Position numbers and translations under genes: made by a program. Shown here one piece after another: positions 1 through 64,000 of a stretch of 64,000 bases of DNA. Under the pieces are notes generated by a model that searched no databases, was not told the origin of the DNA, and worked only from the letters and a program-made list of their open reading frames with translations. Every line of letters begins with the position of its first letter. The first letter of the stretch is position 1. The stretch is from Bdellovibrionota bacterium (lineage in GTDB: Bacteria > Bdellovibrionota > Bdellovibrionia > Bdellovibrionales > Bdellovibrionaceae). The stretch lies in the NCBI GenBank assembly GCA_963170155.1, contig CAUJGP010000036.1:1-64000 (forward strand), read 5' to 3'.

Positions 1-298
1 GACTGCTTATAAAGCAGAGAAGGATTTGATTATTTTTGAAAAATCAAAAGGAGCTGTGAAAGGGGATATAGCGGCGCCTTCTGAAGAATCAAGGAAAGAT
101 CTCGATATTCAGTTTTTTCTTAAGAAAAATCCCAATTACCCAGAGGGAGAGGAGTTGACTTGTATCACTGAAATTTTGTGGAAAGACCTTACATTTCATG
201 TGCTAAAGTATTTTATTCCTAAAAGATATGAGAAAAAAATTCATCAAGTTTACGAGAGCTACCGAAGTCGACGAGCCAGGATTGCGTCAAATTCTTAA
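1..298 (+). CDS. 3' end of an unidentified protein gene (5' truncated)
   Basis: The reading frame is open from base 2 to a stop at 296-298, so this is the last ~98 codons of a gene that begins outside the window. A TTG at 26 could start a shorter ORF, but the frame is open through it. The C-terminus is basic and ends in a run rich in Arg and Ser (YRSRRARIASNS). A preceding stretch with Trp, Lys and aromatic residues (ILWKDLTFHVLKYFIPKRYE) looks amphipathic and could touch a membrane surface. I do not recognise a family. The end overlaps the following GNAT gene by 71 bases, which suggests the two are cotranscribed. Confidence 0.6.
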   Translation, partial: TAYKAEKDLIIFEKSKGAVKGDIAAPSEESRKDLDIQFFLKKNPNYPEGEELTCITEILWKDLTFHVLKYFIPKRYEKKIHQVYESYRSRRARIASNS

Positions 299-1352
299 AG
301 ACACTCCAATGCCTGGAGTGGTGGCTCTTTCTTTTGAGCGAGAGCCTTATTTTTTTAAAGCTTCTTCCATTGAGGGAGAAAATCATGCGACCATTGTGAG
401 CCATAGCGAAGAGGATAGCGGCAAAGTGGTGGCTATTGGGAGCCGTTCTTCACGCCTTTACTGGCTCTCGGGCCATTTGAACCAAATTGGTTACTTCAGT
501 CAAATGAGAATCGCAAAGGGCTTTCGCGGATCTCTCGATAGATTGATGGCAGGGTGGGAAAAGATGCATGATCTCCATCAAGAGTTTGGAGACACTAAGA
601 GTTACATTGTGAGTGTTCTTGAGGATAATGTAAGGGCAAGGAAACTTTTGACTTCGGGATTGAGCAAAATCCCTATCCACAAAGAAATAGGTCGTTTAAA
701 CACCTTTATTTTTCCGCTTGTTTCTCGAAAAGTAAAATCTAAGAATTATCATGTTCGCAAGGCAACCCTTCAGGATAAAGAACGGATTGTGGAGTTACTG
801 CAGAAAAATTATCAGGAAAAAGCTTTTGCACCCTATTGGAGCGCAGAAAATTTATTTCATCCTGAGACTCAATTAAATCCTGAAGATTTTTTGCTGGCCT
901 ATGAAAAGAATAATTTGAAGGAACCCATTGGATGTTTGGCGGTTTGGGATCAAAGAGGTTTTAAACAGGTTTATGTTCAAGATTACGAACGTAAAATAAA
1001 AATGTTGAGGCCTTTTCTGAACTTGGTCAGGAGATGGACGGGATTTCCCTATTTTCCAGAGATTGGCGCAGAGTTTTCAAATGCTTATCTATCCCATTTC
1101 GCTTTGGAAAAACAACACACAGAAGCTCTGGTATTGATGGTTCAGGCAGCTATTACCGAAAGCAAGGGGCGGGGATTTCATTACTTGTCCTTGGGTTTGT
1201 GGGATGGGACAGAATTTTCTAATATTATCAAAAAATCCTTTAAACCATTTACTATCAACAGTATTGTTTATTTAGCCTATTGGCCAGAAGACGAATTGAA
1301 AGTAAATTTAATCCAGAATGAAGATGCGCATATTGAGATTGCCATATTATGA
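228..1352 (+). CDS. two-domain GNAT-family acetyltransferase-like protein
   Basis: A 374-residue protein built from two GNAT-like halves. The N-terminal half (about 1-165) opens with a typical GNAT start (FTRATEVDEPGLRQIL). It has an acetyl-CoA-loop-like region (QMRIAKGFRG) and a strand-helix motif (YIVSVLEDNVRARKLLTSGL) that resembles the C-terminal signature of the fold. The C-terminal half (about 175-374) starts again with HVRKATLQDKERIVELLQ and ends with a second putative acceptor-side domain. The substrate cannot be read from sequence. The start at 228 overlaps the upstream gene by 71 bases, but the conserved first strand begins right after it, so a later start would cut into the fold. 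It is followed 55 bases later by the GH3-family gene, probably in the same operon. Confidence 0.7.
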   Translation: MRKKFIKFTRATEVDEPGLRQILKDTPMPGVVALSFEREPYFFKASSIEGENHATIVSHSEEDSGKVVAIGSRSSRLYWLSGHLNQIGYFSQMRIAKGFRGSLDRLMAGWEKMHDLHQEFGDTKSYIVSVLEDNVRARKLLTSGLSKIPIHKEIGRLNTFIFPLVSRKVKSKNYHVRKATLQDKERIVELLQKNYQEKAFAPYWSAENLFHPETQLNPEDFLLAYEKNNLKEPIGCLAVWDQRGFKQVYVQDYERKIKMLRPFLNLVRRWTGFPYFPEIGAEFSNAYLSHFALEKQHTEALVLMVQAAITESKGRGFHYLSLGLWDGTEFSNIIKKSFKPFTINSIVYLAYWPEDELKVNLIQNEDAHIEIAIL

Positions 1353-1407
1353 TGAAAACAAGGGTGTCAGTTCGCCGCGATTGAATCAAAATTAAAAAGG
1401 ATTTTTT

Positions 1408-2979
1408 GTGAATTTAACTTCTGTTTTACAGAAAATAATTTGTTTGCAGTATGGTGTAGAACATAAAAAACTGGTGAACTCGCTAGAGCATGTTGAAAGT
1501 GTTCAAGAGTTTAATCTTAAACAAATTCTTGAGTACTTAAGACCATTCCATAAAAATCTTGAATGCATTCAAAGTTATGAGGATTTCGCAGACCAAATTC
1601 CGATCACTCAATATTCCCATTGGAAAGCAGGAATCGATGAGATGAGGAATAATCAAACGCATCCTTTTCGTCACGTCTGTTCCCGTTTTGAACCAACGAG
1701 CGGTTCAACAAATGCCGTGAAGTGGATTCCTTATTCCAAGGGGTTTTTAATGGAGATCAATCGCGCTGCTTCGGCCTGGCTTTATGATACCTTCAAAGAA
1801 TATCCTTCGGTTTTGAAAGGCAGGCACTACTGGTCGCTTTCTTGGGTGCCACCTGAGTTGAGAAATACTCACAACTCCAATGATGTGGAGCTTTTTCCTT
1901 TTTGGCAAAGAAGTTTTTTATCGCAGATCATGGCGGTGCCTGACGTGGTGAAGTCCGCGAAAACCCAAGAGGCGTGTTGGTTTGCCAGTTTGGTCTACTT
2001 AGTGGCATGTCGGGATTTATCCCTTATGTCGATTTGGAGCCCCACATTTCTCCTTCAAGTCGTCAAAGACATTTATAAATACAGACACTTGATTGCAAGT
2101 TCTCTCAAGCAGGGTACTTGGAGTCTGTACGCCGATGACCTTTTTGGTATTCCTTGCCCGATTTCTTTCGAGCAGGCAGAGGCGTTGGAATTGCCGCTCA
2201 GTCACGATCGCTTTGAGCCCAATGCCGATTTTGTGCAGCGAATTTGGCCTCATTTAGCCCTGCTCAGTTGCTGGGATTCATCAACGGCGGGTGTCTGGAT
2301 TTCTGAGCTTAAGAAATTTTTTCCTAAAGTGCCTATCCAAGGAAAGGGTTTGTGGGCCACAGAAGGAGTTGTGACGTTTCCTTTCCAGGGGCAGCGGGTT
2401 TTGTCTGTGAGAAGTCATTTTTATGAATTTCGTTGTTTGGATTCTCATAAAATCCTGCGAGCTTGGCAACTTAAACAAGGTATGTTTGTTCAGCCAATCA
2501 TTTCTTCAAGAAGTGGTTTGTTGCGTTATGAGTTGCCGGACAAAATGCGGGTGTCTGGAGCTATCGGCGCAGCCCCTTGTTTGGATTTTGTGAACCGAAT
2601 AAATTCTATTGATTTAGTTGGTGAGAAGATTGATTTTGATACCGCCCAAGGAATCATTCAGGATATCAATCAGCATTTTGGCGTGCGAGGGCTCTGTCTT
2701 ATCGCAGAAAAAAACTCCCAACCGAAACCTAAATACAAATTATTGTTGGATGGCGAAATCACATTTAGTCAGTCTCTTCGAGAAGCGATTGAAGATTACG
2801 TTGAAGGTCGTCTCTGCGATCACTATCATTACAAACTCAGTCGAAATCTAGGGCAGCTTGGGTCCTGTGAAGTCTTAGTGGTTGAAGATTCCCTTCAAAT
2901 TCTCAAAAAATTTCAAAAAGCTTCGATTGGTGGCAGCAACAAGATTGAACCAATTGTCATCTTGGAATCCCCGTTATAA
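1408..2979 (+). CDS. GH3 auxin-responsive promoter family protein (acyl-adenylate-forming amide synthetase fold)
   Basis: A 523-residue protein of the GH3 family, relatives of plant acyl-acid-amido synthetases that adenylate a carboxylic acid and join it to an amino acid. The phosphate-binding signature of the superfamily is visible near residues 95-102 (EPTSGSTN). Bacterial GH3 members are also about 500-560 residues, and their substrates are generally unknown. The GTG start at 1408 is set by an AAGGA ribosome binding site ten bases upstream. There is no signal peptide, so it is probably cytoplasmic. It follows the double-GNAT gene, so an acyl- or amide-forming pathway is possible, but that is inference. 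Confidence 0.8.
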   Translation: MNLTSVLQKIICLQYGVEHKKLVNSLEHVESVQEFNLKQILEYLRPFHKNLECIQSYEDFADQIPITQYSHWKAGIDEMRNNQTHPFRHVCSRFEPTSGSTNAVKWIPYSKGFLMEINRAASAWLYDTFKEYPSVLKGRHYWSLSWVPPELRNTHNSNDVELFPFWQRSFLSQIMAVPDVVKSAKTQEACWFASLVYLVACRDLSLMSIWSPTFLLQVVKDIYKYRHLIASSLKQGTWSLYADDLFGIPCPISFEQAEALELPLSHDRFEPNADFVQRIWPHLALLSCWDSSTAGVWISELKKFFPKVPIQGKGLWATEGVVTFPFQGQRVLSVRSHFYEFRCLDSHKILRAWQLKQGMFVQPIISSRSGLLRYELPDKMRVSGAIGAAPCLDFVNRINSIDLVGEKIDFDTAQGIIQDINQHFGVRGLCLIAEKNSQPKPKYKLLLDGEITFSQSLREAIEDYVEGRLCDHYHYKLSRNLGQLGSCEVLVVEDSLQILKKFQKASIGGSNKIEPIVILESPL

Positions 2980-3057
2980 CAAGGCCATTTATTTTTGTCC
3001 GCTTTTCATGCTTGATCTTTCCAGCATTTCTCCTAGGCCTTTGTGCGGTTTGACTCT

Positions 3058-4110
3058 TTAGGGGATGCTGGAAAAAAGGCCTAACTCTTCGAGTTTCTTT
3101 TGTACATCATAATGAGCGCGACGAGCCCCTATGTTTTCAAAGTGCTTTTTGATAATTCCTTTCACTCGGGTGATTTCACTGGTGGTGAGGCATCGGGCAA
3201 TAACAAACCGCTGGTTCCATTGATGGTAGAGATGGTTCTTTAACTCTTTTTCTGTTAATTTGCTGGAACTGAGGGATTGTGCTTTACCATCAGTTTTGTA
3301 ACCGAAGATCATTTCTTCAAAGTGATTTATGATTTTAGAGGCATCCATATCATTGCTCATGTTGTGATTTTGTTTTGTTGTATGTGAATTCATTGTATCG
3401 TTGTTTTCCATAAAGGCCGTGATTTCTGAAGGAGTGGAAGAAGATGGATTCTGCTGTTTAAAGGCATTGATGAATTGACGATATTCTTGAAGAACAGACT
3501 GCATGTATTTTTTGAGCTCTTGCGCTTCTGGATAATAGAGGTAAAAACATTTGAATTGTCGTCCTACGAATTCTTGGGGTAAGTGGCGAGTGTCCCAAAG
3601 GTTACTTTCAATTTCTTCTATTCGACTTTGGACAGATTGAAAAGAAGAGAGGACAGAGAGTCCATCGGCATAAGGGATCCCGTGGTCTTTATGTTTAAAT
3701 TCTTCAGGCATTTGCAGTTTGTAGTCTTGAATTAATTGGATCAAGTCAGATCTTTTTAACTGTGCTCGCACGATCATTCGAAGGATCAAATCATTTTCTT
3801 CCTGATTGATATATTCCTGTCGCGCCTCTAATCCTACTTGGTCATTATTCAAAAGCTCCATCAGTTTTGAAAGAATATTTTGGCGCGCTAATTGTTTTTT
3901 TTCTTTTTGGATAGGGTCATTTGCATTTTTTTGAGAAGATTCATAGTGATTAAATAAAGGCATATAAGGGGATTTTTTTGCGGATGAAGATGTAGCCGGT
4001 AGAGAGCCTTGTTCTCGTGCTATTTGCAGGGCTTTTTGATAATCAATAGACCAGCTTAAGGAATTAAAACTTAAAATAATGATAATTGGTATTTGAAATC
4101 CTCGAAGCAC
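3058..4110 (-). CDS. exported protein of unknown function
   Basis: About 350 residues. The longest ORF starts at 4161, but a GTG at 4108-4110 has AGGAG at a good distance. It gives a clean signal peptide (LRGFQIPIIIILSFNSLSWS) cleaved near residue 20, so I use that start. The mature part is hydrophilic, rich in Gln, Lys and Ser, with helical stretches and an Asn/Ser/Thr-rich linker around the middle (TPSEITAFMENNDTMNSHTT). I recognise no catalytic motif or family. The gene is convergent with the GH3 gene. It reads away from the RNase P RNA gene, which lies about 190 bases upstream of its start. Confidence 0.6.
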   Translation of the reverse strand: MLRGFQIPIIIILSFNSLSWSIDYQKALQIAREQGSLPATSSSAKKSPYMPLFNHYESSQKNANDPIQKEKKQLARQNILSKLMELLNNDQVGLEARQEYINQEENDLILRMIVRAQLKRSDLIQLIQDYKLQMPEEFKHKDHGIPYADGLSVLSSFQSVQSRIEEIESNLWDTRHLPQEFVGRQFKCFYLYYPEAQELKKYMQSVLQEYRQFINAFKQQNPSSSTPSEITAFMENNDTMNSHTTKQNHNMSNDMDASKIINHFEEMIFGYKTDGKAQSLSSSKLTEKELKNHLYHQWNQRFVIARCLTTSEITRVKGIIKKHFENIGARRAHYDVQKKLEELGLFSSIP

Positions 4111-4261
4111 ATGGAACTCCTTTTTTACTTTAAAGTTGAAAGGTAGGAATTTTGAAAGCAAAATAAGGACCGTATTGAAGAGCTCTAAGCAGGATTTTAG
4201 AGAAGGAAGAGCTCTCTTATGCCCTAAAAAGCGCCCTTTTTTGTAAATTAATTTCAGAATA

Positions 4262-4290
4262 TTGGCTGAAAAACAAAAGTGTGATAGAGT
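4262..4290 (+). promoter_or_regulatory. sigma-70-type promoter of rnpB
   Basis: TTGGCT at 4262-4267 and TAGAGT at 4285-4290 are separated by exactly 17 bases. Transcription would start near 4297, which matches the first strand of the terminal P1 helix of the RNase P RNA. Confidence 0.6.
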
Positions 4291-4296
4291 CTCTTT

Positions 4297-4668
4297 CGGT
4301 TTTGAGGATGGTCGCGGTCAATTCAATGAAAATACGGAGATTTGACTGAGGAAAGTCCGGACTCCATAGGATAGCACAGGGGGTAACGCCCCTCCATCGT
4401 AAGGTGAGGAACAGTGGAACAGAGAAAAAGTCCAGAGCTATGATCCTGAAGGCGGGAACGGGAGCCTTGAGGGGAGCTGCTGGAGTGAAAATAGCCAAAC
4501 TCTGTGCGGAGCAAGATCAAATAGGGAGACGATTAAATGCGATCCGCATGTGTCTCCGGGTAAGATCGCTTGAGGGTTTATGTGAATAAACTCCTAGAGG
4601 AATGACCATCTCTAGAAAAACAGACAAGGGTTTTTCTAAAGACAGAATCCGGCTTATCACAAAACCCT
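4297..4668 (+). ncRNA. rnpB: RNase P RNA (catalytic RNA, bacterial type A-like)
   Basis: Contains the hallmark conserved region GAGGAAAGTCCGGACTCC at 4348-4365 (P3/P4/J3-4 area). Near the 3' end it has the matching AGAATCCGGCTTAT at 4645-4658. Further family blocks are AACAGAGAAA, GGAGCAAGATCAAATAGG and GGAATGACCATC. The P1 helix can be drawn between GGTTTTG (4298-4304) and CAAAACC (4660-4666), which sets the ends. The RNA cleaves the 5' leader from tRNA precursors together with the RnpA protein. Ends are good to a few bases. Confidence 0.93.
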
Positions 4669-4709
4669 AATAGGACAACTTCAAACCTTGTTTTATTAGT
4701 CTTGTCGGT

Positions 4710-4748
4710 CGGGTTTCTTCTATTTTTATGGGAGAAACCCGTTTTTTT
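4710..4748 (+). terminator. intrinsic terminator of rnpB
   Basis: Inverted repeat CGGGTTTCT (4710-4718) / AGAAACCCG (4733-4741) followed by a run of seven T. Confidence 0.85.
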
Positions 4749-4849
4749 ATCAATGAATCAATAAATCACTATCGCAAGCTCTTTCGATTCCGTGAACACT
4801 CATTTCTGATTATTTTCGAACTTCTAAGCCCTTATTAGAGTGAGATGTC

Positions 4850-4990
4850 GTGGAGCTCAAACGATGGCACTTACAACGTGTTTCAAAATTAGTGCGCATT
4901 GACCTTCGGGATTTGGAAACAGTCAGTGATTTAGATAAGGTGGAGCTTTTAGCTGATACTTTGCCGATTGTTAGAGCTCAAATAAATTGA
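4850..4990 (+). CDS. possible small protein, 46 residues
   Basis: A GTG-initiated ORF that fills the gap between rnpB and the nucleoside phosphorylase-like gene. The composition looks protein-like: basic start (VELKRWHLQRVSKLV), then an acidic amphipathic part (DLRDLETVSDLDKVELLAD) ending in LPIVRAQIN. The ribosome binding site is weak (GTGAG, five bases upstream). I do not recognise a family. It could be a small regulatory protein, a remnant of a longer gene, or chance. Confidence 0.35.
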   Translation: MELKRWHLQRVSKLVRIDLRDLETVSDLDKVELLADTLPIVRAQIN

Positions 4991-5037
4991 ATGAAAATTA
5001 AATACCCCGAAGAACAAAAAGAAAGCATAGTTGTAAG

Positions 5038-5742
5038 ATGTCGCACACACTCATTATTTGTCCGCTAAAAAAAGAATTAACCTATTTATTGGAGGGATTT
5101 TCTAAAATTCCTTGGAAATTTCATGCTCAATCAGCAGATCGGTTAGTCTTCTTTCAAGGTATTTTCCCCCAAGCTTCCAAAGTGACCTTGGCGGTGGGGG
5201 GTCATGGTAAAGCTCAATTTGGAATTCAAACCCAATACCTTATATCCCATTATCAAGATGTTTCAAAAGTGTTTTGTGTGGGAGCTGCTGGGGCCTTTGT
5301 TGAATCTCTGAATATTGGGGATTTAGTGGTTGCAGAAAAAACAATAGAGCACGATTATAAGGAGCAATTTAACCCTTCCCGTCGTCTTCCTGAATTTGAT
5401 GGAGATTCTGAATTGCTTGTTAAGGCTCTTCAAGTTTCCCAAATAATCTCCACGAATTATCAAGTTCATTTTGGGCCCATCGCGAGTGGCGATGAGGATA
5501 TTATCAATGAAGAAAGGGCTGCAGAACTTTCAGAAAAAACAAAAGCCCTTGCCGTTGCTTGGGAGGGAAGTGGGGGCGCCAGAGCCTGCAAGTTCAATCA
5601 AATTCCTTTTTTAGAAATCCGAGCCATTACTGATCATGCTAGAGGCTTCGCTGTCGCTGAAAATTTTAAAAGAAATTTGCAGGCTTGTATGCATAACGCC
5701 GCTGACTTTATCCGAAACATCATTATGTCAACGGCGGATTGA
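5038..5742 (+). CDS. nucleoside phosphorylase / MTA-SAH nucleosidase family protein
   Basis: A 234-residue protein of the purine/uridine phosphorylase superfamily, which cleaves N-glycosidic bonds of nucleosides. The family core is visible. VTLAVGGHGKAQ is followed by FCVGAAGAF and IGDLVVAEKTIEHDY (residues ~80-105). An A-SGDEDI segment lies near 150, then the substrate loop AVAWEGSGGARAC (the Glu usually contacts the ribose), and EIRAITDHARG holds the catalytic-type Asp near 200. The exact substrate (methylthioadenosine, S-adenosylhomocysteine, futalosine or another nucleoside) cannot be decided. It stands alone and is convergent with the large phospholipase-D-like gene. Confidence 0.8.
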   Translation: MSHTLIICPLKKELTYLLEGFSKIPWKFHAQSADRLVFFQGIFPQASKVTLAVGGHGKAQFGIQTQYLISHYQDVSKVFCVGAAGAFVESLNIGDLVVAEKTIEHDYKEQFNPSRRLPEFDGDSELLVKALQVSQIISTNYQVHFGPIASGDEDIINEERAAELSEKTKALAVAWEGSGGARACKFNQIPFLEIRAITDHARGFAVAENFKRNLQACMHNAADFIRNIIMSTAD

Positions 5743-5764
5743 AAAAATTAATAAATTCCTATAC

Positions 5765-8248
5765 TTAAAAAATCTTTAATAGGTGATCAATGTTGTTTTT
5801 ATCTTTGCGTAGTTCTGAATGGACAGCATTGACATCCATCGGTCGATTGTTTGTGGACTCTGTAATTCCATTAATGATTCTTTGTAAATTTCCGATGTCC
5901 TCAGGATGAATATTCGTGTAAGCACTGGATGCTTTCACTGTTTTAGTTAAAACATCTTCCATAAATACACTATAAAAAATTCTTTCTAGGGTTTGAAAGT
6001 ATTTTTCATTTGCCCATGTTCGATCTTTTAAGAGCAATTGAATCCTTTTGATTAGGATACTCACTTCATTTCCAATATAATTCTTATCTGGCGAAAGAAC
6101 TCCTTGTCGCCACTGAAGGTCCAACCGTCTCAAAATTGATGGGTCTCGAAGTTCTTTTTCAATGAATTGAGCATACTGTGAAGTAAAATGAGGTGCATTT
6201 TCAATATAAACACCGTTATTGGAATCCATCATATAAGATCTCACATCAGCGTTGGCGGAACCGACAATGGCATTGTCACCGAGGATGGAAATCTTTGTAT
6301 GAAGAGAAACCGACTTCTTCTGACTCGAAGGAAGGTACTCATAGTATTCAATTTTCGCCGCTTTACGTGCTAAATTATGGGCTTGATACTGGGAGTCTTG
6401 CTTAACTTCTTCAATAGATTTTAAAAGAGCATGCAGTTGAACCCTTGCAAAAACATTGATGACGCTTAAATCAGTTGTTTCTGGAGAGTTAGTGATAATT
6501 TTAATGGTAACATTACTGCAATCTGTTTTGGTGTATTCAGGCGCCTTTAACACAGTGGCCGGCGATGCTGATTTGGTCATTTCCGCAATTGCGGCTAATA
6601 ATGGTGTGGGTAACACCACATAAGCTGAATGAAGATAAACCGTTTGGGGTCCATTTTTGGGACCACATAAGTCGAGTAGAGCATTGGCCCAGATTTTATG
6701 GATGTATTTTCCTGAATGCTCTTCAAAATCAACTTGGCTTCCATAATTTCTTACCAGTTTTTTCTTATTTTTATTGAAAGGTAAATTTTCAACGTATGAA
6801 ATGCGAGACTGCGGATCTTTGGAGCGATCCAGATAAATAGAAGATGACTTTTGAAGAGTGTTATAAGCTTGGTTTTTGGGACTCAAGAAGTCGTTCGCCG
6901 ATTGATAAAGAGCTTTTAATGCTTTGGAGTAACGTTGAGCGCGTGAGGCTTGAATTGCGTCTGGTGTTTTAGGAACCCCCATGAGGCATTTTTCATTCAA
7001 TGTTTCACAATTTGAAAGGATGACTTGCGTGTCATTGGGGGCATGTTGAAGGACTTCACCGATGGAGGCAACCATGGGAGTGAAATTCCATAGACGGTCG
7101 AAAGTCCCTTGGAGCTTCTGTCCAGAGGAATGATCAACAGGGACGGTGATATCGGTGTCCACGAAGGTGTATTTTCCGTTGGGACTTTTTTGCATGTGAT
7201 AGGAGTTTTCAATATTTCTTCCGCCCAGGATGGCTTCATATCCTGTACTTGTATCAGCCAGTAGGAGTTTGTGATGCAAGTAATCTGTGAAATAATCCCA
7301 ATCTTTGACCCTGTTCTCATCCAAAGCGGGTAATTGAGCTGGGAGGGTTTCATTAAGCAATTTTATCATTTCATCCACTTGTTCGCCGTAGAAGAGACTC
7401 GCTATCCCGAGAAGTAATGAAGATCGAAGATTCCCATTTTTACTTTGAAAGTATGTTTCAATCAGTTTTTTTGCTTCTTGTTTCTCTTCTGGTGTTAATG
7501 CTTTTTTAGATTGGGCCGCTTCGGATAATTTTTTATCATATCCGAGCAAATGAAAGAGAAATTTTAAAGTGTTGCCACTCTTGCCGTAAATAGCTGAAAG
7601 AAACACTCCGGAAAGACCACTATTACTATTAACATTACGCGCTCTTTTATGAAATTGGTCTTTTTCAAGTTCACTGGCTTTACGAATAAGTTCTGGATTG
7701 ATGAGTTTATTAGCCGCTGTGGACTTATGGTTCAGGCACTGTTTGTAAGTTAAACCATCGCAGGGTGTAGTCATGTAAATGGCATCGCGAATGATATTCG
7801 CTGTGGGGCGGCCGTAGAGTCGGAATTCAATGCTACCGGCTCCCGTTTTTTTGGCTTCATTTTGGATGGCAATCAATGTATCCAACAGTTTGTAATTAGT
7901 GATATAATCCAACAACACTCTAATTTTAACGCCACGATGGGCGGCTTTAATAAGTTCCTGGGAAAAATAAGAAGAGCTTTCATCATCGCTATAAATATAA
8001 TATGCAATATCTAACGTCGATTTAGCATTTCTAATTAACGTTAATTTCTCTTGAAAAGACTCTACGTTATCTTGCAAAAGGCGAAGAGGCGCTGTCGTTT
8101 GCAGATCGAAGACGGAGGCATATCCTGGAAGATTCGAATCATTGATTCGAGGGCTCTTATACTGAGAAAAGCCTTGAGATGAAAAAGCGAAGGCTAAAGC
8201 GAGGAAAAGAGATCGAGAAAAAAATCCATGGAATTGAATTGAATGCAT
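5765..8248 (-). CDS. large secreted phospholipase D / cardiolipin-synthase-family protein
   Basis: An 827-residue protein with a Sec signal peptide (SRSLFLALAFAFSSQGFSQ), so it acts in the periplasm or outside. It has the two half-sites of the phospholipase D superfamily. The first HxK motif is in HHKLLLAD (around residue 326), followed by ILGGRNIENSYH. The second is in LHTKISILGD (around 649), followed by IVGSANADVRS. In the second half the Asp comes one residue later than in a strict HxKxxxxD motif. Family members hydrolyse or transfer phosphatidyl groups or, in some cases, cleave DNA. At 827 residues it is nearly twice the size of bacterial cardiolipin synthases, with long inserts between and after the two halves. 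In a predator-like bacterium a lytic or lipid-remodelling role is plausible but inferred. Monocistronic. Confidence 0.85.
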   Translation of the reverse strand: MHSIQFHGFFSRSLFLALAFAFSSQGFSQYKSPRINDSNLPGYASVFDLQTTAPLRLLQDNVESFQEKLTLIRNAKSTLDIAYYIYSDDESSSYFSQELIKAAHRGVKIRVLLDYITNYKLLDTLIAIQNEAKKTGAGSIEFRLYGRPTANIIRDAIYMTTPCDGLTYKQCLNHKSTAANKLINPELIRKASELEKDQFHKRARNVNSNSGLSGVFLSAIYGKSGNTLKFLFHLLGYDKKLSEAAQSKKALTPEEKQEAKKLIETYFQSKNGNLRSSLLLGIASLFYGEQVDEMIKLLNETLPAQLPALDENRVKDWDYFTDYLHHKLLLADTSTGYEAILGGRNIENSYHMQKSPNGKYTFVDTDITVPVDHSSGQKLQGTFDRLWNFTPMVASIGEVLQHAPNDTQVILSNCETLNEKCLMGVPKTPDAIQASRAQRYSKALKALYQSANDFLSPKNQAYNTLQKSSSIYLDRSKDPQSRISYVENLPFNKNKKKLVRNYGSQVDFEEHSGKYIHKIWANALLDLCGPKNGPQTVYLHSAYVVLPTPLLAAIAEMTKSASPATVLKAPEYTKTDCSNVTIKIITNSPETTDLSVINVFARVQLHALLKSIEEVKQDSQYQAHNLARKAAKIEYYEYLPSSQKKSVSLHTKISILGDNAIVGSANADVRSYMMDSNNGVYIENAPHFTSQYAQFIEKELRDPSILRRLDLQWRQGVLSPDKNYIGNEVSILIKRIQLLLKDRTWANEKYFQTLERIFYSVFMEDVLTKTVKASSAYTNIHPEDIGNLQRIINGITESTNNRPMDVNAVHSELRKDKNNIDHLLKIF

Positions 8249-8479
8249 ATAATAAATCCCCCGTAATAGTATTATTTACAGAAAAAAATACAATTGGGGT
8301 CCATATAGAGTCGGTATCCTTAATGAACAAGGAAAAGTTTGCATGAAGTAAAAATTACATGGCGCTCTGGTTGAAATGAGTCAGAACGGTCATTGCAATT
8401 TTGTATGTATGAGGAAGGCCCATTTTCATGGGTATGAAGTGTCTTTCTCCAAAGATCATGTCATAGGGGCATAAGTGTT

Positions 8480-9535
8480 CTATGAGAAAGTTTGTTGAGC
8501 AAAATTAAATAGTTCTTTAAGGTTTACTTCACTCACATGAGGCTGGCCAGGAGCGCTCAAACAGATAAAATGAAGATGCCCTTCTTTTGAGAGTTTTTTA
8601 TCATGAGTTAAAAGAGGAAGCATCTTTTTATGGCTTTTAAGTAGAGGTTTCAACTCCTCATGTTTCGCTAAATATTTGGAGAGCAGAGGTGTTTTGAGTA
8701 TTTTTTGGAGTGATTGGGAGCTGATCACTTTTTTAGACTCTGAAAATCGAAGAGCCATGAGCAGTCCAAGATTTACCGCCACCCCATGAGGGATTTGGTA
8801 ATAAAGTTCAAAAACATGACCGAAGGTATGACCTAAATTTAAAATCGAGCGTAGACCTTTTTTCTCGAAAGGGTCTTTTAAAACAATTTTATACTTATAG
8901 GCAATCAAAGCAGGAAGGTACGCCCAAAGAGTTTGAGACGTAAATTTTTTTTCTTTGCTTATTTGACTCCAAAGAGTTCCACCGGACAAAAGAGCTGTTT
9001 TAATGATTTCTCCGAGAGCCTCACGGGTTCTTTCTGCAGGTTGGGTGAATAATAAAGGCTTGCAAAGAATAATTTTTTGCGCTGGATAAAAGGTTCCAAT
9101 TTGATTTTTAAAATTTCCGGCATTGAGAGCGGTTTTGCCGCCATGAGAGGAATCAATGGCAGCAAGCCAGGTACTGGGAATATGAATTAGAGGAGCACCT
9201 CGCTTGAAGACACTGGCAAGAAACCCCACGAAATCACCGACGCTTCCTCCTCCAACGGCGATAAAACTCAGATTTTTAGTGGGAATCGATTCAGTTATTT
9301 TTAAGATAGCTTGAAGGTGAGCTTCAAAAGATTTCAATTGCTTCAATGACTCCCCTGCATTCACAGGATAAACAAAAGGGAATTGCTGGAGCCAGCGTTT
9401 GACCTTTGGAAATTTCAAGAGCTGTTGGTCAACCATCAAAATAGAATTTACAGGAAGCTCGTTTCTCAACGGAAAGTGGTTTAAAAATTGAAGTTGGGAT
9501 TGAAACTGTAGATGAGATTCATGTTTTTTTTTCAC
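8480..9535 (-). CDS. aroB: 3-dehydroquinate synthase
   Basis: Second step of the shikimate pathway: DAHP to 3-dehydroquinate with NAD and a divalent metal. About 351 residues, family-typical. Visible motifs are the NAD-binding GGGSVGDFVGFLAS, the substrate region PSTWLAAIDSSHGGKTALN, the lid EALGEIIKTALL, and metal ligands in LNLGHTFGHVFE and PHGVAVN. The usual HGEAV is HGVAV here. The longest ORF starts at 9625 inside aroC. A GTG at 9533-9535 that overlaps the aroC stop as GTGA, with AGGAG seven bases upstream, is the convincing start and implies translational coupling to aroC. Confidence 0.92.
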   Translation of the reverse strand: MKKKHESHLQFQSQLQFLNHFPLRNELPVNSILMVDQQLLKFPKVKRWLQQFPFVYPVNAGESLKQLKSFEAHLQAILKITESIPTKNLSFIAVGGGSVGDFVGFLASVFKRGAPLIHIPSTWLAAIDSSHGGKTALNAGNFKNQIGTFYPAQKIILCKPLLFTQPAERTREALGEIIKTALLSGGTLWSQISKEKKFTSQTLWAYLPALIAYKYKIVLKDPFEKKGLRSILNLGHTFGHVFELYYQIPHGVAVNLGLLMALRFSESKKVISSQSLQKILKTPLLSKYLAKHEELKPLLKSHKKMLPLLTHDKKLSKEGHLHFICLSAPGQPHVSEVNLKELFNFAQQTFS

Positions 9536-10581
9536 ACACGATCTCCTCGTTGCCATAAAATATGATCTGTTATCACTATCCAGGCCATGGATTCTAAAAC
9601 CGGAATGGCTCTGGGAACAATGCAAGGATCATGACGACCTTGTTTTGCCGTATCCAGAACTGATGCCGTAGGCTTAAAGAAGGCTTTGAGAACAATACTT
9701 TCACCTGTGCTGATGCCTCCTCGAATGCCGCCGTAGTGAAGTTGCTGGGTTCGACGATGAAATTCAGACCCTTCGGCAGCAACAGCCTCTCGTCCAACTC
9801 CTAATTCGACTCCAGAGGTTGCTCCGACACCCATGAAAGCAGAGCAGAGGTCCGCTTTCAATTTGTGAAAAACAGGTTGTCCCAGTCCTGCGGGTGGGTT
9901 TTTAATGATAATGATGGCTTCACCGCCATAGCTTTTTCCTTCCGCTTTGGCTTTCAGTAAAAGAGCCTCTATTTGCTTGTTTTTTTCAACAATAGGACAT
10001 CGAGAAGAAAAGGAGTCTATTTCGGATCGATGGGTGATTTGAGAGGCTAAATCTTCAACTTCCTGCGTATTTAAAGCAATTGGACCGATTTGAGTGGAAA
10101 AACCAAAAATTTGAAGCTGGGGATTCGTTTTGGCTAGAATCATTTGGGCTACAGCACCTCCCATGACACGAGCGAGGGTCTCTCGTCCCGAAGAACGGCC
10201 TCCCCCTCGATGGTCTGTGTGTCCAAATTTTAATTTCCAAGTGTCATCGGCGTGTCCAGGGCGAGATTGCTGCTGGATTTTATTATAATCTGAGGAGCGA
10301 GCATCTGTATTACGAACTAAGATAGCAATGGGGGTTCCTAATGTTTTTTCGGCGTACACACCGCTTAAAACTTCAGGATGATCGGTCTCTGCACGGTCAG
10401 AGACAATAGACGCTTGATTTTCTTTTGCTCCTGGGCGGCGGCGGGCTAATTCATTAACAAGTAAAGTCTGATCAAAAGGGACTTCGGAAGGACAACCATC
10501 GATGACCACGCCCAATCCGGTGCCGTGACTTTCCCCGAAACTCGTTATTTGAAAACAATGACCAAATGTATTTGCACCCAA
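9532..10581 (-). CDS. aroC: chorismate synthase
   Basis: Last step of the shikimate pathway: EPSP to chorismate, using reduced FMN. 349 residues, normal length. The N-terminus NTFGHCFQITSFGESHG carries the invariant FGESHG motif. RPGHADDTWKLKFGHTDHRG and GGRSSGRETLARVMGG are family signatures, and RQGRHDPCIVPRAIPV near the C-terminus holds the conserved RHDPC. It is the first gene of a two-gene operon with aroB (four-base overlap). Confidence 0.95.
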   Translation of the reverse strand: MGANTFGHCFQITSFGESHGTGLGVVIDGCPSEVPFDQTLLVNELARRRPGAKENQASIVSDRAETDHPEVLSGVYAEKTLGTPIAILVRNTDARSSDYNKIQQQSRPGHADDTWKLKFGHTDHRGGGRSSGRETLARVMGGAVAQMILAKTNPQLQIFGFSTQIGPIALNTQEVEDLASQITHRSEIDSFSSRCPIVEKNKQIEALLLKAKAEGKSYGGEAIIIIKNPPAGLGQPVFHKLKADLCSAFMGVGATSGVELGVGREAVAAEGSEFHRRTQQLHYGGIRGGISTGESIVLKAFFKPTASVLDTAKQGRHDPCIVPRAIPVLESMAWIVITDHILWQRGDRV

Positions 10582-10731
10582 TTGATACCACCTTTTTCTT
10601 CATTTGTGGATTTATCCTTAATTGGCATTTTTACATGGTGAATAGGGGCTGGCTAGTGATTTATATGACCCCTAATAACTGTAACATAATTTTTGTTTTC
10701 TCAAGAAGGGGCATTAGAAGTTAAGTTTAAT

Positions 10732-10760
10732 TTGATCTTAAGCCAAAAAAAATTTGATAT
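10732..10760 (+). promoter_or_regulatory. putative sigma-70 promoter of the sensor-kinase operon
   Basis: TTGATC (10732-10737), 17-base spacer, TGATAT (10755-10760). It lies upstream of the small ORF and the two kinase genes. Predicted by eye only. Confidence 0.4.
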
Positions 10761-10778
10761 TATGGTAGAGGTGATCGC

Positions 10779-10913
10779 TTGGATTTGAATAGAGAATTTA
10801 CAGAAAAGCTGTCTTTTTTGATCAGGATTGGAGAAATCACCTCATCGGCCCGAGCAAATTTCATTGCTAATTTAAGTATGGGGTTTTATAGCTTTTTTGT
10901 TTGTGCTGCGTAA
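10779..10913 (+). CDS. possible small protein, 44 residues, upstream of the kinase genes
   Basis: A TTG-initiated ORF with AGAGG seven bases upstream, ending 17 bases before the start of the histidine kinase. The sequence starts hydrophilic (LDLNREFTEKLSFLIRIGE) and ends hydrophobic (MGFYSFFVCAA). No family recognised. The predicted promoter would leave almost no leader in front of it, so it may instead be part of the kinase leader. A leader peptide or small membrane-associated protein are both possible. Confidence 0.35.
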   Translation: MDLNREFTEKLSFLIRIGEITSSARANFIANLSMGFYSFFVCAA

Positions 10914-10930
10914 ATATTAGGAGAAAAAGC

Positions 10931-12337
10931 ATGCATACTTCCGACAACTTGGGGTTTATATCTGATCCTAAATTTGAAGCATTTTTGGAAACAGCGCCAG
11001 ATGCTATTGTTGTTGTCAATCCTCTAGGTCAAATAGTGATGCTAAATCAACTCACAGAACAGATGTTTGAGTATAGCCGCCAAGAAATGCTAGGTCATCA
11101 AATCGAGATATTGGTTCCAGAACGTTTTCATGGGAATCATGTGCAATATCGCAATGGTTATTTTATGAACCCGCGGACTCGCCCCATGGGTGAAGGAAGA
11201 GAGTTGGCGGGACGAAAAAAAAGTGGTCAAGAGTTTCCTATAGAGATCAGTTTAAGCCCAATGGAAACAGAATCCGGTAAACTCGTCATTAGTATTATTC
11301 GTGATATTACTCCTCGCAAGCAACTGGAAGCAAAATTTAGAGGACTCTTAGAGTCAGCACCAGATGGTATTGTTGTTGTTGATAAAGATGGAAAGATTCA
11401 GATCGTAAATAGCCAAGTTTGCCATCTTTTTGGATACACTAAGGATGAACTATTGGGTCAGCCTGTTGAGCTTTTAGTTCCTCAGCAATTTAGAGCCAGT
11501 CACATTGATTATCGTAGCAGTTACACCCAGAACCCTCGAACTCGTCCCATGGGGGCTGGACGAGCTTTAGCTGGATGCAAGAAAGATGGGACTGAGTTTC
11601 CCGTGGAAATCTCACTGAGTCCTTTAGAGACAGAGCATGGCATTCTTATTACGAGCATTATTCGGGATATTACGGATCGTCGACATGCTGAGGAGCAAAT
11701 TCAAGCGACACTTCGTGAAAAAGAAGCTTTATTGAAAGAAATCCACCATCGAGTGAAAAATAATCTTCAGGTCACTTCAAGTTTACTTCGTTTACAGTCT
11801 GAATCCATTAAAGATGATAAAGCCCGATGGATGTTCATGGAGAGTCAAAATAGAATTCGATCCATGGCTCTTGTCCACGAGAAGCTTTATCAATCCACGG
11901 ATCTTTCAAAGATTAACTTTTCAGATTACTTAAAAAGTTTGTCTCGTCTCCTCTTTCGGTCCTTTGGAGTTGGGGATCATAATATTAATTTTATGATTAA
12001 TGGGAGCGTCGTATATTTAAGTATTGAAACGGCGATACCTTGTGGATTGATCGTTAACGAACTCTTGTCTAATTGTTTAAAACACGCATTTCCTGAAGAT
12101 AGACTGGGAAAGATCGAAGTTGTCATTGATTCTCAGAACAAGAGGGTTTCAGTCTCTGTGTGTGATGATGGTGTTGGTTTACCTGAAAACTTTGATTTGA
12201 ATAAAACTGAAACTTTGGGACTACAATTGGTTAACACGTTAGTTAAGCAACTTAATGGAAAAATTGAAGTTCGAGCAAATAAAGGAACATGTTTCCACTT
12301 TTCTTTTTTCGAAGATAGAGGACATCATGAAGCATGA
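10931..12337 (+). CDS. PAS-PAS sensor histidine kinase (HisKA_2 type)
   Basis: About 468 residues, cytoplasmic (no membrane segment). Two tandem PAS domains, about 14-130 and 137-255, are very alike. Both contain a version of APDxIVVV, LLGQ/MLGHxxE-LVP and RTRPMGxGRxLAG, which points to an internal duplication. Then comes a HisKA_2 dimerisation domain with the phospho-acceptor His in EIHHRVKNNLQ (residue 272 or 273). The ATPase domain has NELLSNCLKHAF (N box, ~375) and DDGVGLPE (G1 box). The longest ORF begins at 10901 (TTG), but ATG 10931 has AGGAG at good spacing and is used. Its 3' end overlaps the hybrid kinase by 11 bases, so it most likely phosphorylates a receiver in that protein. Confidence 0.9.
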   Translation: MHTSDNLGFISDPKFEAFLETAPDAIVVVNPLGQIVMLNQLTEQMFEYSRQEMLGHQIEILVPERFHGNHVQYRNGYFMNPRTRPMGEGRELAGRKKSGQEFPIEISLSPMETESGKLVISIIRDITPRKQLEAKFRGLLESAPDGIVVVDKDGKIQIVNSQVCHLFGYTKDELLGQPVELLVPQQFRASHIDYRSSYTQNPRTRPMGAGRALAGCKKDGTEFPVEISLSPLETEHGILITSIIRDITDRRHAEEQIQATLREKEALLKEIHHRVKNNLQVTSSLLRLQSESIKDDKARWMFMESQNRIRSMALVHEKLYQSTDLSKINFSDYLKSLSRLLFRSFGVGDHNINFMINGSVVYLSIETAIPCGLIVNELLSNCLKHAFPEDRLGKIEVVIDSQNKRVSVSVCDDGVGLPENFDLNKTETLGLQLVNTLVKQLNGKIEVRANKGTCFHFSFFEDRGHHEA

Positions 12338-14744
12338 AGAGATCGCACCAAAACAAAAAGTGAAAATACTTGTTGTTGAAGATGAAAATATCGTTGCAAT
12401 GGATATCGAGAGAAGCTTAACCAAGATTGGTTATGAAGTGGTAGGGATAGCTAATGATGGACCACAGGCTTTAGCAATGGTAGAGGCCCAGATACCGGAT
12501 CTTATTTTAATGGATATTAAGCTTAAAGGAAAGATGGACGGTATTGAAACCGCAAAAAATGTTAGGGAAAAATATAAAATACCGATTGTTTTTTTAACAG
12601 CTTATGCCGATGAACCAACCTTAGAGAGAGCTAAAGTTACAGAACCGTTTGGGTATCTTCTTAAACCTTTTGAAGAATCGGAGCTACATACAGTCATTGA
12701 AGTCGCCTTGTACAAACATAAATCAGTGGAGCGGCGCCAGGAAGAGGCGCGAGCCGCGCTTAAATTAAGCGAAGACACCTTGAAGCTTTTTGTCAATTCT
12801 GTTCAAGAGTACGCTATTTTTTTACTGGATAAAGAAGGAAAAGTCGCGAGCTGGAATTCTGGAGCTCAACGCATTAAAGGATACAATCTTGAAGAAATCA
12901 TTGGGCAGCATTTTTCTATTTTTTATCCCCCTGAAGAAGCCATGAAAAGAGAGCCTCAAAGGATATTAAAGATGGCAGAACAACTTGGCACTGTCGAAGA
13001 AGAGGGTTGGAGATTAAGAAAGTGTGGTCGCAAATACTGGGCTCATGTGACGGTTTCAGCAATTCGAGATTCTCAAGGAGAGCTCATTGGATATGGAAAA
13101 GTATTGAGGGATCTTACAGAAAAAAAATTATTTGAAGATCGTTTGAGAGACAGTGAAAAACAAAAAGCTGCCATTCTTGAAACATCCATGGATTGCGTTA
13201 TATCTATGGATCATCTTGGGTACATTATCGACTTCAATGCAGCTGCAGAACGAACTTTTCTCTATAAAAGAGAAGAGGTTTTGGGTCTGCCTTTACATGA
13301 AATTATTATTCCAGAGCGATATCGTGAATCCTATTTTCAAGGGCTGTTGAGCTATATGAAGACGGGACAGGGTGTTTTGATTGGTAAAAGAATCGAAATG
13401 GCTGGGACTCGCTCCAATGGTGAAGAATTCCCCATCGAAGTTTCTATTGTTGCCATCCATTTAGGAGAGTACCCTATTTTCACCAGTTTTTTACGCGATA
13501 TTTCTCATCGCAAGAGAAAAGAGGAAGAGTTACGTTTGGCAAAAGAAGTTGCTGAAACTTCGAATCAAACTAAGAGCGCTTTTCTAGCAAATATGTCCCA
13601 TGAAATTAGAACCCCACTAGGGATCATTCTTGGGTTTTCTGATCTTTTGGGTGAACTTAATATTAGCCGCTCTTCTCGTGCTAATTATCTTGCTACTATC
13701 AAAAAGAATGGAGAGCTTCTTTCAAAGGTCATTAATGATATTCTTGATTTGTCGAAAGTTGAAGCGGGTAAAATGGATATAGAGATTCGCGAGACTTCTT
13801 TAGAGGAAATTTTATCAGATATCAGAGAACCATTATTATTAAAAACAAAAGAAAAAGGAATCTTAATTAATTTTTATTACGATAGCATTATTCCAGATAA
13901 GATTAAGACAGACCCTTTTCGAGTGCGGCAGATATTTTATAATATCGTAGGAAATGCCGTCAAATTTACGGAGAAAGGTTCTGTTGATATAAGAACAAAA
14001 TATATTGCTCATGGAAATAAACAATCAGAGTTGATATTTACTGTCACTGATACAGGAAGAGGTATTGAAGAGGAATATAAGGACAAAATATTTACCTCCT
14101 TTTCTCAAGGAGACATTTCCACAGTGAGGACATTTGGTGGCGCAGGCATTGGCCTGTCACTTGCAAAAAAATTAGCTCAATTATTAGGAGGAGATGTCGA
14201 GTTGACGCACACTGAAATTGGAAAAGGATCTACTTTTACCATTAGGATTGCCGCTGGTCTCCCTTGTCTTAATAAAGGAGAACATCGCCCGACAAATCCT
14301 GTTAATATGTTGTCCCACGAACAATTGCGTTTAGAGAACATGAAGATTTTACTTGTTGAAGACTCGCTGGATAATCAATTTATAGCTAGTCGCATGCTCA
14401 AAATGTCGGGAGCTGATGTTGATTTAGCATCTAATGGAGCTGAGGCTTTGAATCAGGTTCAGCAACACCGGTATGATCTTATTCTTATGGATCTACAAAT
14501 GCCTGTTATGGATGGTTATGAAGCGACAGAGAAGCTTCGTAAATCCGGATATGGAGCTCCTATTGTTGCCCTCACGGCTCATGCTCTTGTTGAAGATCGA
14601 AAAAAATGCCTCTCTCTTGGTTTTAATGATCATTTGAGTAAACCTATTCGAGGTGATCTTTTAATAGACTGCATTAGAAATTTAGTAAGGAATGATAAGG
14701 GGTTATCCAATATTATTTCATCGAAGAACTCACTTCATTCGTAA
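12327..14744 (+). CDS. hybrid sensor kinase: receiver - PAS - PAS - HisKA - HATPase - receiver
   Basis: About 805 residues, soluble. N-terminal receiver (KILVVEDENIV; phospho-acceptor Asp63 in LILMDIKL; Lys in LLKPFEE). Two PAS domains follow, about 150-270 and 280-400, the second with the same ERYRESYFQ-type helix as the partner kinase. HisKA has NMSHEIRTP (His425). The HATPase domain has NAVKFTEKG, DTGRGIEEE and GAGIGLSLAKKL. The C-terminal receiver has Asp722 in LILMDLQMPVMDG. The start was placed at ATG 12327 (GAGG six bases upstream) rather than the ORF start at 12255. The 11-base overlap with the preceding gene implies coupling. The architecture fits a phosphorelay whose output is another protein, since there is no DNA-binding domain. 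The ligand is unknown. Confidence 0.9.
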   Translation: MKHEEIAPKQKVKILVVEDENIVAMDIERSLTKIGYEVVGIANDGPQALAMVEAQIPDLILMDIKLKGKMDGIETAKNVREKYKIPIVFLTAYADEPTLERAKVTEPFGYLLKPFEESELHTVIEVALYKHKSVERRQEEARAALKLSEDTLKLFVNSVQEYAIFLLDKEGKVASWNSGAQRIKGYNLEEIIGQHFSIFYPPEEAMKREPQRILKMAEQLGTVEEEGWRLRKCGRKYWAHVTVSAIRDSQGELIGYGKVLRDLTEKKLFEDRLRDSEKQKAAILETSMDCVISMDHLGYIIDFNAAAERTFLYKREEVLGLPLHEIIIPERYRESYFQGLLSYMKTGQGVLIGKRIEMAGTRSNGEEFPIEVSIVAIHLGEYPIFTSFLRDISHRKRKEEELRLAKEVAETSNQTKSAFLANMSHEIRTPLGIILGFSDLLGELNISRSSRANYLATIKKNGELLSKVINDILDLSKVEAGKMDIEIRETSLEEILSDIREPLLLKTKEKGILINFYYDSIIPDKIKTDPFRVRQIFYNIVGNAVKFTEKGSVDIRTKYIAHGNKQSELIFTVTDTGRGIEEEYKDKIFTSFSQGDISTVRTFGGAGIGLSLAKKLAQLLGGDVELTHTEIGKGSTFTIRIAAGLPCLNKGEHRPTNPVNMLSHEQLRLENMKILLVEDSLDNQFIASRMLKMSGADVDLASNGAEALNQVQQHRYDLILMDLQMPVMDGYEATEKLRKSGYGAPIVALTAHALVEDRKKCLSLGFNDHLSKPIRGDLLIDCIRNLVRNDKGLSNIISSKNSLHS

Positions 14745-14897
14745 CGAACTCTTTTATTTTGCCTGTGACACATTCTTTTTACCAAGGAGATAATGCGTAG
14801 CGCCTAATCTCTTATGGTCACTAGCAATAAGCTTTGATTCCATTAATCTTTTGTAAAGCCCAACTCCGCATTTTATGAAGCTCTGCTTCAATAATAA

Positions 14898-14933
14898 AAA
14901 AAGGTGTCATTTCTAGTGAAAAAGGTGTCATTT
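14898..14933. promoter_or_regulatory. direct repeat, possible operator
   Basis: The 15-mer AAAAAGGTGTCATTT occurs at 14898-14912 and again at 14919-14933. The 21-base spacing (two helical turns) would place two bound proteins on the same face of the DNA. It lies 35 bases upstream of the secreted hydrolase gene. Confidence 0.4.
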
Positions 14934-14967
14934 TTGTAGCTATTATGGAGATTGCGGGGAGGGGAAT

Positions 14968-16830
14968 ATGAATATGAATGTTACTTCATTGTTCAAGAAG
15001 GCTAATTTTCGACGGAAACAAAGGGATGCTTTTTCGTTAATATTGACGATGTCTTTGTTCTTTAGCCATTTTGCTGAAGCACAAGAGACTTCGAATCGAC
15101 AGTACCCAAGGGCGAGTGGCATTAGCTCTTTCATGACTCTAGAAGAACAAAAAAAATTGGATACTGAGAGTTTTTATGCTCAGTTCTTAAATGGATTTTC
15201 TCCTCAGGGTACAGATCTTACCATTCAATCTAAAGAGACACAGTTTTTTGAGTGGATTCCACATGGAGGATTAATCTCTGCGGTGCCCCCTCGCTGTCGT
15301 CCAGAAGTTTGGGAAATGCAAATAAAGAGCCTTGAGTTATCCCCTCGAGATTTCAGTGTGCAAGTTCAAAAGTATTTTGATCAATGTGGTCCCTATCTCA
15401 ATTCAAGAGCCCCCCAAGGGATTTTGAGTCTATTAGATTTTTCCTTAGTGAGTTATCCTATTTTAGAAAACTCTCGCATTCAGGCTTTTTCTTTTGAAAC
15501 TCAAAAGGGACGTTATTTGAATGGATTTATTGGAGTTAAAGATCAAACTCCACGTCCTTGGGTTCTTTTGAAGTGTGGCGTCTTTTGTGAAGCGAATCCT
15601 AATAATATTTCTATAAAAAATTATGTGATCAACTTATTTGATCAGACTCCTTTTAATTTGATAGTTTTGGGAAATCGAACAGGGGAAGATTATATTGCGA
15701 ATAACAAAGTTTTCAGTATGGCAGGTTATGATGAATCAGAGGATTTATTAGAGGTTGCTGAGTGGTTGAGAACTCAATCTTCGAAGAAAGAGCTGGTTTC
15801 TTCTCTTCATATCGTTACACTGAGTCTGGGTAGTTCTGCAGCACTGATGCTAGAAAAAAAATTAAGTGAAGGGCCTGAGGAGCAAAGAGAGGTTGTTCAA
15901 TCGATATCAGCACTTTGTGGTGTTGCTGATCTGAAATCCACGATGAAGCAAATGTTTGTCACATCAATCAAAGGATATGCCTTTACTGAATTCACTTGGG
16001 ATAAATTAACAAAAGCCCGTTCAAAGTTACCTGAAGTTGATTATCTTCTGAATCGTGAGAAACCAGAAGCTCCTATAATTCCAGGTCTGTTAGGTCGAAT
16101 GACAGCGGAATATTTATTGCTGGAGAGGGAAAAACAAGGTGAACTTGTGGAGGATCGAAAGGCACTTCTTGATGTCATAGAGAAAGAGTTTTGGCAGAAT
16201 AATGATCGTTCTAACGATCACTATGAAGCCAAGGTTCCACTTTTAGTATGGGCGAGCAAAGATGATTCCGTTGTCCCTTTTTCGATTAACACAGGTAAAT
16301 TATCAAAGACACACGGGCTTCAGGCTGGACCTTTAATGGGGATTGTTAAAGTTCCTTATGGGGATCACTGCGGATTTTCAACAGCCTATGGATATTCTGT
16401 TGTTTCTACCGTGTTAAGGTCTTTTATCCTTAGTCAATCTCCCGAGTTTTCGGATCGCATTGTTCAGCAGACAATTCCAGCGCCATTCAGCTTTACTCCC
16501 ATGAACCGAGATGAACGTTTGATTAATTTTTGGTGGAATTACGGAAAAGACAATCTTAACTCTATCGTTTTGAATATGGAGTTGAGTTCTGTCGGAGGTA
16601 AGTTTTGCACTGACAAAAATCTATACTCAGGAGCGGAGTTTTGTGGTCGTGTTGTGAAGCGAACATTACCAATTGCTTTATTTGAAGACTATGGATTTAA
16701 GAAACCAAAAAACCAGGTCGAGAAAGAAGCTTTGGTCAGAGAGTTGAATGGACGAGCTGGAATTGGTTATCAGCATCAACCGATTATTGGTGAAAACCAA
16801 TGGCCTGATCAAATTTTAGTGTATTTTTAA
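14968..16830 (+). CDS. secreted alpha/beta-hydrolase-fold protein
   Basis: 620 residues with a long signal peptide (DAFSLILTMSLFFSHFAEA). The middle carries an alpha/beta hydrolase core. The probable nucleophile Ser is in VTLSLGSSAAL, where the first Gly of the usual G-x-S-x-G elbow is replaced. The acid is in PLLVWASKDDSVVPF and the His in PYGDHCGFS. This order and spacing resembles the YheT/EMB8-like group of esterases, to which many exported Bdellovibrio-type proteins are related. The C-terminal ~130 residues are not recognised. GGGGAGGGGAAT supplies the ribosome binding site. Monocistronic, convergent with the propeller lipoprotein gene. The substrate is unknown. Confidence 0.7.
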   Translation: MNMNVTSLFKKANFRRKQRDAFSLILTMSLFFSHFAEAQETSNRQYPRASGISSFMTLEEQKKLDTESFYAQFLNGFSPQGTDLTIQSKETQFFEWIPHGGLISAVPPRCRPEVWEMQIKSLELSPRDFSVQVQKYFDQCGPYLNSRAPQGILSLLDFSLVSYPILENSRIQAFSFETQKGRYLNGFIGVKDQTPRPWVLLKCGVFCEANPNNISIKNYVINLFDQTPFNLIVLGNRTGEDYIANNKVFSMAGYDESEDLLEVAEWLRTQSSKKELVSSLHIVTLSLGSSAALMLEKKLSEGPEEQREVVQSISALCGVADLKSTMKQMFVTSIKGYAFTEFTWDKLTKARSKLPEVDYLLNREKPEAPIIPGLLGRMTAEYLLLEREKQGELVEDRKALLDVIEKEFWQNNDRSNDHYEAKVPLLVWASKDDSVVPFSINTGKLSKTHGLQAGPLMGIVKVPYGDHCGFSTAYGYSVVSTVLRSFILSQSPEFSDRIVQQTIPAPFSFTPMNRDERLINFWWNYGKDNLNSIVLNMELSSVGGKFCTDKNLYSGAEFCGRVVKRTLPIALFEDYGFKKPKNQVEKEALVRELNGRAGIGYQHQPIIGENQWPDQILVYF

Positions 16831-16854
16831 AGTTTGTATTTAATCACAAAAACT

Positions 16855-19116
16855 TTAATAGGGAGATGTCCAAAGAAAGGCATTTGGTTCATCAGGTTTT
16901 ATTTGGTTTCCTACGAAGAGAATTGTGCGCGAGTCACTTAAAAAATGAAATTGTGAAATCTTCGAATCCTCAATTAGAGGAGTGTTGATCAGCATTGGTG
17001 CAAACCCATTAAAAGGTATAAAAATAAGAGAATCTTTTTCTTCGGTTTTTATTTTTAAGAGCATTTTTTCCTGATCCGGAGAAAGAGTCATTTTCTCTAA
17101 TTTTAATGATTGAGAATGATTTAAAGGAACCTTAGCTAAAAATCGACAGCTCTTTGATGGGTCTTTGACGTGGATCCAAATTTCATTTCTCTTTTCATTA
17201 GCACTCGCTAAATAGAAGTGAGATGGAGAGAGTTCATCGACAAGGATAAGCGAAGATTCCTGGGCTTCAGGACACAAAGAGTTAACAGTATGGTCATTTG
17301 TATCCACAGAGATGAGTTCTGTTTGTCCATTTATGTTTAGCCTGCTTCCAATCAGTTGATGAGAGTTTTTAGAAAAAAATAAATTATTGAGAGTTGGAAT
17401 CTCTATGGAATCTTTTGAGTTTAAGTTATAGAGAGTTTTTTTCTTGGAGTTTTTATCAATAAAAACAGCATGTTTTCCTGAAGGGCTTAATATTGACCAT
17501 TGTTGATTTATGGGAAATTCAAAGACTTGAGATCCATCAATGGATATGGCGAGAACTTTTGTATCTGTGGCTCCCCATATTTGGGCTTCAGCCAAGATCA
17601 TAGTTGAATGAGGAGGAATCACAATATTGCCGGACCATGGAAAATACCATTCACCTTTTTTAATGAGCTCAAGGTGAGTGTCAATAGGACTCCGTGCTGG
17701 AATCATAGAAGGGGTTATTTTTATAATTTTTGTTCCGTCAAAAGAGGCACTATAGAGATCGGAAAAAATGGGACCCCCAAAATAAGCAACAAAAGATTCC
17801 GTTGGTGAAATAGCAAACTTGTGAACGCCCATATCAAAACCCAAAGGGAAGGGAGGATTTAACAAAACCGGCTTATCACTATGGATGGCACTGGCTTTAA
17901 GCCATTTTTTTTGGTTTTTGGTGTCGGTTTTCCCAGAAGCGTAACCATCCCTATAAATGATGGTTTGACCATCAGAAGAGAATTGAAAATCATTGAGAAC
18001 GCTTTGATAATTAATTGAAAGTTTTTCACTGAGTTGGATTGTTTCTGCGGATGCTATCTTTAAGCTAAAAAGTTCTTGAGTATCTGCAATGCGTGTATCT
18101 CCTGAATAAATTAAATATTGCGAGCTTTTATCGAACTCAAATCTCCCAGAGCTTAAACTAGATGAGCTGATGCCTGTTTGCAGCATAGGAGTTGCAATTT
18201 GTTTTTGAGAAGTCCCATCGCTTTTTGATAAAAATAAGTTGGGAATACCCGTGATGGCCGATGATGAATAGGCAAAATACTCTAGGTTATTTGATAATTT
18301 AAAATCATTGATGGATAAATCAACAATTTGTTTTGATGGCCAAACTTTTGGATCTAATGAGCCACCCAGTCGGCAAGTTGTTTTCCTGGAAAAAATTTGA
18401 TTCTCGATTAAAATCTTCATTTCAGCATCAAAAAGACCAAAATCTGTGGATGATTGATCTCTATGAACAATCAAATGGAAATTTTCTTCATCACGAATGA
18501 TGACAGTGTTCTCTGTTAAAAGGCGATTTGTGTTTGCTTCGGATAGCTTAATTGTTTGATCTATTCCATCTTTATTAAGATCAGAGTAGTAAATTTTTCT
18601 AATAGCCTGTTTCTTTAAGTGATCAAAGTAGACAATCACTTCAATGCCTTGGCGATCTTTGCGATCGCGGCACCAAACTTCAACGAGATTGGAGGGGGTT
18701 GTTATTGGATTTGTTAATAAATTTTCAAAAATACCTTCTTGAAATCCAATAATTTGAGTTTGGTAAATGGATTGATCAACAAGTGACAGATTCAGGGCGT
18801 TTGATTGATGAGAACACTGAAGCGTTTTGTTTTCCGTGAGAATTAATGATGAATCGTTGACTTCAATCCATGATAACGGGGCTTCTTTATTCGAACAAGT
18901 AAACTCAGGGGTCATACGATAATAATTTTTAGTAATTTTTCCTTCGTAACTACCTCCATTTCCTGCAAAAGAAATTTTTTTTAAATCGTCCTTGTTTTGG
19001 AGATAAACTCCATATTGAGAGCAATTCTGAAAAAATAGAAGGGTTAAAAGAATAAATAAAAGAAATCCATTTTTGGGGTTGAAAATTTTTTTAATGTGAT
19101 CAAAAGACATTTTCAT
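16855..19116 (-). CDS. lipoprotein with TolB/WD40-like beta-propeller repeats
   Basis: 753 residues. The N-terminus has a hydrophobic segment ending in LLFFQNC, with Cys32 as the likely lipidated residue. The box is not canonical, but FQNC is common in lipoproteins of this bacterial group. The rest has at least six blade-like repeats of the form '...SSDGQTIIYRDG', 'SPTESFVAYFGG', 'SPSGKHAVFID', 'SPDQEKMLLKIK'. This pattern belongs to TolB-type six- or seven-blade propellers that bind partner proteins. The start ATG overlaps the stop of the upstream TPR gene (ATGA), so the two are translated together. A role as a surface sensor or scaffold is inference. Confidence 0.7.
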   Translation of the reverse strand: MKMSFDHIKKIFNPKNGFLLFILLTLLFFQNCSQYGVYLQNKDDLKKISFAGNGGSYEGKITKNYYRMTPEFTCSNKEAPLSWIEVNDSSLILTENKTLQCSHQSNALNLSLVDQSIYQTQIIGFQEGIFENLLTNPITTPSNLVEVWCRDRKDRQGIEVIVYFDHLKKQAIRKIYYSDLNKDGIDQTIKLSEANTNRLLTENTVIIRDEENFHLIVHRDQSSTDFGLFDAEMKILIENQIFSRKTTCRLGGSLDPKVWPSKQIVDLSINDFKLSNNLEYFAYSSSAITGIPNLFLSKSDGTSQKQIATPMLQTGISSSSLSSGRFEFDKSSQYLIYSGDTRIADTQELFSLKIASAETIQLSEKLSINYQSVLNDFQFSSDGQTIIYRDGYASGKTDTKNQKKWLKASAIHSDKPVLLNPPFPLGFDMGVHKFAISPTESFVAYFGGPIFSDLYSASFDGTKIIKITPSMIPARSPIDTHLELIKKGEWYFPWSGNIVIPPHSTMILAEAQIWGATDTKVLAISIDGSQVFEFPINQQWSILSPSGKHAVFIDKNSKKKTLYNLNSKDSIEIPTLNNLFFSKNSHQLIGSRLNINGQTELISVDTNDHTVNSLCPEAQESSLILVDELSPSHFYLASANEKRNEIWIHVKDPSKSCRFLAKVPLNHSQSLKLEKMTLSPDQEKMLLKIKTEEKDSLIFIPFNGFAPMLINTPLIEDSKISQFHFLSDSRTILFVGNQIKPDEPNAFLWTSPY

Positions 19117-20723
19117 GCAACTTTTTCCTTAGAATTATTTTTTCTTTTGGCCAGACGGTAAATGACACCGAATTTATTGCGATCTTTGGATATTTTTTTC
19201 TCTTGGTAAGCTTTTTTCAATAATCGCTCGGCCGCTGATTTTGAAATTTTTAACACCTCTATGGCATCATTGATTGAAAAAGCATTATCTTTGAAGCTTT
19301 GTTTTAACTCATAAAGAATTTGTGTGGTTGAAGATACTTTTTTGCTACGATAGATAACAATTTGAATTTCTTGCGTAGTGATGAGTTTAAACTCATTTTT
19401 ATTAAAGTTTATTCTCAATGGACAATTGTGATCAGTAAACCATTTATTCAGGCGACGAAGAAGCTGTAAAATGCGATGGGGAGATGTAAATGGATTGTAT
19501 TTTTCATGAGGATAAATTAATTCAAAGATGGTTCCTAATGTTTGTGGTTGATAGAAGTCAATAGTGAGAGCCCCATAAAGTGCAAGAAGCATGGGCTTTC
19601 TGTAAAGGGATTTTTGATAGCTTGAAGATAAGTAAGGATCAAAAATTGGAATATCGGTGAGATTATTTAATGAATTTTTATCAGCAGAAGATTGGGTTTT
19701 AAAATCAAGAGGAGAATTTTTTAAGAATTGGTTATTGACGATGGGATACAGGTGAAGCTTGTACTGTCCTAAAAAAATAATATTTTTTCCAAAATAGTGT
19801 CGGGCCCTTTGTCGATAATACTCAGAGGGCGTACCCATGATGATTTTTTTTATGAGAGCTTCATTCTCGGTGAGGATTGCTTCAAAAAGATCGCATTCTC
19901 TTATGGTGTTCCAATGACCAAGAGCTTGAGCCTTTGCACGTACGTGCCGTAGTTGTTCAATTTCAGGTGAATTTTTGAATTTTAAACATCGACAGAGTGT
20001 CATCCATTTTTCAACATATAACGTGTAAAACCCGCCTTGATCTTTGAGTAAATTATAAGCCTTTTCAAGCTTTGGAGTCGCTTGATCATAATGACCCTGA
20101 TAAATATCAATTTGAGCCATAAGTTCAAAGGTATTTCCCAGAAGTAAACTATAATTATTTTGTTCACATTCTAATTTAATGCCAGTCAAAAATTCATGAG
20201 CAAGATCCCATTTTTTCGTATTGATATATATTGCTGCTAGATTCACTTTTCCCACCAGTCGTCGGTACGGAGTAATGTTATCAAGAGAACAATATTGTTG
20301 AAGTAACGGCAATGCTGTTATGTAATCCCAATGATAGAGATAATTAGTGGCTCTATGAAAGAGCGCTTCAGGCTCTTCATTGGGATTTATATTTTTTAGA
20401 ATATCCAATGCAGCTTTAATAGCTCCCAGAGTAGCTAACGCTTTTGAATAAAGAATTTTTTCTTTATTAGTTGCAGGGATCAAAAAAGAACGCTCGGGAA
20501 AAAGAATGTCTTCGAGAACTTTGAGCGCGTAAGTGGGATCATTGATTCTGATTGCTAACTCTGCAATATTAACAGCGATTCTACGAGGAATTTTTTTAGG
20601 GTTATAGTGATTTAATAGGCGACGGCATTCATCATGATTGCCGTTTTTAATAAATTGATCCAATTGAGTTAATTGATTTTCAAGCAAAGTTTTTCTTGCT
20701 CGAGAATCTAAACGATTATTCAT
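19113..20723 (-). CDS. TPR protein with C-terminal winged-helix-like domain, putative regulator
   Basis: 536 residues, no signal peptide. Residues about 15-260 form helical TPR-like repeats (for example ALKVLEDILF, ALDILKNINP, WDYITALPLLQQYC, GHYDQATPKLEKAYNLL). A middle part (LLALYGALTIDFYQPQ to RINFNKNEFKLIT) resembles the winged-helix output modules of SARP/OmpR-like activators. The C-terminal ~70 residues (FSINDAIEVLKISKSAAERL, then LKKAYQEKKI) look like a helix-turn-helix used for DNA binding. I therefore read it as a transcription regulator, with moderate certainty. It is the first gene of a pair with the propeller lipoprotein, with a four-base overlap. Confidence 0.6.
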   Translation of the reverse strand: MNNRLDSRARKTLLENQLTQLDQFIKNGNHDECRRLLNHYNPKKIPRRIAVNIAELAIRINDPTYALKVLEDILFPERSFLIPATNKEKILYSKALATLGAIKAALDILKNINPNEEPEALFHRATNYLYHWDYITALPLLQQYCSLDNITPYRRLVGKVNLAAIYINTKKWDLAHEFLTGIKLECEQNNYSLLLGNTFELMAQIDIYQGHYDQATPKLEKAYNLLKDQGGFYTLYVEKWMTLCRCLKFKNSPEIEQLRHVRAKAQALGHWNTIRECDLFEAILTENEALIKKIIMGTPSEYYRQRARHYFGKNIIFLGQYKLHLYPIVNNQFLKNSPLDFKTQSSADKNSLNNLTDIPIFDPYLSSSYQKSLYRKPMLLALYGALTIDFYQPQTLGTIFELIYPHEKYNPFTSPHRILQLLRRLNKWFTDHNCPLRINFNKNEFKLITTQEIQIVIYRSKKVSSTTQILYELKQSFKDNAFSINDAIEVLKISKSAAERLLKKAYQEKKISKDRNKFGVIYRLAKRKNNSKEKVA

Positions 20724-21033
20724 ATTTATTTATCGGATTATGACAGGATTATCTTAATAACCAATAAAGAGATGTTAAATATCTAAATGTTTGAAAAAAC
20801 TACCTTTTTTTATGGTGTTTTATTCAAAAATATTCTCAAATCAGTGCAGAACCACAAGTCATTGAAATTATTATACTTTTACTTTTTAATTCTATTTTTT
20901 TTGTGAATTCAATTCAGGCTTTTTAAAAATTATCCTAAACCCTATAGAGTCGTTTTTAATTAAAAATTATTTATATAAGGTTCCACTTTTGTGCGTTCAT
21001 TTTTCAGGATCGCTTTTAAGCAAAGGAGTTGAT
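20724..21033. other. divergent AT-rich intergenic region
   Basis: 310 bases between the TPR regulator (minus) and the glycosyltransferase-ligase gene (plus). Very AT-rich with several T and A runs. It should hold both promoters, but I find no pair of boxes good enough to call. Confidence 0.4.
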
Positions 21034-23949
21034 ATGAAAAAGAAAATCCTTGTTGTTTCTGAAAGTGTGACTGATGCTCATATTTTTCGTCCAGCAATAT
21101 TAGCTGGTTATTTAGACAATGATCAATATGAGATATATTTTGCAAGTGGTGAAATTCCTAGTTATTTAAAGAATCAATACCCTCAGTTTCATTATCTTCA
21201 GCTGACAACTTGCGTTTCAAAAGGACAGTTTTTAAAGACCATTTCTCAAGGCGGCTTTCCCTATAACCGTGAAATTTTTCAAGAGCAAGTCAAAGAAGAT
21301 TTAAAATTTATTGATCAAATTCAACCGGACATGATTCTCTCTGACTTTAGATTTTCATTGCTGATCAGTGCAAGATTAAAAAAAATTCCTTTAATGACTA
21401 TTTCTAATATTATATGGAGCTTATCTTCAAAATTTTCACAAAGGGTTCCAGATCTTGTTTACAACCGATGGTTTGGGTTAGAGATAAGTCAATTTATTTT
21501 TAGATGCATTCGTCCTATGCTTTTTTTCTTACTGGCGTATTCTTTTAATCGTGTTGCGAAAAAAAATGGGACTCCGAGAGTAAAAAATCTCATGGATTTG
21601 TTCAGTTCTGGCGATTATGTATTTTATGCGGATATACCTAATTTAGTGGATTTAAATCCACTACCTCAAAATTACAAAATTATTGGTCCTATTCTTCCTC
21701 ATTTTTCACTTTCCAACGAAATGAGGAATGAAAATGCTGTTTCTGAAAAGGTAAAAACTCGTCAAAAAATTATTATTGCCCTCGGATCATCGGGGCCTCA
21801 GCAGTTGGTGGAAGAACTTCTTGAATCTATTAAAGACTTACCTTTACAAATTTATATTTCCTCTTCTGGGAAAAATTTAAATATTGAAGAAAATGAACAT
21901 GTGCATGTTTCTCCTTATTTAATTTTAGATAAAGAACTTTTAGATACAGATTTAGTTATTGCTAATGGTGGAAGCCCCATGGGTTACTCTTGCCTTTCCC
22001 AGGGCGTTCCATTTATTGGAATTACGTCAAATATGGATCAGTGTACTTTTACTAAAGCAATAGAAGCAAAAGGAGTCGCTCATGAAATTCGTTTAAGTCA
22101 ATGGAATGCTAAAAAATTCAGAAAATTAGTTTGTAATATGCTTTTGGATGAAAAATATAAAGATCGTGCAAGACATGTCCAAAAAAGTATTCCCCTGCAA
22201 GAAACCCGTCAAAATTTTTTAAAAATTTTTCATGAAATTGAAAGTGATCATGATCAAAAAAATAATCAAGAACCTAGATGTTTTAAAAAAATTATTGAAT
22301 CGCATATAATTAAAAATAGTCTGTCTTCAGCTTTTAAGTTCAAAATAAATGAAGATCATTGGGATACCATGAATTGGAAATCTTTTTACCAACAATCTTT
22401 AATTATCGCTCAGAGTTTGAGGCGCTTGGGGTTGAAAAAAGGGGATTGTCTCGCCATCATTGCTGAAAATGGCATTGAATGGGAGCAGTTATTTTATGGG
22501 AGCATGATTAATGGATCCATGGTTTTAGGGATAGATCCACGGACCAGTGAAGATCAGAAGCTATTCATGTTAGAACATTCGCGAGCAAGCATTGTTGTTC
22601 TTTCAAAAAAATCTTCTCTTAAAGTTATTCCTCAGAGAGTTTTAGATCAATTAACTCATATTATTGTTTTAGAATCATGCCAACATCAGGCAATGAATCA
22701 CAATTCAGTTCTGTTATTTTCTGATTTAAAAATAATAGGTGAAGAGCCATTATTTTTGGAAACGCCTTCACCTGATACTCCAGCTTTTTTGACATATACA
22801 AGTGGCACGACGGGTATTTCAAAGGGATTGGTTTATTCGCAACGACAACTTATTGAAAGCGCTTATGAAGTCATACATTTTTTTGGGATTACTCAATTTC
22901 AAAATCGCTTTCTTTGTTGGCTGCCCGTGGCGAATCTTTTTCAGAGAATGCTGAATGTCTGCGCGCTACTGCTAGGTGATGAAATCGGTTTCATTCAAGA
23001 TCCAGCGACACTGATGAAGAATTTACCAATTTTAAAACCAACTATTTTTATTGGTGTCCCACGGTTTTATGAGCGACTTTACGAAAATGTTCAATTGCGT
23101 TTACAATCCTGTCCTAAAATATTTCAACCCCTATTTTTAGCATTCCTTCGTTGGAAGGTTTATAAATCTTTAGGAGGATCCATACGCCTTATGCTATCAG
23201 GATCCGCGCCTCTTTCAATACCTGTGCTTCAATTTATGAATACTTTAAAACTGCAGTTTGTTGAGGCCTATGGATTGAGTGAATGTATTTTACCTATTGC
23301 TATTAATCGATTCACAAGGGAAAAATTGGGATCTGTAGGTCCTCTTCTATCCAAAAATGAAACCAAAATTACTGATGAAGGTGAGCTCTTAATAAGAGGT
23401 CCTTTTGTTTCAAAAAGTTATTTTTGTTCTGGGGATAAAAACCGTTGGGATGAAGAAGGATTTTTTCATACAGGAGATTTAGTTTTTCAGGATCAAGAGG
23501 GTTTTTTTTATATTCAGGGTCGTAAGTCAGATCTTATTAAATTGTCCAATGGTCGCCGTATCGCTCCTCTCAGTATTGAAAAAGCTTTTCAATCAATACC
23601 TCTGGTTGATGCGAGTGTCGTTGTAGGGCATGGACGTAAGAGTTTAGCCGTAATTATTACTTTGAATAAAAAAATGGATCAACTAAGTGCGGAAGAATGC
23701 GAAAAATTTGAAAGGGATCTTTTAAATGTCACTCAAAATTTTCCATCTTATGAACAAGTTAAAAATTTTCTCATATTAAAAGACTCTTTCAGTGTTGAAG
23801 CTGGACATCTGACGGACAATTTGAAGTTAAAACGAGCGGCAATTGAAAAAATGTATCAAAAAGATTTAGAAATTCTTTATGGTGAAGCTCTCACGAACTC
23901 ATCCAATTTTATTGATTCTAGGGCTTCTTTTCTTGTGTTTAAGCCTTAA
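21034..23949 (+). CDS. fusion protein: GT1-type glycosyltransferase + long-chain acyl-CoA ligase (AMP-binding)
   Basis: About 971 residues in one frame. Residues 1 to ~405 are a GT-B fold glycosyltransferase of the UGT/MGT type. The start is a Rossmann strand (KKKILVVSESVTDAHIFRP), and the donor-binding block near 305-335 reads ANGGSPMGYSCLSQGVPFIG, then NMDQ. Residues ~430-971 are an adenylate-forming ligase: TYTSGTTGISKG (~587), EAYGLSEC, GDLVFQDQEGFFYIQGR and the hinge/Lys region KLSNGRRIAPLSIE, closest to long-chain fatty acid-CoA ligases. ATG 21034 with AAAGGAG is preferred over the ORF start at 20989. A coupled role in making a glycosylated acyl lipid is inference. No other gene of such a pathway is adjacent. 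Confidence 0.85.
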   Translation: MKKKILVVSESVTDAHIFRPAILAGYLDNDQYEIYFASGEIPSYLKNQYPQFHYLQLTTCVSKGQFLKTISQGGFPYNREIFQEQVKEDLKFIDQIQPDMILSDFRFSLLISARLKKIPLMTISNIIWSLSSKFSQRVPDLVYNRWFGLEISQFIFRCIRPMLFFLLAYSFNRVAKKNGTPRVKNLMDLFSSGDYVFYADIPNLVDLNPLPQNYKIIGPILPHFSLSNEMRNENAVSEKVKTRQKIIIALGSSGPQQLVEELLESIKDLPLQIYISSSGKNLNIEENEHVHVSPYLILDKELLDTDLVIANGGSPMGYSCLSQGVPFIGITSNMDQCTFTKAIEAKGVAHEIRLSQWNAKKFRKLVCNMLLDEKYKDRARHVQKSIPLQETRQNFLKIFHEIESDHDQKNNQEPRCFKKIIESHIIKNSLSSAFKFKINEDHWDTMNWKSFYQQSLIIAQSLRRLGLKKGDCLAIIAENGIEWEQLFYGSMINGSMVLGIDPRTSEDQKLFMLEHSRASIVVLSKKSSLKVIPQRVLDQLTHIIVLESCQHQAMNHNSVLLFSDLKIIGEEPLFLETPSPDTPAFLTYTSGTTGISKGLVYSQRQLIESAYEVIHFFGITQFQNRFLCWLPVANLFQRMLNVCALLLGDEIGFIQDPATLMKNLPILKPTIFIGVPRFYERLYENVQLRLQSCPKIFQPLFLAFLRWKVYKSLGGSIRLMLSGSAPLSIPVLQFMNTLKLQFVEAYGLSECILPIAINRFTREKLGSVGPLLSKNETKITDEGELLIRGPFVSKSYFCSGDKNRWDEEGFFHTGDLVFQDQEGFFYIQGRKSDLIKLSNGRRIAPLSIEKAFQSIPLVDASVVVGHGRKSLAVIITLNKKMDQLSAEECEKFERDLLNVTQNFPSYEQVKNFLILKDSFSVEAGHLTDNLKLKRAAIEKMYQKDLEILYGEALTNSSNFIDSRASFLVFKP

Positions 23950-24039
23950 GTAGGACTTATTCTCTAATTGGGTTACTCTTTACTCAATAGCTCTTCCGGT
24001 AGTGCTCAGTGCTCAAATTGTGACCTCAATATAACAAAA

Positions 24040-24168
24040 ATGAACGCTTTTTTAGGCGCGCTGATCTTGGTTTTAAATGAGATCACGGGTTTCTTGGTTA
24101 TTCATGCCTTAAAAGTGAAAAAAGAAGAGGTTTTAAAAATCGATTTGAACCCTAATAATTATGATTGA
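24040..24168 (+). CDS. doubtful small ORF with one membrane segment
   Basis: 42 codons from ATG 24040: a hydrophobic segment (AFLGALILVLNEITGFLVIH) followed by a charged tail (KVKKEEVLKIDLN). The frame is open further upstream to a TTG at 23968. No ribosome binding site is seen. It may be a small membrane protein, a remnant, or chance. Confidence 0.2.
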   Translation: MNAFLGALILVLNEITGFLVIHALKVKKEEVLKIDLNPNNYD

Positions 24169-24261
24169 ATCTTATTCAAGTGTAAAACAAATTATCATTA
24201 TATAAATAAATAATATTTTTAAACTAAAATTATAAAAACTATGAGATGTGTTTCAATTGTG

Positions 24262-24278
24262 GATCATTGAAAATGATC
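24262..24278. repeat. short perfect inverted repeat upstream of a sigma-54-like site
   Basis: GATCATT, three-base centre, AATGATC. It lies 12 bases before the -24 element at 24291, close enough for a repressor or activator site. Confidence 0.4.
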
Positions 24279-24290
24279 ATAAAAATGCCT

Positions 24291-24306
24291 TGGCACGATC
24301 CTTGAT
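24291..24306 (+). promoter_or_regulatory. sigma-54-like promoter of the vWA lipoprotein gene
   Basis: TGGCAC (24291-24296), five bases, TTGAT (24302-24306). The -24 GG and the ten-base spacing are right. The -12 element has GA instead of GC, so activity is uncertain. A start near 24317 would leave a very short leader to the GAGGAGG ribosome binding site. Confidence 0.45.
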
Positions 24307-24334
24307 AGTGTAAAAGTTGAGGAGGAATTGACAA

Positions 24335-25510
24335 GTGCAAAAAAATATAAGACCCGAATTAAAGAATCTTTTCTCATTCAAGCTATTGAAAATTTCTGTT
24401 GTATTGTCTGTTTCCATACTCGCTCTAGGTTGTTCAAAAGGAAAATTTGAAAAAGCAGTTCAAATGGGTTGTGATAGTGACACTGGAGCTTGTTCTTTTG
24501 ATGAGACAATTTATATTAGCGGTGGAATGGTAGATATTCTTTTTGTAGATGATAATTCGGGCTCTATGTCTTTTGAACAAAGTAAGATGGGAGAGCGTTT
24601 CCCCAGATTATTAGAAAAACTGGATGAGAGAATGCTCAATTATCGAATTGGAATAACTACGACAGATATTTCCAGTGCTCAAAACCCTCCGCGTGCTATT
24701 AATCAAAATGGAGCTTTGCAAAATGGAAGACTTATTACTTATTCTAATGGAAAAAAATATTTAGAACCCAACACACCAGGTAAAAATAATTTATTTCTTA
24801 ACTCGATGAAACGGCCAGAAACTCTGGAGTGCGAGCAGTATATTACGAATGCAGTCCTTTCAGGAATTTCTTTGGCAAGTACGGAATATCAACGTGGTTA
24901 TTTTAATCATTGCCCATCGGGAGACGAACGAGGAATTATGGCATCCGTATATACCGTTCGCCATAACTCTGATCAATTGATTCGTCCCGAAGCTCATTTG
25001 GCAATAGTGATTATTTCAGATGAAAATGAAAGATCCTGGGGGTTTACTGACTCGGAAGAATCTTATATTTTAGAACATGATGATCAACCTCAGACTTTAA
25101 TTGATACAGTTAAAGCAAAATACCCTAACAAAACCCTTTCTGTTCACTCCATTGTTGTAAGATCCAACGATCATGCTTGCTTACAAATGCAGAATGACCA
25201 AATGGGCGGTCTGGTCAAAGGATTTTATGGTACGGTTTATGAAGAATTATCAAGGGCCACGAATGGCGTGATCGGCAGTGTCTGTGAATCTGACTATGGT
25301 AATCAAATGGGACAAATCGGAGCTGCTATTGTTGATCAAGTGGAGTATTTTGCTTTACATTGCGAAAACCCAGAGAATTTAGCGCTGACTTTTATTCCTA
25401 GCAGTGCAGCTCTTTCTTATCATTTAGAAGGACGTCGTGTTGTTTTTAACGGAGATTTGGATCCAAGTAGCCGAGTTCGCTTTCAATACAATTGCCCACG
25501 TGTAAACTAG
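24335..25510 (+). CDS. lipoprotein with von Willebrand factor A-like domain
   Basis: 391 residues. The signal segment ends at a lipobox-like LALGC, with Cys33 lipidated. The following region has a MIDAS metal site DDNSGSMS (Asp73, Ser75, Ser77), the core of vWA domains that bind protein ligands through a divalent metal. Later family-like parts are RIGITTTDIS and LAIVIISDENERS. Several Cys pairs suggest disulfides outside the cytoplasm. GTG 24335 has GGAGG at nine bases. Monocistronic, with a probable sigma-54-type promoter. A role in surface attachment is plausible but inferred. Confidence 0.75.
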   Translation: MQKNIRPELKNLFSFKLLKISVVLSVSILALGCSKGKFEKAVQMGCDSDTGACSFDETIYISGGMVDILFVDDNSGSMSFEQSKMGERFPRLLEKLDERMLNYRIGITTTDISSAQNPPRAINQNGALQNGRLITYSNGKKYLEPNTPGKNNLFLNSMKRPETLECEQYITNAVLSGISLASTEYQRGYFNHCPSGDERGIMASVYTVRHNSDQLIRPEAHLAIVIISDENERSWGFTDSEESYILEHDDQPQTLIDTVKAKYPNKTLSVHSIVVRSNDHACLQMQNDQMGGLVKGFYGTVYEELSRATNGVIGSVCESDYGNQMGQIGAAIVDQVEYFALHCENPENLALTFIPSSAALSYHLEGRRVVFNGDLDPSSRVRFQYNCPRVN

Positions 25511-25522
25511 CGGGCTTAATCA

Positions 25523-26623
25523 TCAAACATTGAATCTGAAAAATAAAACGTCTCCATCTTTTACAGTGTAATCTTTTCCTTCTAATCGATATTTTCCGGC
25601 TTCCTTAACAGCTGATTCTGATTTCAAAAGAAAAAGATCCTCGCAATGGTAACATTCAGCTCGAATAAACCCTCTTTCAAAATCAGTATGAATAACACCA
25701 GCCGCTTGAGGAGCTTTGGCGCCTGATCGAATGGTCCAAGCGCGAACTTCTTTAACTCCCGCTGTGAAATAAGTATTTAATGCTAAAAGCTTGTAGGCTT
25801 CTATAATCAAACGATTGAGTCCTGGTTCTGTGGCTCCAAGAGAGGTTAAAAATTCTTTTTGCTCTTCTTTGGGGAGTTGTGCAATTTCGGCTTCCATCGC
25901 CGAACAAATAAGGATAGAGGAGTTTCCTTCTTCTGCAGCTCTTTTCTGGACGGCCTCAACCCACTCATTTCCTCCTTTAATAAAATCATCTTCTTTAACG
26001 TTACAAGCATAAAGGACGGGTTTGAAACTGAGTAAGTGTAATTCTTTTGCAAAAGGCAGCTCCATTTCATTCAGAGAGACAGAGCGTGCGGGAAGTCCTT
26101 TCTCAAGAGCTTCATGAATTTTTTTTACAACCTCAAATTCTTGTTTGAGCTTTTTATCTGCGGTTGATTTTGCTGTTTTTTCAATTCTTTGTTTTTTCTT
26201 TTCGACGCTTTCTAAATCTGCCAACATGAGTTCTGTATTAATTACTTCCATATCTCGGAGCGGATCTACGCTTCCCGAGACATGGATAATATTGGGATCA
26301 TCGAAGCATCTTACAACGTGAACTATGGCGTCTGTTTGTCGAATGTGACTCAGAAATTGATTTCCAAGCCCTTCTCCTTTATGAGCCCCTGCTACAATCC
26401 CTGCGATATCAACAAACTCCATTGTTGTTGGAACTACGGATTGTGGTTTAATGAATTGCGTAATTTTTTCTAATCGAGGATCAGGAATCGTAACGACCCC
26501 CACATTAGGATCAATGGTACAAAAAGGATAATTTGCGGCCTCTGCTTTCGCTGCTGTAAGAGCATTAAAAAGAGTGCTCTTTCCTACATTAGGAAGACCG
26601 ACGATACCAACCTGAAGAGCCAT
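25523..26623 (-). CDS. ychF: redox-regulated ribosome-binding ATPase YchF (Obg-like)
   Basis: 366 residues, family-typical. The N-terminus VGIVGLPNVGKSTLFNAL is the P-loop. NYPFCTIDPNVG and VDIAGIVAGAHKGEGLGNQF are YchF signatures, and a coiled-coil segment (EKKKQRIEKTAKSTADKKL) and a C-terminal TGS domain follow. Family members prefer ATP to GTP and bind ribosomes. It is the last gene of prs-rplY-pth-ychF, an arrangement seen in many bacteria. Confidence 0.96.
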   Translation of the reverse strand: MALQVGIVGLPNVGKSTLFNALTAAKAEAANYPFCTIDPNVGVVTIPDPRLEKITQFIKPQSVVPTTMEFVDIAGIVAGAHKGEGLGNQFLSHIRQTDAIVHVVRCFDDPNIIHVSGSVDPLRDMEVINTELMLADLESVEKKKQRIEKTAKSTADKKLKQEFEVVKKIHEALEKGLPARSVSLNEMELPFAKELHLLSFKPVLYACNVKEDDFIKGGNEWVEAVQKRAAEEGNSSILICSAMEAEIAQLPKEEQKEFLTSLGATEPGLNRLIIEAYKLLALNTYFTAGVKEVRAWTIRSGAKAPQAAGVIHTDFERGFIRAECYHCEDLFLLKSESAVKEAGKYRLEGKDYTVKDGDVLFFRFNV

Positions 26624-26668
26624 AACTTGATCCTTTCTTTTTAGGATTTTAATAAGCCATTTTATTTT

Positions 26669-27256
26669 TTATTCTACTTTAGGGAGTACTGAAGATCCAT
26701 TAAATAGACTCGACGCTTTTGCATAACCGTGAGTCATTAGAGCTTCAATAGCTTGGTGGCCTAACTCCAAAAGTTTGGGAAGAAAAGAGATCTCTTCATT
26801 GGAAAAGTTTTGAAGAACCCAATCAGCCACATCCATTTTATTATTCGTAGGACGGCCAACACCTATTTTTAGACGAATATAATTGGGATGTCCAAAAAGC
26901 TCGGTAATATTTCTAATGCCATTATGGCCACCATGGCCTCTGTGAGTTTGTAGCTTAATCTGGGCAAAATTTTGATCAATATCATCTTGGACAACACATA
27001 AATTCTCAATTGGAATCTTGTAATAATGAAGAAGGGGAATGATAGATTCTCCTGAGCGATTCATGAAGGTCTGAGGTTTGACAAGAAGACAGGGTTTGCC
27101 ATCCCAATCAATTTTACAAACCAAAGCCTTTTCCTGAGTTTTCCAATGAGGACGTCCAAAAAGCTCATGAAGAAGATCAACACACAAAAATCCTATATTG
27201 TGTCGATTGAAGGCATACTTAACGCCTGGATTGCCTAATCCAACAATCATCCACAT
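26669..27256 (-). CDS. pth: peptidyl-tRNA hydrolase
   Basis: 195 residues. It releases peptides from prematurely dropped peptidyl-tRNA. Motifs: GLGNPGVKYAFNRHNIGF (catalytic His in the RHNIG block), KPQTFMNRSGES, VVQDDIDQ and RGHGGHNGIRNI. Sits between rplY and ychF in the same direction with short gaps. Confidence 0.96.
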   Translation of the reverse strand: MWMIVGLGNPGVKYAFNRHNIGFLCVDLLHELFGRPHWKTQEKALVCKIDWDGKPCLLVKPQTFMNRSGESIIPLLHYYKIPIENLCVVQDDIDQNFAQIKLQTHRGHGGHNGIRNITELFGHPNYIRLKIGVGRPTNNKMDVADWVLQNFSNEEISFLPKLLELGHQAIEALMTHGYAKASSLFNGSSVLPKVE

Positions 27257-27296
27257 GATTTAACCTCATCTTCAAAAGGATTTATTTGAAGTGTTA

Positions 27297-27950
27297 TTAT
27301 TTTTTTGCTGGAGCTTTTGCAGCAGCTGGTGATGCAGCAGGTGCTGCTTTACCAGCTGCGGCAGGAGCGGCCTCTGTTATTGCAGTGGCTTTTTCTTCTT
27401 CTTTATTAACAACAGCAACAGTTAAGTGGCCGAGTGAGATCATCTTTGATCCCGATGGAAGATTAAGGTTAGAAACGTGAACAGCCTGTCCTACGCCTAG
27501 CTCTGAAATGTCAGCTGTGACAGCTTCTGGAATTTCTGTAGGAAGACACTCAATCTCTACTTCACGAGTGACTACGTTTAGGAGACCACCTTCTGAAATA
27601 CCAATAGGTTTTCCTTCAAGCCGCACTTCAACAAACACACGAATAGGCTTTTTTAGATCAATAGCAAAGAAATCAACGTGCAAAGGTTTTTGCGAAACAG
27701 GATGGACAGTGACATCTTTCATAAGAACAACCAGGCTATTTAAATTTTTAGAGTCACTTTTGAGAGTATAAAGAGCATTTTCATAGGCTCGTGTATTATA
27801 TTTCTTAATAGCTTTTTCTTCGACGTAAAAATTCTCATTTTGACTGGATCCGTAAATAACAGCTGGAACTTTGCCGCTTCTTCTTAAAGCTCGAGAGTTT
27901 GCTTTGCCTGTGCTTCTGAGATCTGCTGTTAATTCAATTCTTTCTTTCAT
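27297..27950 (-). CDS. rplY: ribosomal protein bL25, Ctc (long) form
   Basis: 217 residues: an N-terminal L25 domain binding 5S rRNA (GKANSRALRRSGKVPAVIYG) followed by the TL5/CTC-type C-terminal beta domain (PIRVFVEVRLEGKPIGISEGG). The end is a low-complexity Ala/Pro/Lys tail (AAPAASPAAAKAPAKK), a common extension in this form. Translated just after prs. Confidence 0.95.
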   Translation of the reverse strand: MKERIELTADLRSTGKANSRALRRSGKVPAVIYGSSQNENFYVEEKAIKKYNTRAYENALYTLKSDSKNLNSLVVLMKDVTVHPVSQKPLHVDFFAIDLKKPIRVFVEVRLEGKPIGISEGGLLNVVTREVEIECLPTEIPEAVTADISELGVGQAVHVSNLNLPSGSKMISLGHLTVAVVNKEEEKATAITEAAPAAAGKAAPAASPAAAKAPAKK

Positions 27951-28014
27951 GATCTTTTCTTCCTTCTTATTCTCTGAATGATTCCATCATTTTTAATTAA
28001 TTTTTATAATAACT

Positions 28015-28959
28015 TCAATCAAACAAAGAACTCACAGAATCATTCCCGTGAATTCTTTTAATTGCTTCGGCAACGACGGAGGCTACAGAAACAACTTGTA
28101 TTTTGCCGCAATTTTGTGCTGCTTCTTTGAGAGGTACAGTATCAGTGACCCAAACCTTTTCCAAGGGGCTTTCAAGAATCCGACTAATAGCAGCTCCTGA
28201 GAAGACGGGGTGGGTTGCAACAGCAAAGACTCTTTTTGCACCATTTTTTATTAAACTGTCAACAGCTTGAGTTAAAGTTCCTGCAGTATCAATCATATCA
28301 TCTAAAATAATAGCCGTTTTGTTGCGAACATCACCTATTAAGTGTAGGGCTTTGGCTTCGTTGGGACCTGATCGCCGCTTATCGATAATCGCCATAGAAG
28401 CTTCAAGCCGCTTTGCAAAAGCTCGACAGCGTTCAACTCCTCCAGCGTCAGGACTCACCACAACATAATCAGGGCCATAACCTTCTGATTCTCGCCAAGC
28501 TCTTGCGAGAGTGGGAATAGCGAAAAGATGATCCACCGGGACGTTAAAAAAACCTTGGATTTGGGCTGCGTGCAGATCAACAGCAACAACTCTGTCGGCT
28601 CCAGCTGTAATAATTAAGTCTGCCATGCATTTTGCTGAAATGGGGGCTCTAGGGGCTACTTTTCGATCTTGTCTGGCATAACCATAATAAGGAATCACAG
28701 CTGTAACTTGAGCGGCTGAAGCTCTTTTAAGAGCATCTAGAATAACAAATAGTTCCATGTAATTATGGTTTACAGGAGGGCAGGTACTTTGGATGACAAA
28801 AACGTCTTGTCCTCGGACGCTTTCGTGAATTTCAACTTGAATTTCACCATCAGCAAAGCTTGAAATTTGGCAGAAACCTAGCTCCACCCCTGCTGCTTCA
28901 GCAACTTTTTTAGCCAAATTTGGATTTGAATTTCCAGAAAAAATCTTTAGTCCTGTCAT
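28015..28959 (-). CDS. prs: ribose-phosphate pyrophosphokinase (PRPP synthase)
   Basis: 314 residues. Makes PRPP from ribose 5-phosphate and ATP. Motifs: FSGNSNPNLAKKVAE, ATP-binding region YGYARQDRKVAPRAPISAK, DLHAAQIQGFFNVPVDHL, VVSPDAGGVERCRAFAKRL and the PRPP loop AIILDDMIDTAGTL. First gene of the prs-rplY-pth-ychF operon. Confidence 0.97.
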   Translation of the reverse strand: MTGLKIFSGNSNPNLAKKVAEAAGVELGFCQISSFADGEIQVEIHESVRGQDVFVIQSTCPPVNHNYMELFVILDALKRASAAQVTAVIPYYGYARQDRKVAPRAPISAKCMADLIITAGADRVVAVDLHAAQIQGFFNVPVDHLFAIPTLARAWRESEGYGPDYVVVSPDAGGVERCRAFAKRLEASMAIIDKRRSGPNEAKALHLIGDVRNKTAIILDDMIDTAGTLTQAVDSLIKNGAKRVFAVATHPVFSGAAISRILESPLEKVWVTDTVPLKEAAQNCGKIQVVSVASVVAEAIKRIHGNDSVSSLFD

Positions 28960-29328
28960 GGTCGCTGAAGCTAACTTAGCATCGTTGCATTGTCACTATG
29001 AATTTATGGAAGAAAGATTTATTTAGACGGTGTCGCAAAACTAATTTCGTGATAGCAATAACGTGAATCTTCTTTGAACCAAGGATGTTGACTTTGGTCG
29101 GACGGAATTGAGTCGAGAATCAGTCGAGCTATTGAACCCAGTTTTGACACTTTACTGAAGAAAATGAAAACTAGAGAAAGGTGACGGCCATTCTAGCGAA
29201 TCAAATTAAGCACTAGTTTCCAATGTGATCAGTAATTACTCTCCGTGATGAGTTGCGGTGAATCAGATAGGGAAGAATAAGCACAAGGTTAGGGGAGCTG
29301 TCTTCAGGGAGAGACGAGAGGAGCAACA
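28960..29328. other. intergenic region between prs (minus) and a STAS gene (plus)
   Basis: 369 bases. No tRNA and no ORF with a ribosome binding site on either strand beyond ~25 codons. Promoters for both divergent transcripts must lie here, but none is clear. Confidence 0.4.
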
Positions 29329-29766
29329 ATGAGAGTTTCATACAAAGAGGTCGGAACTTGGGGAATTTTTGAAGTCGAAGGAAATGTTGATTCTGTTCAT
29401 ACTAAAATTTTTATTGATGCCTTAGCTGTGTATACCAGTAATCCCGATAAGTGTAAGAATTTGATCCTTGACTTGAATCGCGCCGATTTTCTTAGCATAG
29501 GAGTGATCAGATACGTTAAGCAGCTCTCTGTTCACTTAGAAGAGCTTATGGGTCGACTCGTTATCATGGGGGCTAATGATCGGATTAAACGCCATTTTGA
29601 TATTTTTGTAGGTTTGAAAAACTTGAAGGAAATCAATAATCTTTGGGAAGTGATTCCCCTTCAAATGTCGGCTAAACTGAATGAGGTAAAGTCAGTAGTT
29701 TTAGCGGAATCTTTGATGACCAATATTTCATTGGATATGGCGCCTGGGACTCCTGACCAGAATTAA
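29329..29766 (+). CDS. STAS-domain protein, anti-sigma factor antagonist-like
   Basis: 145 residues. The fold of SpoIIAA/RsbV-type antagonists is recognisable: beta-strands WGIFEVEGNVD, then NLILDLNRADFLSIGVIRYV with the likely phosphorylatable Ser in the FLSIG loop, then GRLVIMGANDRIKRHFDI. Such proteins bind and inhibit anti-sigma kinases when unphosphorylated. About 40 extra residues at the C-terminus are not part of the fold. No anti-sigma or sigma gene is nearby, so its partner is encoded elsewhere. GAGGAG gives the ribosome binding site. Confidence 0.75.
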   Translation: MRVSYKEVGTWGIFEVEGNVDSVHTKIFIDALAVYTSNPDKCKNLILDLNRADFLSIGVIRYVKQLSVHLEELMGRLVIMGANDRIKRHFDIFVGLKNLKEINNLWEVIPLQMSAKLNEVKSVVLAESLMTNISLDMAPGTPDQN

Positions 29767-29813
29767 GGATTTTTATGAGTTATTCTTTCAAAAGAGTTTC
29801 CTACGAGCAAAAC

Positions 29814-30404
29814 TTATTGGGTTAATTTCTGGAGAAAAGATTGAGCTGCTAAGGCTCGATGAGAGTGTTTGTTTTTAAAAGAAGGCTCGAGGTCAGCGAG
29901 AGTTTTAGACTCTCCTTTTGGAATAAAAATAGAATCGTAGCCAAATCCCATGAGTCCACTTTCTTTAAGAGCAACTTGTCCTTCCATAACACCTTCAAAA
30001 ATCCATTCTTCACCTTGATCTGTTAGTACAACAAGACAACAACGGAATCGAGCCGAACGATCAGTGATATTTCTAATTTGTAACATTTTTAAAAGCTTTG
30101 CTCGGTTTTCACTGTCACGAGCATTTGTGCCGGCATATCTTGCTGAGTGAATCCCCGGAAGGTTGCCAAGGCCTGTTACCTCTAATCCACTATCGTCTCC
30201 TAAAGACCAAGCTTCTGGTCGAACAGCCTTAAGAGCTTTCGCTTTAATACGTGCATTTTCCAAATAAGTTGTTCCCGTCTCAGGAGGAGCAGAGAACACG
30301 GATAAGTCCGAGCTTGAAAAAATTTTCAAATTAGAAATAGGATTTAAAAGTACTTTGAATTCATTAAGCTTGCCCTTATTATTTGTGGCAATCCATAAGT
30401 CCAT
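29814..30404 (-). CDS. rdgB: non-canonical purine NTP pyrophosphatase (RdgB/HAM1)
   Basis: 196 residues. Removes dITP, ITP and XTP from the nucleotide pool. Motifs: IATNNKGKLNEFK at the N-terminus, ETGTTYLENARIKAKAL, SLGDDSGLEVTGL, PGIHSARYAG, FGYDSIFIP and KNKHSHRALA at the end. The ORF can be read from 30494, but ATG 30404 follows the rph stop by one base with GGAG upstream and begins with the conserved first strand. Operon with rph. Confidence 0.94.
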   Translation of the reverse strand: MDLWIATNNKGKLNEFKVLLNPISNLKIFSSSDLSVFSAPPETGTTYLENARIKAKALKAVRPEAWSLGDDSGLEVTGLGNLPGIHSARYAGTNARDSENRAKLLKMLQIRNITDRSARFRCCLVVLTDQGEEWIFEGVMEGQVALKESGLMGFGYDSIFIPKGESKTLADLEPSFKNKHSHRALAAQSFLQKLTQ

Positions 30405-30405
30405 T

Positions 30406-31140
30406 TTAGATCTCCAATTTAAGAGGAAAAAAAGTTCCCACAATTTTGGTTTGTTCTTGAAAAAGCTGAAGGCATCCTGATGTCGCAACCTCAACCATTT
30501 TTAGTAAAGCTTTTTGGCTAAAAGTAGACCCTTCGGCAGTTCCTTGAATTTCCACAAATTCTAGCTTATTTGTAAGCACGAAATTCATGTCTGTTTCAAT
30601 GGATGAATCTTCTTCGTAATTAAGATCAAGATAAGGGTGATCATTTTTGATGCCAACACTGATCGCTGAAACATAATTTTTGAGTGGAAGGCTTTTAATT
30701 TCAGAAAGTTTGTGGAGCTTATTAAGAGCAAGAGCTAGAGCTACAAATCCTCCTGTTACAGAGGCTGTGCGAGTTCCTCCATCAGCTTGAATCACATCAC
30801 AATCCACAATAATTTGATGTTCGCCAAGAGCTTTAAGATCCACGGCAGCTCGAAGAGAGCGGCCGATCAAGCGGGAAATTTCTTGGGTTCGGCCACTATT
30901 CATTGCCTTGTCTCTTTTAATACGAGAGTGTGTTGATCGGGGAAGCATTCCATATTCTGCCGTGATCCAGCCTTGTCCTGTATTTTGTAACCATTTAGGA
31001 AAATGTTCGTCTAAAGAGGCTGTACAAAGAACTTTTGTTTTTCCAAATTCAACGAGTACGCTTCCTTCAGCATATTCAGAAGCATTTGGGGTTATGGTGA
31101 CTTTTCTTAATTCATTAAAATTGCGTCCATCTGTTCTCAA
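30406..31140 (-). CDS. rph: ribonuclease PH
   Basis: 244 residues. Phosphorolytic 3'-end trimming of tRNA. Starts with MRTDGRNFNELRKVTI, has GSVLVEFGKTKVLCTASL, GWITAEYGMLPRSTHSR, the RNA-binding/catalytic IIVDCDVIQADGGTRTAS and VEIQGTAEGSTFS. The start codon is TTG (31138-31140) with GGAG eight bases upstream. One base separates its stop from rdgB. Confidence 0.95.
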   Translation of the reverse strand: MRTDGRNFNELRKVTITPNASEYAEGSVLVEFGKTKVLCTASLDEHFPKWLQNTGQGWITAEYGMLPRSTHSRIKRDKAMNSGRTQEISRLIGRSLRAAVDLKALGEHQIIVDCDVIQADGGTRTASVTGGFVALALALNKLHKLSEIKSLPLKNYVSAISVGIKNDHPYLDLNYEEDSSIETDMNFVLTNKLEFVEIQGTAEGSTFSQKALLKMVEVATSGCLQLFQEQTKIVGTFFPLKLEI

Positions 31141-31329
31141 AGTGATTTCTCCGCATCAAAATAGGTTCAAATTTAAACTGAATCCGCGTACTCTATTGTG
31201 TTGAATTATCTCTCTTACAATTCGATTCATATTGCAAATAAAAAACTTGCAATTCAAGCGAGACAACCTTCCTCATTAGCACTTATAAGTGGCAGAGCAG
31301 TGGGAGCTGTTGTGAGGGTCATCGTTAAA

Positions 31330-31366
31330 TGATTGTCGCAAAAGCTTTTAGCGACAATCATTTTTG
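31330..31366. terminator. strong stem-loop, bidirectional intrinsic terminator
   Basis: TGATTGTCGC / GCGACAATCA flanks an AAAAGCTTTT core. Five T follow on the plus strand and three on the minus strand. It sits 31 bases after the stop of the transglycosylase gene (minus), but the better T-run points to a plus-strand transcript as well. Confidence 0.7.
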
Positions 31367-31396
31367 ATCTGTAAGTTAAGGGTCACAAAAGAAGAT

Positions 31397-32806
31397 TTAA
31401 AGTCTTTGCGCCAATCTTGGAAAATCTTGAGTGGCGTACTCCAGAATATTCTCTGGTAGGTACAACACTGTTCCTGAAGGAATTTTGTGGCTTCCTTTTT
31501 TAATTGAAGAAGCCAGATGAGGGTTTAATTGATCTGTTTTTTCTGTATCTTTATTAAACCAAGACAAAAGCTTTTGGTAAGTAATTGGCTTTTTCAATTG
31601 AATAGTTGTAAAAGCCAGAGGTGTTTGGCGAGGTGTCTCCGGAAAGTAGAGTGAACGGTTTTTTTCAACATCGAGCATAGCGAGAAAACATGCATAAAAA
31701 TTGGAAGATGCAAATCCAAAGGCATGAGAACCATAGGCTCTGCGAATGATTTCCGCGAGATCTTTGGACTTGTATTTTTTTGAGATTCTTTTAATACTCG
31801 TTGGTCCGTGATTATAGGCTGTGATAGCGAGTGGCCAAGCATCTGTAACCTTGAGGTTGAATTTAAGTAAAGTAGCGGCAAAATCAGTGGCCTTAATGGG
31901 ATCATTGCGATAATCCACCAGATCATTCGGCATTAATTTTCTGCCTGTCGCAGGCATAATTTGCCAAATACCACTGGCTCCAACTCTGGATCTTGCCCCT
32001 AGATTAAAAGAGCTTTCGACGAATGGGATTCGAGTGAGTTCTTTTGGCAAGCCTTTTTTAATAAAAATCTCTTCCATAAGGGGAAGATAGGAATCTGAAC
32101 TTATCAATGCTTTTTCTATAAAGTCTTTTTGACCTTGTTGCATCCTCAAATTTTCAATGGCGGCAGTGACTTGAGATTTCTTTTTGGGAGTGGATAATAA
32201 TTCAAAAAGAGTTTGGTTTTTTTCTGATAAAACTTTGCTATTGAGATTTTTTTTCAGAGATTGCAGCTGCGTAATAAGAGCTTGTCTTTCGTTTTTGATC
32301 AATCGTTTCACTCTATGTTCTTTGACGAAAGGATGGAGAGAAGACTGGGTGATAGGGCGTAAATCAACGACCTTATAGATAATAGAAAGATCTTGAGAGT
32401 CATGAAAAACAGCATCATCAGATGTGTATTTTGAATAAATTTGAGTCCAAAATTTCACACGTTCTTCAAAACCATGAGGAATTGAAAAAATATCATTGTC
32501 ACTGACAGGATGAGTCTCTTCCAATTGGGTCATGGAAAGGGGTTGTGGCGTATTTTGATCTGAAGTGACAATTGTTGTTAAATCAGGTGTGTATAAATCT
32601 AAAAAAGGAAGGCTAGCAATCGTGAGAAAATTTTCCATCGGATCGTGAGAGATGCTCTGATTGAGATTTCTAGCCGATTTAATAATTTCATTCATATTGA
32701 GGTACAAATCCCCAATTAAAACGATGGTAAGTGTTAGTAAGATCCAGCTTTTTTTTAAAAATTTGGCAGGACGAAAAAAATATTTTTCTGCATTTATAAC
32801 AATCAT
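31397..32806 (-). CDS. membrane-anchored lytic murein transglycosylase (SLT domain, MltD-like)
   Basis: 469 residues. Cleaves the MurNAc-GlcNAc bond of peptidoglycan non-hydrolytically. An N-terminal membrane segment (SWILLTLTIVLIGDLYLN) places it in the periplasm. The SLT domain spans about 250-370: IPFVESSFNLGARSRVGASG (catalytic Glu in VESSF), IWQIMPATGRKL and LAITAYNHG, all diagnostic. The last ~80 residues (LLSWFNKDTEKTDQLNPHL, later IPSGTVLYLP) look like a single LysM-type wall-binding module. GGGAG five bases before ATG 32806. Cell-wall remodelling enzymes are expected in numbers in predatory relatives. Confidence 0.88.
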   Translation of the reverse strand: MIVINAEKYFFRPAKFLKKSWILLTLTIVLIGDLYLNMNEIIKSARNLNQSISHDPMENFLTIASLPFLDLYTPDLTTIVTSDQNTPQPLSMTQLEETHPVSDNDIFSIPHGFEERVKFWTQIYSKYTSDDAVFHDSQDLSIIYKVVDLRPITQSSLHPFVKEHRVKRLIKNERQALITQLQSLKKNLNSKVLSEKNQTLFELLSTPKKKSQVTAAIENLRMQQGQKDFIEKALISSDSYLPLMEEIFIKKGLPKELTRIPFVESSFNLGARSRVGASGIWQIMPATGRKLMPNDLVDYRNDPIKATDFAATLLKFNLKVTDAWPLAITAYNHGPTSIKRISKKYKSKDLAEIIRRAYGSHAFGFASSNFYACFLAMLDVEKNRSLYFPETPRQTPLAFTTIQLKKPITYQKLLSWFNKDTEKTDQLNPHLASSIKKGSHKIPSGTVLYLPENILEYATQDFPRLAQRL

Positions 32807-33023
32807 TCTATCTCCCTTATGAACATTTTGAGTTGGCTCTGTGCTTTTAAAGCGGTGCTTCTCAGAGATTTTGAGGCAAAGAGCTTCTTTAAATAAACTT
32901 GCAGTTTTTATTCCATATTTTCGAAAGAGGGAGTGGGTGTTTAATTTACAAAAAAATAACTTTATTTGTTATTTGTATGTATTTTTTATTAAGGAATAAA
33001 GCGAGTTACGATTGTGAAAATGT

Positions 33024-33052
33024 TTAGTCATTAGTCTAGTGCGGTGTAAAAT
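33024..33052 (+). promoter_or_regulatory. possible promoter of the pilin cluster
   Basis: TTAGTC (33024-33029), 17 bases, TAAAAT (33047-33052). It would give a ~180-base leader to the pilin gene. Weak -35 box. Confidence 0.25.
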
Positions 33053-33164
33053 ACTAAGGCACAAAACTTCTAAGAGAGAGATTATTTCAGAGGTAAAAAG
33101 CCTGGGTAGTATCATTCCGAGACACTGTAAAAAAATAAATCGATTCTTTCTTTAAAGGATATTA

Positions 33165-33178
33165 AACTGTTTACAGTT
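33165..33178. repeat. small palindrome AACTGT-TT-ACAGTT upstream of the pilin gene
   Basis: Perfect six-base inverted repeat with a two-base centre, 60 bases before the pilin start. A half-site-like CACTGTAAA occurs at 33123-33131. Possible operator. Confidence 0.3.
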
Positions 33179-33239
33179 ATTTATGATGAATTTTTTGTAT
33201 TGTTAATTGAATAATTTTTTCTTCAACAATGGGGGAGCA

Positions 33240-33443
33240 ATGAAGTATTTAAAAAAAATGAGCAACAAACTCCAATTACAAAAATTTTGGAAAGAAGAGT
33301 CGGCGCAAGGAATGACGGAATATATTTTATTGATCGTTGTAGTTGTTGCTCTCGCCTATTTGTTCAAGGATAAAATTAAGGCAGCCGTAGGAGCTAAAAC
33401 AGAACAAGTTGGTAATGATATCACTAACTTTTCAGCTCAATAA
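33240..33443 (+). CDS. Flp-family major pilin
   Basis: 67 residues. A basic leader (KYLKKMSNKLQLQKFWKEE) is followed by the prepilin cleavage site SAQG|MTEY and a hydrophobic stretch ILLIVVVVALAYLF, the pattern of Flp/Tad pilins (Glu at +3, Tyr after it). The ORF could start at 33207, but ATG 33240 has GGGGGAG just upstream. First gene of the Tad cluster, probably the pilus subunit processed by the nearby A24 peptidase. Confidence 0.88.
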   Translation: MKYLKKMSNKLQLQKFWKEESAQGMTEYILLIVVVVALAYLFKDKIKAAVGAKTEQVGNDITNFSAQ

Positions 33444-33514
33444 AAGGTTAGTTCAAAGTACTTGGATTGAAATTAATTTGGTGAATGAGGCAAGGATTAG
33501 GAGGAGTTTAAGTC

Positions 33515-33712
33515 ATGACTGTTGAGTATGTTCTTTTACTGACGATCACAGCCATGCTCATGTTGAGTTTGTTTACAACTCGAGGTGGTGCTTTTACTAA
33601 TACTTTTAATCATTCGGCTCCTCGTTTAGGTGCTCGTGTCGAAAAACTCATTCGGACGGGCGAAGGATTTGACCCCACTGGACGCCAAGCAACTTGGGGA
33701 GTCAAGAAATGA
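33515..33712 (+). CDS. short pilin-like protein without a leader
   Basis: 65 residues. It begins directly with MTVEYVLLLTITAMLML, matching the mature start of the Flp pilin (MTEYILL...), and then has a hydrophilic tail. An in-frame TAA lies two codons before the ATG, so no leader peptide can be recovered upstream. The ribosome binding site AGGAGGAG is strong. It may be a membrane-inserted minor subunit that bypasses the prepilin peptidase. 71 bases after the pilin gene. Confidence 0.7.
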   Translation: MTVEYVLLLTITAMLMLSLFTTRGGAFTNTFNHSAPRLGARVEKLIRTGEGFDPTGRQATWGVKK

Positions 33713-33718
33713 GGGGGT

Positions 33719-34228
33719 ATGACTTTAGACGTATTAAAATTAGTGGTTCTGAGCTTTTGTGTTGGAGCCGTGCTATTTGATGTTTATTCCAGAAAAGTTC
33801 CCAATTCCTTCATTCTAGGGGGAGTGATTACGGTATGCGTAGGCATTGTAATCTCCCTTGGCTGGTTCGCGATTTTCCCAGGGTTTTTAAGTTTTATAAC
33901 TGTTTTTATCACAGGTTATTTTTTATGGCGTTTTAAGGTATTGGGAGCCGGGGACGTAAAGGTGATGGCTGTCGTTGCTCTGTCTATGACCTGGCAGAAC
34001 GGACTGGAATTTTGCTTTTATTCTTTCGTTTGGGGTTCATTCTTGGGTGTGATCTCTTTCATTCTTCAAAAAGGTCTAATTAACTTTGTAAATATATTTA
34101 ATTTAAACACTATAATGACGATAAGGTCTTTAGGGATGGGCGAACATAAAGTTCCCTTTACTGTAGCGATTTTGTTGGGAGTTTGTTCGGTATGGTTATT
34201 GGATTCCAAGGGAGTGCATTTTTTATGA
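33719..34228 (+). CDS. cpaA: Tad-type prepilin peptidase (A24 family, CpaA/TadV)
   Basis: 169 residues, mostly membrane segments. The two catalytic Asp are in VLFDVYSRKVPN (near residue 22) and GAGDVKVMAVVAL (near 80, the GxGD motif). It lacks the N-terminal cytoplasmic Cys-rich domain of PilD and so is the short Flp-pilin type. It would cleave the leaders of the pilin and the TadE-like proteins of this cluster. Its end overlaps the next gene by four bases (ATGA). Confidence 0.88.
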   Translation: MTLDVLKLVVLSFCVGAVLFDVYSRKVPNSFILGGVITVCVGIVISLGWFAIFPGFLSFITVFITGYFLWRFKVLGAGDVKVMAVVALSMTWQNGLEFCFYSFVWGSFLGVISFILQKGLINFVNIFNLNTIMTIRSLGMGEHKVPFTVAILLGVCSVWLLDSKGVHFL

Positions 34229-34494
34229 AAAAAATCACAAAGAAAGCCTTATTTTCTCAACAACAGAAAGGGCAAGTTATTATCGAAATGGTTCTTCTTT
34301 TAGTATTAGTTGTTGGCTTATGGGGTCTGTTTTCAAATTATGCTAAACAACAAAAGTGGTTTGAAAACCTAGTGAATGGTCCATGGCAGAGGATGGCGGG
34401 AATGATCGAGTCTGGTGTATGGGATCCGCCGCAAAAGGCTGCTTTACAGCATCCCAATAGCTTTAATCGAGTGGTTAGTTTAAGGGAGCAATAA
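34225..34494 (+). CDS. TadE-like/pilin-like small membrane protein
   Basis: 89 residues from ATG 34225 (ATGA overlap with the peptidase gene). Leader ends FSQQQKG|QVIIEMVLLLVLVVGLWG: a Gly before the cut, a Glu at +5 and a hydrophobic helix. The C-terminal part is short and rich in Pro and Gln. Probably a pseudopilin of the Tad cluster. Confidence 0.7.
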   Translation: MKKITKKALFSQQQKGQVIIEMVLLLVLVVGLWGLFSNYAKQQKWFENLVNGPWQRMAGMIESGVWDPPQKAALQHPNSFNRVVSLREQ

Positions 34495-35115
34495 GTGAAA
34501 GAAAAAGAACATTTCAACCAAAAAGGTTTTTTGACGGTGGATTTTTTATTTGCTGTCATTGTCTGTATTGGTTGTTTGATGTTTCTTTTGCGAGTTTCGA
34601 TTTCATTGGTTTCAACTCAGGTAGCTCAATATATTGTTTATGCGGCTGCACGAGCTCATTCAGCTGGAGACATTTCAAAGCAAGATCAAGTTGATGCTGG
34701 TGAGTTGAAATATCAAGATTTACTGAAAGAAGCAGGTTTGGTGGCCGGTCTTCTTAAGCCAGGAGAAAATATTCAAAAAAGCGGTGTGATTGGGAACTTT
34801 AACGCGATTTATAGCCCTTCTTCTGACGATGGAAGTTCTGAATCAGGCACTCCCTTTATCGGTGCTCGTAGTGAAATCAAATTGTCTCGGTTAGGTATGA
34901 GTATTCCGTTTTTAGGTAAAACTTCTGATGGTGAGGAGGAGTTCAAGGCTTATGTGAATGCCATGTTATTTAGAGAGCCATCCAGTGAAGAGTGCCAGAA
35001 GTTTTTTAAAAAAGAACATCGTTATGACATTATTTTAAAAAGAGATGGGGCTCGCTTTAGTCAAGCTAGTGGTTTTTCTTCTGCCTATGTACCTATGGAG
35101 GACAGCGGATGTTGA
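34495..35115 (+). CDS. TadE/TadF-like pseudopilin
   Basis: 206 residues, GTG start immediately after the previous stop, with GGGAG upstream. Leader FNQKG|FLTVDFLFAVIVCIGCLMF, i.e. the same QKG cut site but with Asp instead of Glu. The periplasmic part is mostly polar with Ser/Gly-rich stretches and ends with a Cys. Role in pilus assembly inferred from the leader and the operon. Confidence 0.7.
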   Translation: MKEKEHFNQKGFLTVDFLFAVIVCIGCLMFLLRVSISLVSTQVAQYIVYAAARAHSAGDISKQDQVDAGELKYQDLLKEAGLVAGLLKPGENIQKSGVIGNFNAIYSPSSDDGSSESGTPFIGARSEIKLSRLGMSIPFLGKTSDGEEEFKAYVNAMLFREPSSEECQKFFKKEHRYDIILKRDGARFSQASGFSSAYVPMEDSGC

Positions 35116-35651
35116 AGCAAAAGCTAAGAGCGATATGTAATAAAAATTTATTGATGAGCCGACAGAAAAAAAAGCTTTTCAATCAAAAGGGCATGGCTGT
35201 TTTAGAAATGATTCCTGTGATGATCGTGATTGTTGTTGTGCTGAGATACACGTATGGTTTTTTTGGAGTGATTCATTCAGCCACTGTTCAATCTATTGCA
35301 GTGAGAAACTATGCTTTTGAAACGTTTAGACATCGTTCTCGTTTGTCTTATTTAAGGGAAGTAAGTTCTCTCGATGATCGTTTTAAATACCGAAAAGGGA
35401 TGCGTTTGCATGGCGTTCGCGATGAAAATGCAAGATTGTCATCCACTCCTGATTGGGATGTCACGGTGAGAAGGATTACATTTCCGGCAAAAGAAGCCGA
35501 AGTCTTGGGTTCCAATGGGTTTCTTTCTAGAATTCAAGAGCAAAATAAAATTAATGTTGGTCGCCGATATAGCGATGGAGATGGGGTTGATCCGGTTTGG
35601 CTCGCTATTCGGTATGGTATGTGTATTGATCATCGATGCGGTGATCAATAG
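35109..35651 (+). CDS. TadE-like pseudopilin
   Basis: 180 residues, overlapping the previous gene by seven bases. Leader FNQKG|MAVLEMIPVMIVIVVVL with Glu at +5. The soluble part holds two Cys close to the end (MCIDHRCGDQ). Third protein of the cluster with the QKG leader, so all three are likely substrates of the same peptidase. Confidence 0.7.
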   Translation: MLKQKLRAICNKNLLMSRQKKKLFNQKGMAVLEMIPVMIVIVVVLRYTYGFFGVIHSATVQSIAVRNYAFETFRHRSRLSYLREVSSLDDRFKYRKGMRLHGVRDENARLSSTPDWDVTVRRITFPAKEAEVLGSNGFLSRIQEQNKINVGRRYSDGDGVDPVWLAIRYGMCIDHRCGDQ

Positions 35652-35669
35652 AGTTGAAGGGGTAGCAAC

Positions 35670-36542
35670 ATGAACAACAACGAATCAAGAACTTTATGGA
35701 TTAGTTTACTGGCGGGAATCTTCGCTGCCATGCTTTTTTATGGTTATTCCCAAGATAAACAAAAAGAGATAAATGAAAAATTTGGTGCAATGAAACGAGT
35801 GGTGGTGGCGGCACGAGATATCGCTGAAATGGAAACTATCGATGATACGATGTTGGATACCCGTTCTGTGCCAGGGGAATATGTAGGACCTTCATTTGCA
35901 ACGGACTTTGATATGGTTGTTGGTCAAGTGGCTGCGGCTCCTATTAAAAAAGGAGAGCAAATTTTAACTACAAAATTATTAACGCCAGGGCCAGACACAG
36001 GAATTGCTCTTCAGGTTGCACCAGGGAGACGAGCGGTAACAATTCCCGTGGATGATGTGCGAGGTGTGGCAAAACTCATTCGCCCCGGTGATCGAATTGA
36101 TCTCGTTGCTGCGTTAGATGTGGGAAAAGGGCCCAATACACGCCGCGAGGTGAGTTATTTAATGCAAGATATTCCCGTGCTCGCTACAGGCATCAATGTT
36201 GTTAATAACATTCCAAGGACTTTTGAAATAGACCCCAGTGGAAAAAGTGTTATTCAAAGCAATCTGAGTGGTGACACGAAGTTCACGACAGTGACCTTAG
36301 AGGTGGATCCAAAACAAGCCCAGGATCTTGTTTATTTAACATCCACTCAACCAGGAAACTTATTTATGGTTTTACGAAATCCTAATGATAGAGCACAAGT
36401 TCGTTATCCATCTTCAAATATGGAGACCGTATCTGGGCTTCCTGGGCTGATATCCAATACAGCACCTGCAGCGAATAATCCACTGATGAATTTAGAGAGC
36501 CCTGTGAGATACCAGAATGGAAGAGCTGTGCCATCTCAGTAA
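35670..36542 (+). CDS. cpaB: Flp pilus assembly protein CpaB/RcpC (SAF domain)
   Basis: 290 residues. One N-terminal membrane segment (LWISLLAGIFAAMLFYGY), then a SAF domain (VVVAARDIAEMETIDDTML) and the CpaB-typical block GRRAVTIPVDDVRGVAKLIRPGDRIDL. In Tad systems it links the periplasmic part to the secretin. 68 bases before the secretin gene. Confidence 0.92.
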   Translation: MNNNESRTLWISLLAGIFAAMLFYGYSQDKQKEINEKFGAMKRVVVAARDIAEMETIDDTMLDTRSVPGEYVGPSFATDFDMVVGQVAAAPIKKGEQILTTKLLTPGPDTGIALQVAPGRRAVTIPVDDVRGVAKLIRPGDRIDLVAALDVGKGPNTRREVSYLMQDIPVLATGINVVNNIPRTFEIDPSGKSVIQSNLSGDTKFTTVTLEVDPKQAQDLVYLTSTQPGNLFMVLRNPNDRAQVRYPSSNMETVSGLPGLISNTAPAANNPLMNLESPVRYQNGRAVPSQ

Positions 36543-36611
36543 ATTTGTTTAATTTGATGGGTTTCAGTAAGTAGGACCAATTCGGTAATTTGGCAAATAA
36601 GGGAGGTTACA

Positions 36612-38216
36612 ATGATCAAAAGAGTGAGAAGTATAAGTCATCTCTGTATTTCGGTGATGATCGCTCTTATTTGCGTTTACGGAAATGCTCAAATGCAAAA
36701 AGTTCCAACGACGATCGATAAACTTCCAGAGCTCCAAGACCCGCCTAAAAGCGCAGTCGATGCCCTGAAGAGCGACGACATTGAAGAGCATGATTCTGAG
36801 AATGAAGATCGTATTAGACACTATCTTTCGCTGACAGTGGGAGTGGAGCACTCCGAAACTTTAAAAAAATTACCAGAAGGATTCAAAATACTGGGTGATT
36901 TTGACAAAATTGCCACGCAAATTTATGATACCACAAACGGAAAACTTAGAATCACTCCTACAACGGTGGGTGTGGGGACTTTAACAATCCATGATAAAAA
37001 TGGGCGATTGCTTTATGAATATCGTCTCGATATCAAGAAAAGTTCCTTAGATAAGGTGGCCAGAGAAATTAAATCTCTTTTAGGTGATATTGAAGGCGTT
37101 CAAATAAAAATTATAAATAATAAAGTTGTTGTAGATGGGCAGATTTTGTTGCCTCGTGATATGAGCCGTATCGGCAATGTGGTGATGCAGTTTGGAGATC
37201 AAGCGGTCTCATTAGTCTCGCTCAGTCCTCTTGCTCAAAAGAAAATCGCGGAAATCATTGAAAGGGAAATTAATAATCCAGAAGTCAGCGTCAGAGCTAT
37301 CAATGATAAATTTATTTTAGAAGGAATTGTGGATAGCGAAGACGAAAGAGAACGAGCTAAAAAAATCGCACACACGTATTTACCAGAGATTGTGATTGAT
37401 AAAGCCGAAGAAAATTTCATTAAAAGACGAAGGATTCCTGATCCCGTAGTAGATATGCTGCAAGTGAGACCACCTCCTGCACGAGGTCCTGAAAAGTTGA
37501 TTCAATTAGTGATTCATTATGTGGAACTTAATAAAGATTACAACCGGATGTTTCGGTTTCAATGGATGCCTGATTTGAAAGATGGTTCTCAAATGTCTTT
37601 TGGCGGAGATTCTTCACGAGGTCCAAGTTCTGCGGGTGTGTTCAGTCAAATCACAGGTATTATCTCTAATCTTTTTCCAAAGCTCAATTGGTTGAAGGGT
37701 CATAATTTTGCGAGAATTTTAGAAAGCTCTACTCTGATCGTTGAAAATAACCAAAAAGGCGAGATGAAATCAGTTTCAAACGTTCCTTACCCTGTGGTCA
37801 ATGCAAATGGGCAAGCGGGAACACAATTCCAGCCCGTGGGAATTAACACAGCGATCACTCCTTCGATTATCTCATCAAACTCAGATAGCATTCGCCTTGA
37901 TTTGGGTTTTGCCATTAGTCAATTGATTGGGATCACAGATTCTGGGCCAATGACGACAGAAAATAATATGCATACTATTATTACTGTCAGGAGCGGACAA
38001 AGCGCTGCCGTTGGTGGTTTAATCCGAAATAGTAATTATACGGACTATAACCGACTTCCTCCCGATGTGAGTAAAAATCCAATCATTTCTTTGTATGCCT
38101 CTAAGGGCTTTCAAAGAAAACAAACTCAGTTTGTGGTTTTTGTCACTCCTATTATCAAAAGTAGCGCTAGTTCTGGTGTGGAGAAGATAAAGAAAAAATT
38201 TCACCTTCGTGATTAA
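36612..38216 (+). CDS. cpaC: Flp/Tad pilus secretin CpaC/RcpA
   Basis: 534 residues with a signal peptide (HLCISVMIALICVYGNAQ). A pilus-and-secretin N-domain (about 70-150) and two BON-like segments (VQIKIINNKVVVDGQI, VSVRAINDKFILEGIVDS) come first. The C-terminal secretin barrel has STLIVENNQKGEMKSVSNVP, VGINTAITPSI, TITVRSGQSAAVGGLI-like and QTQFVVFVTPII motifs. Forms the outer-membrane pore of the pilus. Last pilus gene of the cluster here. No motor ATPase or platform gene follows. Confidence 0.92.
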   Translation: MIKRVRSISHLCISVMIALICVYGNAQMQKVPTTIDKLPELQDPPKSAVDALKSDDIEEHDSENEDRIRHYLSLTVGVEHSETLKKLPEGFKILGDFDKIATQIYDTTNGKLRITPTTVGVGTLTIHDKNGRLLYEYRLDIKKSSLDKVAREIKSLLGDIEGVQIKIINNKVVVDGQILLPRDMSRIGNVVMQFGDQAVSLVSLSPLAQKKIAEIIEREINNPEVSVRAINDKFILEGIVDSEDERERAKKIAHTYLPEIVIDKAEENFIKRRRIPDPVVDMLQVRPPPARGPEKLIQLVIHYVELNKDYNRMFRFQWMPDLKDGSQMSFGGDSSRGPSSAGVFSQITGIISNLFPKLNWLKGHNFARILESSTLIVENNQKGEMKSVSNVPYPVVNANGQAGTQFQPVGINTAITPSIISSNSDSIRLDLGFAISQLIGITDSGPMTTENNMHTIITVRSGQSAAVGGLIRNSNYTDYNRLPPDVSKNPIISLYASKGFQRKQTQFVVFVTPIIKSSASSGVEKIKKKFHLRD

Positions 38217-38272
38217 AATAATGAAGTCTTAATTATTACAGGCATGGGTTTTTTAGCGTTTATTTTCTGTTG

Positions 38273-38319
38273 CTTCAGATCAAACTTGTAATATTTTTAG
38301 CAACAAGTTTGATCTGAAG
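38273..38319. repeat. perfect 17-bp inverted repeat after the secretin gene
   Basis: CTTCAGATCAAACTTGT (38273-38289) and its exact complement (38303-38319) around a 13-base loop. It lies between two convergent genes and so may be a bidirectional terminator, but neither side has a T-run. Confidence 0.6.
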
Positions 38320-38364
38320 TTTGTGTAGAGGAATAAAAATCTGTAGAAAAATCAAAAGATCTTT

Positions 38365-38637
38365 CTATGCCATTGGATTAGGGCAACCTTCCATTTGTAT
38401 AATAGAATAGCCTTTTTGTTTAATTTCAGCTTCTGTAGAATTATCACTTAGTGCGCTATGACAAAAATTACACATATTTTGTTGCAGCGATATATTATTA
38501 CTACCGATGCTCTTAATGAATTCCAAAGCATATTGGTATGCTTGCTCCTTTGATGTTTTGCTTTCTACTAAAACATCAAAATGGATTTTTTTACCTTCTG
38601 TATCTTGAGCATAAGTGTCATAGACATCAATTTTCAT
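38365..38637 (-). CDS. DUF2024 family protein
   Basis: 90 residues. The start MKIDVYDTYAQDTEGKKIHF and the segment DVLVESKTSKEQAYQYALEF match the small DUF2024 family. A Cys pair MCNFCHS and a final Cys (EGCPNPMA) could bind metal or form a disulfide. Function unknown. GGAGG lies ahead of ATG 38637. It is preceded by a 33-codon ORF on the same strand. Confidence 0.75.
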   Translation of the reverse strand: MKIDVYDTYAQDTEGKKIHFDVLVESKTSKEQAYQYALEFIKSIGSNNISLQQNMCNFCHSALSDNSTEAEIKQKGYSIIQMEGCPNPMA

Positions 38638-38691
38638 ATTAAACCTCCAAAAAATTGAAATGATTTCTTTGTTTTACTATTTGGTACTTAA

Positions 38692-38793
38692 TTAAAATAA
38701 GGGTTCTTTCACACAAGGATCCACTAAACTCACAGGTGATTTTTGAAGATCCTTTGAACTGTAAGTACAGTCAGGGATTTGATGGGCTAACAT
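38692..38793 (-). CDS. possible 33-residue small protein upstream of the DUF2024 gene
   Basis: ATG 38793 has an excellent ribosome binding site (AAAAGGAGG, five bases ahead). The peptide starts MLAHQIPDCTYSSKD and ends in PCVKEPLF, with two Cys. It stops 54 bases before the DUF2024 gene and probably shares its transcript. No family recognised. Alternatives are a leader peptide controlling the downstream gene, or chance. Confidence 0.5.
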   Translation of the reverse strand: MLAHQIPDCTYSSKDLQKSPVSLVDPCVKEPLF

Positions 38794-38816
38794 TATGTCC
38801 TCCTTTTGTTGCGTTG

Positions 38817-38845
38817 TTAATTAGTTTAGAATCTAAACTAATTAA
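38817..38845. promoter_or_regulatory. perfect 29-bp palindrome, probable operator or structured leader
   Basis: Arms of 14 bases (TTAATTAGTTTAGA and its complement) around a single central base. It ends 24 bases before the start of the 33-codon ORF, where a repressor of the MarR type could bind or where an mRNA hairpin could form. Confidence 0.55.
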
Positions 38846-38982
38846 ATCATCTATGATGAATTAAAATTTATCAACATAAAATAAGTTTTTGTTTCAAACG
38901 GGATCATTAAGCAGGAATTTAGTCTAGCATAGGTGGTCTCAGTTTGAGATATTGCTTTAAATTTAAAGTTGAATAGTTTTAT

Positions 38983-39873
38983 TTAGATTGGATAGCAGGA
39001 AGCGATGACTCGCTGTCTTGTCCATGGAAGGCCACCGTTGCAGCGTGGTTGATTGATGGTGAGAGTGCATTTTTGATTAGGATAATCAGAAACAAGCCAA
39101 AATCCTTCATCTGTGTGATCCATATCGCCAGGACCGCCTGAGCACGATATTAAAGCTGTTCCTGCAGGGCAGAAAGAATCCAGAATATGAGTGGCATTAT
39201 CATCCCAGCAAGCCGTTACTTCGTGAGAAACGACTGAGTCTAAAAGAGCTTTTAATTGACCGCTTAAGTCACTCGATGACCCACATCCTAATACTACTTT
39301 TGCATTTATGGGGCTTGCTGGGTCAGTATTTATTAAAATTCGAACTTTAATGGGTTGTAATGCCATGACTAATTTTGAGGGATCAAAGGTCACTTGAATT
39401 TCACCGAGCCAAGTATCGGCTCCTCCGGCATTGATAATATTCACAAGGCTTAATCCATTTATAACTAATGAAGGAGTGAGAGGTGATGCTAAATCCCCCA
39501 CTGAAAGTGCTGCTTGGCCAGGCTTCCATAAGAGAGCCCCAGAAGGAAGTCCTCCTCCTGATGCCGGTAGGCTTGAGGCATTGAAACTAAATGGAATGGG
39601 ACTTGTTAGTGTGCTGCTGCAAGATTGAGAGTTATTGATCACTTGATTGACGAAATTCAGAACCTCTGTACGAGCGAGTTGTTCATTTAATCTGCGTTGT
39701 TGTTTAGAAAAATTAGCCATCATACCCGCTACAGCTAAACCAACAACGGTTATAATACCCGTGATCACCAGGATTTCTACAAGAGAAAACCCTTTATTAT
39801 GCCCGTTTAGTAAAAAGATACGTCCTTTTTTGCTTTGAATAGGCAGATCAGTAGGGTCTTGTGGTTGGTTCAT
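38983..39873 (-). CDS. prepilin-like protein with N-methylation motif
   Basis: 296 residues. After a 27-residue hydrophilic leader comes KG|FSLVEILVITGIITVVGLA, the classical type IV/type II pseudopilin motif with Glu at +5, cut and methylated by a PilD-type peptidase such as the one at 62.1 kb. The mature part has a Ser/Gly/Pro-rich region and a C-terminal part with four or more Cys. No ribosome binding site is seen at ATG 39873. It stands alone, not in a pilus operon. Confidence 0.75.
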   Translation of the reverse strand: MNQPQDPTDLPIQSKKGRIFLLNGHNKGFSLVEILVITGIITVVGLAVAGMMANFSKQQRRLNEQLARTEVLNFVNQVINNSQSCSSTLTSPIPFSFNASSLPASGGGLPSGALLWKPGQAALSVGDLASPLTPSLVINGLSLVNIINAGGADTWLGEIQVTFDPSKLVMALQPIKVRILINTDPASPINAKVVLGCGSSSDLSGQLKALLDSVVSHEVTACWDDNATHILDSFCPAGTALISCSGGPGDMDHTDEGFWLVSDYPNQKCTLTINQPRCNGGLPWTRQRVIASCYPI

Positions 39874-40211
39874 AGACTAGTTATCGTCATTTTGTGTATA
39901 AATCTTTAATGAGATTATCAAGTTTTCTTAATAGCCTTATAAGTAATTGAAATCCCTTAATTCCACTGGAATAAATAAAAAATATTTTCTCACATTAATA
40001 CATCGAAAATTTTTATCAAATTCTCTGGACTCCACCATCATCAAAATTAAAGAGATATAAACTTAGAGATTAAATTAATCATGATAGCTTTGAGCAATCT
40101 TATCGTTTCGGCAAGAACTGCACCACCTGTTAAAGCTTTGACTTTGAAATGCTCGGATCAGAAAGATGAGGGCATTATTTTGGCTACAGTATTCAACTGA
40201 AGCTTTTGAGG
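39874..40211. other. AT-rich intergenic region
   Basis: 338 bases between a prepilin-like gene (minus) and a small exported protein gene (plus). A 39-codon ORF (40081-40200) without ribosome binding site is the only open frame of note. No promoter is clear. Confidence 0.35.
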
Positions 40212-40496
40212 GTGAAGTCGAAAGCCTTCTCTTATGTGAAAAGATTTTTGAATACTAACTTAATTTGGATAATTTCTTATGTTCTCGGAACACTTTTTTG
40301 CACTGAAGCTCGAGCCTATAACCGAAATCAGCAACTTTACAATGAAGGACTACAAACAGATTATTTTGCCAAGGGCACTTCAATGGCTCAATTTATTGAT
40401 GATAATTATATTGGAAAATTTGGTGTGACCTATGGCTCCACCGCTAACAGTATGTCAAGCTGGTGTCTTAACCAAGGCTCAATGAGCCACATCTAA
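40212..40496 (+). CDS. small exported protein, 94 residues
   Basis: A signal peptide ends at a good AxA site (LIWIISYVLGTLFCTEARA). The mature part is ~60 residues, polar, rich in Asn, Gln, Tyr and Gly, with one Cys. Start GTG 40212 (GAGG touches it) or TTG 40206 cannot be separated. No family recognised. It is 1.6 kb downstream of the DUF2024 locus and ends just before the terminator shared with the tRNA. Confidence 0.5.
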   Translation: MKSKAFSYVKRFLNTNLIWIISYVLGTLFCTEARAYNRNQQLYNEGLQTDYFAKGTSMAQFIDDNYIGKFGVTYGSTANSMSSWCLNQGSMSHI

Positions 40497-40536
40497 CGTC
40501 AACTTGTCTGGTAATGCAAAATTTATCCTGAAACAA

Positions 40537-40562
40537 AAAACCCGCTTTTTACAGCGGGTTTT
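40537..40562 (-). terminator. intrinsic terminator of the tRNA-Leu transcript
   Basis: AAAACCCGCT / AGCGGGTTTT around a six-base loop. On the minus strand it is followed by TTGTTT, and it lies 15 bases after the tRNA 3' end. It can also stop the plus-strand small gene. Confidence 0.8.
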
Positions 40563-40577
40563 AAAATCAAAAATAAA

Positions 40578-40921
40578 TGGTGGCTCCGGGGAGAATCGAA
40601 CTCCCACGCCCTTGCGGGCACTGGATTTTCTTACCACTCTGATTTTCATCAGCTCCGTTATCAGAGTTTGTGGTCTGGACTATGCCTTGACCGTGGAGCC
40701 TTACAGCTCGTTAGGTCCCGCTCGTCTAGTCTCTACACCTTCCGAAGAGATTTCTCTCTAAGGCTTGGCTCGGCATTAGCAATCTCATTAAAGAGATAAA
40801 GCCTTCACCGAATTTGGGCGGTTCTACTCCGAGGGTTTCCCCAAGGGCACTCAATTTATGCTGATTTTTTATGAGATCAGCGGTCTGAGTCCAGCGCGTC
40901 TACCAATTCCACCACAGAGCC
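40578..40921 (-). tRNA. tRNA-Leu(CAA), interrupted by a group I intron
   Basis: Exon 1 is 40921-40887 (35 nt) and exon 2 is 40629-40578 (52 nt). Joined they give an 87-nt class II tRNA. Acceptor GGCTCTG pairs with CGGAGCC, the discriminator is A, and CCA is encoded. The anticodon arm is CTGGA-CTCAAAA-TCCAG with anticodon CAA. A Leu-type variable arm (GCCCGCAAGGGC) is present, and the T arm is GGGAG-TTCGATT-CTCCC. The split follows the first anticodon base (C34). Without removing 257 nt no valid anticodon loop forms. Confidence 0.93.
40630..40886 (-). ncRNA. group I intron (IC3-like) inside tRNA-Leu
   Basis: 257 nt, ending in the expected G (complement of 40630). Conserved core blocks, read on the minus strand: GGGGAAACCC (40833-40842), GCCGAGCCAAGCC (P4/P6 area, 40762-40774), GGTGTAGAGACTAGACG (P7/R, 40723-40739) and AAGGCATAGTCC (P7/S, 40677-40688). 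These follow the pattern of the cyanobacterial tRNA-Leu(UAA) intron. P1 can form between ACTC at the end of exon 1 and GAGT near 40847-40850, making a C-G pair at the 5' splice site where U-G is usual. No homing endonuclease ORF. Confidence 0.9.
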
Positions 40922-41140
40922 GTTGGAATAACAAATAAACGATTCACAAAGAACTAATGTACTTGGTGTCTAAGCTCAAGTGAAAAGTTAAAAACGATGC
41001 TTTCAAAAATAAGCCAAACCTGAAATATCTATATGGTATCAAAAAGTAGGAACAAAAAATGGCTTTTTTAGCTCTTGCTTAGAATTTAAAAAGAAAAGTA
41101 ATTTCATATATTTGTAATAATTATGTGGTGTCATTTGGGG

Positions 41141-41156
41141 TGGCACTAGAATTGCT
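41141..41156 (+). promoter_or_regulatory. sigma-54 promoter of the outer-membrane protein gene
   Basis: TGGCAC (41141-41146), five bases, TTGCT (41152-41156): full -24/-12 consensus with correct spacing. The start near 41167 leaves a ~25-base leader to ATG 41192. Confidence 0.75.
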
Positions 41157-41191
41157 GAGGGATACTGAGGTGATATAAAGAAGAGGTGAAT

Positions 41192-42301
41192 ATGAAAGCA
41201 ATTTTATCGGTGTTACTGTTTATTGGAGCCCCTTTGTTTGTTGCGCAGGCACAGACCTCGGATGAATCCTTTGATTTAGATTTGGATCCTATTATTTCAG
41301 AGGAATTATCTGGTAGTAAAAGTGGCAGTTTGACTGAAAAATCGCCATCGATTAAATCCGATACCAAACAAAATAGATCTATATACATAGTGAATCAGGC
41401 CTCTTCTGGAGCTAAATCAGATGCAAAAAGCAAGACAGAACAAAGTGACACGGCGGTGTTAGGCTTTAGAGCTGATGAGTTAAAGAAGAATCGTCAAAGG
41501 GCCGAAATCGAAACAGAAATGAAAGCGGCTGAAAAAATTGAAGAGTCACGTTTAAGTGACGAGCGTCGTCGTTCGGATGCCCTCTTTGGAGATCGTCAGT
41601 TATCACGGGAGTCAGAAGGTTTCTCACAACCACAACCAGTGGCTCCCATTATTGTTCAACCAGCTCCGCCGCCACCGGCTCCTGTTGGGATTGGTCGAGA
41701 TGAATTAAGAGAGGATTTGAAATCAATCTTAAGTGAAAAAGAGATAGAGAAAAAAGAAAAGAGTCAATCATCGTCTTATTTCATTGGTATGGTTGGACTG
41801 ACTGAATTTCCAAAAGCTGACAATATCCAAGGTAGCGGTGTTTTTGGGATAGGTTTAGGAATGGAAGCAAAAGAGAGAATTCTAGTAGAAGGAATGTTTC
41901 AATATGCTTCTTATCAAAGTAATTATATTTGGTTAAAAGATATTGAAGAATACTCAGGCTCTTTAGCTATTAAAATGCAATTTAGTAAGGGTTCTATTAG
42001 ACCTTTAGCTGGAGCGCTTGCTGTTTACAGCTACAGAACTTACACCGATACTTACCCTGATTTTCAATTTCAGTATGGAGGAGGCAATCGACAAGCACGA
42101 GTGAACGCTTTGGATATGGGGGTGCTTGGTGGAGCTCAGTTTGACATAGCCGATGATTTTTCCTTAGGAGCAGAGTTTCGTTATCTTTGGAACTTAACAA
42201 ATAGATCTGATGGTTATTATCCTACTTATTTTCCTAATTCGGAGCCTCTCGATCGTTTAAGCCATTATGCATTTGTATTAACGGGACGATTTAATTTTTA
42301 A
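41192..42301 (+). CDS. outer-membrane beta-barrel protein with long periplasmic N-region
   Basis: 369 residues. Signal peptide KAILSVLLFIGAPLFVAQA. Residues ~25-190 are hydrophilic, charged and low-complexity, with a Pro-rich stretch (PAPPPPAPVGIGRDEL). The C-terminal ~180 residues alternate hydrophobic and polar residues in strands (SYFIGMVGLTEF, RILVEGMFQYASY, FSLGAEFRYLWNL) and end in Phe (LTGRFNF), the usual barrel end signal. ATG 41192 with AGAGG is preferred over GTG 41186. Expression should depend on RpoN and an activator. Ligand unknown. Confidence 0.75.
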   Translation: MKAILSVLLFIGAPLFVAQAQTSDESFDLDLDPIISEELSGSKSGSLTEKSPSIKSDTKQNRSIYIVNQASSGAKSDAKSKTEQSDTAVLGFRADELKKNRQRAEIETEMKAAEKIEESRLSDERRRSDALFGDRQLSRESEGFSQPQPVAPIIVQPAPPPPAPVGIGRDELREDLKSILSEKEIEKKEKSQSSSYFIGMVGLTEFPKADNIQGSGVFGIGLGMEAKERILVEGMFQYASYQSNYIWLKDIEEYSGSLAIKMQFSKGSIRPLAGALAVYSYRTYTDTYPDFQFQYGGGNRQARVNALDMGVLGGAQFDIADDFSLGAEFRYLWNLTNRSDGYYPTYFPNSEPLDRLSHYAFVLTGRFNF

Positions 42302-42759
42302 GTCAGAAATTTTGATATATTTCTTGTAGTTTCAGTCTGTGTCAGAGCCATGGGACTTTGATAAGTGATAAGTCATTAAGATTATGGTTTTGACACAGAT
42401 TTTACTAAACCCTTCTTCTTTGTTTCTTTGTGCATCTTGTCGATAAGTAAAAAATTATCCAAATTATTCGAGGCTAGAAAGTCCCCGCATTAGAATTTCT
42501 GGCCGTTGCTTCGCTGATTTGTCTCAACAAACACCTTTTCATTCGATTTCAGTTAAAAATAACTTTTCATATAGCATCCTCTAAATCTAAAATTATTAAA
42601 TAACATGGATTAATGAATGAGTTTTCATTTTCACTGCTGTAGGCTCTAAAGATACATAATAGAAGTGAATCTCTCGATTTCAGTTCAGAAGACCATGATG
42701 TAAAAAGTCGGGGTGGTAGATATGAAATCACAAATAAATAAAGAGGAGAGGGTGAAAAT
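42302..42759. other. long intergenic region before the SurA-like gene
   Basis: 458 bases. It starts with a long hairpin (separate entry). The rest shows no tRNA and no ORF beyond a 13-codon frame (42721-42762, MKSQINKEERVKM) whose stop overlaps the next GTG start and which could be a tiny coupled leader. Confidence 0.4.
42336..42403 (+). terminator. long hairpin with short T-run after the outer-membrane protein gene
   Basis: TCTGTGTCA (42336-42344) pairs with TGACACAGA (42391-42399). The stem continues as AGCCAT with ATGGTT, including a G-T pair. TTTT follows. Likely terminator, though the loop is unusually long. Confidence 0.45.
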
Positions 42760-43431
42760 GTGATTCGCGATAAAATTGTATTGATTCACATGCAGGTTCT
42801 CTTGTGGAGTGTTGTTTTTTTTCTTTTGGGAACACCTCTTTCTGCTGCGCCAACAATTATTTCGAAAGTCGTAGGTAAGGTTGGAGATTATGCTCTTACA
42901 TCAAGAGAAGTGATCGCAGGTCTTTTATTAGAAAAAGCCTTGGTACCGGAAATTAAAGAGGAGTTTGTTGAAAATGTATCGGCACCTGAGTTTGTATCTC
43001 AAGTAACATCAGCTTTAATTGAAAAGGTTATTTCTTTGGAGGCGGAGAATTTTTCTTTGGCGAGCATTTCAGAAGAAGAACGTAAAGGCTCTTTGGAAAA
43101 GGCCAAAAAAAATCTTTCTAATACGCGCTCATGGCAAAAATTAGCGGTTACAGAAGCGGAGTTTCAGGATTTTTTATTGCGTAAATTGAGGAGTAAAAAA
43201 TTTTTGAAATATAAATCTGAAGCGGCAAGCCTTACTGTTAGTGATTTTGAGGTGAAAGATTATTTTGAAAAAAACCGGCATAAGTTTGGAAACCTACCGT
43301 TAGAAAGTTTTAAAGAAAGTATACGCCAGTATCTCATCCAAAAGCAGTCTGAGGACCGACTTCGAGAGTGGTTTGAGGTTTTGAGAAAGAAATATCAGGT
43401 AAGAAACTTTCTCGCAGAGTCGGGAGTATGA
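42760..43431 (+). CDS. SurA N-domain-like periplasmic protein
   Basis: 223 residues with a signal peptide (LLWSVVFFLLGTPLSA). The start of the mature part, KVVGKVGDYALTSREVIAGL, is like SurA/PrsA-type chaperones, and the helical pattern through IEKVISLEAENF to YFEKNRHKFGNL also fits. There is no parvulin PPIase domain, so it would be a chaperone-only member handling outer-membrane proteins. GTG start with GAGGG seven bases ahead. Its stop overlaps the next start as ATGA. Confidence 0.7.
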   Translation: MIRDKIVLIHMQVLLWSVVFFLLGTPLSAAPTIISKVVGKVGDYALTSREVIAGLLLEKALVPEIKEEFVENVSAPEFVSQVTSALIEKVISLEAENFSLASISEEERKGSLEKAKKNLSNTRSWQKLAVTEAEFQDFLLRKLRSKKFLKYKSEAASLTVSDFEVKDYFEKNRHKFGNLPLESFKESIRQYLIQKQSEDRLREWFEVLRKKYQVRNFLAESGV

Positions 43432-43958
43432 CTCTGCGAGAGTGCACTATTTTTGAAGTAGGCCTTATGGCTGAATTAGCCAAAGCTTGTCGCGAATCTC
43501 TAGGTTTACAGTTTGAGTTAAATTGGAATGAAGATTCAATGAATCAGGCACTGATGAGTTCTGGTGGGCGAGCTTTGGGAGCATTTATTCAGGATAATTT
43601 AGTGGGTTTTATTCTTTATCACAAATTTTCAGGCTCAGAGGAGAAGTTTGCATTGGCAGAAGAGAGCTCTGAGAAGGTAGTTTCAAATTCTCATTTAGAA
43701 ATTTTATGTTTAGCGACCCATCCTGTTTATCAAAGAATGGGTGTGATGCGAGCCTTATTTCAGGAGCTGAAGAGAGGGGCGAGAGAAATTTGGTTAGAGG
43801 TCCATGAATCTAATTCACAAGCGCTTTATTTTTATAAAACTCAGGAGTTTCAATTGGTTGGTTCTAGGTCTAGGTATTACAGGGATGGAAAAAGAGCTTT
43901 CCTTTTTACATGGAAGATAAAAAAGGAAAGAGACTCTAACTTAGTGGATGACTTATGA
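43428..43958 (+). CDS. RimI-like GNAT acetyltransferase
   Basis: 176 residues. The C-terminal half has the RimI pattern: LEILCLATHPVYQRMGVMRA (acetyl-CoA loop, here QRMGVM rather than Q/RxxGxG/A exactly) and EVHESNSQALYFYKTQEFQ. RimI acetylates the N-terminus of ribosomal protein S18. The target of this one is unproven. Coupled to the SurA-like gene by a four-base overlap and followed by a terminator. Confidence 0.75.
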   Translation: MTLRECTIFEVGLMAELAKACRESLGLQFELNWNEDSMNQALMSSGGRALGAFIQDNLVGFILYHKFSGSEEKFALAEESSEKVVSNSHLEILCLATHPVYQRMGVMRALFQELKRGAREIWLEVHESNSQALYFYKTQEFQLVGSRSRYYRDGKRAFLFTWKIKKERDSNLVDDL

Positions 43959-43986
43959 AAAATTAGTTGCTACAACTTTTCTAAGT

Positions 43987-44015
43987 AATGGGCCCGAGGT
44001 GGCTCATTTTTTTTT
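43987..44015 (+). terminator. intrinsic terminator after the RimI-like gene
   Basis: AATGGGCC / GGCTCATT (one G-T pair) with a six-base loop, followed by seven or more T. Confidence 0.8.
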
Positions 44016-44082
44016 GTGATCAATGGTTTAAGCTTGAATAAATGCAAATGAAGTCAAGTGTCAGATAAGGTAGTGAAGTTGA

Positions 44083-44595
44083 ATGTCAGATGTGCTCATG
44101 AGTCAGATTGAACAAGTCGCTCAGGAAATTGTCGAAAAAGAAGGATGTATTCTGTACGATCTTGAGTTTATAGGAAATGGCAACGGAAGAACGCTAAGAC
44201 TCTATATTGATAAGGAATCTGGGATTAATATTGATGATTGTGCGGGTGTTTCAAGAGCCTTAAATCTTTATTTGGATGAAAATGATATTATACCAGGTGG
44301 AGCTTATCATCTCGAGGTGTCGTCTCCTGGTCTAGAGAGATCTCTAAGAAAAAAATGGCATTTTACCAAAGCTATAGGCGAAAGAGTCGATTTTCGACTT
44401 TCTAAATCTATGGGGGATTTAGGAGTTGAGGGTCAGCGTTGGCAAAATTGCAAGCATGCTGATGGTATTTTAATTAAAACAGATGAGGATGTGGCCGTAT
44501 TTGAGTTGAAGGACACCTGCGTTAACATTCCTTATGAGCTAATCGATAAAGCAAAGATTGTTTTTGATTTTTCTAAACCAAAAAATAAGAGGTGA
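44083..44595 (+). CDS. rimP: ribosome maturation factor RimP
   Basis: 170 residues. Needed for 30S assembly. Motifs: YDLEFIGNGNGRTLRLYIDK, INIDDCAGVSRALN and YHLEVSSPGLERSL, typical of RimP, then the SH3-like C-terminal part. First gene of the rimP-nusA-infB-rbfA-truB-rpsO-pnp block. The ribosome binding site of ATG 44083 is weak. A second ATG at 44098 is possible. Confidence 0.93.
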   Translation: MSDVLMSQIEQVAQEIVEKEGCILYDLEFIGNGNGRTLRLYIDKESGINIDDCAGVSRALNLYLDENDIIPGGAYHLEVSSPGLERSLRKKWHFTKAIGERVDFRLSKSMGDLGVEGQRWQNCKHADGILIKTDEDVAVFELKDTCVNIPYELIDKAKIVFDFSKPKNKR

Positions 44596-44597
44596 TT

Positions 44598-46007
44598 ATG
44601 TCATCTGAGAATATGTTTTCAGAATTAAGTCGCGTGATTGAACAGGTGGGTAAAGATAAGGGTATTGATCGTCAGGTGATTATTGATGCCATTACTCAAG
44701 GCATGCTTTTGGCAGCTCGAAAGAAATTCGGGACTTACCGAGAAATAGAGCCTCAGTACAATGAGGAGACTGGTGAGGTTGAGTTATATGAGTTTAAAGA
44801 GGTTGTGCCAAAGGAAGATTTTATTGATGAAGAAGTTGAAATTCCCCAAGATGAGGCTTTAAAGCTAGATCCAGAAGCTCAGCTTCATGACTCAATTGGT
44901 ATTAAAATTGAAGCTAAGGATTTAGGGCGTATTGCTGCTCAAATGGCTAAGCAGATTATTTTACAAAAAATTCGTGATGCAGAGAGAGAGATTATTTTTA
45001 ATGAGTTTGAGACTCGTAAAGGTGAGATTGCTTCTGGTATTATCCGCCGTGTGGAAAAAGTGATGGTTGTCGTGGATTTGGGGCGAACAGAAGCCTACCT
45101 TCCTTTGAGAGAGCAAATTCCTGGAGAGGTTTATAAGTCAGGAGATCGTGTTCAAGGTTACCTTTCTGAGGTTCGTCAGACCACTCGTGGACCTCAGATT
45201 ATTATGTCACGGGCTGATGAACGTTATCTCATGAAGCTTTTTGAGCAGGAAGTTCCTGAAATTTATGACGGTATCGTGGAGATTATGGCAGCGGCTCGAG
45301 AGCCCGGCCAGAGAGCTAAAATTGCTGTTCGTTCAAAGGATAGCTCTATAGATCCTGTGGGCGCCTGTGTCGGCATGAAGGGATCTCGTGTTCAAAATAT
45401 TATTCAGGAGCTTAAGGGAGAAAAGATTGATATTGTCCCTTGGGATGAGGATATCACGCGATTTGCGTGCAATGCTTTAGCACCAGCAGAAATCTCTCGA
45501 GTGTTTCTTGATGAAAATAATCATGAAATGGAGATTGTTGTTCCTGATACCCAGCTTAGTCTTGCGATTGGGCGACGAGGACAAAATGTTCGATTGGCAG
45601 CTAAGTTAACAACATGGAAGATTGATATTTTATCAGAATCAGCAGCGCAGGCCAAGGCTTCCGAGTCCATTGCAAACCTTTTATTGATTCCAGGGATGAG
45701 TGAGACAATGGCGCAGAATCTATATCAATCAGGTTTTGGTTCTTTTAATGTTATTGCTGAGGCTTCTATTGAAGATATTATGGCGATTCCAGGTTATGAT
45801 GATCCGACTCGAGCAGAAAAGCTCTTGAACGATGCTCAGGCTCTGGTAAATAAATACAAAGCATCGGGGCAGCCAATTCCTGTTCAGGGAGCAGGAAAAG
45901 AGGCAAAATCTGATGCAAAGTCTTTGGCTGATATGCGATTGAAACAAGAAATGGAAAAGCTTGAAGACCAAGAAGCAAATACCAATAGTGAGAACAATGA
46001 AGAATAG
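44598..46007 (+). CDS. nusA: transcription termination/antitermination factor NusA
   Basis: 469 residues. N-terminal RNA polymerase-binding domain (to ~130). S1 domain (~GIIRRVEKVMVVVDLGRTEA). Two KH domains (DPVGACVGMKGSRVQNII and LAIGRRGQNVRLAAKLT). C-terminal helix-hairpin-helix (LLLIPGMSETMAQNLYQSGF, then a second degenerate repeat). GTG 44592 overlaps the rimP stop, but ATG 44598 has AGAGG at five bases and is used. Confidence 0.96.
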   Translation: MSSENMFSELSRVIEQVGKDKGIDRQVIIDAITQGMLLAARKKFGTYREIEPQYNEETGEVELYEFKEVVPKEDFIDEEVEIPQDEALKLDPEAQLHDSIGIKIEAKDLGRIAAQMAKQIILQKIRDAEREIIFNEFETRKGEIASGIIRRVEKVMVVVDLGRTEAYLPLREQIPGEVYKSGDRVQGYLSEVRQTTRGPQIIMSRADERYLMKLFEQEVPEIYDGIVEIMAAAREPGQRAKIAVRSKDSSIDPVGACVGMKGSRVQNIIQELKGEKIDIVPWDEDITRFACNALAPAEISRVFLDENNHEMEIVVPDTQLSLAIGRRGQNVRLAAKLTTWKIDILSESAAQAKASESIANLLLIPGMSETMAQNLYQSGFGSFNVIAEASIEDIMAIPGYDDPTRAEKLLNDAQALVNKYKASGQPIPVQGAGKEAKSDAKSLADMRLKQEMEKLEDQEANTNSENNEE

Positions 46008-46032
46008 ATATTTCTTCGCGTGAGGAGTGTGA

Positions 46033-49000
46033 GTGGCGAATCCAAAGGTTTTTGAATTTGCAAAAGAAGTAGGAATGGAAACCTTGGCTTTGATGGCCAA
46101 GATTCGTGAGTGGCAGTTGCCGATCAAGAGCCACATGGCCGAGCTAACACCCGAGATGGTGGATCAAATCAAAACTCGACTCAATCCCGCTCAAGAAGAG
46201 GTCGGGAAAAAACTCACAGTTAAAAAGAAGACGACAGCAAAAAAAGTAGCAGCTGCTGATTCGGCAGTGAGCTCGTCATCATCTTCCTCTTCTGCTTCAG
46301 CAACAAAGATTGTTCGTCGTAAGGCAGTTGTGGAGGAGGCCCCTAAGAAGGCAGAGCCAGAGGTTGCACAGGGAGACTCTTTGTCAGAAGATTCGGTTGT
46401 TGCTAAGGAAGCTTTGAATGTGGAGTCAGCAGCAAAAGAGATGGATCCTGTAAAGGCACCTTCAACAAAAAATAAAACTAAAATTAAGCCAGAGGCAGAA
46501 ACTCGTTCAGAGGAGCTTGCGGTCGATTCAGAGACTCATGCGACACCAGTCTCTGCCAAAGAATTATTAAATAAAGAGCAAGAGGTGGTCTCTTCTCCTG
46601 CAACTACTGCAGCAGCTGTAGATGCGGTATCGACTCAACCGTCAGAAAATTCCGAGGCTTCTGTGATGAGATCTTCGACTTCTATTGATCAACACGTTAA
46701 GGCTCCTCGAGTGGAATCTCCAGTTGGAGTCCCTAGTGGTCAAAAGGTTGTTGCTCCTGAAGTAAATGAAAAAAGGGTGCAGCCTTCCCCTGCAAGGAAA
46801 AAAGAAGTGATTGTTGGTCAAAGTGGTTTTGCAAGTTCACAGAAGCCAGCAAATGAAGTGGTTAGAAAGAACATTGTTGGTCGAATGGATTTAAGTCGTG
46901 TATCACCACCTTCAGCAATGGGCGGTGCAGCTGGTTCACGAGGATCTTATCAAGGTGGTGGGCAGGCGAGAGGTGGCTTTCAATCGAATCATTCAGGTGG
47001 TGGAACCGCTGGCGGTGGCTTTCGTGGTGGCTCGTCGGTGGGAGGTGCTCCTATGCGATCAGCTGGGCGGAGCAACTTGCGTGCTGGTTTTGTCGCTCAA
47101 CCTATTCCTGTCATTCCGGAGCTTGAGGATGCGGGGCGAAGATCTAAGTTTGAAGATAAACATAAAAAGTTTTCAAAGCCCTCCCCAACGGAATCAGGTT
47201 CATCCAACTTGCCAGATGAAGAAGTCGTTGAATTTAATTCATCTGAGTTTAGAAAACGGGAAATGGTTTTTCAACCCAAGAAGAAAAAAGGAATGTTGGC
47301 AAGAGAAAGCCTGCAAACAAAAATTACAACACCTAAGGCTTCTAAGCGTATTTTAAAAGTCAATGGAGCTATGAAGTTAGGGGATGTTGCGGAGTCAGTT
47401 GGTGTAAAGGCCGCTCAGCTCATGAAAGTTCTCATGCAGAATGGTGTCATGGGAAATATGAATACAGATTTGGACTTTGATACTTTAGCATTGATACTTC
47501 CCGAGTTTGGTTGGGAAGCTCAAAATATTTTTAAGACAGCTGATGAAATTCTTGAAGATACCGCTTTTGGTGATCTTACCGTAGAAGCTGTATCACGACC
47601 TCCTGTGGTCACAGTTATGGGTCATGTGGATCATGGTAAAACATCGCTTTTAGATGCTATTCGACAAGCAAACGTAGCTGAGGGCGAAAAGGGTGGAATT
47701 ACTCAGCATATAGGTGCTTATCAGGTTAAGCTGGAAAGTGGCCAGCTCGTCACTTTCTTAGATACTCCAGGTCACGAAGCTTTTACTGCAATGCGAGCCA
47801 GAGGAGCTAATGCGACTGATATAGCAGTCATTGTTATTGCTGCTGATGATGGTGTTATGCCTCAGACGGCTGAGGCAATCAATCATGCTAAGGCTGCGGA
47901 TGTTCCCATTGTGATTGCTCTGAATAAAATTGATAAGCCTGGAGCAAATCCCGATCGAATTAAGCAACAACTTACTGAGTATGAGATCGTTCCTGAGGAA
48001 TGGGGAGGATCTAATATTTTTTGCGAAGTTTCTGCTATTAAAAAGTTAGGCATTAAAGAGTTATTGGAACAACTTCTTTTAGTTGCTGAGATGCAAGAGT
48101 TAAAAGCGAATCCTAAGCGTTCAGGGACGGGGATTGTTATTGAGAGTCGATTGGAAAGAGGGCGCGGCAACGTCGCTACCATTCTTGTTCAAGATGGGAC
48201 TGTGCAGGTTGGTGATTTGATCGTTGCAGGCATTTGTTCTGGCCGTATTCGTAGTTTGATGAATGACTTAGGCGAGCGGGTTCCATCAGCGGGTCCTGGA
48301 TCTCCCGTTGAAGTTTTAGGTTTGGATGAAGTTCCTGCTGCTGGAGATAAGTTTGATATTGTTAAAGATGAAAGAACTCTTGAGCGGGTTGTTGATTTAA
48401 GAAAAGCAAATAAATTGAAAGCTGAATCTAGCACTCCAAAGCTATCTCTTGAGGAGATTTTCGCTCGAGCAAAGCAAGGCGAGCAGAAAACTTTGAATGT
48501 GATTTTAAAGTCAGATGTCATGGGAAGTGCGGAAGCTATTCAAGGAATGTTTCAGAAGCTAGCTACAGAGGAAGTAAAAATAAAAGTGATTCATTCTGCG
48601 GTTGGTGGCATCACGGAGGGAGATGTTTTATTAGCGACAACATCGAGTGCTATTATCTTAGGATTCAATACAAGACCTGACGGTAATGCGATGTCCTTGG
48701 CAAAGCAGCGAGGAGTTGAGATCAGAACCTATGGTATCGTATATGAAATGATGGACGATTTGAAGCGCTTAATGGCAGGTCTTCTTGAGCCTGAGATTGT
48801 GGAGCAAGTTCATGGTCGTGCGGAAGTTCGTAATCTTTTTACTGTTCCCAAAATTGGTACTATTGCAGGATGCTCTGTTGTGGATGGTAAAATTGCTCGA
48901 GCTCATCTTGTACGGCTCATTAGAAATGGTGTGGTTGTTTATCAAGGAAAGATTGGGAGCTTAAAGAGATTTAAAGATGATGCTAAAGAAGTTGCTTCTG

Positions 49001-49119
49001 GATTTGAATGTGGAATTGGGATTGAAAATTATAATGATTTAAAAGCGGGAGATGTTATTGAGGCTTATACACGAGAAGAGATTCGCCGTAGTTTAACTGA
49101 GACAACAGCTTCTATTTAA
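46033..49119 (+). CDS. infB: translation initiation factor IF-2
   Basis: 1028 residues, GTG start with GAGGAG. N-terminal IF2_N-like helix (VFEFAKEVGMETLALMAKI). Then a ~400-residue disordered linker with Ser, Ala/Pro/Lys and Gly/Arg-rich parts (around 285-350, GGGFRGGSSVGG), and a second IF2_N domain near 437. The GTPase core starts near 529 with GHVDHGKTSLLDAI, then FLDTPGHEAFTAMRARGA and ALNKIDKP. C-terminal domains bind fMet-tRNA. Delivers the initiator tRNA to the 30S subunit. Confidence 0.97.
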   Translation: MANPKVFEFAKEVGMETLALMAKIREWQLPIKSHMAELTPEMVDQIKTRLNPAQEEVGKKLTVKKKTTAKKVAAADSAVSSSSSSSSASATKIVRRKAVVEEAPKKAEPEVAQGDSLSEDSVVAKEALNVESAAKEMDPVKAPSTKNKTKIKPEAETRSEELAVDSETHATPVSAKELLNKEQEVVSSPATTAAAVDAVSTQPSENSEASVMRSSTSIDQHVKAPRVESPVGVPSGQKVVAPEVNEKRVQPSPARKKEVIVGQSGFASSQKPANEVVRKNIVGRMDLSRVSPPSAMGGAAGSRGSYQGGGQARGGFQSNHSGGGTAGGGFRGGSSVGGAPMRSAGRSNLRAGFVAQPIPVIPELEDAGRRSKFEDKHKKFSKPSPTESGSSNLPDEEVVEFNSSEFRKREMVFQPKKKKGMLARESLQTKITTPKASKRILKVNGAMKLGDVAESVGVKAAQLMKVLMQNGVMGNMNTDLDFDTLALILPEFGWEAQNIFKTADEILEDTAFGDLTVEAVSRPPVVTVMGHVDHGKTSLLDAIRQANVAEGEKGGITQHIGAYQVKLESGQLVTFLDTPGHEAFTAMRARGANATDIAVIVIAADDGVMPQTAEAINHAKAADVPIVIALNKIDKPGANPDRIKQQLTEYEIVPEEWGGSNIFCEVSAIKKLGIKELLEQLLLVAEMQELKANPKRSGTGIVIESRLERGRGNVATILVQDGTVQVGDLIVAGICSGRIRSLMNDLGERVPSAGPGSPVEVLGLDEVPAAGDKFDIVKDERTLERVVDLRKANKLKAESSTPKLSLEEIFARAKQGEQKTLNVILKSDVMGSAEAIQGMFQKLATEEVKIKVIHSAVGGITEGDVLLATTSSAIILGFNTRPDGNAMSLAKQRGVEIRTYGIVYEMMDDLKRLMAGLLEPEIVEQVHGRAEVRNLFTVPKIGTIAGCSVVDGKIARAHLVRLIRNGVVVYQGKIGSLKRFKDDAKEVASGFECGIGIENYNDLKAGDVIEAYTREEIRRSLTETTASI

Positions 49120-49149
49120 TTTTAGTGAAGAGGATTAAAGTTTAAAAGC

Positions 49150-49545
49150 ATGCAATTTAAAAAACATGACCGGCGTCAAATCCAGATTGAAAAACAGATT
49201 CAAGAAAGTTTAGCTTCTTATTTTTTGAAAAACTTAAATATTGGTAGTGATGGACTTGTTTCTGTCACGCGAGTGCATGTGCCTAAAGATTTAAAAACGG
49301 CGGATGTTTATATTCATCAATATAGTCAAGCCCAATCAGAAGCTACAAAAGAGGATATTCTTGAAAAGCTTCGAAAAAACAACAACTCAATTCAGAAGCA
49401 TTTAATGCAAGAGTTGAAGCTTCGATACTGTCCTCGCCTTGAGTTTTACTACGATAAAGCTTTTGATAAAACCTTGGCTGTGGATCAACTCATTTACGAT
49501 ATGACTCGTTCAGGTGATATCAAGAAAGAGGATTATTCTGAATAA
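49150..49545 (+). CDS. rbfA: ribosome-binding factor A
   Basis: 131 residues. KH-like fold protein for 16S rRNA maturation: RRQIQIEKQIQESLASYFLK, LVSVTRVHVPKDLKTADVYI and RYCPRLEFYYDKAFDKT are family blocks. Overlaps the possible truB start by 32 bases. Confidence 0.9.
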   Translation: MQFKKHDRRQIQIEKQIQESLASYFLKNLNIGSDGLVSVTRVHVPKDLKTADVYIHQYSQAQSEATKEDILEKLRKNNNSIQKHLMQELKLRYCPRLEFYYDKAFDKTLAVDQLIYDMTRSGDIKKEDYSE

Positions 49546-50476
49546 CAGTGCAGAAAATAGAATTCATGGACTTCTTTTAATTCGTAAACCAAGTGGAATA
49601 ACAAGCCATGATGTGGTTCATCAGGTTCGTCGTCGTCTTGGAATCAAGGAAGTTGGTCATGCGGGCACTTTAGATCCTCTTGCGCAAGGACTCATGGTTC
49701 TTCTTTTGGGAGAAGCAACAAAGGTGAGTTCTTACATTCTTGAAAAAAACAAGCAATATGAAGTGACTCTCAGGTTAGGGGTGGAAACAGACACATTAGA
49801 TATAACGGGTCAGGTTTTGAGAGAGACTTTTGATATAAAGTTCAAGGATGATGAGGTTGTTCAGCAAGCTTTGGCATTGCAGGGGGATTTTAATTGGGAA
49901 GTCCCTTTATTTTCAGCCACGAAGGTTGCAGGACGTAGGCTTTATGAGCATGCAAGAAGTGGGCAAACCGAGGTATTAGAGCGTCCTCGTAAACCTATGA
50001 GTTTTTGGAAAATTGAGCATTTAACTGGAGTATCAGAAAAAAATTCTTATCAATTTCGGCTTAATTGCTCAAAAGGTAGTTTCGTTAGATCTTGGGTTCA
50101 GACATTAGGGGTGAACTTGGGGTGTGGGGCTGTTATGACCGATTTGACCCGAACCTATTCTTCTCCTTATCAACTTCAAAATGCAATTGATTTAAATGAG
50201 GTCTTGTCTTTGGCTTCACTTAAAGAAAGTAAGGCTTTTGTTTCTCTTGCCAATGTTTTGCCTGAATTTAAATCTATTCGGGTGAGTGGTTTGAGCGAGG
50301 CTTTAATTCGCAATGGGCAGATTTCTCATGAATTAAGGCGACGATTAATCATCTATTATAATCCTGAAGTCGATAATGGTATTAAGGTTGTGAGCCAAAG
50401 GTCAGATGATTTATTAGCTTTGGTTGGTTTAGAAGAGGGCAAAGGATTCGTTGTTCGACGTATTTTTTGTTATTAA
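49514..50476 (+). CDS. truB: tRNA pseudouridine(55) synthase TruB
   Basis: 320 residues as the longest frame. Modifies U55 in the T arm of tRNAs. Motifs: GLLLIRKPSGITSHDVVHQV, the catalytic Asp block GHAGTLDPLAQGLMVLLLGE, YEVTLRLGVETDT and KGSFVRSWVQTLG. The start is uncertain. GTG 49514 lies inside rbfA, while AGAGG at 49526 would suit a CTG at 49538. There is no in-frame ATG in front of the conserved domain. Confidence 0.92.
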   Translation: MISRKRIILNNSAENRIHGLLLIRKPSGITSHDVVHQVRRRLGIKEVGHAGTLDPLAQGLMVLLLGEATKVSSYILEKNKQYEVTLRLGVETDTLDITGQVLRETFDIKFKDDEVVQQALALQGDFNWEVPLFSATKVAGRRLYEHARSGQTEVLERPRKPMSFWKIEHLTGVSEKNSYQFRLNCSKGSFVRSWVQTLGVNLGCGAVMTDLTRTYSSPYQLQNAIDLNEVLSLASLKESKAFVSLANVLPEFKSIRVSGLSEALIRNGQISHELRRRLIIYYNPEVDNGIKVVSQRSDDLLALVGLEEGKGFVVRRIFCY

Positions 50477-50579
50477 GAGCACTAAAAGAAAGATTGATTG
50501 ATGCTTTTAAGTCTTGAAAAATTGATTTTTGAAATGAGTATTAAGGCTAAAAGAGTCAGTTAATGATTGGTATTACTAG

Positions 50580-50608
50580 TTGACGTTTTGATAAAGTGCA
50601 GTTAGACC
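50580..50608 (+). promoter_or_regulatory. putative promoter of rpsO
   Basis: TTGACG (50580-50585), 17 bases, TAGACC (50603-50608). It gives rpsO its own start point inside the long block. Confidence 0.45.
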
Positions 50609-50614
50609 AAAAGC

Positions 50615-50771
50615 TTACCTGGATTGTAAATCTGGTATAGCTCGTATAGCGACAGCCATGACGTTAATATGGGCTCGTGTTATTGCCTTCACAAGCGGTA
50701 ACGATGGGAAAGGGTAAGAGCAAAATCTTATCTTCAGTGGAATAATCAATAAACAAAAATGGAGGAGTATA
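50615..50771 (+). promoter_or_regulatory. possible structured rpsO leader
   Basis: About 155 bases between the promoter and ATG with two hairpins: AGCCAT/ATGGGCT (50654-50676, one bulge) and TTATTGCC/GGTAAC-type (50680-50703). In other bacteria S15 represses its own mRNA through such a leader. Whether this one does is inference. Confidence 0.3.
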
Positions 50772-51041
50772 ATGGCACTCACAAAAGAACAACGTGAAGA
50801 TGTTATCAAAAAATACAGAAGAAATGATCTTGATACAGGAAGTTCTGAAGTGCAAATTGCACTGCTAACGCACAGAATTTCTGATATCACTCAGCACTTT
50901 ACTGTTCATAAGAAAGATGTTCATGGAAGAAGAGGTCTTGTGACGCTTGTGAATCGACGTCGAAAGCTTTTAGATTATCTTAAGAAAAATGATAATGCTA
51001 AATACCAACAAATTCTTAAAGATTTAGAAATACGAAAATAA
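50772..51041 (+). CDS. rpsO: ribosomal protein uS15
   Basis: 89 residues, normal length. DTGSSEVQIALLTHRISDIT, HFTVHKKDVHGRRGLVTLVN and RRKLLDYLKKND are the conserved blocks. Binds the central domain of 16S rRNA. GGAGGAG before ATG. Followed by a terminator-like hairpin and pnp, the usual order. Confidence 0.97.
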   Translation: MALTKEQREDVIKKYRRNDLDTGSSEVQIALLTHRISDITQHFTVHKKDVHGRRGLVTLVNRRRKLLDYLKKNDNAKYQQILKDLEIRK

Positions 51042-51048
51042 AGAATAA

Positions 51049-51076
51049 AAAGAGGGCGCCAATCATCGCCCTCTTT
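51049..51076 (+). terminator. hairpin between rpsO and pnp
   Basis: AAAGAGGGCG / CGCCCTCTTT with an eight-base loop. The T-run is short, so partial termination or RNase-processing (as at rpsO-pnp in E. coli) is likely. Confidence 0.7.
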
Positions 51077-51137
51077 GATTATTAATTCATTGTTAATTTA
51101 AAGATCCATCTTTCGAAGCTCATTGAGGAGTATATTC

Positions 51138-53246
51138 ATGAAGACAACAGTCACAACATCTATTGGTGGTAAACAAATAACTATCGAAACAGGTCGACTT
51201 GCACGTCAGGCCGATGGCTCTGTTCTCGTGACGTGTGGAAATAATATTGTTTTAGTAACTGTTGTGTCTTCGCGAAAGACATCAAATGCAGACTTCTTTC
51301 CTCTTACTGTTGAGTACCAAGAGAAGTTTTATGCGACAGGAAGGATTCCTGGGGGGTACTTTAAAAGAGAAGGAAAACCAACAACAGATGCAACTTTGAT
51401 TGCACGATTAATTGATCGTCCTTTGCGTCCTAAGTTTCCAGAAGGGTATAGGCAAGAGACTCAAGTCGTGGCTATTACGTTGAGCGCTGATGGCCAATTT
51501 CCTCTTGAGGTTTTAGCCAGCCTAGGAGCTTCAGCAGCTCTTCATATTTCTGATATTCCATTCGAGGGTCCAACGGCCGCTGTGCAGGTTGCAAGGGTTG
51601 AGGGTCAATTCGTAGCAAACCCTTCTATTGCTATGATTGAAAAATCAGATATGGATATTATTGTGGCTGGAACTCGCCAGGGAATTTTAATGGTCGAAGG
51701 CGAAACAAAATTTGTGAGTGAAGACGATGTTTTGGCTGCGTTGAAGTTTGGTCATCAAAGTCTTACATCTCTTTTCAATGCACAAGATGAGTTGAGAGAA
51801 AAAACAGGATCAAGAGTTAAGAGAGCTTTTGAGGTTCCTGTAATTGATGTTGATTTTAAAGAAAAAGTAATTAGTTTTTTGAAACCTAAAATTGAAGCTG
51901 CGTTTAATGTACGCGAAAAACAAGATCGTTTAATGGCAGCAAACAATGCACTTAGTGAAGCAAAAAAATTACTTTTGGCTTCGATTTCTGAAGATAAACT
52001 TCGAGACCAAAGAGAAAAAGAACTTGAGACTTTGGCCGATGAATTGAAATATCAAGTTGCGCGAGGAATGATTCTTGATAAGAAAATAAGAATAGATGGT
52101 CGGAATGTCACTCAGGTTCGTCCTATTTCATGTGAAGCTGGGATTTTGCCGAGAGCCCATGGTTCTGGTTTGTTTACTAGAGGAGAAACTCAAGTTTTAG
52201 GCGCTGTGACTCTTGGAACAGGTGATGACGAGCAGATGGTTGATACCTTGATGGGAACTATTTCTCGTAAGTTTATGCTTCATTATAATTTCCCTCCTTT
52301 TTCTGTTGGAGAAGTGGGTCGCATGGGCGGTCAGTCTCGAAGGGAAGTGGGACATGGCTTTTTAGCTGAAAGAGCTGTTAAAGCTGTGATTCCTGATTTT
52401 GATAAATTTCCATACACTTTGCGAATTGTGAGTGAAGTTCTTGAGAGCAATGGTTCCAGTTCAATGGGGACAGTCTGTTCTGCCACCTTGGCTCTTTTGG
52501 ATGCGGGTGTTCCCATTAAAGGGAATGTTGCTGGAATTGCAATGGGATTGATTAAAGAAGGTGATCAAGTTGCTGTTTTGAGTGATATTTTAGGCGATGA
52601 AGATCATCTGGGTGACATGGATTTTAAAGTTGCAGGAACCGGAACAGGAATCACTTCACTTCAAATGGATATTAAAATTGATTCAATTAATTTTAATGTG
52701 ATGGAGCAGGCATTGAGACAGGCTAAAGAAGGTCGCCAGCATATACTCAATGAGATGGAAAAGGTCATTAAAGTGCCTCGTGGGCAAATTTCTGAATGGG
52801 CTCCTCGTATTGAAACTATTAAAATTAAGGCTGATAAAGTAAGAGAAGTTATTGGCGCTGGAGGTAAAACAATTCGTGAAATTATTGCTCAGACCGGCGT
52901 AAAAATTGATATTGAAGATAATGGCACGATCCATATTGCCTCATCCAATCCTGAACATACGCAAAAAGCTGTGAAGATGATCAATGAAATTTGTGCTGAG
53001 GCAGAATTAGGTAAGGCTTATAAGGGTAAAGTAGTTAAGATTACTGATTTTGGCGCCTTTGTCGAAGTTCTTCCCAATACGCAAGGTCTTTTGCATATTT
53101 CTGAAATTTCTCATGAGCGCGTTCGTAATGTAAGCGACGTATTATCAGAGGGAGATATTATTGATGTGAAAGTGCTTGAGATTGATCGATCCGGTCGTAT
53201 TAAACTTTCTAGAAAAGCGCTTTTAGAAAAACCAAATAATGAGTAG
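51138..53246 (+). CDS. pnp: polynucleotide phosphorylase
   Basis: 702 residues. 3'-5' phosphorolytic RNA degradation, degradosome component. Two RNase PH-like cores (ETGRLARQADGSVLVTCGNN; RAHGSGLFTRGETQVLGAV) with the linker helix domain between them. Then a KH domain (IGAGGKTIREIIAQTGVKI) and an S1 domain (YKGKVVKITDFGAFVEVLPN). ATG 51138 with GGAG seven bases ahead is used instead of 51123. Confidence 0.97.
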   Translation: MKTTVTTSIGGKQITIETGRLARQADGSVLVTCGNNIVLVTVVSSRKTSNADFFPLTVEYQEKFYATGRIPGGYFKREGKPTTDATLIARLIDRPLRPKFPEGYRQETQVVAITLSADGQFPLEVLASLGASAALHISDIPFEGPTAAVQVARVEGQFVANPSIAMIEKSDMDIIVAGTRQGILMVEGETKFVSEDDVLAALKFGHQSLTSLFNAQDELREKTGSRVKRAFEVPVIDVDFKEKVISFLKPKIEAAFNVREKQDRLMAANNALSEAKKLLLASISEDKLRDQREKELETLADELKYQVARGMILDKKIRIDGRNVTQVRPISCEAGILPRAHGSGLFTRGETQVLGAVTLGTGDDEQMVDTLMGTISRKFMLHYNFPPFSVGEVGRMGGQSRREVGHGFLAERAVKAVIPDFDKFPYTLRIVSEVLESNGSSSMGTVCSATLALLDAGVPIKGNVAGIAMGLIKEGDQVAVLSDILGDEDHLGDMDFKVAGTGTGITSLQMDIKIDSINFNVMEQALRQAKEGRQHILNEMEKVIKVPRGQISEWAPRIETIKIKADKVREVIGAGGKTIREIIAQTGVKIDIEDNGTIHIASSNPEHTQKAVKMINEICAEAELGKAYKGKVVKITDFGAFVEVLPNTQGLLHISEISHERVRNVSDVLSEGDIIDVKVLEIDRSGRIKLSRKALLEKPNNE

Positions 53247-54549
53247 ATCCATAAGGTCTGGGATTAAGGGGGGTGCAGAAGCTGTCCCCTTTTCTAAATC
53301 AACCTTGAATAATGGAATTCGGGTTGTGAGTGAAATCCATCAAAATACATTAGCTGTGGCCATTGGTATTTGGGTCATAGCTGGAACTAGAGACGAATCT
53401 GCAGACCAAGCTGGCATCTCTCATTTTCTCGAGCATTTAACCTTTAAGGGAACCCGTAAAAGATCTGCCTATCAGTTGGCAAAGGCCCTTGAAGAGGTGG
53501 GCGGAGAGCTCAATGCTCATACCACTCGTGAATATACATGTTACCATGCCTTAGTGCTTAAGGATCATTGGAAAAGAGCTGTTGAAATTCTTGCTGATCT
53601 TGTTTCGAATATGGACTTGAAAGAGCCCCATTTTCAATTAGAGAAATCAGTAGTACTGCAAGAGTTTAGTAGTAGTTTTGAAAATCATGAAGATCATATT
53701 AATGATGAGTTTTTAATGAGGGCTTATAAAGGGCACTCTCTTGGGATGCCTATTTTGGGAACAGAGAGCACTTTGCTTCGCTTCACTCGCAAAGATATAC
53801 TAAAGTATTATAAAAAATGTTACGTCGGAAATCGTATTTTAGTGAGTTGCGCGGGCCCTGTGGGCCACGAAGAATTAGTGAAAGAAGTTTCTCGGCACCT
53901 TGGTAAGAAACCAGCGGGAGATTCTTTTTCAGGTCGAAAGAAACCTTACTTTCACTCTTTTGCTGATATGATTGAGAAGCCAATTGACCAAGCTCATCTT
54001 TTGATCGGACTTCCGACGGGGAAGTTCAATGATTCTTTGAGATTTGAAGCCTTTATCGTTAACGCTCTTTTGGGAGGAGGTATGACTTCCAAATTATTTC
54101 AAAGCGTTCGAGAAAAAAAGGGGTTAACCTATACGATTTATAGCTCTCTCAACACTTTTACAGATACTGGTTTATTAACGATTTATGCGTCTGTAGAGAA
54201 TGAAAATTTAAAGGCTGTAGTGAATACCATTTTAAAATCAATAGAAGAAATTAAAAGAAAAGGAATTTCCTCTCACCATTTGAAGTTATTTAAAACACAA
54301 GTGATTGGTTCCATTTTGCTGGGATCTGAGGATGTTGAGAATCGAATGATGTCTCTCGGCATCAATGAAATGGTTTTGCAGCGCTATAAACCCGTTCAAG
54401 ATGTGATCGATGAAATAGAAAATGTGAGTACTCAATCTGTAATGCAATTTATTGATAAATACTTTCAATTGAATCGTTTCGGTGGGTTGTTGCTGGGTTC
54501 CAATCTGCAAACTCATCGTGCCTGGTGGGATAAAATCAATACCAATTGA
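53239..54549 (+). CDS. M16-family zinc metallopeptidase (processing-peptidase-like)
   Basis: 436 residues. Inverted zinc motif HxxEH in GISHFLEHLTFKGTRKRS, with the third ligand Glu about 75 residues on (SVVLQEFSSS). The C-terminal half carries the family R/Y pair region (RVVNALLGGGMTSKLF-like). No signal peptide. Overlaps the pnp stop by eight bases. The order pnp-M16 peptidase-dut is common in many bacteria. Substrate unknown. Confidence 0.92.
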   Translation: MSRSIRSGIKGGAEAVPFSKSTLNNGIRVVSEIHQNTLAVAIGIWVIAGTRDESADQAGISHFLEHLTFKGTRKRSAYQLAKALEEVGGELNAHTTREYTCYHALVLKDHWKRAVEILADLVSNMDLKEPHFQLEKSVVLQEFSSSFENHEDHINDEFLMRAYKGHSLGMPILGTESTLLRFTRKDILKYYKKCYVGNRILVSCAGPVGHEELVKEVSRHLGKKPAGDSFSGRKKPYFHSFADMIEKPIDQAHLLIGLPTGKFNDSLRFEAFIVNALLGGGMTSKLFQSVREKKGLTYTIYSSLNTFTDTGLLTIYASVENENLKAVVNTILKSIEEIKRKGISSHHLKLFKTQVIGSILLGSEDVENRMMSLGINEMVLQRYKPVQDVIDEIENVSTQSVMQFIDKYFQLNRFGGLLLGSNLQTHRAWWDKINTN

Positions 54550-54588
54550 CCTTGAGTTGGTATTATTTCAAAGAGTTTAGGGGGTATT

Positions 54589-55041
54589 ATGCATCCATTG
54601 ATTCCTGTAAGAATTAAAAAATTATCTCATTTTAAAGGGGATCTTCCTCAGTACCAATCCACTTTTGCCAGTGGATTTGATGTGAGAGCCCAATTAGAGG
54701 AAGCCATCATTATCAGACCAAGAGAACGAGTTATGGTTCCAACGGGTTTGAGCTTTGAAATTCCTCCTGGTTATGAAATTCAAACTCGACCTCGAAGTGG
54801 GTTGGCATGGAAACACGGTCTGACAATTGTGAATACACCAGGTACAATTGATGCTGATTATCGGGGTGAAGTAAAAATTCTTTTGTTGAATCATGGAGAG
54901 GAACCTATCGAAATTCGTGATCAAGAGAGAGTTGCACAGTGTATTTTGGTTCCTGTCATTCAGGCCCAGTGGATTGAAGTGAATGATTTATCTGAAACTG
55001 AGCGTGGCATCGGTGGATTTGGGTCTACAGGAAAAACCTGA
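54589..55041 (+). CDS. dut: dUTP diphosphatase
   Basis: 150 residues. Hydrolyses dUTP to dUMP. The five trimeric-dUTPase motifs are present: SGFDVRAQLEE, RPRSGLAWKHG, VNTPGTIDADYRGEV, ERVAQCILVPV and the C-terminal GIGGFGSTGKT. Strong GGGGG ribosome binding site. Confidence 0.97.
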   Translation: MHPLIPVRIKKLSHFKGDLPQYQSTFASGFDVRAQLEEAIIIRPRERVMVPTGLSFEIPPGYEIQTRPRSGLAWKHGLTIVNTPGTIDADYRGEVKILLLNHGEEPIEIRDQERVAQCILVPVIQAQWIEVNDLSETERGIGGFGSTGKT

Positions 55042-55054
55042 GTTTGAGGGTTGA

Positions 55055-55903
55055 ATGTCGGTATTAAAAGTAACAGCGGCTGTTTTCATTATTATCTTTT
55101 GTGCATGGATCACATTAAGGTTTTATGGTCTTAGTCAAGTGTATCAGTCGTATCATCATTCATTGATAGAAGAGAAAGAAACCCCGTGGGTTTTTGCTTG
55201 GGGAGGAGATCTTGAATCCGGGCCATCCCATACAATGGAAGCTTTTCATGGTGCTGCAAGACAAGAAGATGTGATTCTAGCTTTTAATTTGCAAATGAAC
55301 GCTGAGAAGCATTTTTATGTGATTCCTCCTGATTTTAAAGTAGGGAGTGATAAGATCAATTTCTTGAATTTTTCAGATGCTGAAGCCCAGAGATTGGATT
55401 TGGGAGATGGCCGTAGTCCTTTACGGTTTGAACAGGTATTGGAAAATTTTGGTCATTTGCCACTTTTTATTTGGGTCCGAGATAACGTTGAGAATATTGA
55501 TTTGAGATTAGAGCCCATTTTAAAAAAACACCAGGCATCCCTTTTAGTGCATAGCGAGTATGACAATGTGGTCAAAAGTATTAAAAAACTAATCCCCAAT
55601 TTACTTTATGGGACCGGAGTGGGTCAGCGAATCCGCTTTCTTATGTTGAGCTCTATTGGATTGGAACCTGTAGCTGCTATTGATGGAGATCTGCTTATTA
55701 CTCCTTTGCGAGAGAAATCTGTGAGAACGGCATCCATTGAGATGAAAAATGAAATTCTTCGTCGACAAAAAATATTTATATTAGGGCCTCTTAATGACAT
55801 TGATGCTAATCATCAAGCTGTAAGCTTCGGAGCTACAGGCTATCTTACCTCTTATCCACAAGATTTGAAAAAGAGGTTGAAATCATCCGCACAAACTTTA
55901 TAA
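55055..55903 (+). CDS. glycerophosphodiester phosphodiesterase-like protein, probably inactive
   Basis: 282 residues with an N-terminal membrane segment (VTAAVFIIIFCAWITLRFYG). The TIM-barrel outline of GDPD is seen (THTMEAFHGAARQEDVILAF, GDGRSPLRFEQVLENFGHLP, LGPLNDIDANHQAVSFGATG). The catalytic start that usually reads HRGG...ENT is WGGD...SHT here, and the metal-binding ExD is not seen, so hydrolysis is doubtful. Lies between dut and tolQ. Confidence 0.65.
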   Translation: MSVLKVTAAVFIIIFCAWITLRFYGLSQVYQSYHHSLIEEKETPWVFAWGGDLESGPSHTMEAFHGAARQEDVILAFNLQMNAEKHFYVIPPDFKVGSDKINFLNFSDAEAQRLDLGDGRSPLRFEQVLENFGHLPLFIWVRDNVENIDLRLEPILKKHQASLLVHSEYDNVVKSIKKLIPNLLYGTGVGQRIRFLMLSSIGLEPVAAIDGDLLITPLREKSVRTASIEMKNEILRRQKIFILGPLNDIDANHQAVSFGATGYLTSYPQDLKKRLKSSAQTL

Positions 55904-56105
55904 ACTTAACAGGTCGGTGTTGTTTCACTGAAAAAAAGGGTTTTTGTTGTTTGAGACCAACAACCTATGTTTAGAAGGTCAGCTGTATCATTGACTTCTC
56001 AAACATTTAAGTATTGGGTTCGAACGGGGAAGCATGCATTTTTCAATGCAAAAATAGTGGCAACTCACAAAGTGGAAATTGGATTCTTTTGTTGGAGGTT
56101 GTATA

Positions 56106-56810
56106 ATGGATAACGTTGTGCGCGTTAATATGTCAGTCTTTGAATCACTTCTTCAAGCGAGCCCCTTAGTGCAGCTGACATTGTTGATTTTAGTAATGTT
56201 ATCAGTATTGTGTTGGGCTATTGCTATTCAAAAATATAAACAATTTAGCCTCCTCTCAACATCTAATCAGCTATTTCTGGAAAAATTCGATAATAGCCTT
56301 TCTCTGGATAAGATTTATGAAGGTTTAAAAAACTTTCCAGAGAGCAGTGCTGCCAGAATTTTTGCTGCAGGCTATTCTGAGATGAAGAAAATAGCAGATT
56401 CTCCCAGAAGAGAAGAAAAAGGAGGCGCACCTTTACAATTAACGGGGATTGATAACGTAGAGCGCGTATTGAGAAAATCCATTGATATGGAAGTGGCAAA
56501 AATGGAAGAGAATGTGAGTTTATTGGCAACAACAGGAAGCACGGGCCCTTTTATCGGACTTTTTGGAACTGTGTGGGGGATCATGGGCTCTTTTCATAAA
56601 ATTGGTCAAATGGGAACGGCCACTTTGGCGGTTGTGGCCCCCGGTATTTCAGAAGCACTGATAGCAACTGCGATAGGCTTAGCGGCTGCAATTCCTGCTG
56701 TTATGCTTTATAACCATTTTATAGCTCAAATTAGAAAGCAAGAGATGGTTCTTAATAATTTTTCATCTGATTTTTTAAATATTGCGAAGAGAAATTTTTT
56801 TAGGGAGTAA
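56106..56810 (+). CDS. tolQ: Tol-Pal system proton channel protein TolQ
   Basis: 234 residues, three membrane helices. Family blocks: LVQLTLLILVMLSVLCWAIA, then the long cytoplasmic loop, then LLATTGSTGPFIGLFGTVWG and GISEALIATAIGLAAAIPAV (channel-lining helix). With TolR it uses the proton gradient to energise TolA. ATG 56106 with GGAGG is used over 56079. First of tolQ-tolR-tolA-tolB, only 2 bases from tolR. Confidence 0.93.
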   Translation: MDNVVRVNMSVFESLLQASPLVQLTLLILVMLSVLCWAIAIQKYKQFSLLSTSNQLFLEKFDNSLSLDKIYEGLKNFPESSAARIFAAGYSEMKKIADSPRREEKGGAPLQLTGIDNVERVLRKSIDMEVAKMEENVSLLATTGSTGPFIGLFGTVWGIMGSFHKIGQMGTATLAVVAPGISEALIATAIGLAAAIPAVMLYNHFIAQIRKQEMVLNNFSSDFLNIAKRNFFRE

Positions 56811-56812
56811 TA

Positions 56813-57244
56813 ATGGGTGCACCAGTTGGAGGTCCTCGCCACAGTCGTATGACTCTCAGTGAAATCAATGTGACTCCTCTTGTGGATGTTATGTTGGTTC
56901 TCCTGATTATGTTTATGGTCACAACCCCTTTAATGCAGCAAGGAATAGAGGTGGATTTACCGAAAACGGCGGCCTCTGGAGTTCAGGCAACCGACGATCC
57001 TTTTGTGCTTGTAATTCACAGAAATAAAAAAATAACAGCCGGTAAATTTAATCTTACATTAAGCCAGATGGAAGAAAAACTTCGAGCCATCTTTAAAACA
57101 AGACGAAATAAACAGCTTTATCTGCAAGCGGACAAAGCTGTGGAGTATGGATTTGTAGCTGAGGTCATGGCGGAAATTCGTCGAGCTGGGATTAATAATG
57201 TTGGATTAGTCACATTGCCAAAAACTGAGAGCGCAACTGAATAA
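56813..57244 (+). CDS. tolR: Tol-Pal system protein TolR (ExbD family)
   Basis: 143 residues. One N-terminal membrane helix with the essential Asp (EINVTPLVDVMLVLLIMFMV). Periplasmic domain ends KAVEYGFVAEVMAEIRRAGI and VGLVT. Two-base gaps on both sides (tolQ, tolA) show one operon. Confidence 0.93.
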   Translation: MGAPVGGPRHSRMTLSEINVTPLVDVMLVLLIMFMVTTPLMQQGIEVDLPKTAASGVQATDDPFVLVIHRNKKITAGKFNLTLSQMEEKLRAIFKTRRNKQLYLQADKAVEYGFVAEVMAEIRRAGINNVGLVTLPKTESATE

Positions 57245-57246
57245 AA

Positions 57247-58035
57247 ATGAACAACGAGGATATTAGTAAACCCTTTTTATTATCACTGTTAGCCCATTTA
57301 GCGCTGGTATTGTTATTGACAGTAAAGAGTGTGTTCTTTCCAGAACAAGAAGAGGTTTATCAGCCAGCTTTGCGAGTGGATATTGTAAGCTTACCGGATA
57401 AAATAAATCCCCATGATCTTCAAGAGCAAATCCATAAGCCCTCAGAAGAGGTTAAGCCTCCGGAGCCTGCAAAAGAGCCACCTCCTCTTCCGGAAGTTCC
57501 AAAGCCTCCAAAAACGGAAGTTTCAAAATCACCATCAAAAGAGAAAGTGGATTTAGTTTTAAAGGCGGACAAAAATAAAAAAGAAGAGAAATTAAACTCA
57601 TCTCAAGCTATTGAAAAATTGAAAAAGAAGATGGCGATTGATAAAATTAAAGAAGAAATAAAGCAGAAAGAACGCCAGGATCTCAAACAAAAATTGGTTC
57701 AATATAAAGGAAATGTTTTAGCACCAGGAACAGAGTTGACAGGGATAGCGAAACTTCAGCATGAGAGTTACTTAGGTCAAATTGATCGTCATGTGAAGCA
57801 GTATTGGAGTCTTCCTGAATGGTTGGCTCGTGGTGATTTTAAAGCTCGAGTTAAAATTTTTATTGATGCTCGTGGTTTATTGTTGAAAGCGGAGTTAACG
57901 AGTACGAGTGGCAATGCGAGTTATGACGACGTTGTCATGGAGACAGTTAGAAAAGCCGTGCCCTACCCAGCACCTCCTGAAAAGTTTCGGGATATCATGA
58001 GCGTGGGTGGCATGATTCTAGGTTTTCCTGAGTAA
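57247..58035 (+). CDS. tolA: Tol-Pal system protein TolA
   Basis: 262 residues. N-terminal membrane helix (LLSLLAHLALVLLLTVKSVF), a Pro/Glu/Lys-rich stretch (57-100), a charged helix (KKKMAIDKIKEEIKQKERQD) and a TonB-like C-terminal domain (YLGQIDRHVKQYWSLPEWLA, then SASYDDVVMETVRKA-like). It is much shorter than E. coli TolA (421 residues), as is common outside the gammaproteobacteria. Confidence 0.88.
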   Translation: MNNEDISKPFLLSLLAHLALVLLLTVKSVFFPEQEEVYQPALRVDIVSLPDKINPHDLQEQIHKPSEEVKPPEPAKEPPPLPEVPKPPKTEVSKSPSKEKVDLVLKADKNKKEEKLNSSQAIEKLKKKMAIDKIKEEIKQKERQDLKQKLVQYKGNVLAPGTELTGIAKLQHESYLGQIDRHVKQYWSLPEWLARGDFKARVKIFIDARGLLLKAELTSTSGNASYDDVVMETVRKAVPYPAPPEKFRDIMSVGGMILGFPE

Positions 58036-58048
58036 TAAGGAGGTTAAG

Positions 58049-59467
58049 ATGTGCATGTTGGGTTTCAAAAAAATAATGGTACTTGCGGGATTCATTTTGT
58101 TTTCAACAGGCTTGATGGCACAAGTATCCAATCAGGATATTTATATCAAGGTGGGTGAGGCACAGGTTAAAAAAAGCCTTATGGCTTTTCCAGCCCTTCA
58201 ATTTTCAAGCAGTGCTGGAGCGGCTCCACAACATCAAAAAGTAGGGGCTGAGTTATATAAGATAATTAAAAATAATTTAGATGTAACAGGGTATTTTGAA
58301 TTTATAGACCCTAAATCCTTTTTGGAAGATAGTGCTAAAATGTCTCCGCTTCCTTTTCCTGAGGCTTCCAACGGGTTTAAGTATGAAAGCTGGAAGACAA
58401 TTGGTGCTGAGTTTCTGATGAGATTGAGTTTTTCCCTGACAGGAGAACAGATTAATTTGGAGGCATATTGTTATCATGTTCCAAAAATGAAACGAATCCT
58501 TTCAAAAAAGTACAAAGGTGGCGTCTCCCAGCTTTCAAAGGTGGCTCATCGATTTTCAAATGATCTCGTTCTTGCATTAACTGGAAAAGAAGGGATGTTT
58601 TTATCGAAAGTGGTAGTTGCTTCAAGTAAAGCGGGTTCACAAATAAAAGAAATTTATGTCATGGATTGGGATGCCGCTAACCTTCAAAAAGTCACATCGC
58701 ACAATTCTTTGGCTTTGTCCCCGAACTGGTCTCCTGATGGAACAAAAATTATTTATACGGCCTATGTGGCTAAAAATTTACCTCGAGGAAAGAAAGGACT
58801 GCGAAACCCCAATCTCTTTATGTTGGATTTGGTTAAAAAACAGAGATGGCTTGTTTCTGAGAGAATGGGGTTGAATACGGGTGGAACATTTCATCCCGAT
58901 GGTCAGTCCATTTTCATGACGATGTCAGAAAAAGGGAATTCTGATCTTTACCGTGTGAACTTAGAGGGAAATATTATTAAAAGGCTCACAAATGGCCCTA
59001 GTGGAGCGCTGAATGTGGAGGCATCCGTAAGCCCTGATGGAAAAAGAGTCGCCTTTTCCTCGGATCGTTTGGGCAAACCCATGGTTTGGGTGATGGACAT
59101 TGACGGAACAAATGTAACGAAAAGGACTATTGCGGGAGATTATAATTCCACTCCTTCATGGTCACCGGACGGTAAAAAAATCGCGTTTGCCGGGTTAGAT
59201 GGAAAGCATTATGACATTTTTATTATGAATGAAGATGGATCTAATCTTGAGCGCTTAACGTCCCAAAAGAAAAAGGATGGAAGTGGTAAATGGTCTACGA
59301 ATGAAAATCCAACCTTTTCTCCCGATGGGCGGCATATCATGTTCACCAGTGATAGAGATGGCGTTAATCAAGTCTATCTCATTAACATTGATGGAACTAA
59401 TGAACGAAGAATCACCTTTGATCGTAATCAATATTTCCAACCGCGCTGGTCTAAGAACTTCGATTAA
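58049..59467 (+). CDS. tolB: Tol-Pal system beta-propeller protein TolB
   Basis: 472 residues, periplasmic (signal peptide FKKIMVLAGFILFSTGLMAQ). N-terminal TolB domain, then a six-blade propeller with repeats LSPNWSPDGTKIIYTAYV, GGTFHPDGQSIFMTM, ASVSPDGKRVAFSSDRLG, TPSWSPDGKKIAFAGL, NPTFSPDGRHIMFTSDRDG. AGGAGG before ATG. The pal gene does not follow. The next gene is a cyclophilin. Confidence 0.94.
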   Translation: MCMLGFKKIMVLAGFILFSTGLMAQVSNQDIYIKVGEAQVKKSLMAFPALQFSSSAGAAPQHQKVGAELYKIIKNNLDVTGYFEFIDPKSFLEDSAKMSPLPFPEASNGFKYESWKTIGAEFLMRLSFSLTGEQINLEAYCYHVPKMKRILSKKYKGGVSQLSKVAHRFSNDLVLALTGKEGMFLSKVVVASSKAGSQIKEIYVMDWDAANLQKVTSHNSLALSPNWSPDGTKIIYTAYVAKNLPRGKKGLRNPNLFMLDLVKKQRWLVSERMGLNTGGTFHPDGQSIFMTMSEKGNSDLYRVNLEGNIIKRLTNGPSGALNVEASVSPDGKRVAFSSDRLGKPMVWVMDIDGTNVTKRTIAGDYNSTPSWSPDGKKIAFAGLDGKHYDIFIMNEDGSNLERLTSQKKKDGSGKWSTNENPTFSPDGRHIMFTSDRDGVNQVYLINIDGTNERRITFDRNQYFQPRWSKNFD

Positions 59468-59579
59468 AGCTTATTTTTGCAACATGTTAATGCTGATAAG
59501 CATTAAGGATATCCTCTATCTCCATTTGACCGACGAAATATCCTCGGATTATAGCCTAGTATCTTAGGGGGATTTTTTT

Positions 59580-60296
59580 ATGCATTTAAAAAGCCGAATG
59601 GGTCATTCTTGGTGGATGGCCCTATGGATTTATGGGATTACATTTTTGCTTGTTTCACTGACTTTTTTTCAAAACTCAAACGCCAACGACAAGCCTTCTG
59701 AAGTCAAAGAGGAGGCTCACAAGTCACTCAATACGGTAAATAATAAAGTATCAACCAAGGGCGATATCAAAGCCTCTAACAAGAAGGAAAAAAGTATGCT
59801 TGTTTTATTTGAAACAACTCAGGGACCTATTAAAATTAAACTTGATTCAGACAAAGCGCCAAAGACGGTTGAAAACTTTCTTAAATATGTTGATGAGGGT
59901 TTTTATAAAGGCACGGTTTTTCACCGTGTTATTAAGGGATTTATGATTCAAGGAGGCGGCTTTACTCCTGATATGAATCAAAAATCAACTCATCCACCCA
60001 TTAAAAATGAAGCTAATAATGGCTTGAAAAATAAACGTGGAACTCTAGCGATGGCTAGAACTTCAGATCCTAATAGTGCGTCTTCTCAGTTTTTTATCAA
60101 TCATGCTGATAATGCATTTCTGGATTTCAAAGCAGAATCCTTACAAGGTTGGGGATATGCTGTTTTTGGGGAGGTCATTGAAGGCATGGATGTCGTTGAT
60201 AAGATTGCGGCCCTTAAAACAGGGAATAAAAAAGGTCATGATGATGTTCCAGATGTAACTATTGAAGTGACTTCTGCAAAGCGCGTAGAGAAGTAA
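59580..60296 (+). CDS. exported cyclophilin-type peptidyl-prolyl isomerase
   Basis: 238 residues. N-terminal membrane/signal segment ([20 protein letters not shown]), a ~50-residue charged linker, then a cyclophilin domain from about 76: [18 protein letters not shown] (catalytic Arg), [17 protein letters not shown] and [19 protein letters not shown]. Catalyses proline isomerisation during folding in the periplasm. Confidence 0.92.
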
Positions 60297-60308
60297 GCTC
60301 AATTTTTA

Positions 60309-60346
60309 AGCACACCTTGAGAGTGAGTTCACTCCAAGGTAGTGCT
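60309..60346 (+). repeat. strong imperfect hairpin after the cyclophilin gene
   Basis: AGCACACCTTG at the left and CAAGGTAGTGCT at the right pair with one bulge, and GAGTGA/TCACTC extends the stem. No T-run, so it may protect the 3' end rather than terminate. Confidence 0.45.
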
Positions 60347-60470
60347 ACGTTAACCTCAGATTAAGTCGTTTTTTTAAAGCATAATAAAGTGTACATCAAA
60401 GCAATCCATCTTGAATTGACATTGAAGATGAATTGCTTATCAAAGCCATTGGAGTTCTTCTATTGACTCA

Positions 60471-61382
60471 ATGATTTCTGTTGAGTCTAATGGGAGGATG
60501 ACCAATGCGTTGCGTGTTGTAGACTTAAAGCAAGAGTTAGTTTCCTCTGGTGCTAAGCCTAAATTAGTTTTAAAGGGACTTAGTTTTTCAATTCCTAAAG
60601 GTTCTCTAACGGGCTTTATTGGAGTGAATGGTGCGGGAAAAACAACGACCATTAAAGCTCTGCTTGCTTTTATTCACCCTCAGTCAGGACAAATTGAATT
60701 TTTTGGTCAACCAGGTTTGTCTCACTCCAGTCGCCAACGATTAGGTTTTATGCCGGAGCGTCCTTATTTCTATGATTTTTTAACAGGAAGAGAGTTTCTA
60801 GCACTTCATTGGAAACTTCGAGGTCTTCCGATGAATCAATTCTTCGAGTCAAGATGTGAGGAAGTTTTAAAGCAAGTAGACCTTGAGCGGGGTAAAAATC
60901 TTCGATTACGTCAGTTCTCTAAGGGAATGTTGCAGAGGATAGGAATTGCTCAATCTATTATTCATAAGCCTGAGTTTCTTATTTTAGATGAGCCAATGAG
61001 CGGATTGGATCCTGACGGCCGTTTTTTAATTAAAAATATCATTCGAAATTTGCATTCTAGTGGAACAACTCTTTTTTTCAGTAGTCATTTGCTCCAGGAT
61101 ATGGAGGAGCTTTGTACAAAACTGGTGATTATTGATCAAGGTGAAATTATTTATGAGGGAAGTCCTACAGAGTTAAGAGCTCAACGACAAGATGACTATT
61201 TTATAGGGGCTAAAAACCCAGCCAGTCAAGAGATGAAAGAGCTTTACTGCTCTCAAACGGAGCTTCAATTCAAAATCGATCAGTTCCGGAAAGAAGGGTA
61301 TGAGGTCTTGAATGTATCTCAAAAGAAAATTAATTTAGAAGAAGCCTTTATTTTGTTAAGAAAACGCAGAGAAAAAGTATGA
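60471..61382 (+). CDS. ABC transporter ATP-binding protein
   Basis: 303 residues. Walker A GVNGAGKTTT, Q loop region FMPERPYF, signature LRQFSKGMLQRIGIAQ, Walker B FLILDEPMSGLDP and H loop FFSSHLLQDM. This is the CcmA/NatA-like class that works with ABC-2 permeases. A start at ATG 60498 is possible. Neither start has a good ribosome binding site (GGGAGG lies at 60490-60497, touching the second ATG). Coupled to the permease gene (ATGA overlap). Substrate unknown. Confidence 0.88.
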   Translation: MISVESNGRMTNALRVVDLKQELVSSGAKPKLVLKGLSFSIPKGSLTGFIGVNGAGKTTTIKALLAFIHPQSGQIEFFGQPGLSHSSRQRLGFMPERPYFYDFLTGREFLALHWKLRGLPMNQFFESRCEEVLKQVDLERGKNLRLRQFSKGMLQRIGIAQSIIHKPEFLILDEPMSGLDPDGRFLIKNIIRNLHSSGTTLFFSSHLLQDMEELCTKLVIIDQGEIIYEGSPTELRAQRQDDYFIGAKNPASQEMKELYCSQTELQFKIDQFRKEGYEVLNVSQKKINLEEAFILLRKRREKV

Positions 61383-62143
61383 TTCAAAGAGTTTTAACGA
61401 TATCCATTAATTCTTTTAAAGAGATGTATCGTGATCGGTATTTTTTGATTTTAATTTTAGCAGTGATTATCTTTTTTGGTATGAGTCTTTTATTGGGTGA
61501 GTTGAGTTTCGAGGAGCACAAACGTATTCTATTTGATTTAGGAATTTCGTCTATACATTGGCTTAATTTAGGACTTTGTTTGTTTATAGGTGGAACTTCT
61601 TTGAGAAGAGAATTGGAACGTCAAACTTATATGACGTTGCTTTCTTCGCCATTAGGGCGATTCGAGTTTTTGTTAGGAAAATGGGGGGGCATACTCCTAG
61701 TTTCTTTGGTCTCCACTTGTCTTTTGGGCGGAGGGCTTTTGTTGTTGTTGAAATCACCTGAGAGTACACGTCATTTCTCTGTCATTTTATTGGGAATATT
61801 TTTTGAATCAGCAGTACTCTTATCTTTAGCGATCTTTTTAAGTTTGATTTTGTCTCCTTTTGTTGGATTATTTGTTAGTATCAGCGTGTTTTTATTAGGC
61901 CACTGGTTGGAGAGTTTAAAGTTATTTGCAGATAAGTCTAAAAACCCTCTGTATGTTCAATTTGCTGATGTGATGGAGTGGGTATTTCCAAATCTCTATC
62001 GATTGAATTGGCGTAGTACTTATGTGCTGGAATCAGGAGTTCCCGCCAATGTAGGACTTATGAGTTTAGCTCATGCTGTGGGGTGGATTGGTTTACTGAT
62101 GTTTCTTTCTCACATTGTATTTAAACGCAAAAATCTTACATAG
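61379..62143 (+). CDS. ABC-2 type transporter permease
   Basis: 254 residues with about six membrane segments (for example YFLILILAVIIFFGMSLLLG, GGILLVSLVSTCLLGGGLLL, LSLAIFLSLILSPFVGLFVS). The segment SLRRELERQTYMTLLSSPLG is the amphipathic ABC-2 coupling motif. Partner of the preceding ATPase. 7 bases before the prepilin peptidase start. Confidence 0.85.
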   Translation: MIQRVLTISINSFKEMYRDRYFLILILAVIIFFGMSLLLGELSFEEHKRILFDLGISSIHWLNLGLCLFIGGTSLRRELERQTYMTLLSSPLGRFEFLLGKWGGILLVSLVSTCLLGGGLLLLLKSPESTRHFSVILLGIFFESAVLLSLAIFLSLILSPFVGLFVSISVFLLGHWLESLKLFADKSKNPLYVQFADVMEWVFPNLYRLNWRSTYVLESGVPANVGLMSLAHAVGWIGLLMFLSHIVFKRKNLT

Positions 62144-62150
62144 GAAGATC

Positions 62151-62936
62151 ATGGAATATTTTGATTCCAATTGGGTAGCCATTTGGTTTTTTATTTTTGG
62201 GGCATTGCTTGGAAGTTTTGGCAATGTGATTATTTATCGTTTGCCTCAAGGGCAGAGTGTGGTTTTACCGCGAAGTCGTTGTCAATCCTGTCAAAAGCCC
62301 ATACCGTGGTATCATAATATACCGATTATTTCTTGGATGATCTTGCGTGGTCGTTGTTATGCGTGTCGTGCCCCGTTTTCAATCCGTTATCCGCTGGTTG
62401 AATTGATTATGGGAGTTTTATTTTGCTTACTCTATCTTCAGTACGGATTGCAATGGGTGACATTAGAGTATGGTCTTTTTATTTTTGGATTGGTTGTCGT
62501 CACGTTTATTGATTTCGATCATTTTTTACTACCTGATATTTTTACTTTGAGTGGAATAGTCATAGGGCTTGGTGGTGCTCTTTTGAATCCAGAGCGTGAT
62601 TTCCAAGATGCTCTGCTTGGTTTTTTAATGGGTGGTGGTTTTTTATGGTTGGTAGCCTATTTATATTGGGTTTTGCGAAAAGAAGAAGGAATGGGCGGCG
62701 GAGATATTAAACTATTGGCTTGGATTGGAGCGGTGTTAGGTTGGAAATCTATTCCTTTTGTGATTCTTATTTCCAGTGTGACAGGTTCTATTGTTGGTAT
62801 TGCAATGATGATCAAAAATAAAGGGAATTTGAAAACAGTGATTCCCTTTGGACCCTATTTGGTTCTAGGTGCTTTGGTTTATTTATTAGGAAGTCTCGAT
62901 CTTGCTCATTGGTATTCCCGGTTATTATTTCCTTAA
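62151..62936 (+). CDS. pilD: type IV prepilin leader peptidase / N-methyltransferase
   Basis: 261 residues. Eight-helix membrane enzyme that cuts and methylates type IV prepilins and type II pseudopilins. N-terminal cytoplasmic Cys-rich domain CQSC (44-47) and CYAC (69-72), with GALLGSFGNVIIYRLP before it. Catalytic Asp in FIDFDHFLLPDIFT and GGGDIKLLAWIGAVLG. ATG 62151 with AGGAAG is used over TTG 62115, which lies inside the permease gene. pilM follows 346 bases later. Confidence 0.93.
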   Translation: MEYFDSNWVAIWFFIFGALLGSFGNVIIYRLPQGQSVVLPRSRCQSCQKPIPWYHNIPIISWMILRGRCYACRAPFSIRYPLVELIMGVLFCLLYLQYGLQWVTLEYGLFIFGLVVVTFIDFDHFLLPDIFTLSGIVIGLGGALLNPERDFQDALLGFLMGGGFLWLVAYLYWVLRKEEGMGGGDIKLLAWIGAVLGWKSIPFVILISSVTGSIVGIAMMIKNKGNLKTVIPFGPYLVLGALVYLLGSLDLAHWYSRLLFP

Positions 62937-63282
62937 GTTGAGTCTTCATTTTTCATGAGGACAATAGTCTAGAGTTTGTTTTCAAGTTTTATTTTAAAAA
63001 GGTCTAGATTAAAGTCGTCTTAAGTTTAGCTGGATTAAAATTGTGTTCTACATTCAATTCAAATTGAAGAGAAGGAATGAAGAAAAAAGTCCTTTTTAAA
63101 AACTCTAAGAGAGTTTTTTCTAAATCTTGACGAGTCCTAAGTCCGAATTTTTTTCATTTTAGCAGTCTGTTGAGTCGTTAGTTTGACACTTATCTAGAGC
63201 TTTTTTCTAATGGTAAATAGAGAACTAGCTCTTTAAAGAGGCCAATAGTTTATTTAAGCATGGGATTAAAGTAGGAGCATAG
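62937..63282. other. intergenic region between pilD and pilM
   Basis: 346 bases. Holds a terminator-like hairpin (63098-63119). I see no gene. The pilM promoter probably lies between 63130 and 63270 but is not clear. Confidence 0.4.
63098..63119 (+). terminator. AT-rich hairpin with T-run
   Basis: AAAAACTCT / AGAGTTTTT with a three-base loop and one further T. Likely terminator of the ABC-pilD transcript. Confidence 0.5.
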
Positions 63283-64000
63283 ATGTTTTTTGGTTCTAAG
63301 AAGGTCATAGGAATTGATCTTGGATCCAGCTCAATTAAGTTAATTGAGCTAGAAACTAATGGTAAAGAGTTTAGTTTAGTCTCTTTTGGTGTATCTCCAA
63401 CGCCGTCTGATTCAATTGCCAATGGGCAAATCAACGATGCGGCAGCGCTGGCCGGCTCTATCCAAACCTTATTAAGAGAGACAAAAACAAAATGTAAAAG
63501 TGCAGCGACAGGCATGTGGGGCTCTGCTATTATTATCAAAAAAATATCTATTCCCAAAGTAGATTCAAAAATTTTGAGAGAGACCATACGTTTTGAGGCA
63601 GAACAATATATTCCCTTTGAAATATCAAGTGTGGCTCTCACCCATGTCGTTTTGAGCTCTAAATCATCTCCAGACACGATGGATGTTCTAGTTGTCGCGG
63701 CTAAGAGCGATCAATTGCTTCAATATGTGGAAGCTATTACATTAAGTCAGATTAAGTGTAGTGTTATGGATGCCAATAGCATTGCTCTCGCAAATTGTTT
63801 TGAATTGAATTATGGGAAATTTAGGAATGAAACCGTTGCTCTTATGAATTTTGGCGCGGAAATTACCAACTTTGTGGTGCTTCATCACGGTGATTTGGTT
63901 TTTTGCAGAGATATAGGGGTGGGGGGTAATAACTTTACAAGTGAAATCAGTCGAGTTTTAAATGTTTCCAATGAAGAAGCCGAGAGTTTTAAATTAAGCA
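63283..64000 (+). CDS. pilM: type IV pilus assembly protein PilM (3' end outside the window)
   Basis: The first 239 codons are in the window, still open at base 64000. An actin-like cytoplasmic protein that links the pilus alignment complex: FFGSKKVIGIDLGSSSIKLI (phosphate-1 motif), ETIRFEAEQYIPFEISSV, VVAAKSDQLLQYVEAI, DANSIALANCFELNY and MNFGAEITNFVVLHHGDLVF (phosphate-2 motif). AGGAG five bases before ATG. Probably the head of a pilMNOPQ operon. Confidence 0.92.
   Translation, partial: MFFGSKKVIGIDLGSSSIKLIELETNGKEFSLVSFGVSPTPSDSIANGQINDAAALAGSIQTLLRETKTKCKSAATGMWGSAIIIKKISIPKVDSKILRETIRFEAEQYIPFEISSVALTHVVLSSKSSPDTMDVLVVAAKSDQLLQYVEAITLSQIKCSVMDANSIALANCFELNYGKFRNETVALMNFGAEITNFVVLHHGDLVFCRDIGVGGNNFTSEISRVLNVSNEEAESFKLS

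Follow-up and report, generated by a model that had tools for sequence, protein, structure and literature searches.

The window analysed here, by which we mean the whole 64,000-nucleotide stretch of DNA from a Bdellovibrionota bacterium related to predatory bacteria, raises the question as to whether a segment on its minus strand is a tRNA-Leu(CAA) gene interrupted by a group I intron, and how an intron of a kind familiar from tRNA-Leu(UAA) came to lie at the same site in another isoacceptor. The best explanation overall, which we consider very probable, is a Leu(CAA) gene split after C34 by a group I intron with helices P1 to P9 and a C34-G pair at its 5′ splice site. The features of the gene are as follows.

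40887..40921, minus strand: 5′ exon of tRNA-Leu(CAA), 35 nt, positions 1-34, last letters CTGGACTC (C34); from the sequence and ARAGORN.
40630..40886, minus strand: group I intron, 257 nt, start AGACC, end GTGGTAAG (terminal omega-G); from Rfam RF00028, covariation and intronless orthologues.
40849..40852, minus strand: internal guide sequence GAGU, predicted to pair with A31 C32 U33 C34 (P1; C34-G at the 5′ splice site); from the alignment of 33 introns.
40578..40629, minus strand: 3′ exon, 52 nt, beginning AAAATCCAG, with variable arm, T arm and encoded CCA; from the sequence, ARAGORN and orthologues.
40532..40560, minus strand: terminator-like stem-loop with T run (CCCGCTGTAAAAAGCGGGTTTTTT), directly 3′ of the tRNA; judged by eye from the sequence.

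Joining 40921-40887 to 40629-40578 on the minus strand gives an 87-nt class II tRNA with anticodon CAA, and the coordinates, exon sequences and intron length given for it in the initial annotation all proved correct. The 5′ exon reads GGCTCTGTGGTGGAATTGGTAGACGCGCTGGACTC and is identical or near-identical to intronless Leu(CAA) genes of the order. The expectation that ordinary tRNA scanners might overlook the gene was borne out by ARAGORN, which at default settings calls no tRNAs in the window; the same program reads the spliced 87 nt as tRNA-Leu(caa) and, once it may consider introns, recognises Leu(caa) in the unspliced gene and places an intron at (36,257). Comparison with other tRNA-Leu genes had been suggested at the outset. 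Query pieces 1-36 and 293-344 align side by side on the Leu(CAA) genes of the order that have no intron, and the point where they meet is the predicted junction; ARAGORN reads these genes as Leu(CAA). Since the pieces abut on one tRNA in intronless genomes the junctions are fixed independently of any model.

A 5′ splice site placed one base earlier, after U33, would keep the U-G pair and yield a product other than Leu(CAA). This register is real in six look-alike loci, where the 3′ exon begins TAAAATCC and a GGGTC guide pairs U33 with G, which makes them Leu(UAA). The window sequence contradicts it and we find it barely credible here: the guide is GAGU, the base preceding AAAATCC is the terminal G and not T, and when shifts of 1-2 bases were compared only the register 35/257 combined a normal leucine tRNA with an intron ending in G.

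We ran the covariance search that the initial annotation had called for, and the insert matched Rfam Intron_gpI (RF00028) over the full model length (1-253) at 37.4 bits with an E value of 8.8e-7. This match is not chance, and because its score lies below the curated cut-off of 50 bits a default Rfam scan misses the intron and shows only RNase P in the window. The latter is a bacterial class A RNase P RNA at 4296-4672 on the plus strand (216.8 bits).

P1 to P9 were drawn by hand on the window sequence and pairs were counted over 33 introns from 32 loci. In the 33 sequences the drawn fold leaves 90.4% of cells paired, and shifting it by 1-3 columns lowers this to 27-40% (40% for a shift of one column), a comparison in which a structure drawn from the window row favours the percentage paired and not the double changes. 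Covariation was 0.342 compared with 0.139 +/- 0.006 for shuffled alignments (0/500 shuffles as high), changes on both sides occur in 46 of the 69 pairs, and covariation is strong in P3, P7 and P8. The P3-P7-P8 core with its pseudoknotted P3/P7 is present, with 89% of P3 cells and 100% of P7 cells paired, and two P7 pairs change from C-G, U-A to G-C, C-G (CU to GC) in the proteobacterial clade. The elements concerned are listed below.

40818..40822, minus strand: P3, 5′ strand, pairs with 40717-40721; double changes in 5/5 pairs.
40717..40721, minus strand: P3, 3′ strand; from covariation.
40727..40731, minus strand: P7, 5′ strand (GACUA), guanosine-binding helix, pairs with 40678-40682; double changes in 3/5 pairs.
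40678..40682, minus strand: P7, 3′ strand (UAGUC); from covariation.
40860..40881, minus strand: extra hairpin in the P1 loop (GCUGAU...AUCAGC); both-side changes in 5/6 pairs.

The P1-loop hairpin is present in Bdellovibrionota CAA introns and absent from proteobacterial ones. Only 40% of cells are paired in the P5 extension (helix 7), an outer stem that is therefore not conserved. A homing endonuclease inside the intron was considered and rejected, the longest stop-free stretch being 55 aa. Rfam match, covariation and intronless orthologues agree on the proposal of a 257-nt group I intron after position 34 that ends in G, and the insert is of the Azoarcus-like (IC3) kind. It has the insertion after position 34, the GAG guide and the AAAA 3′ exon of IC3 tRNA-Leu introns, and a terminal G together with GAGY near the 5′ end is found in all 101 Leu(CAA) introns. 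The spliced tRNA reads CAA, which sets the intron apart from the cyanobacterial/plastid tRNA-Leu(UAA) intron proper. It can be aligned throughout with UAA introns of its own and other genomes (DNA match 69% over query 68-344), and judging from these sequences the two kinds share a common descent.

A U-G wobble at the 5′ splice site is near-universal in group I introns, with natural exceptions known, and a C-G pair there is rare and should serve less well as a substrate than U-G. The window intron has C34-G in place of the wobble. A guide G lies opposite base 34 in 33/33 aligned introns, 26 of them with C-G (CAA genes) and 7 with U-G (UAA genes), so the pairing noticed in the initial annotation is seen both in the window and in all aligned CAA introns. 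The genome's Leu(UAA) intron has the identical GAGU guide, and only base 34 of the tRNA differs; as the guide is common to both, the intron can stay as it is when UAA becomes CAA, and nothing compensates.

In the splicing that we propose the precursor would fold into P1 to P9, the guide GAGU would pair with A31-C32-U33-C34 and thereby set the 5′ splice site at C34-G, and an external guanosine held in P7 would attack after C34. The freed 3′-OH of C34 would then attack after the terminal G, with P10 (UU against A35-A36) aligning the 3′ exon to give the anticodon loop CUCAAAA. Splicing in the cell, its unaided course, its efficiency with a C-G 5′ site and any role of the intron are what we infer here. 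UUA codons need Leu(UAA), whose gene in this genome is interrupted by a related intron, so use of that gene would require the organism to be able to splice introns of this kind.

One could instead suppose that the tRNA gene is dispensable and that the insertion in it has decayed and no longer splices, as UUG may be readable by Leu(UAA) via wobble and a genome whose Leu(UAA) also reads UUG could tolerate loss of the Leu(CAA) gene. We regard this as highly improbable, because the core helices are all intact and covarying, the exons are unchanged and followed by the terminator-like stem-loop, and the arrangement is kept in 101 genomes. An intact Leu(CAA) elsewhere in the genome had been named as a finding that would speak against the intron, and none was found by tRNA family search or by DNA search. 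The DNA search of the genome gave only two matches, the window gene and the Leu(UAA)-intron gene, and an exact search for the tRNA 3′-end pattern gave no match. The tRNA family search, with 150 of 209 candidates scored, returned 27 tRNAs, none of them Leu(CAA), Leu(UAA) or Ile2(CAU), and the genome has exactly three Intron_gpI matches, which lie in the genes for these three tRNAs. The Leu(UAA) gene is intron-bearing with the same core, and the third is a tRNA-Ile2(CAU)-type gene on contig C12 (L001:1501-1753) whose group I intron follows position 36 and scores 84 bits. The tRNAs for His, Arg(ACG), Ser(TGA) and Ser(GCT) were also absent among the 150 of 209 candidates scored in this genome, which is 100% complete, and this may be a limit of the search.

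Among known systems, the Anabaena-type IC3 intron of tRNA-Leu(UAA) in cyanobacteria and plastids has the same site after position 34, a GAG guide to C32-U33-N34, the AAAA 3′ exon and the same core layout. The window differs from it in the CAA isoacceptor, in C34-G instead of U-G, in the Bdellovibrionota host and in the extra P1-loop hairpin. We use the comparison with Anabaena as supporting only. The core blocks of the Azoarcus tRNA-Ile(CAU) IC3 intron are nearly the same (AAAUUCGG, GAGCCAAGC, GAAGGUGUAGAGACUAGACG, AUAGUCCAG), a comparison that likewise is supporting only, and the Azoarcus intron lies after position 36 of tRNA-Ile(CAU) as against position 34 of Leu(CAA) in the window. The group IC3 intron in tRNA-Leu(UAA) of cyanobacteria and plastids is described in Paquin et al. 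1997, as cited in PMC8450103 and PMC4033280. In Beggiatoaceae group I introns occur in tRNA-Leu(UAA) and tRNA-Arg(UCU) (PMC4853749); as in our case these tRNA introns were overlooked by annotation, the difference being the anticodon, UAA and not CAA.

The tRNA gene lies between a secretin/Flp-pilus region and a block of genes in the order OMP-(unknown)-GNAT-rimP-nusA. In many genomes of the order Leu(CAA), whether or not it has the intron, is flanked by parts of the OMP-rimP-nusA block, the full block is found in five other intron-bearing or disrupted genomes, and the OMP gene adjoins intronless Leu(CAA) copies in about a dozen genomes. Genomes of the order thus differ in whether this orthologous gene has the intron or lacks it. 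The window copy is at the ancestral locus, without tRNA halves. In two genomes of the order (G118 and G076) intron-bearing Leu(CAA) genes are at other locations, and other contigs of G076 additionally hold fragments and a copy that has no intron.

A DNA search found the Leu(CAA) intron in 8 of 141 genomes of the order, many genomes being without it, and among 369 genomes of the phylum there were none outside the order. The eight CAA introns from Bdellovibrionota fall into a single clade (100/99), with the Leu(UAA) intron of the window's own genome outside it, and the proteobacterial CAA introns form a separate clade which contains one UAA intron (L230). Two independent origins of the CAA introns were considered on the basis of an initial AU test (p 0.0006), and this reading was withdrawn because the rejection hinges on that one Leu(UAA) intron; with L230 allowed p was 0.40 and a single origin of all CAA introns is compatible with the data. 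Within the Bdellovibrionota clade genome families are intermixed, the window gene shares about 90% identity with its counterpart in G118, which belongs to another family and has a NusA only 70% identical, and G010, with a NusA 78% identical, is without this intron. We read these three observations together as horizontal movement within the order, and most likely the intron reached the gene horizontally from another lineage of the order and was not copied locally from the Leu(UAA) gene. The likeness to G118 supports the transfer named in the earlier suggestion of transfer or ancient retention with compensating change, and the compensating change fails on the unchanged GAGU guide.

Local copying would mean a duplicated Leu(UAA)-intron gene whose anticodon mutated from U34 to C34, and the Leu(UAA) gene of the genome does offer the same site, the same guide and a related core. 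We nevertheless hold this to be very unlikely, as the exons match intronless Leu(CAA) genes of the order at the syntenic locus (3′ exon 98%, 5′ exon 100%) and not Leu(UAA), and the intron groups with the CAA introns of other genomes, yet an AU test does not reject its pairing with the genome's own UAA intron (p 0.158).

A pattern scan of 84,980 species genomes yielded 105 stretches, in which both splice sites were then delimited. This gave 93 Leu(CAA) cases outside Bdellovibrionota, in named public genomes, and 7 already-known Bdellovibrionota cases. All 93 read CTC/...G/AAAA with a GAG guide, and the carriers are mostly Burkholderiales, Steroidobacteraceae, Rhodanobacter and other Gammaproteobacteria; a few carrier records titled Mycobacterium or Streptomyces look like binning errors. 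The gene is not an isolated oddity, since a Leu(CAA) intron at the same site is common to 101 genomes, and the claim that the site of Leu(UAA) introns is used in another isoacceptor holds for the window sequence and for its relatives. No report of a Leu(CAA) group I intron was found in the open-access literature; subscription journals or database annotation may hold one.

Six further loci (L114, L124, L125, L128, L270 and L298), four from the genome scan and two on viral contigs, were tried as CAA and rejected: with a GGGTC guide and a T as the first base of the 3′ exon, they are tRNA-Leu(UAA) genes split after U33 that retain U-G at the splice site. On one Burkholderiales MAG contig (L121:845-1680) a Leu(UAA) and a Leu(CAA) gene, both with introns, stand in tandem at a distance of 588 nt. 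Among viral contigs from IMG/VR (L200-L319), at least 120 carry intron-bearing tRNA-Leu genes, 109 of which were delimited as Leu(UAA). On the enterobacterial resistance plasmid pCTX-M3 (L320; NC_004464.2 near 61860) a tRNA-Leu(UAA) gene with an intron, absent from the annotation, is found close to aac(3)-IId, and about 1258 plasmid records hold similar sequence. Other tRNAs are affected as well, with a group I intron (53 bits) after position 36 of an apparent tRNA-Asn(GUU) (L031:1501-1701; G014:C90, minus strand) and one in an apparent initiator tRNA-Met that leaves the whole anticodon CAT in the 3′ exon (L357; G301:C63, minus strand).

The proteobacterial relatives bear on how such genes arise. 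An intronless 5′ half of a resident tRNA-Leu lies about 225 nt upstream in 28 of the 89 testable proteobacterial Leu(CAA)-intron genes. These halves stop just after the anticodon loop and are mostly followed by the conserved element end AATAGG, with nearly the same 20 bases in most; that these bases are shared though the half differs by up to 12/35 bases from the intron-bearing gene is expected for a host half joined to an element end. Ten carrier genomes were searched with the spliced tRNA-Leu(CAA) for the missing 3′ half, and in five it was found on the same contig, starting CTCAAAAT, at a distance of 14-73 kb: 66.8 kb in Variovorax sp. UMC13 (L378/L379), 66.8 kb in Diaphorobacter (L380), 73.4 kb in Allopusillimonas (L381), 25.5 kb in Bordetella genomosp. 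7 (L382/L383) and 13.9 kb in Alcaligenaceae SAGV5 (L384). The five elements have an intron-bearing replacement tRNA-Leu(CAA) at one end and CTCAAAA, the anticodon loop, at both, and in 4/5 genomes the element has, immediately inward of the 3′ half, a tyrosine integrase that includes an arm-binding domain. The conjugation gene TrbI follows the tRNA gene in four loci (L171, L189, L195 and L139), together with CagX in L171. The 5′ halves, distant 3′ halves and integrases point to integrative elements, probably conjugative, that cut the resident gene in the anticodon loop and bring an intron-bearing replacement, on which the intron may serve to keep the integrase off. Among 109 viral-contig Leu(UAA) introns the attachment-half pattern was sought and gave one weak upstream match only.

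Could the window gene be the left-over of such an element, one that cut the resident gene and has lost the rest, its intron persisting, or having spread at one time, through splitting the attachment core and so blocking the integrase? Beyond the 5′ and 3′ halves, integrases and conjugation genes of the proteobacterial loci, an upstream half occurs within the window's own order at G122 (Leu(CAA), at the same locus) and at G118 and G113 (Leu(UAA)), with an integrase adjoining in G113. The split resident tRNA flanking an element was seen in five proteobacterial genomes and not in the window, where no 5′ or 3′ tRNA half was found, nor any integrase or conjugation gene among the neighbours scanned, and the window intron is in a different clade from the proteobacterial element-borne introns. 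As the window is without halves or integrase, an element is a possible but somewhat doubtful origin for its gene. A degenerate 5′ half upstream of the window gene was tried and rejected, with a local score of 6 against a shuffled mean of 7.4. At G010:C49:1-380 (L034/L328) a 5′ half of tRNA-Leu(CAA) is followed by a second tRNA-Leu start, whose D loop is seemingly interrupted (GGTAAATCG...) by group I-like sequence before the contig end cuts it off.

A further idea, in our view rather unlikely, is that Leu(CAA) introns are the armour of element-borne replacement tRNAs: the element would attack the host gene in its anticodon loop (core CTCAAAA) and make good the loss with a copy of its own, whose loop a self-splicing intron splits and so protects from a second attack, with the window gene a domesticated survivor. 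Randau and Soell proposed for archaea that tRNA introns protect against integration (as set out in PMC4090602 and PMC4390854), and the likeness is that an anticodon-loop intron destroys the attachment site; the archaeal introns are on host genes, whereas in the proteobacterial relatives the tRNA with the intron arrives on the mobile element itself. The integration-blocking idea is directly testable in these relatives because element, broken resident gene, integrase and intron-bearing replacement are all on one contig.

A gene split after C34 by a group I intron is thus a little-noticed arrangement in about 100 bacterial species, and it accounts for default annotation reporting no tRNA-Leu(CAA) in such genomes. 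It adds a second isoacceptor to the range of bacterial tRNA-Leu introns and offers, in about 100 natural group I introns with C-G for U-G, a set for studying 5′ splice-site choice.
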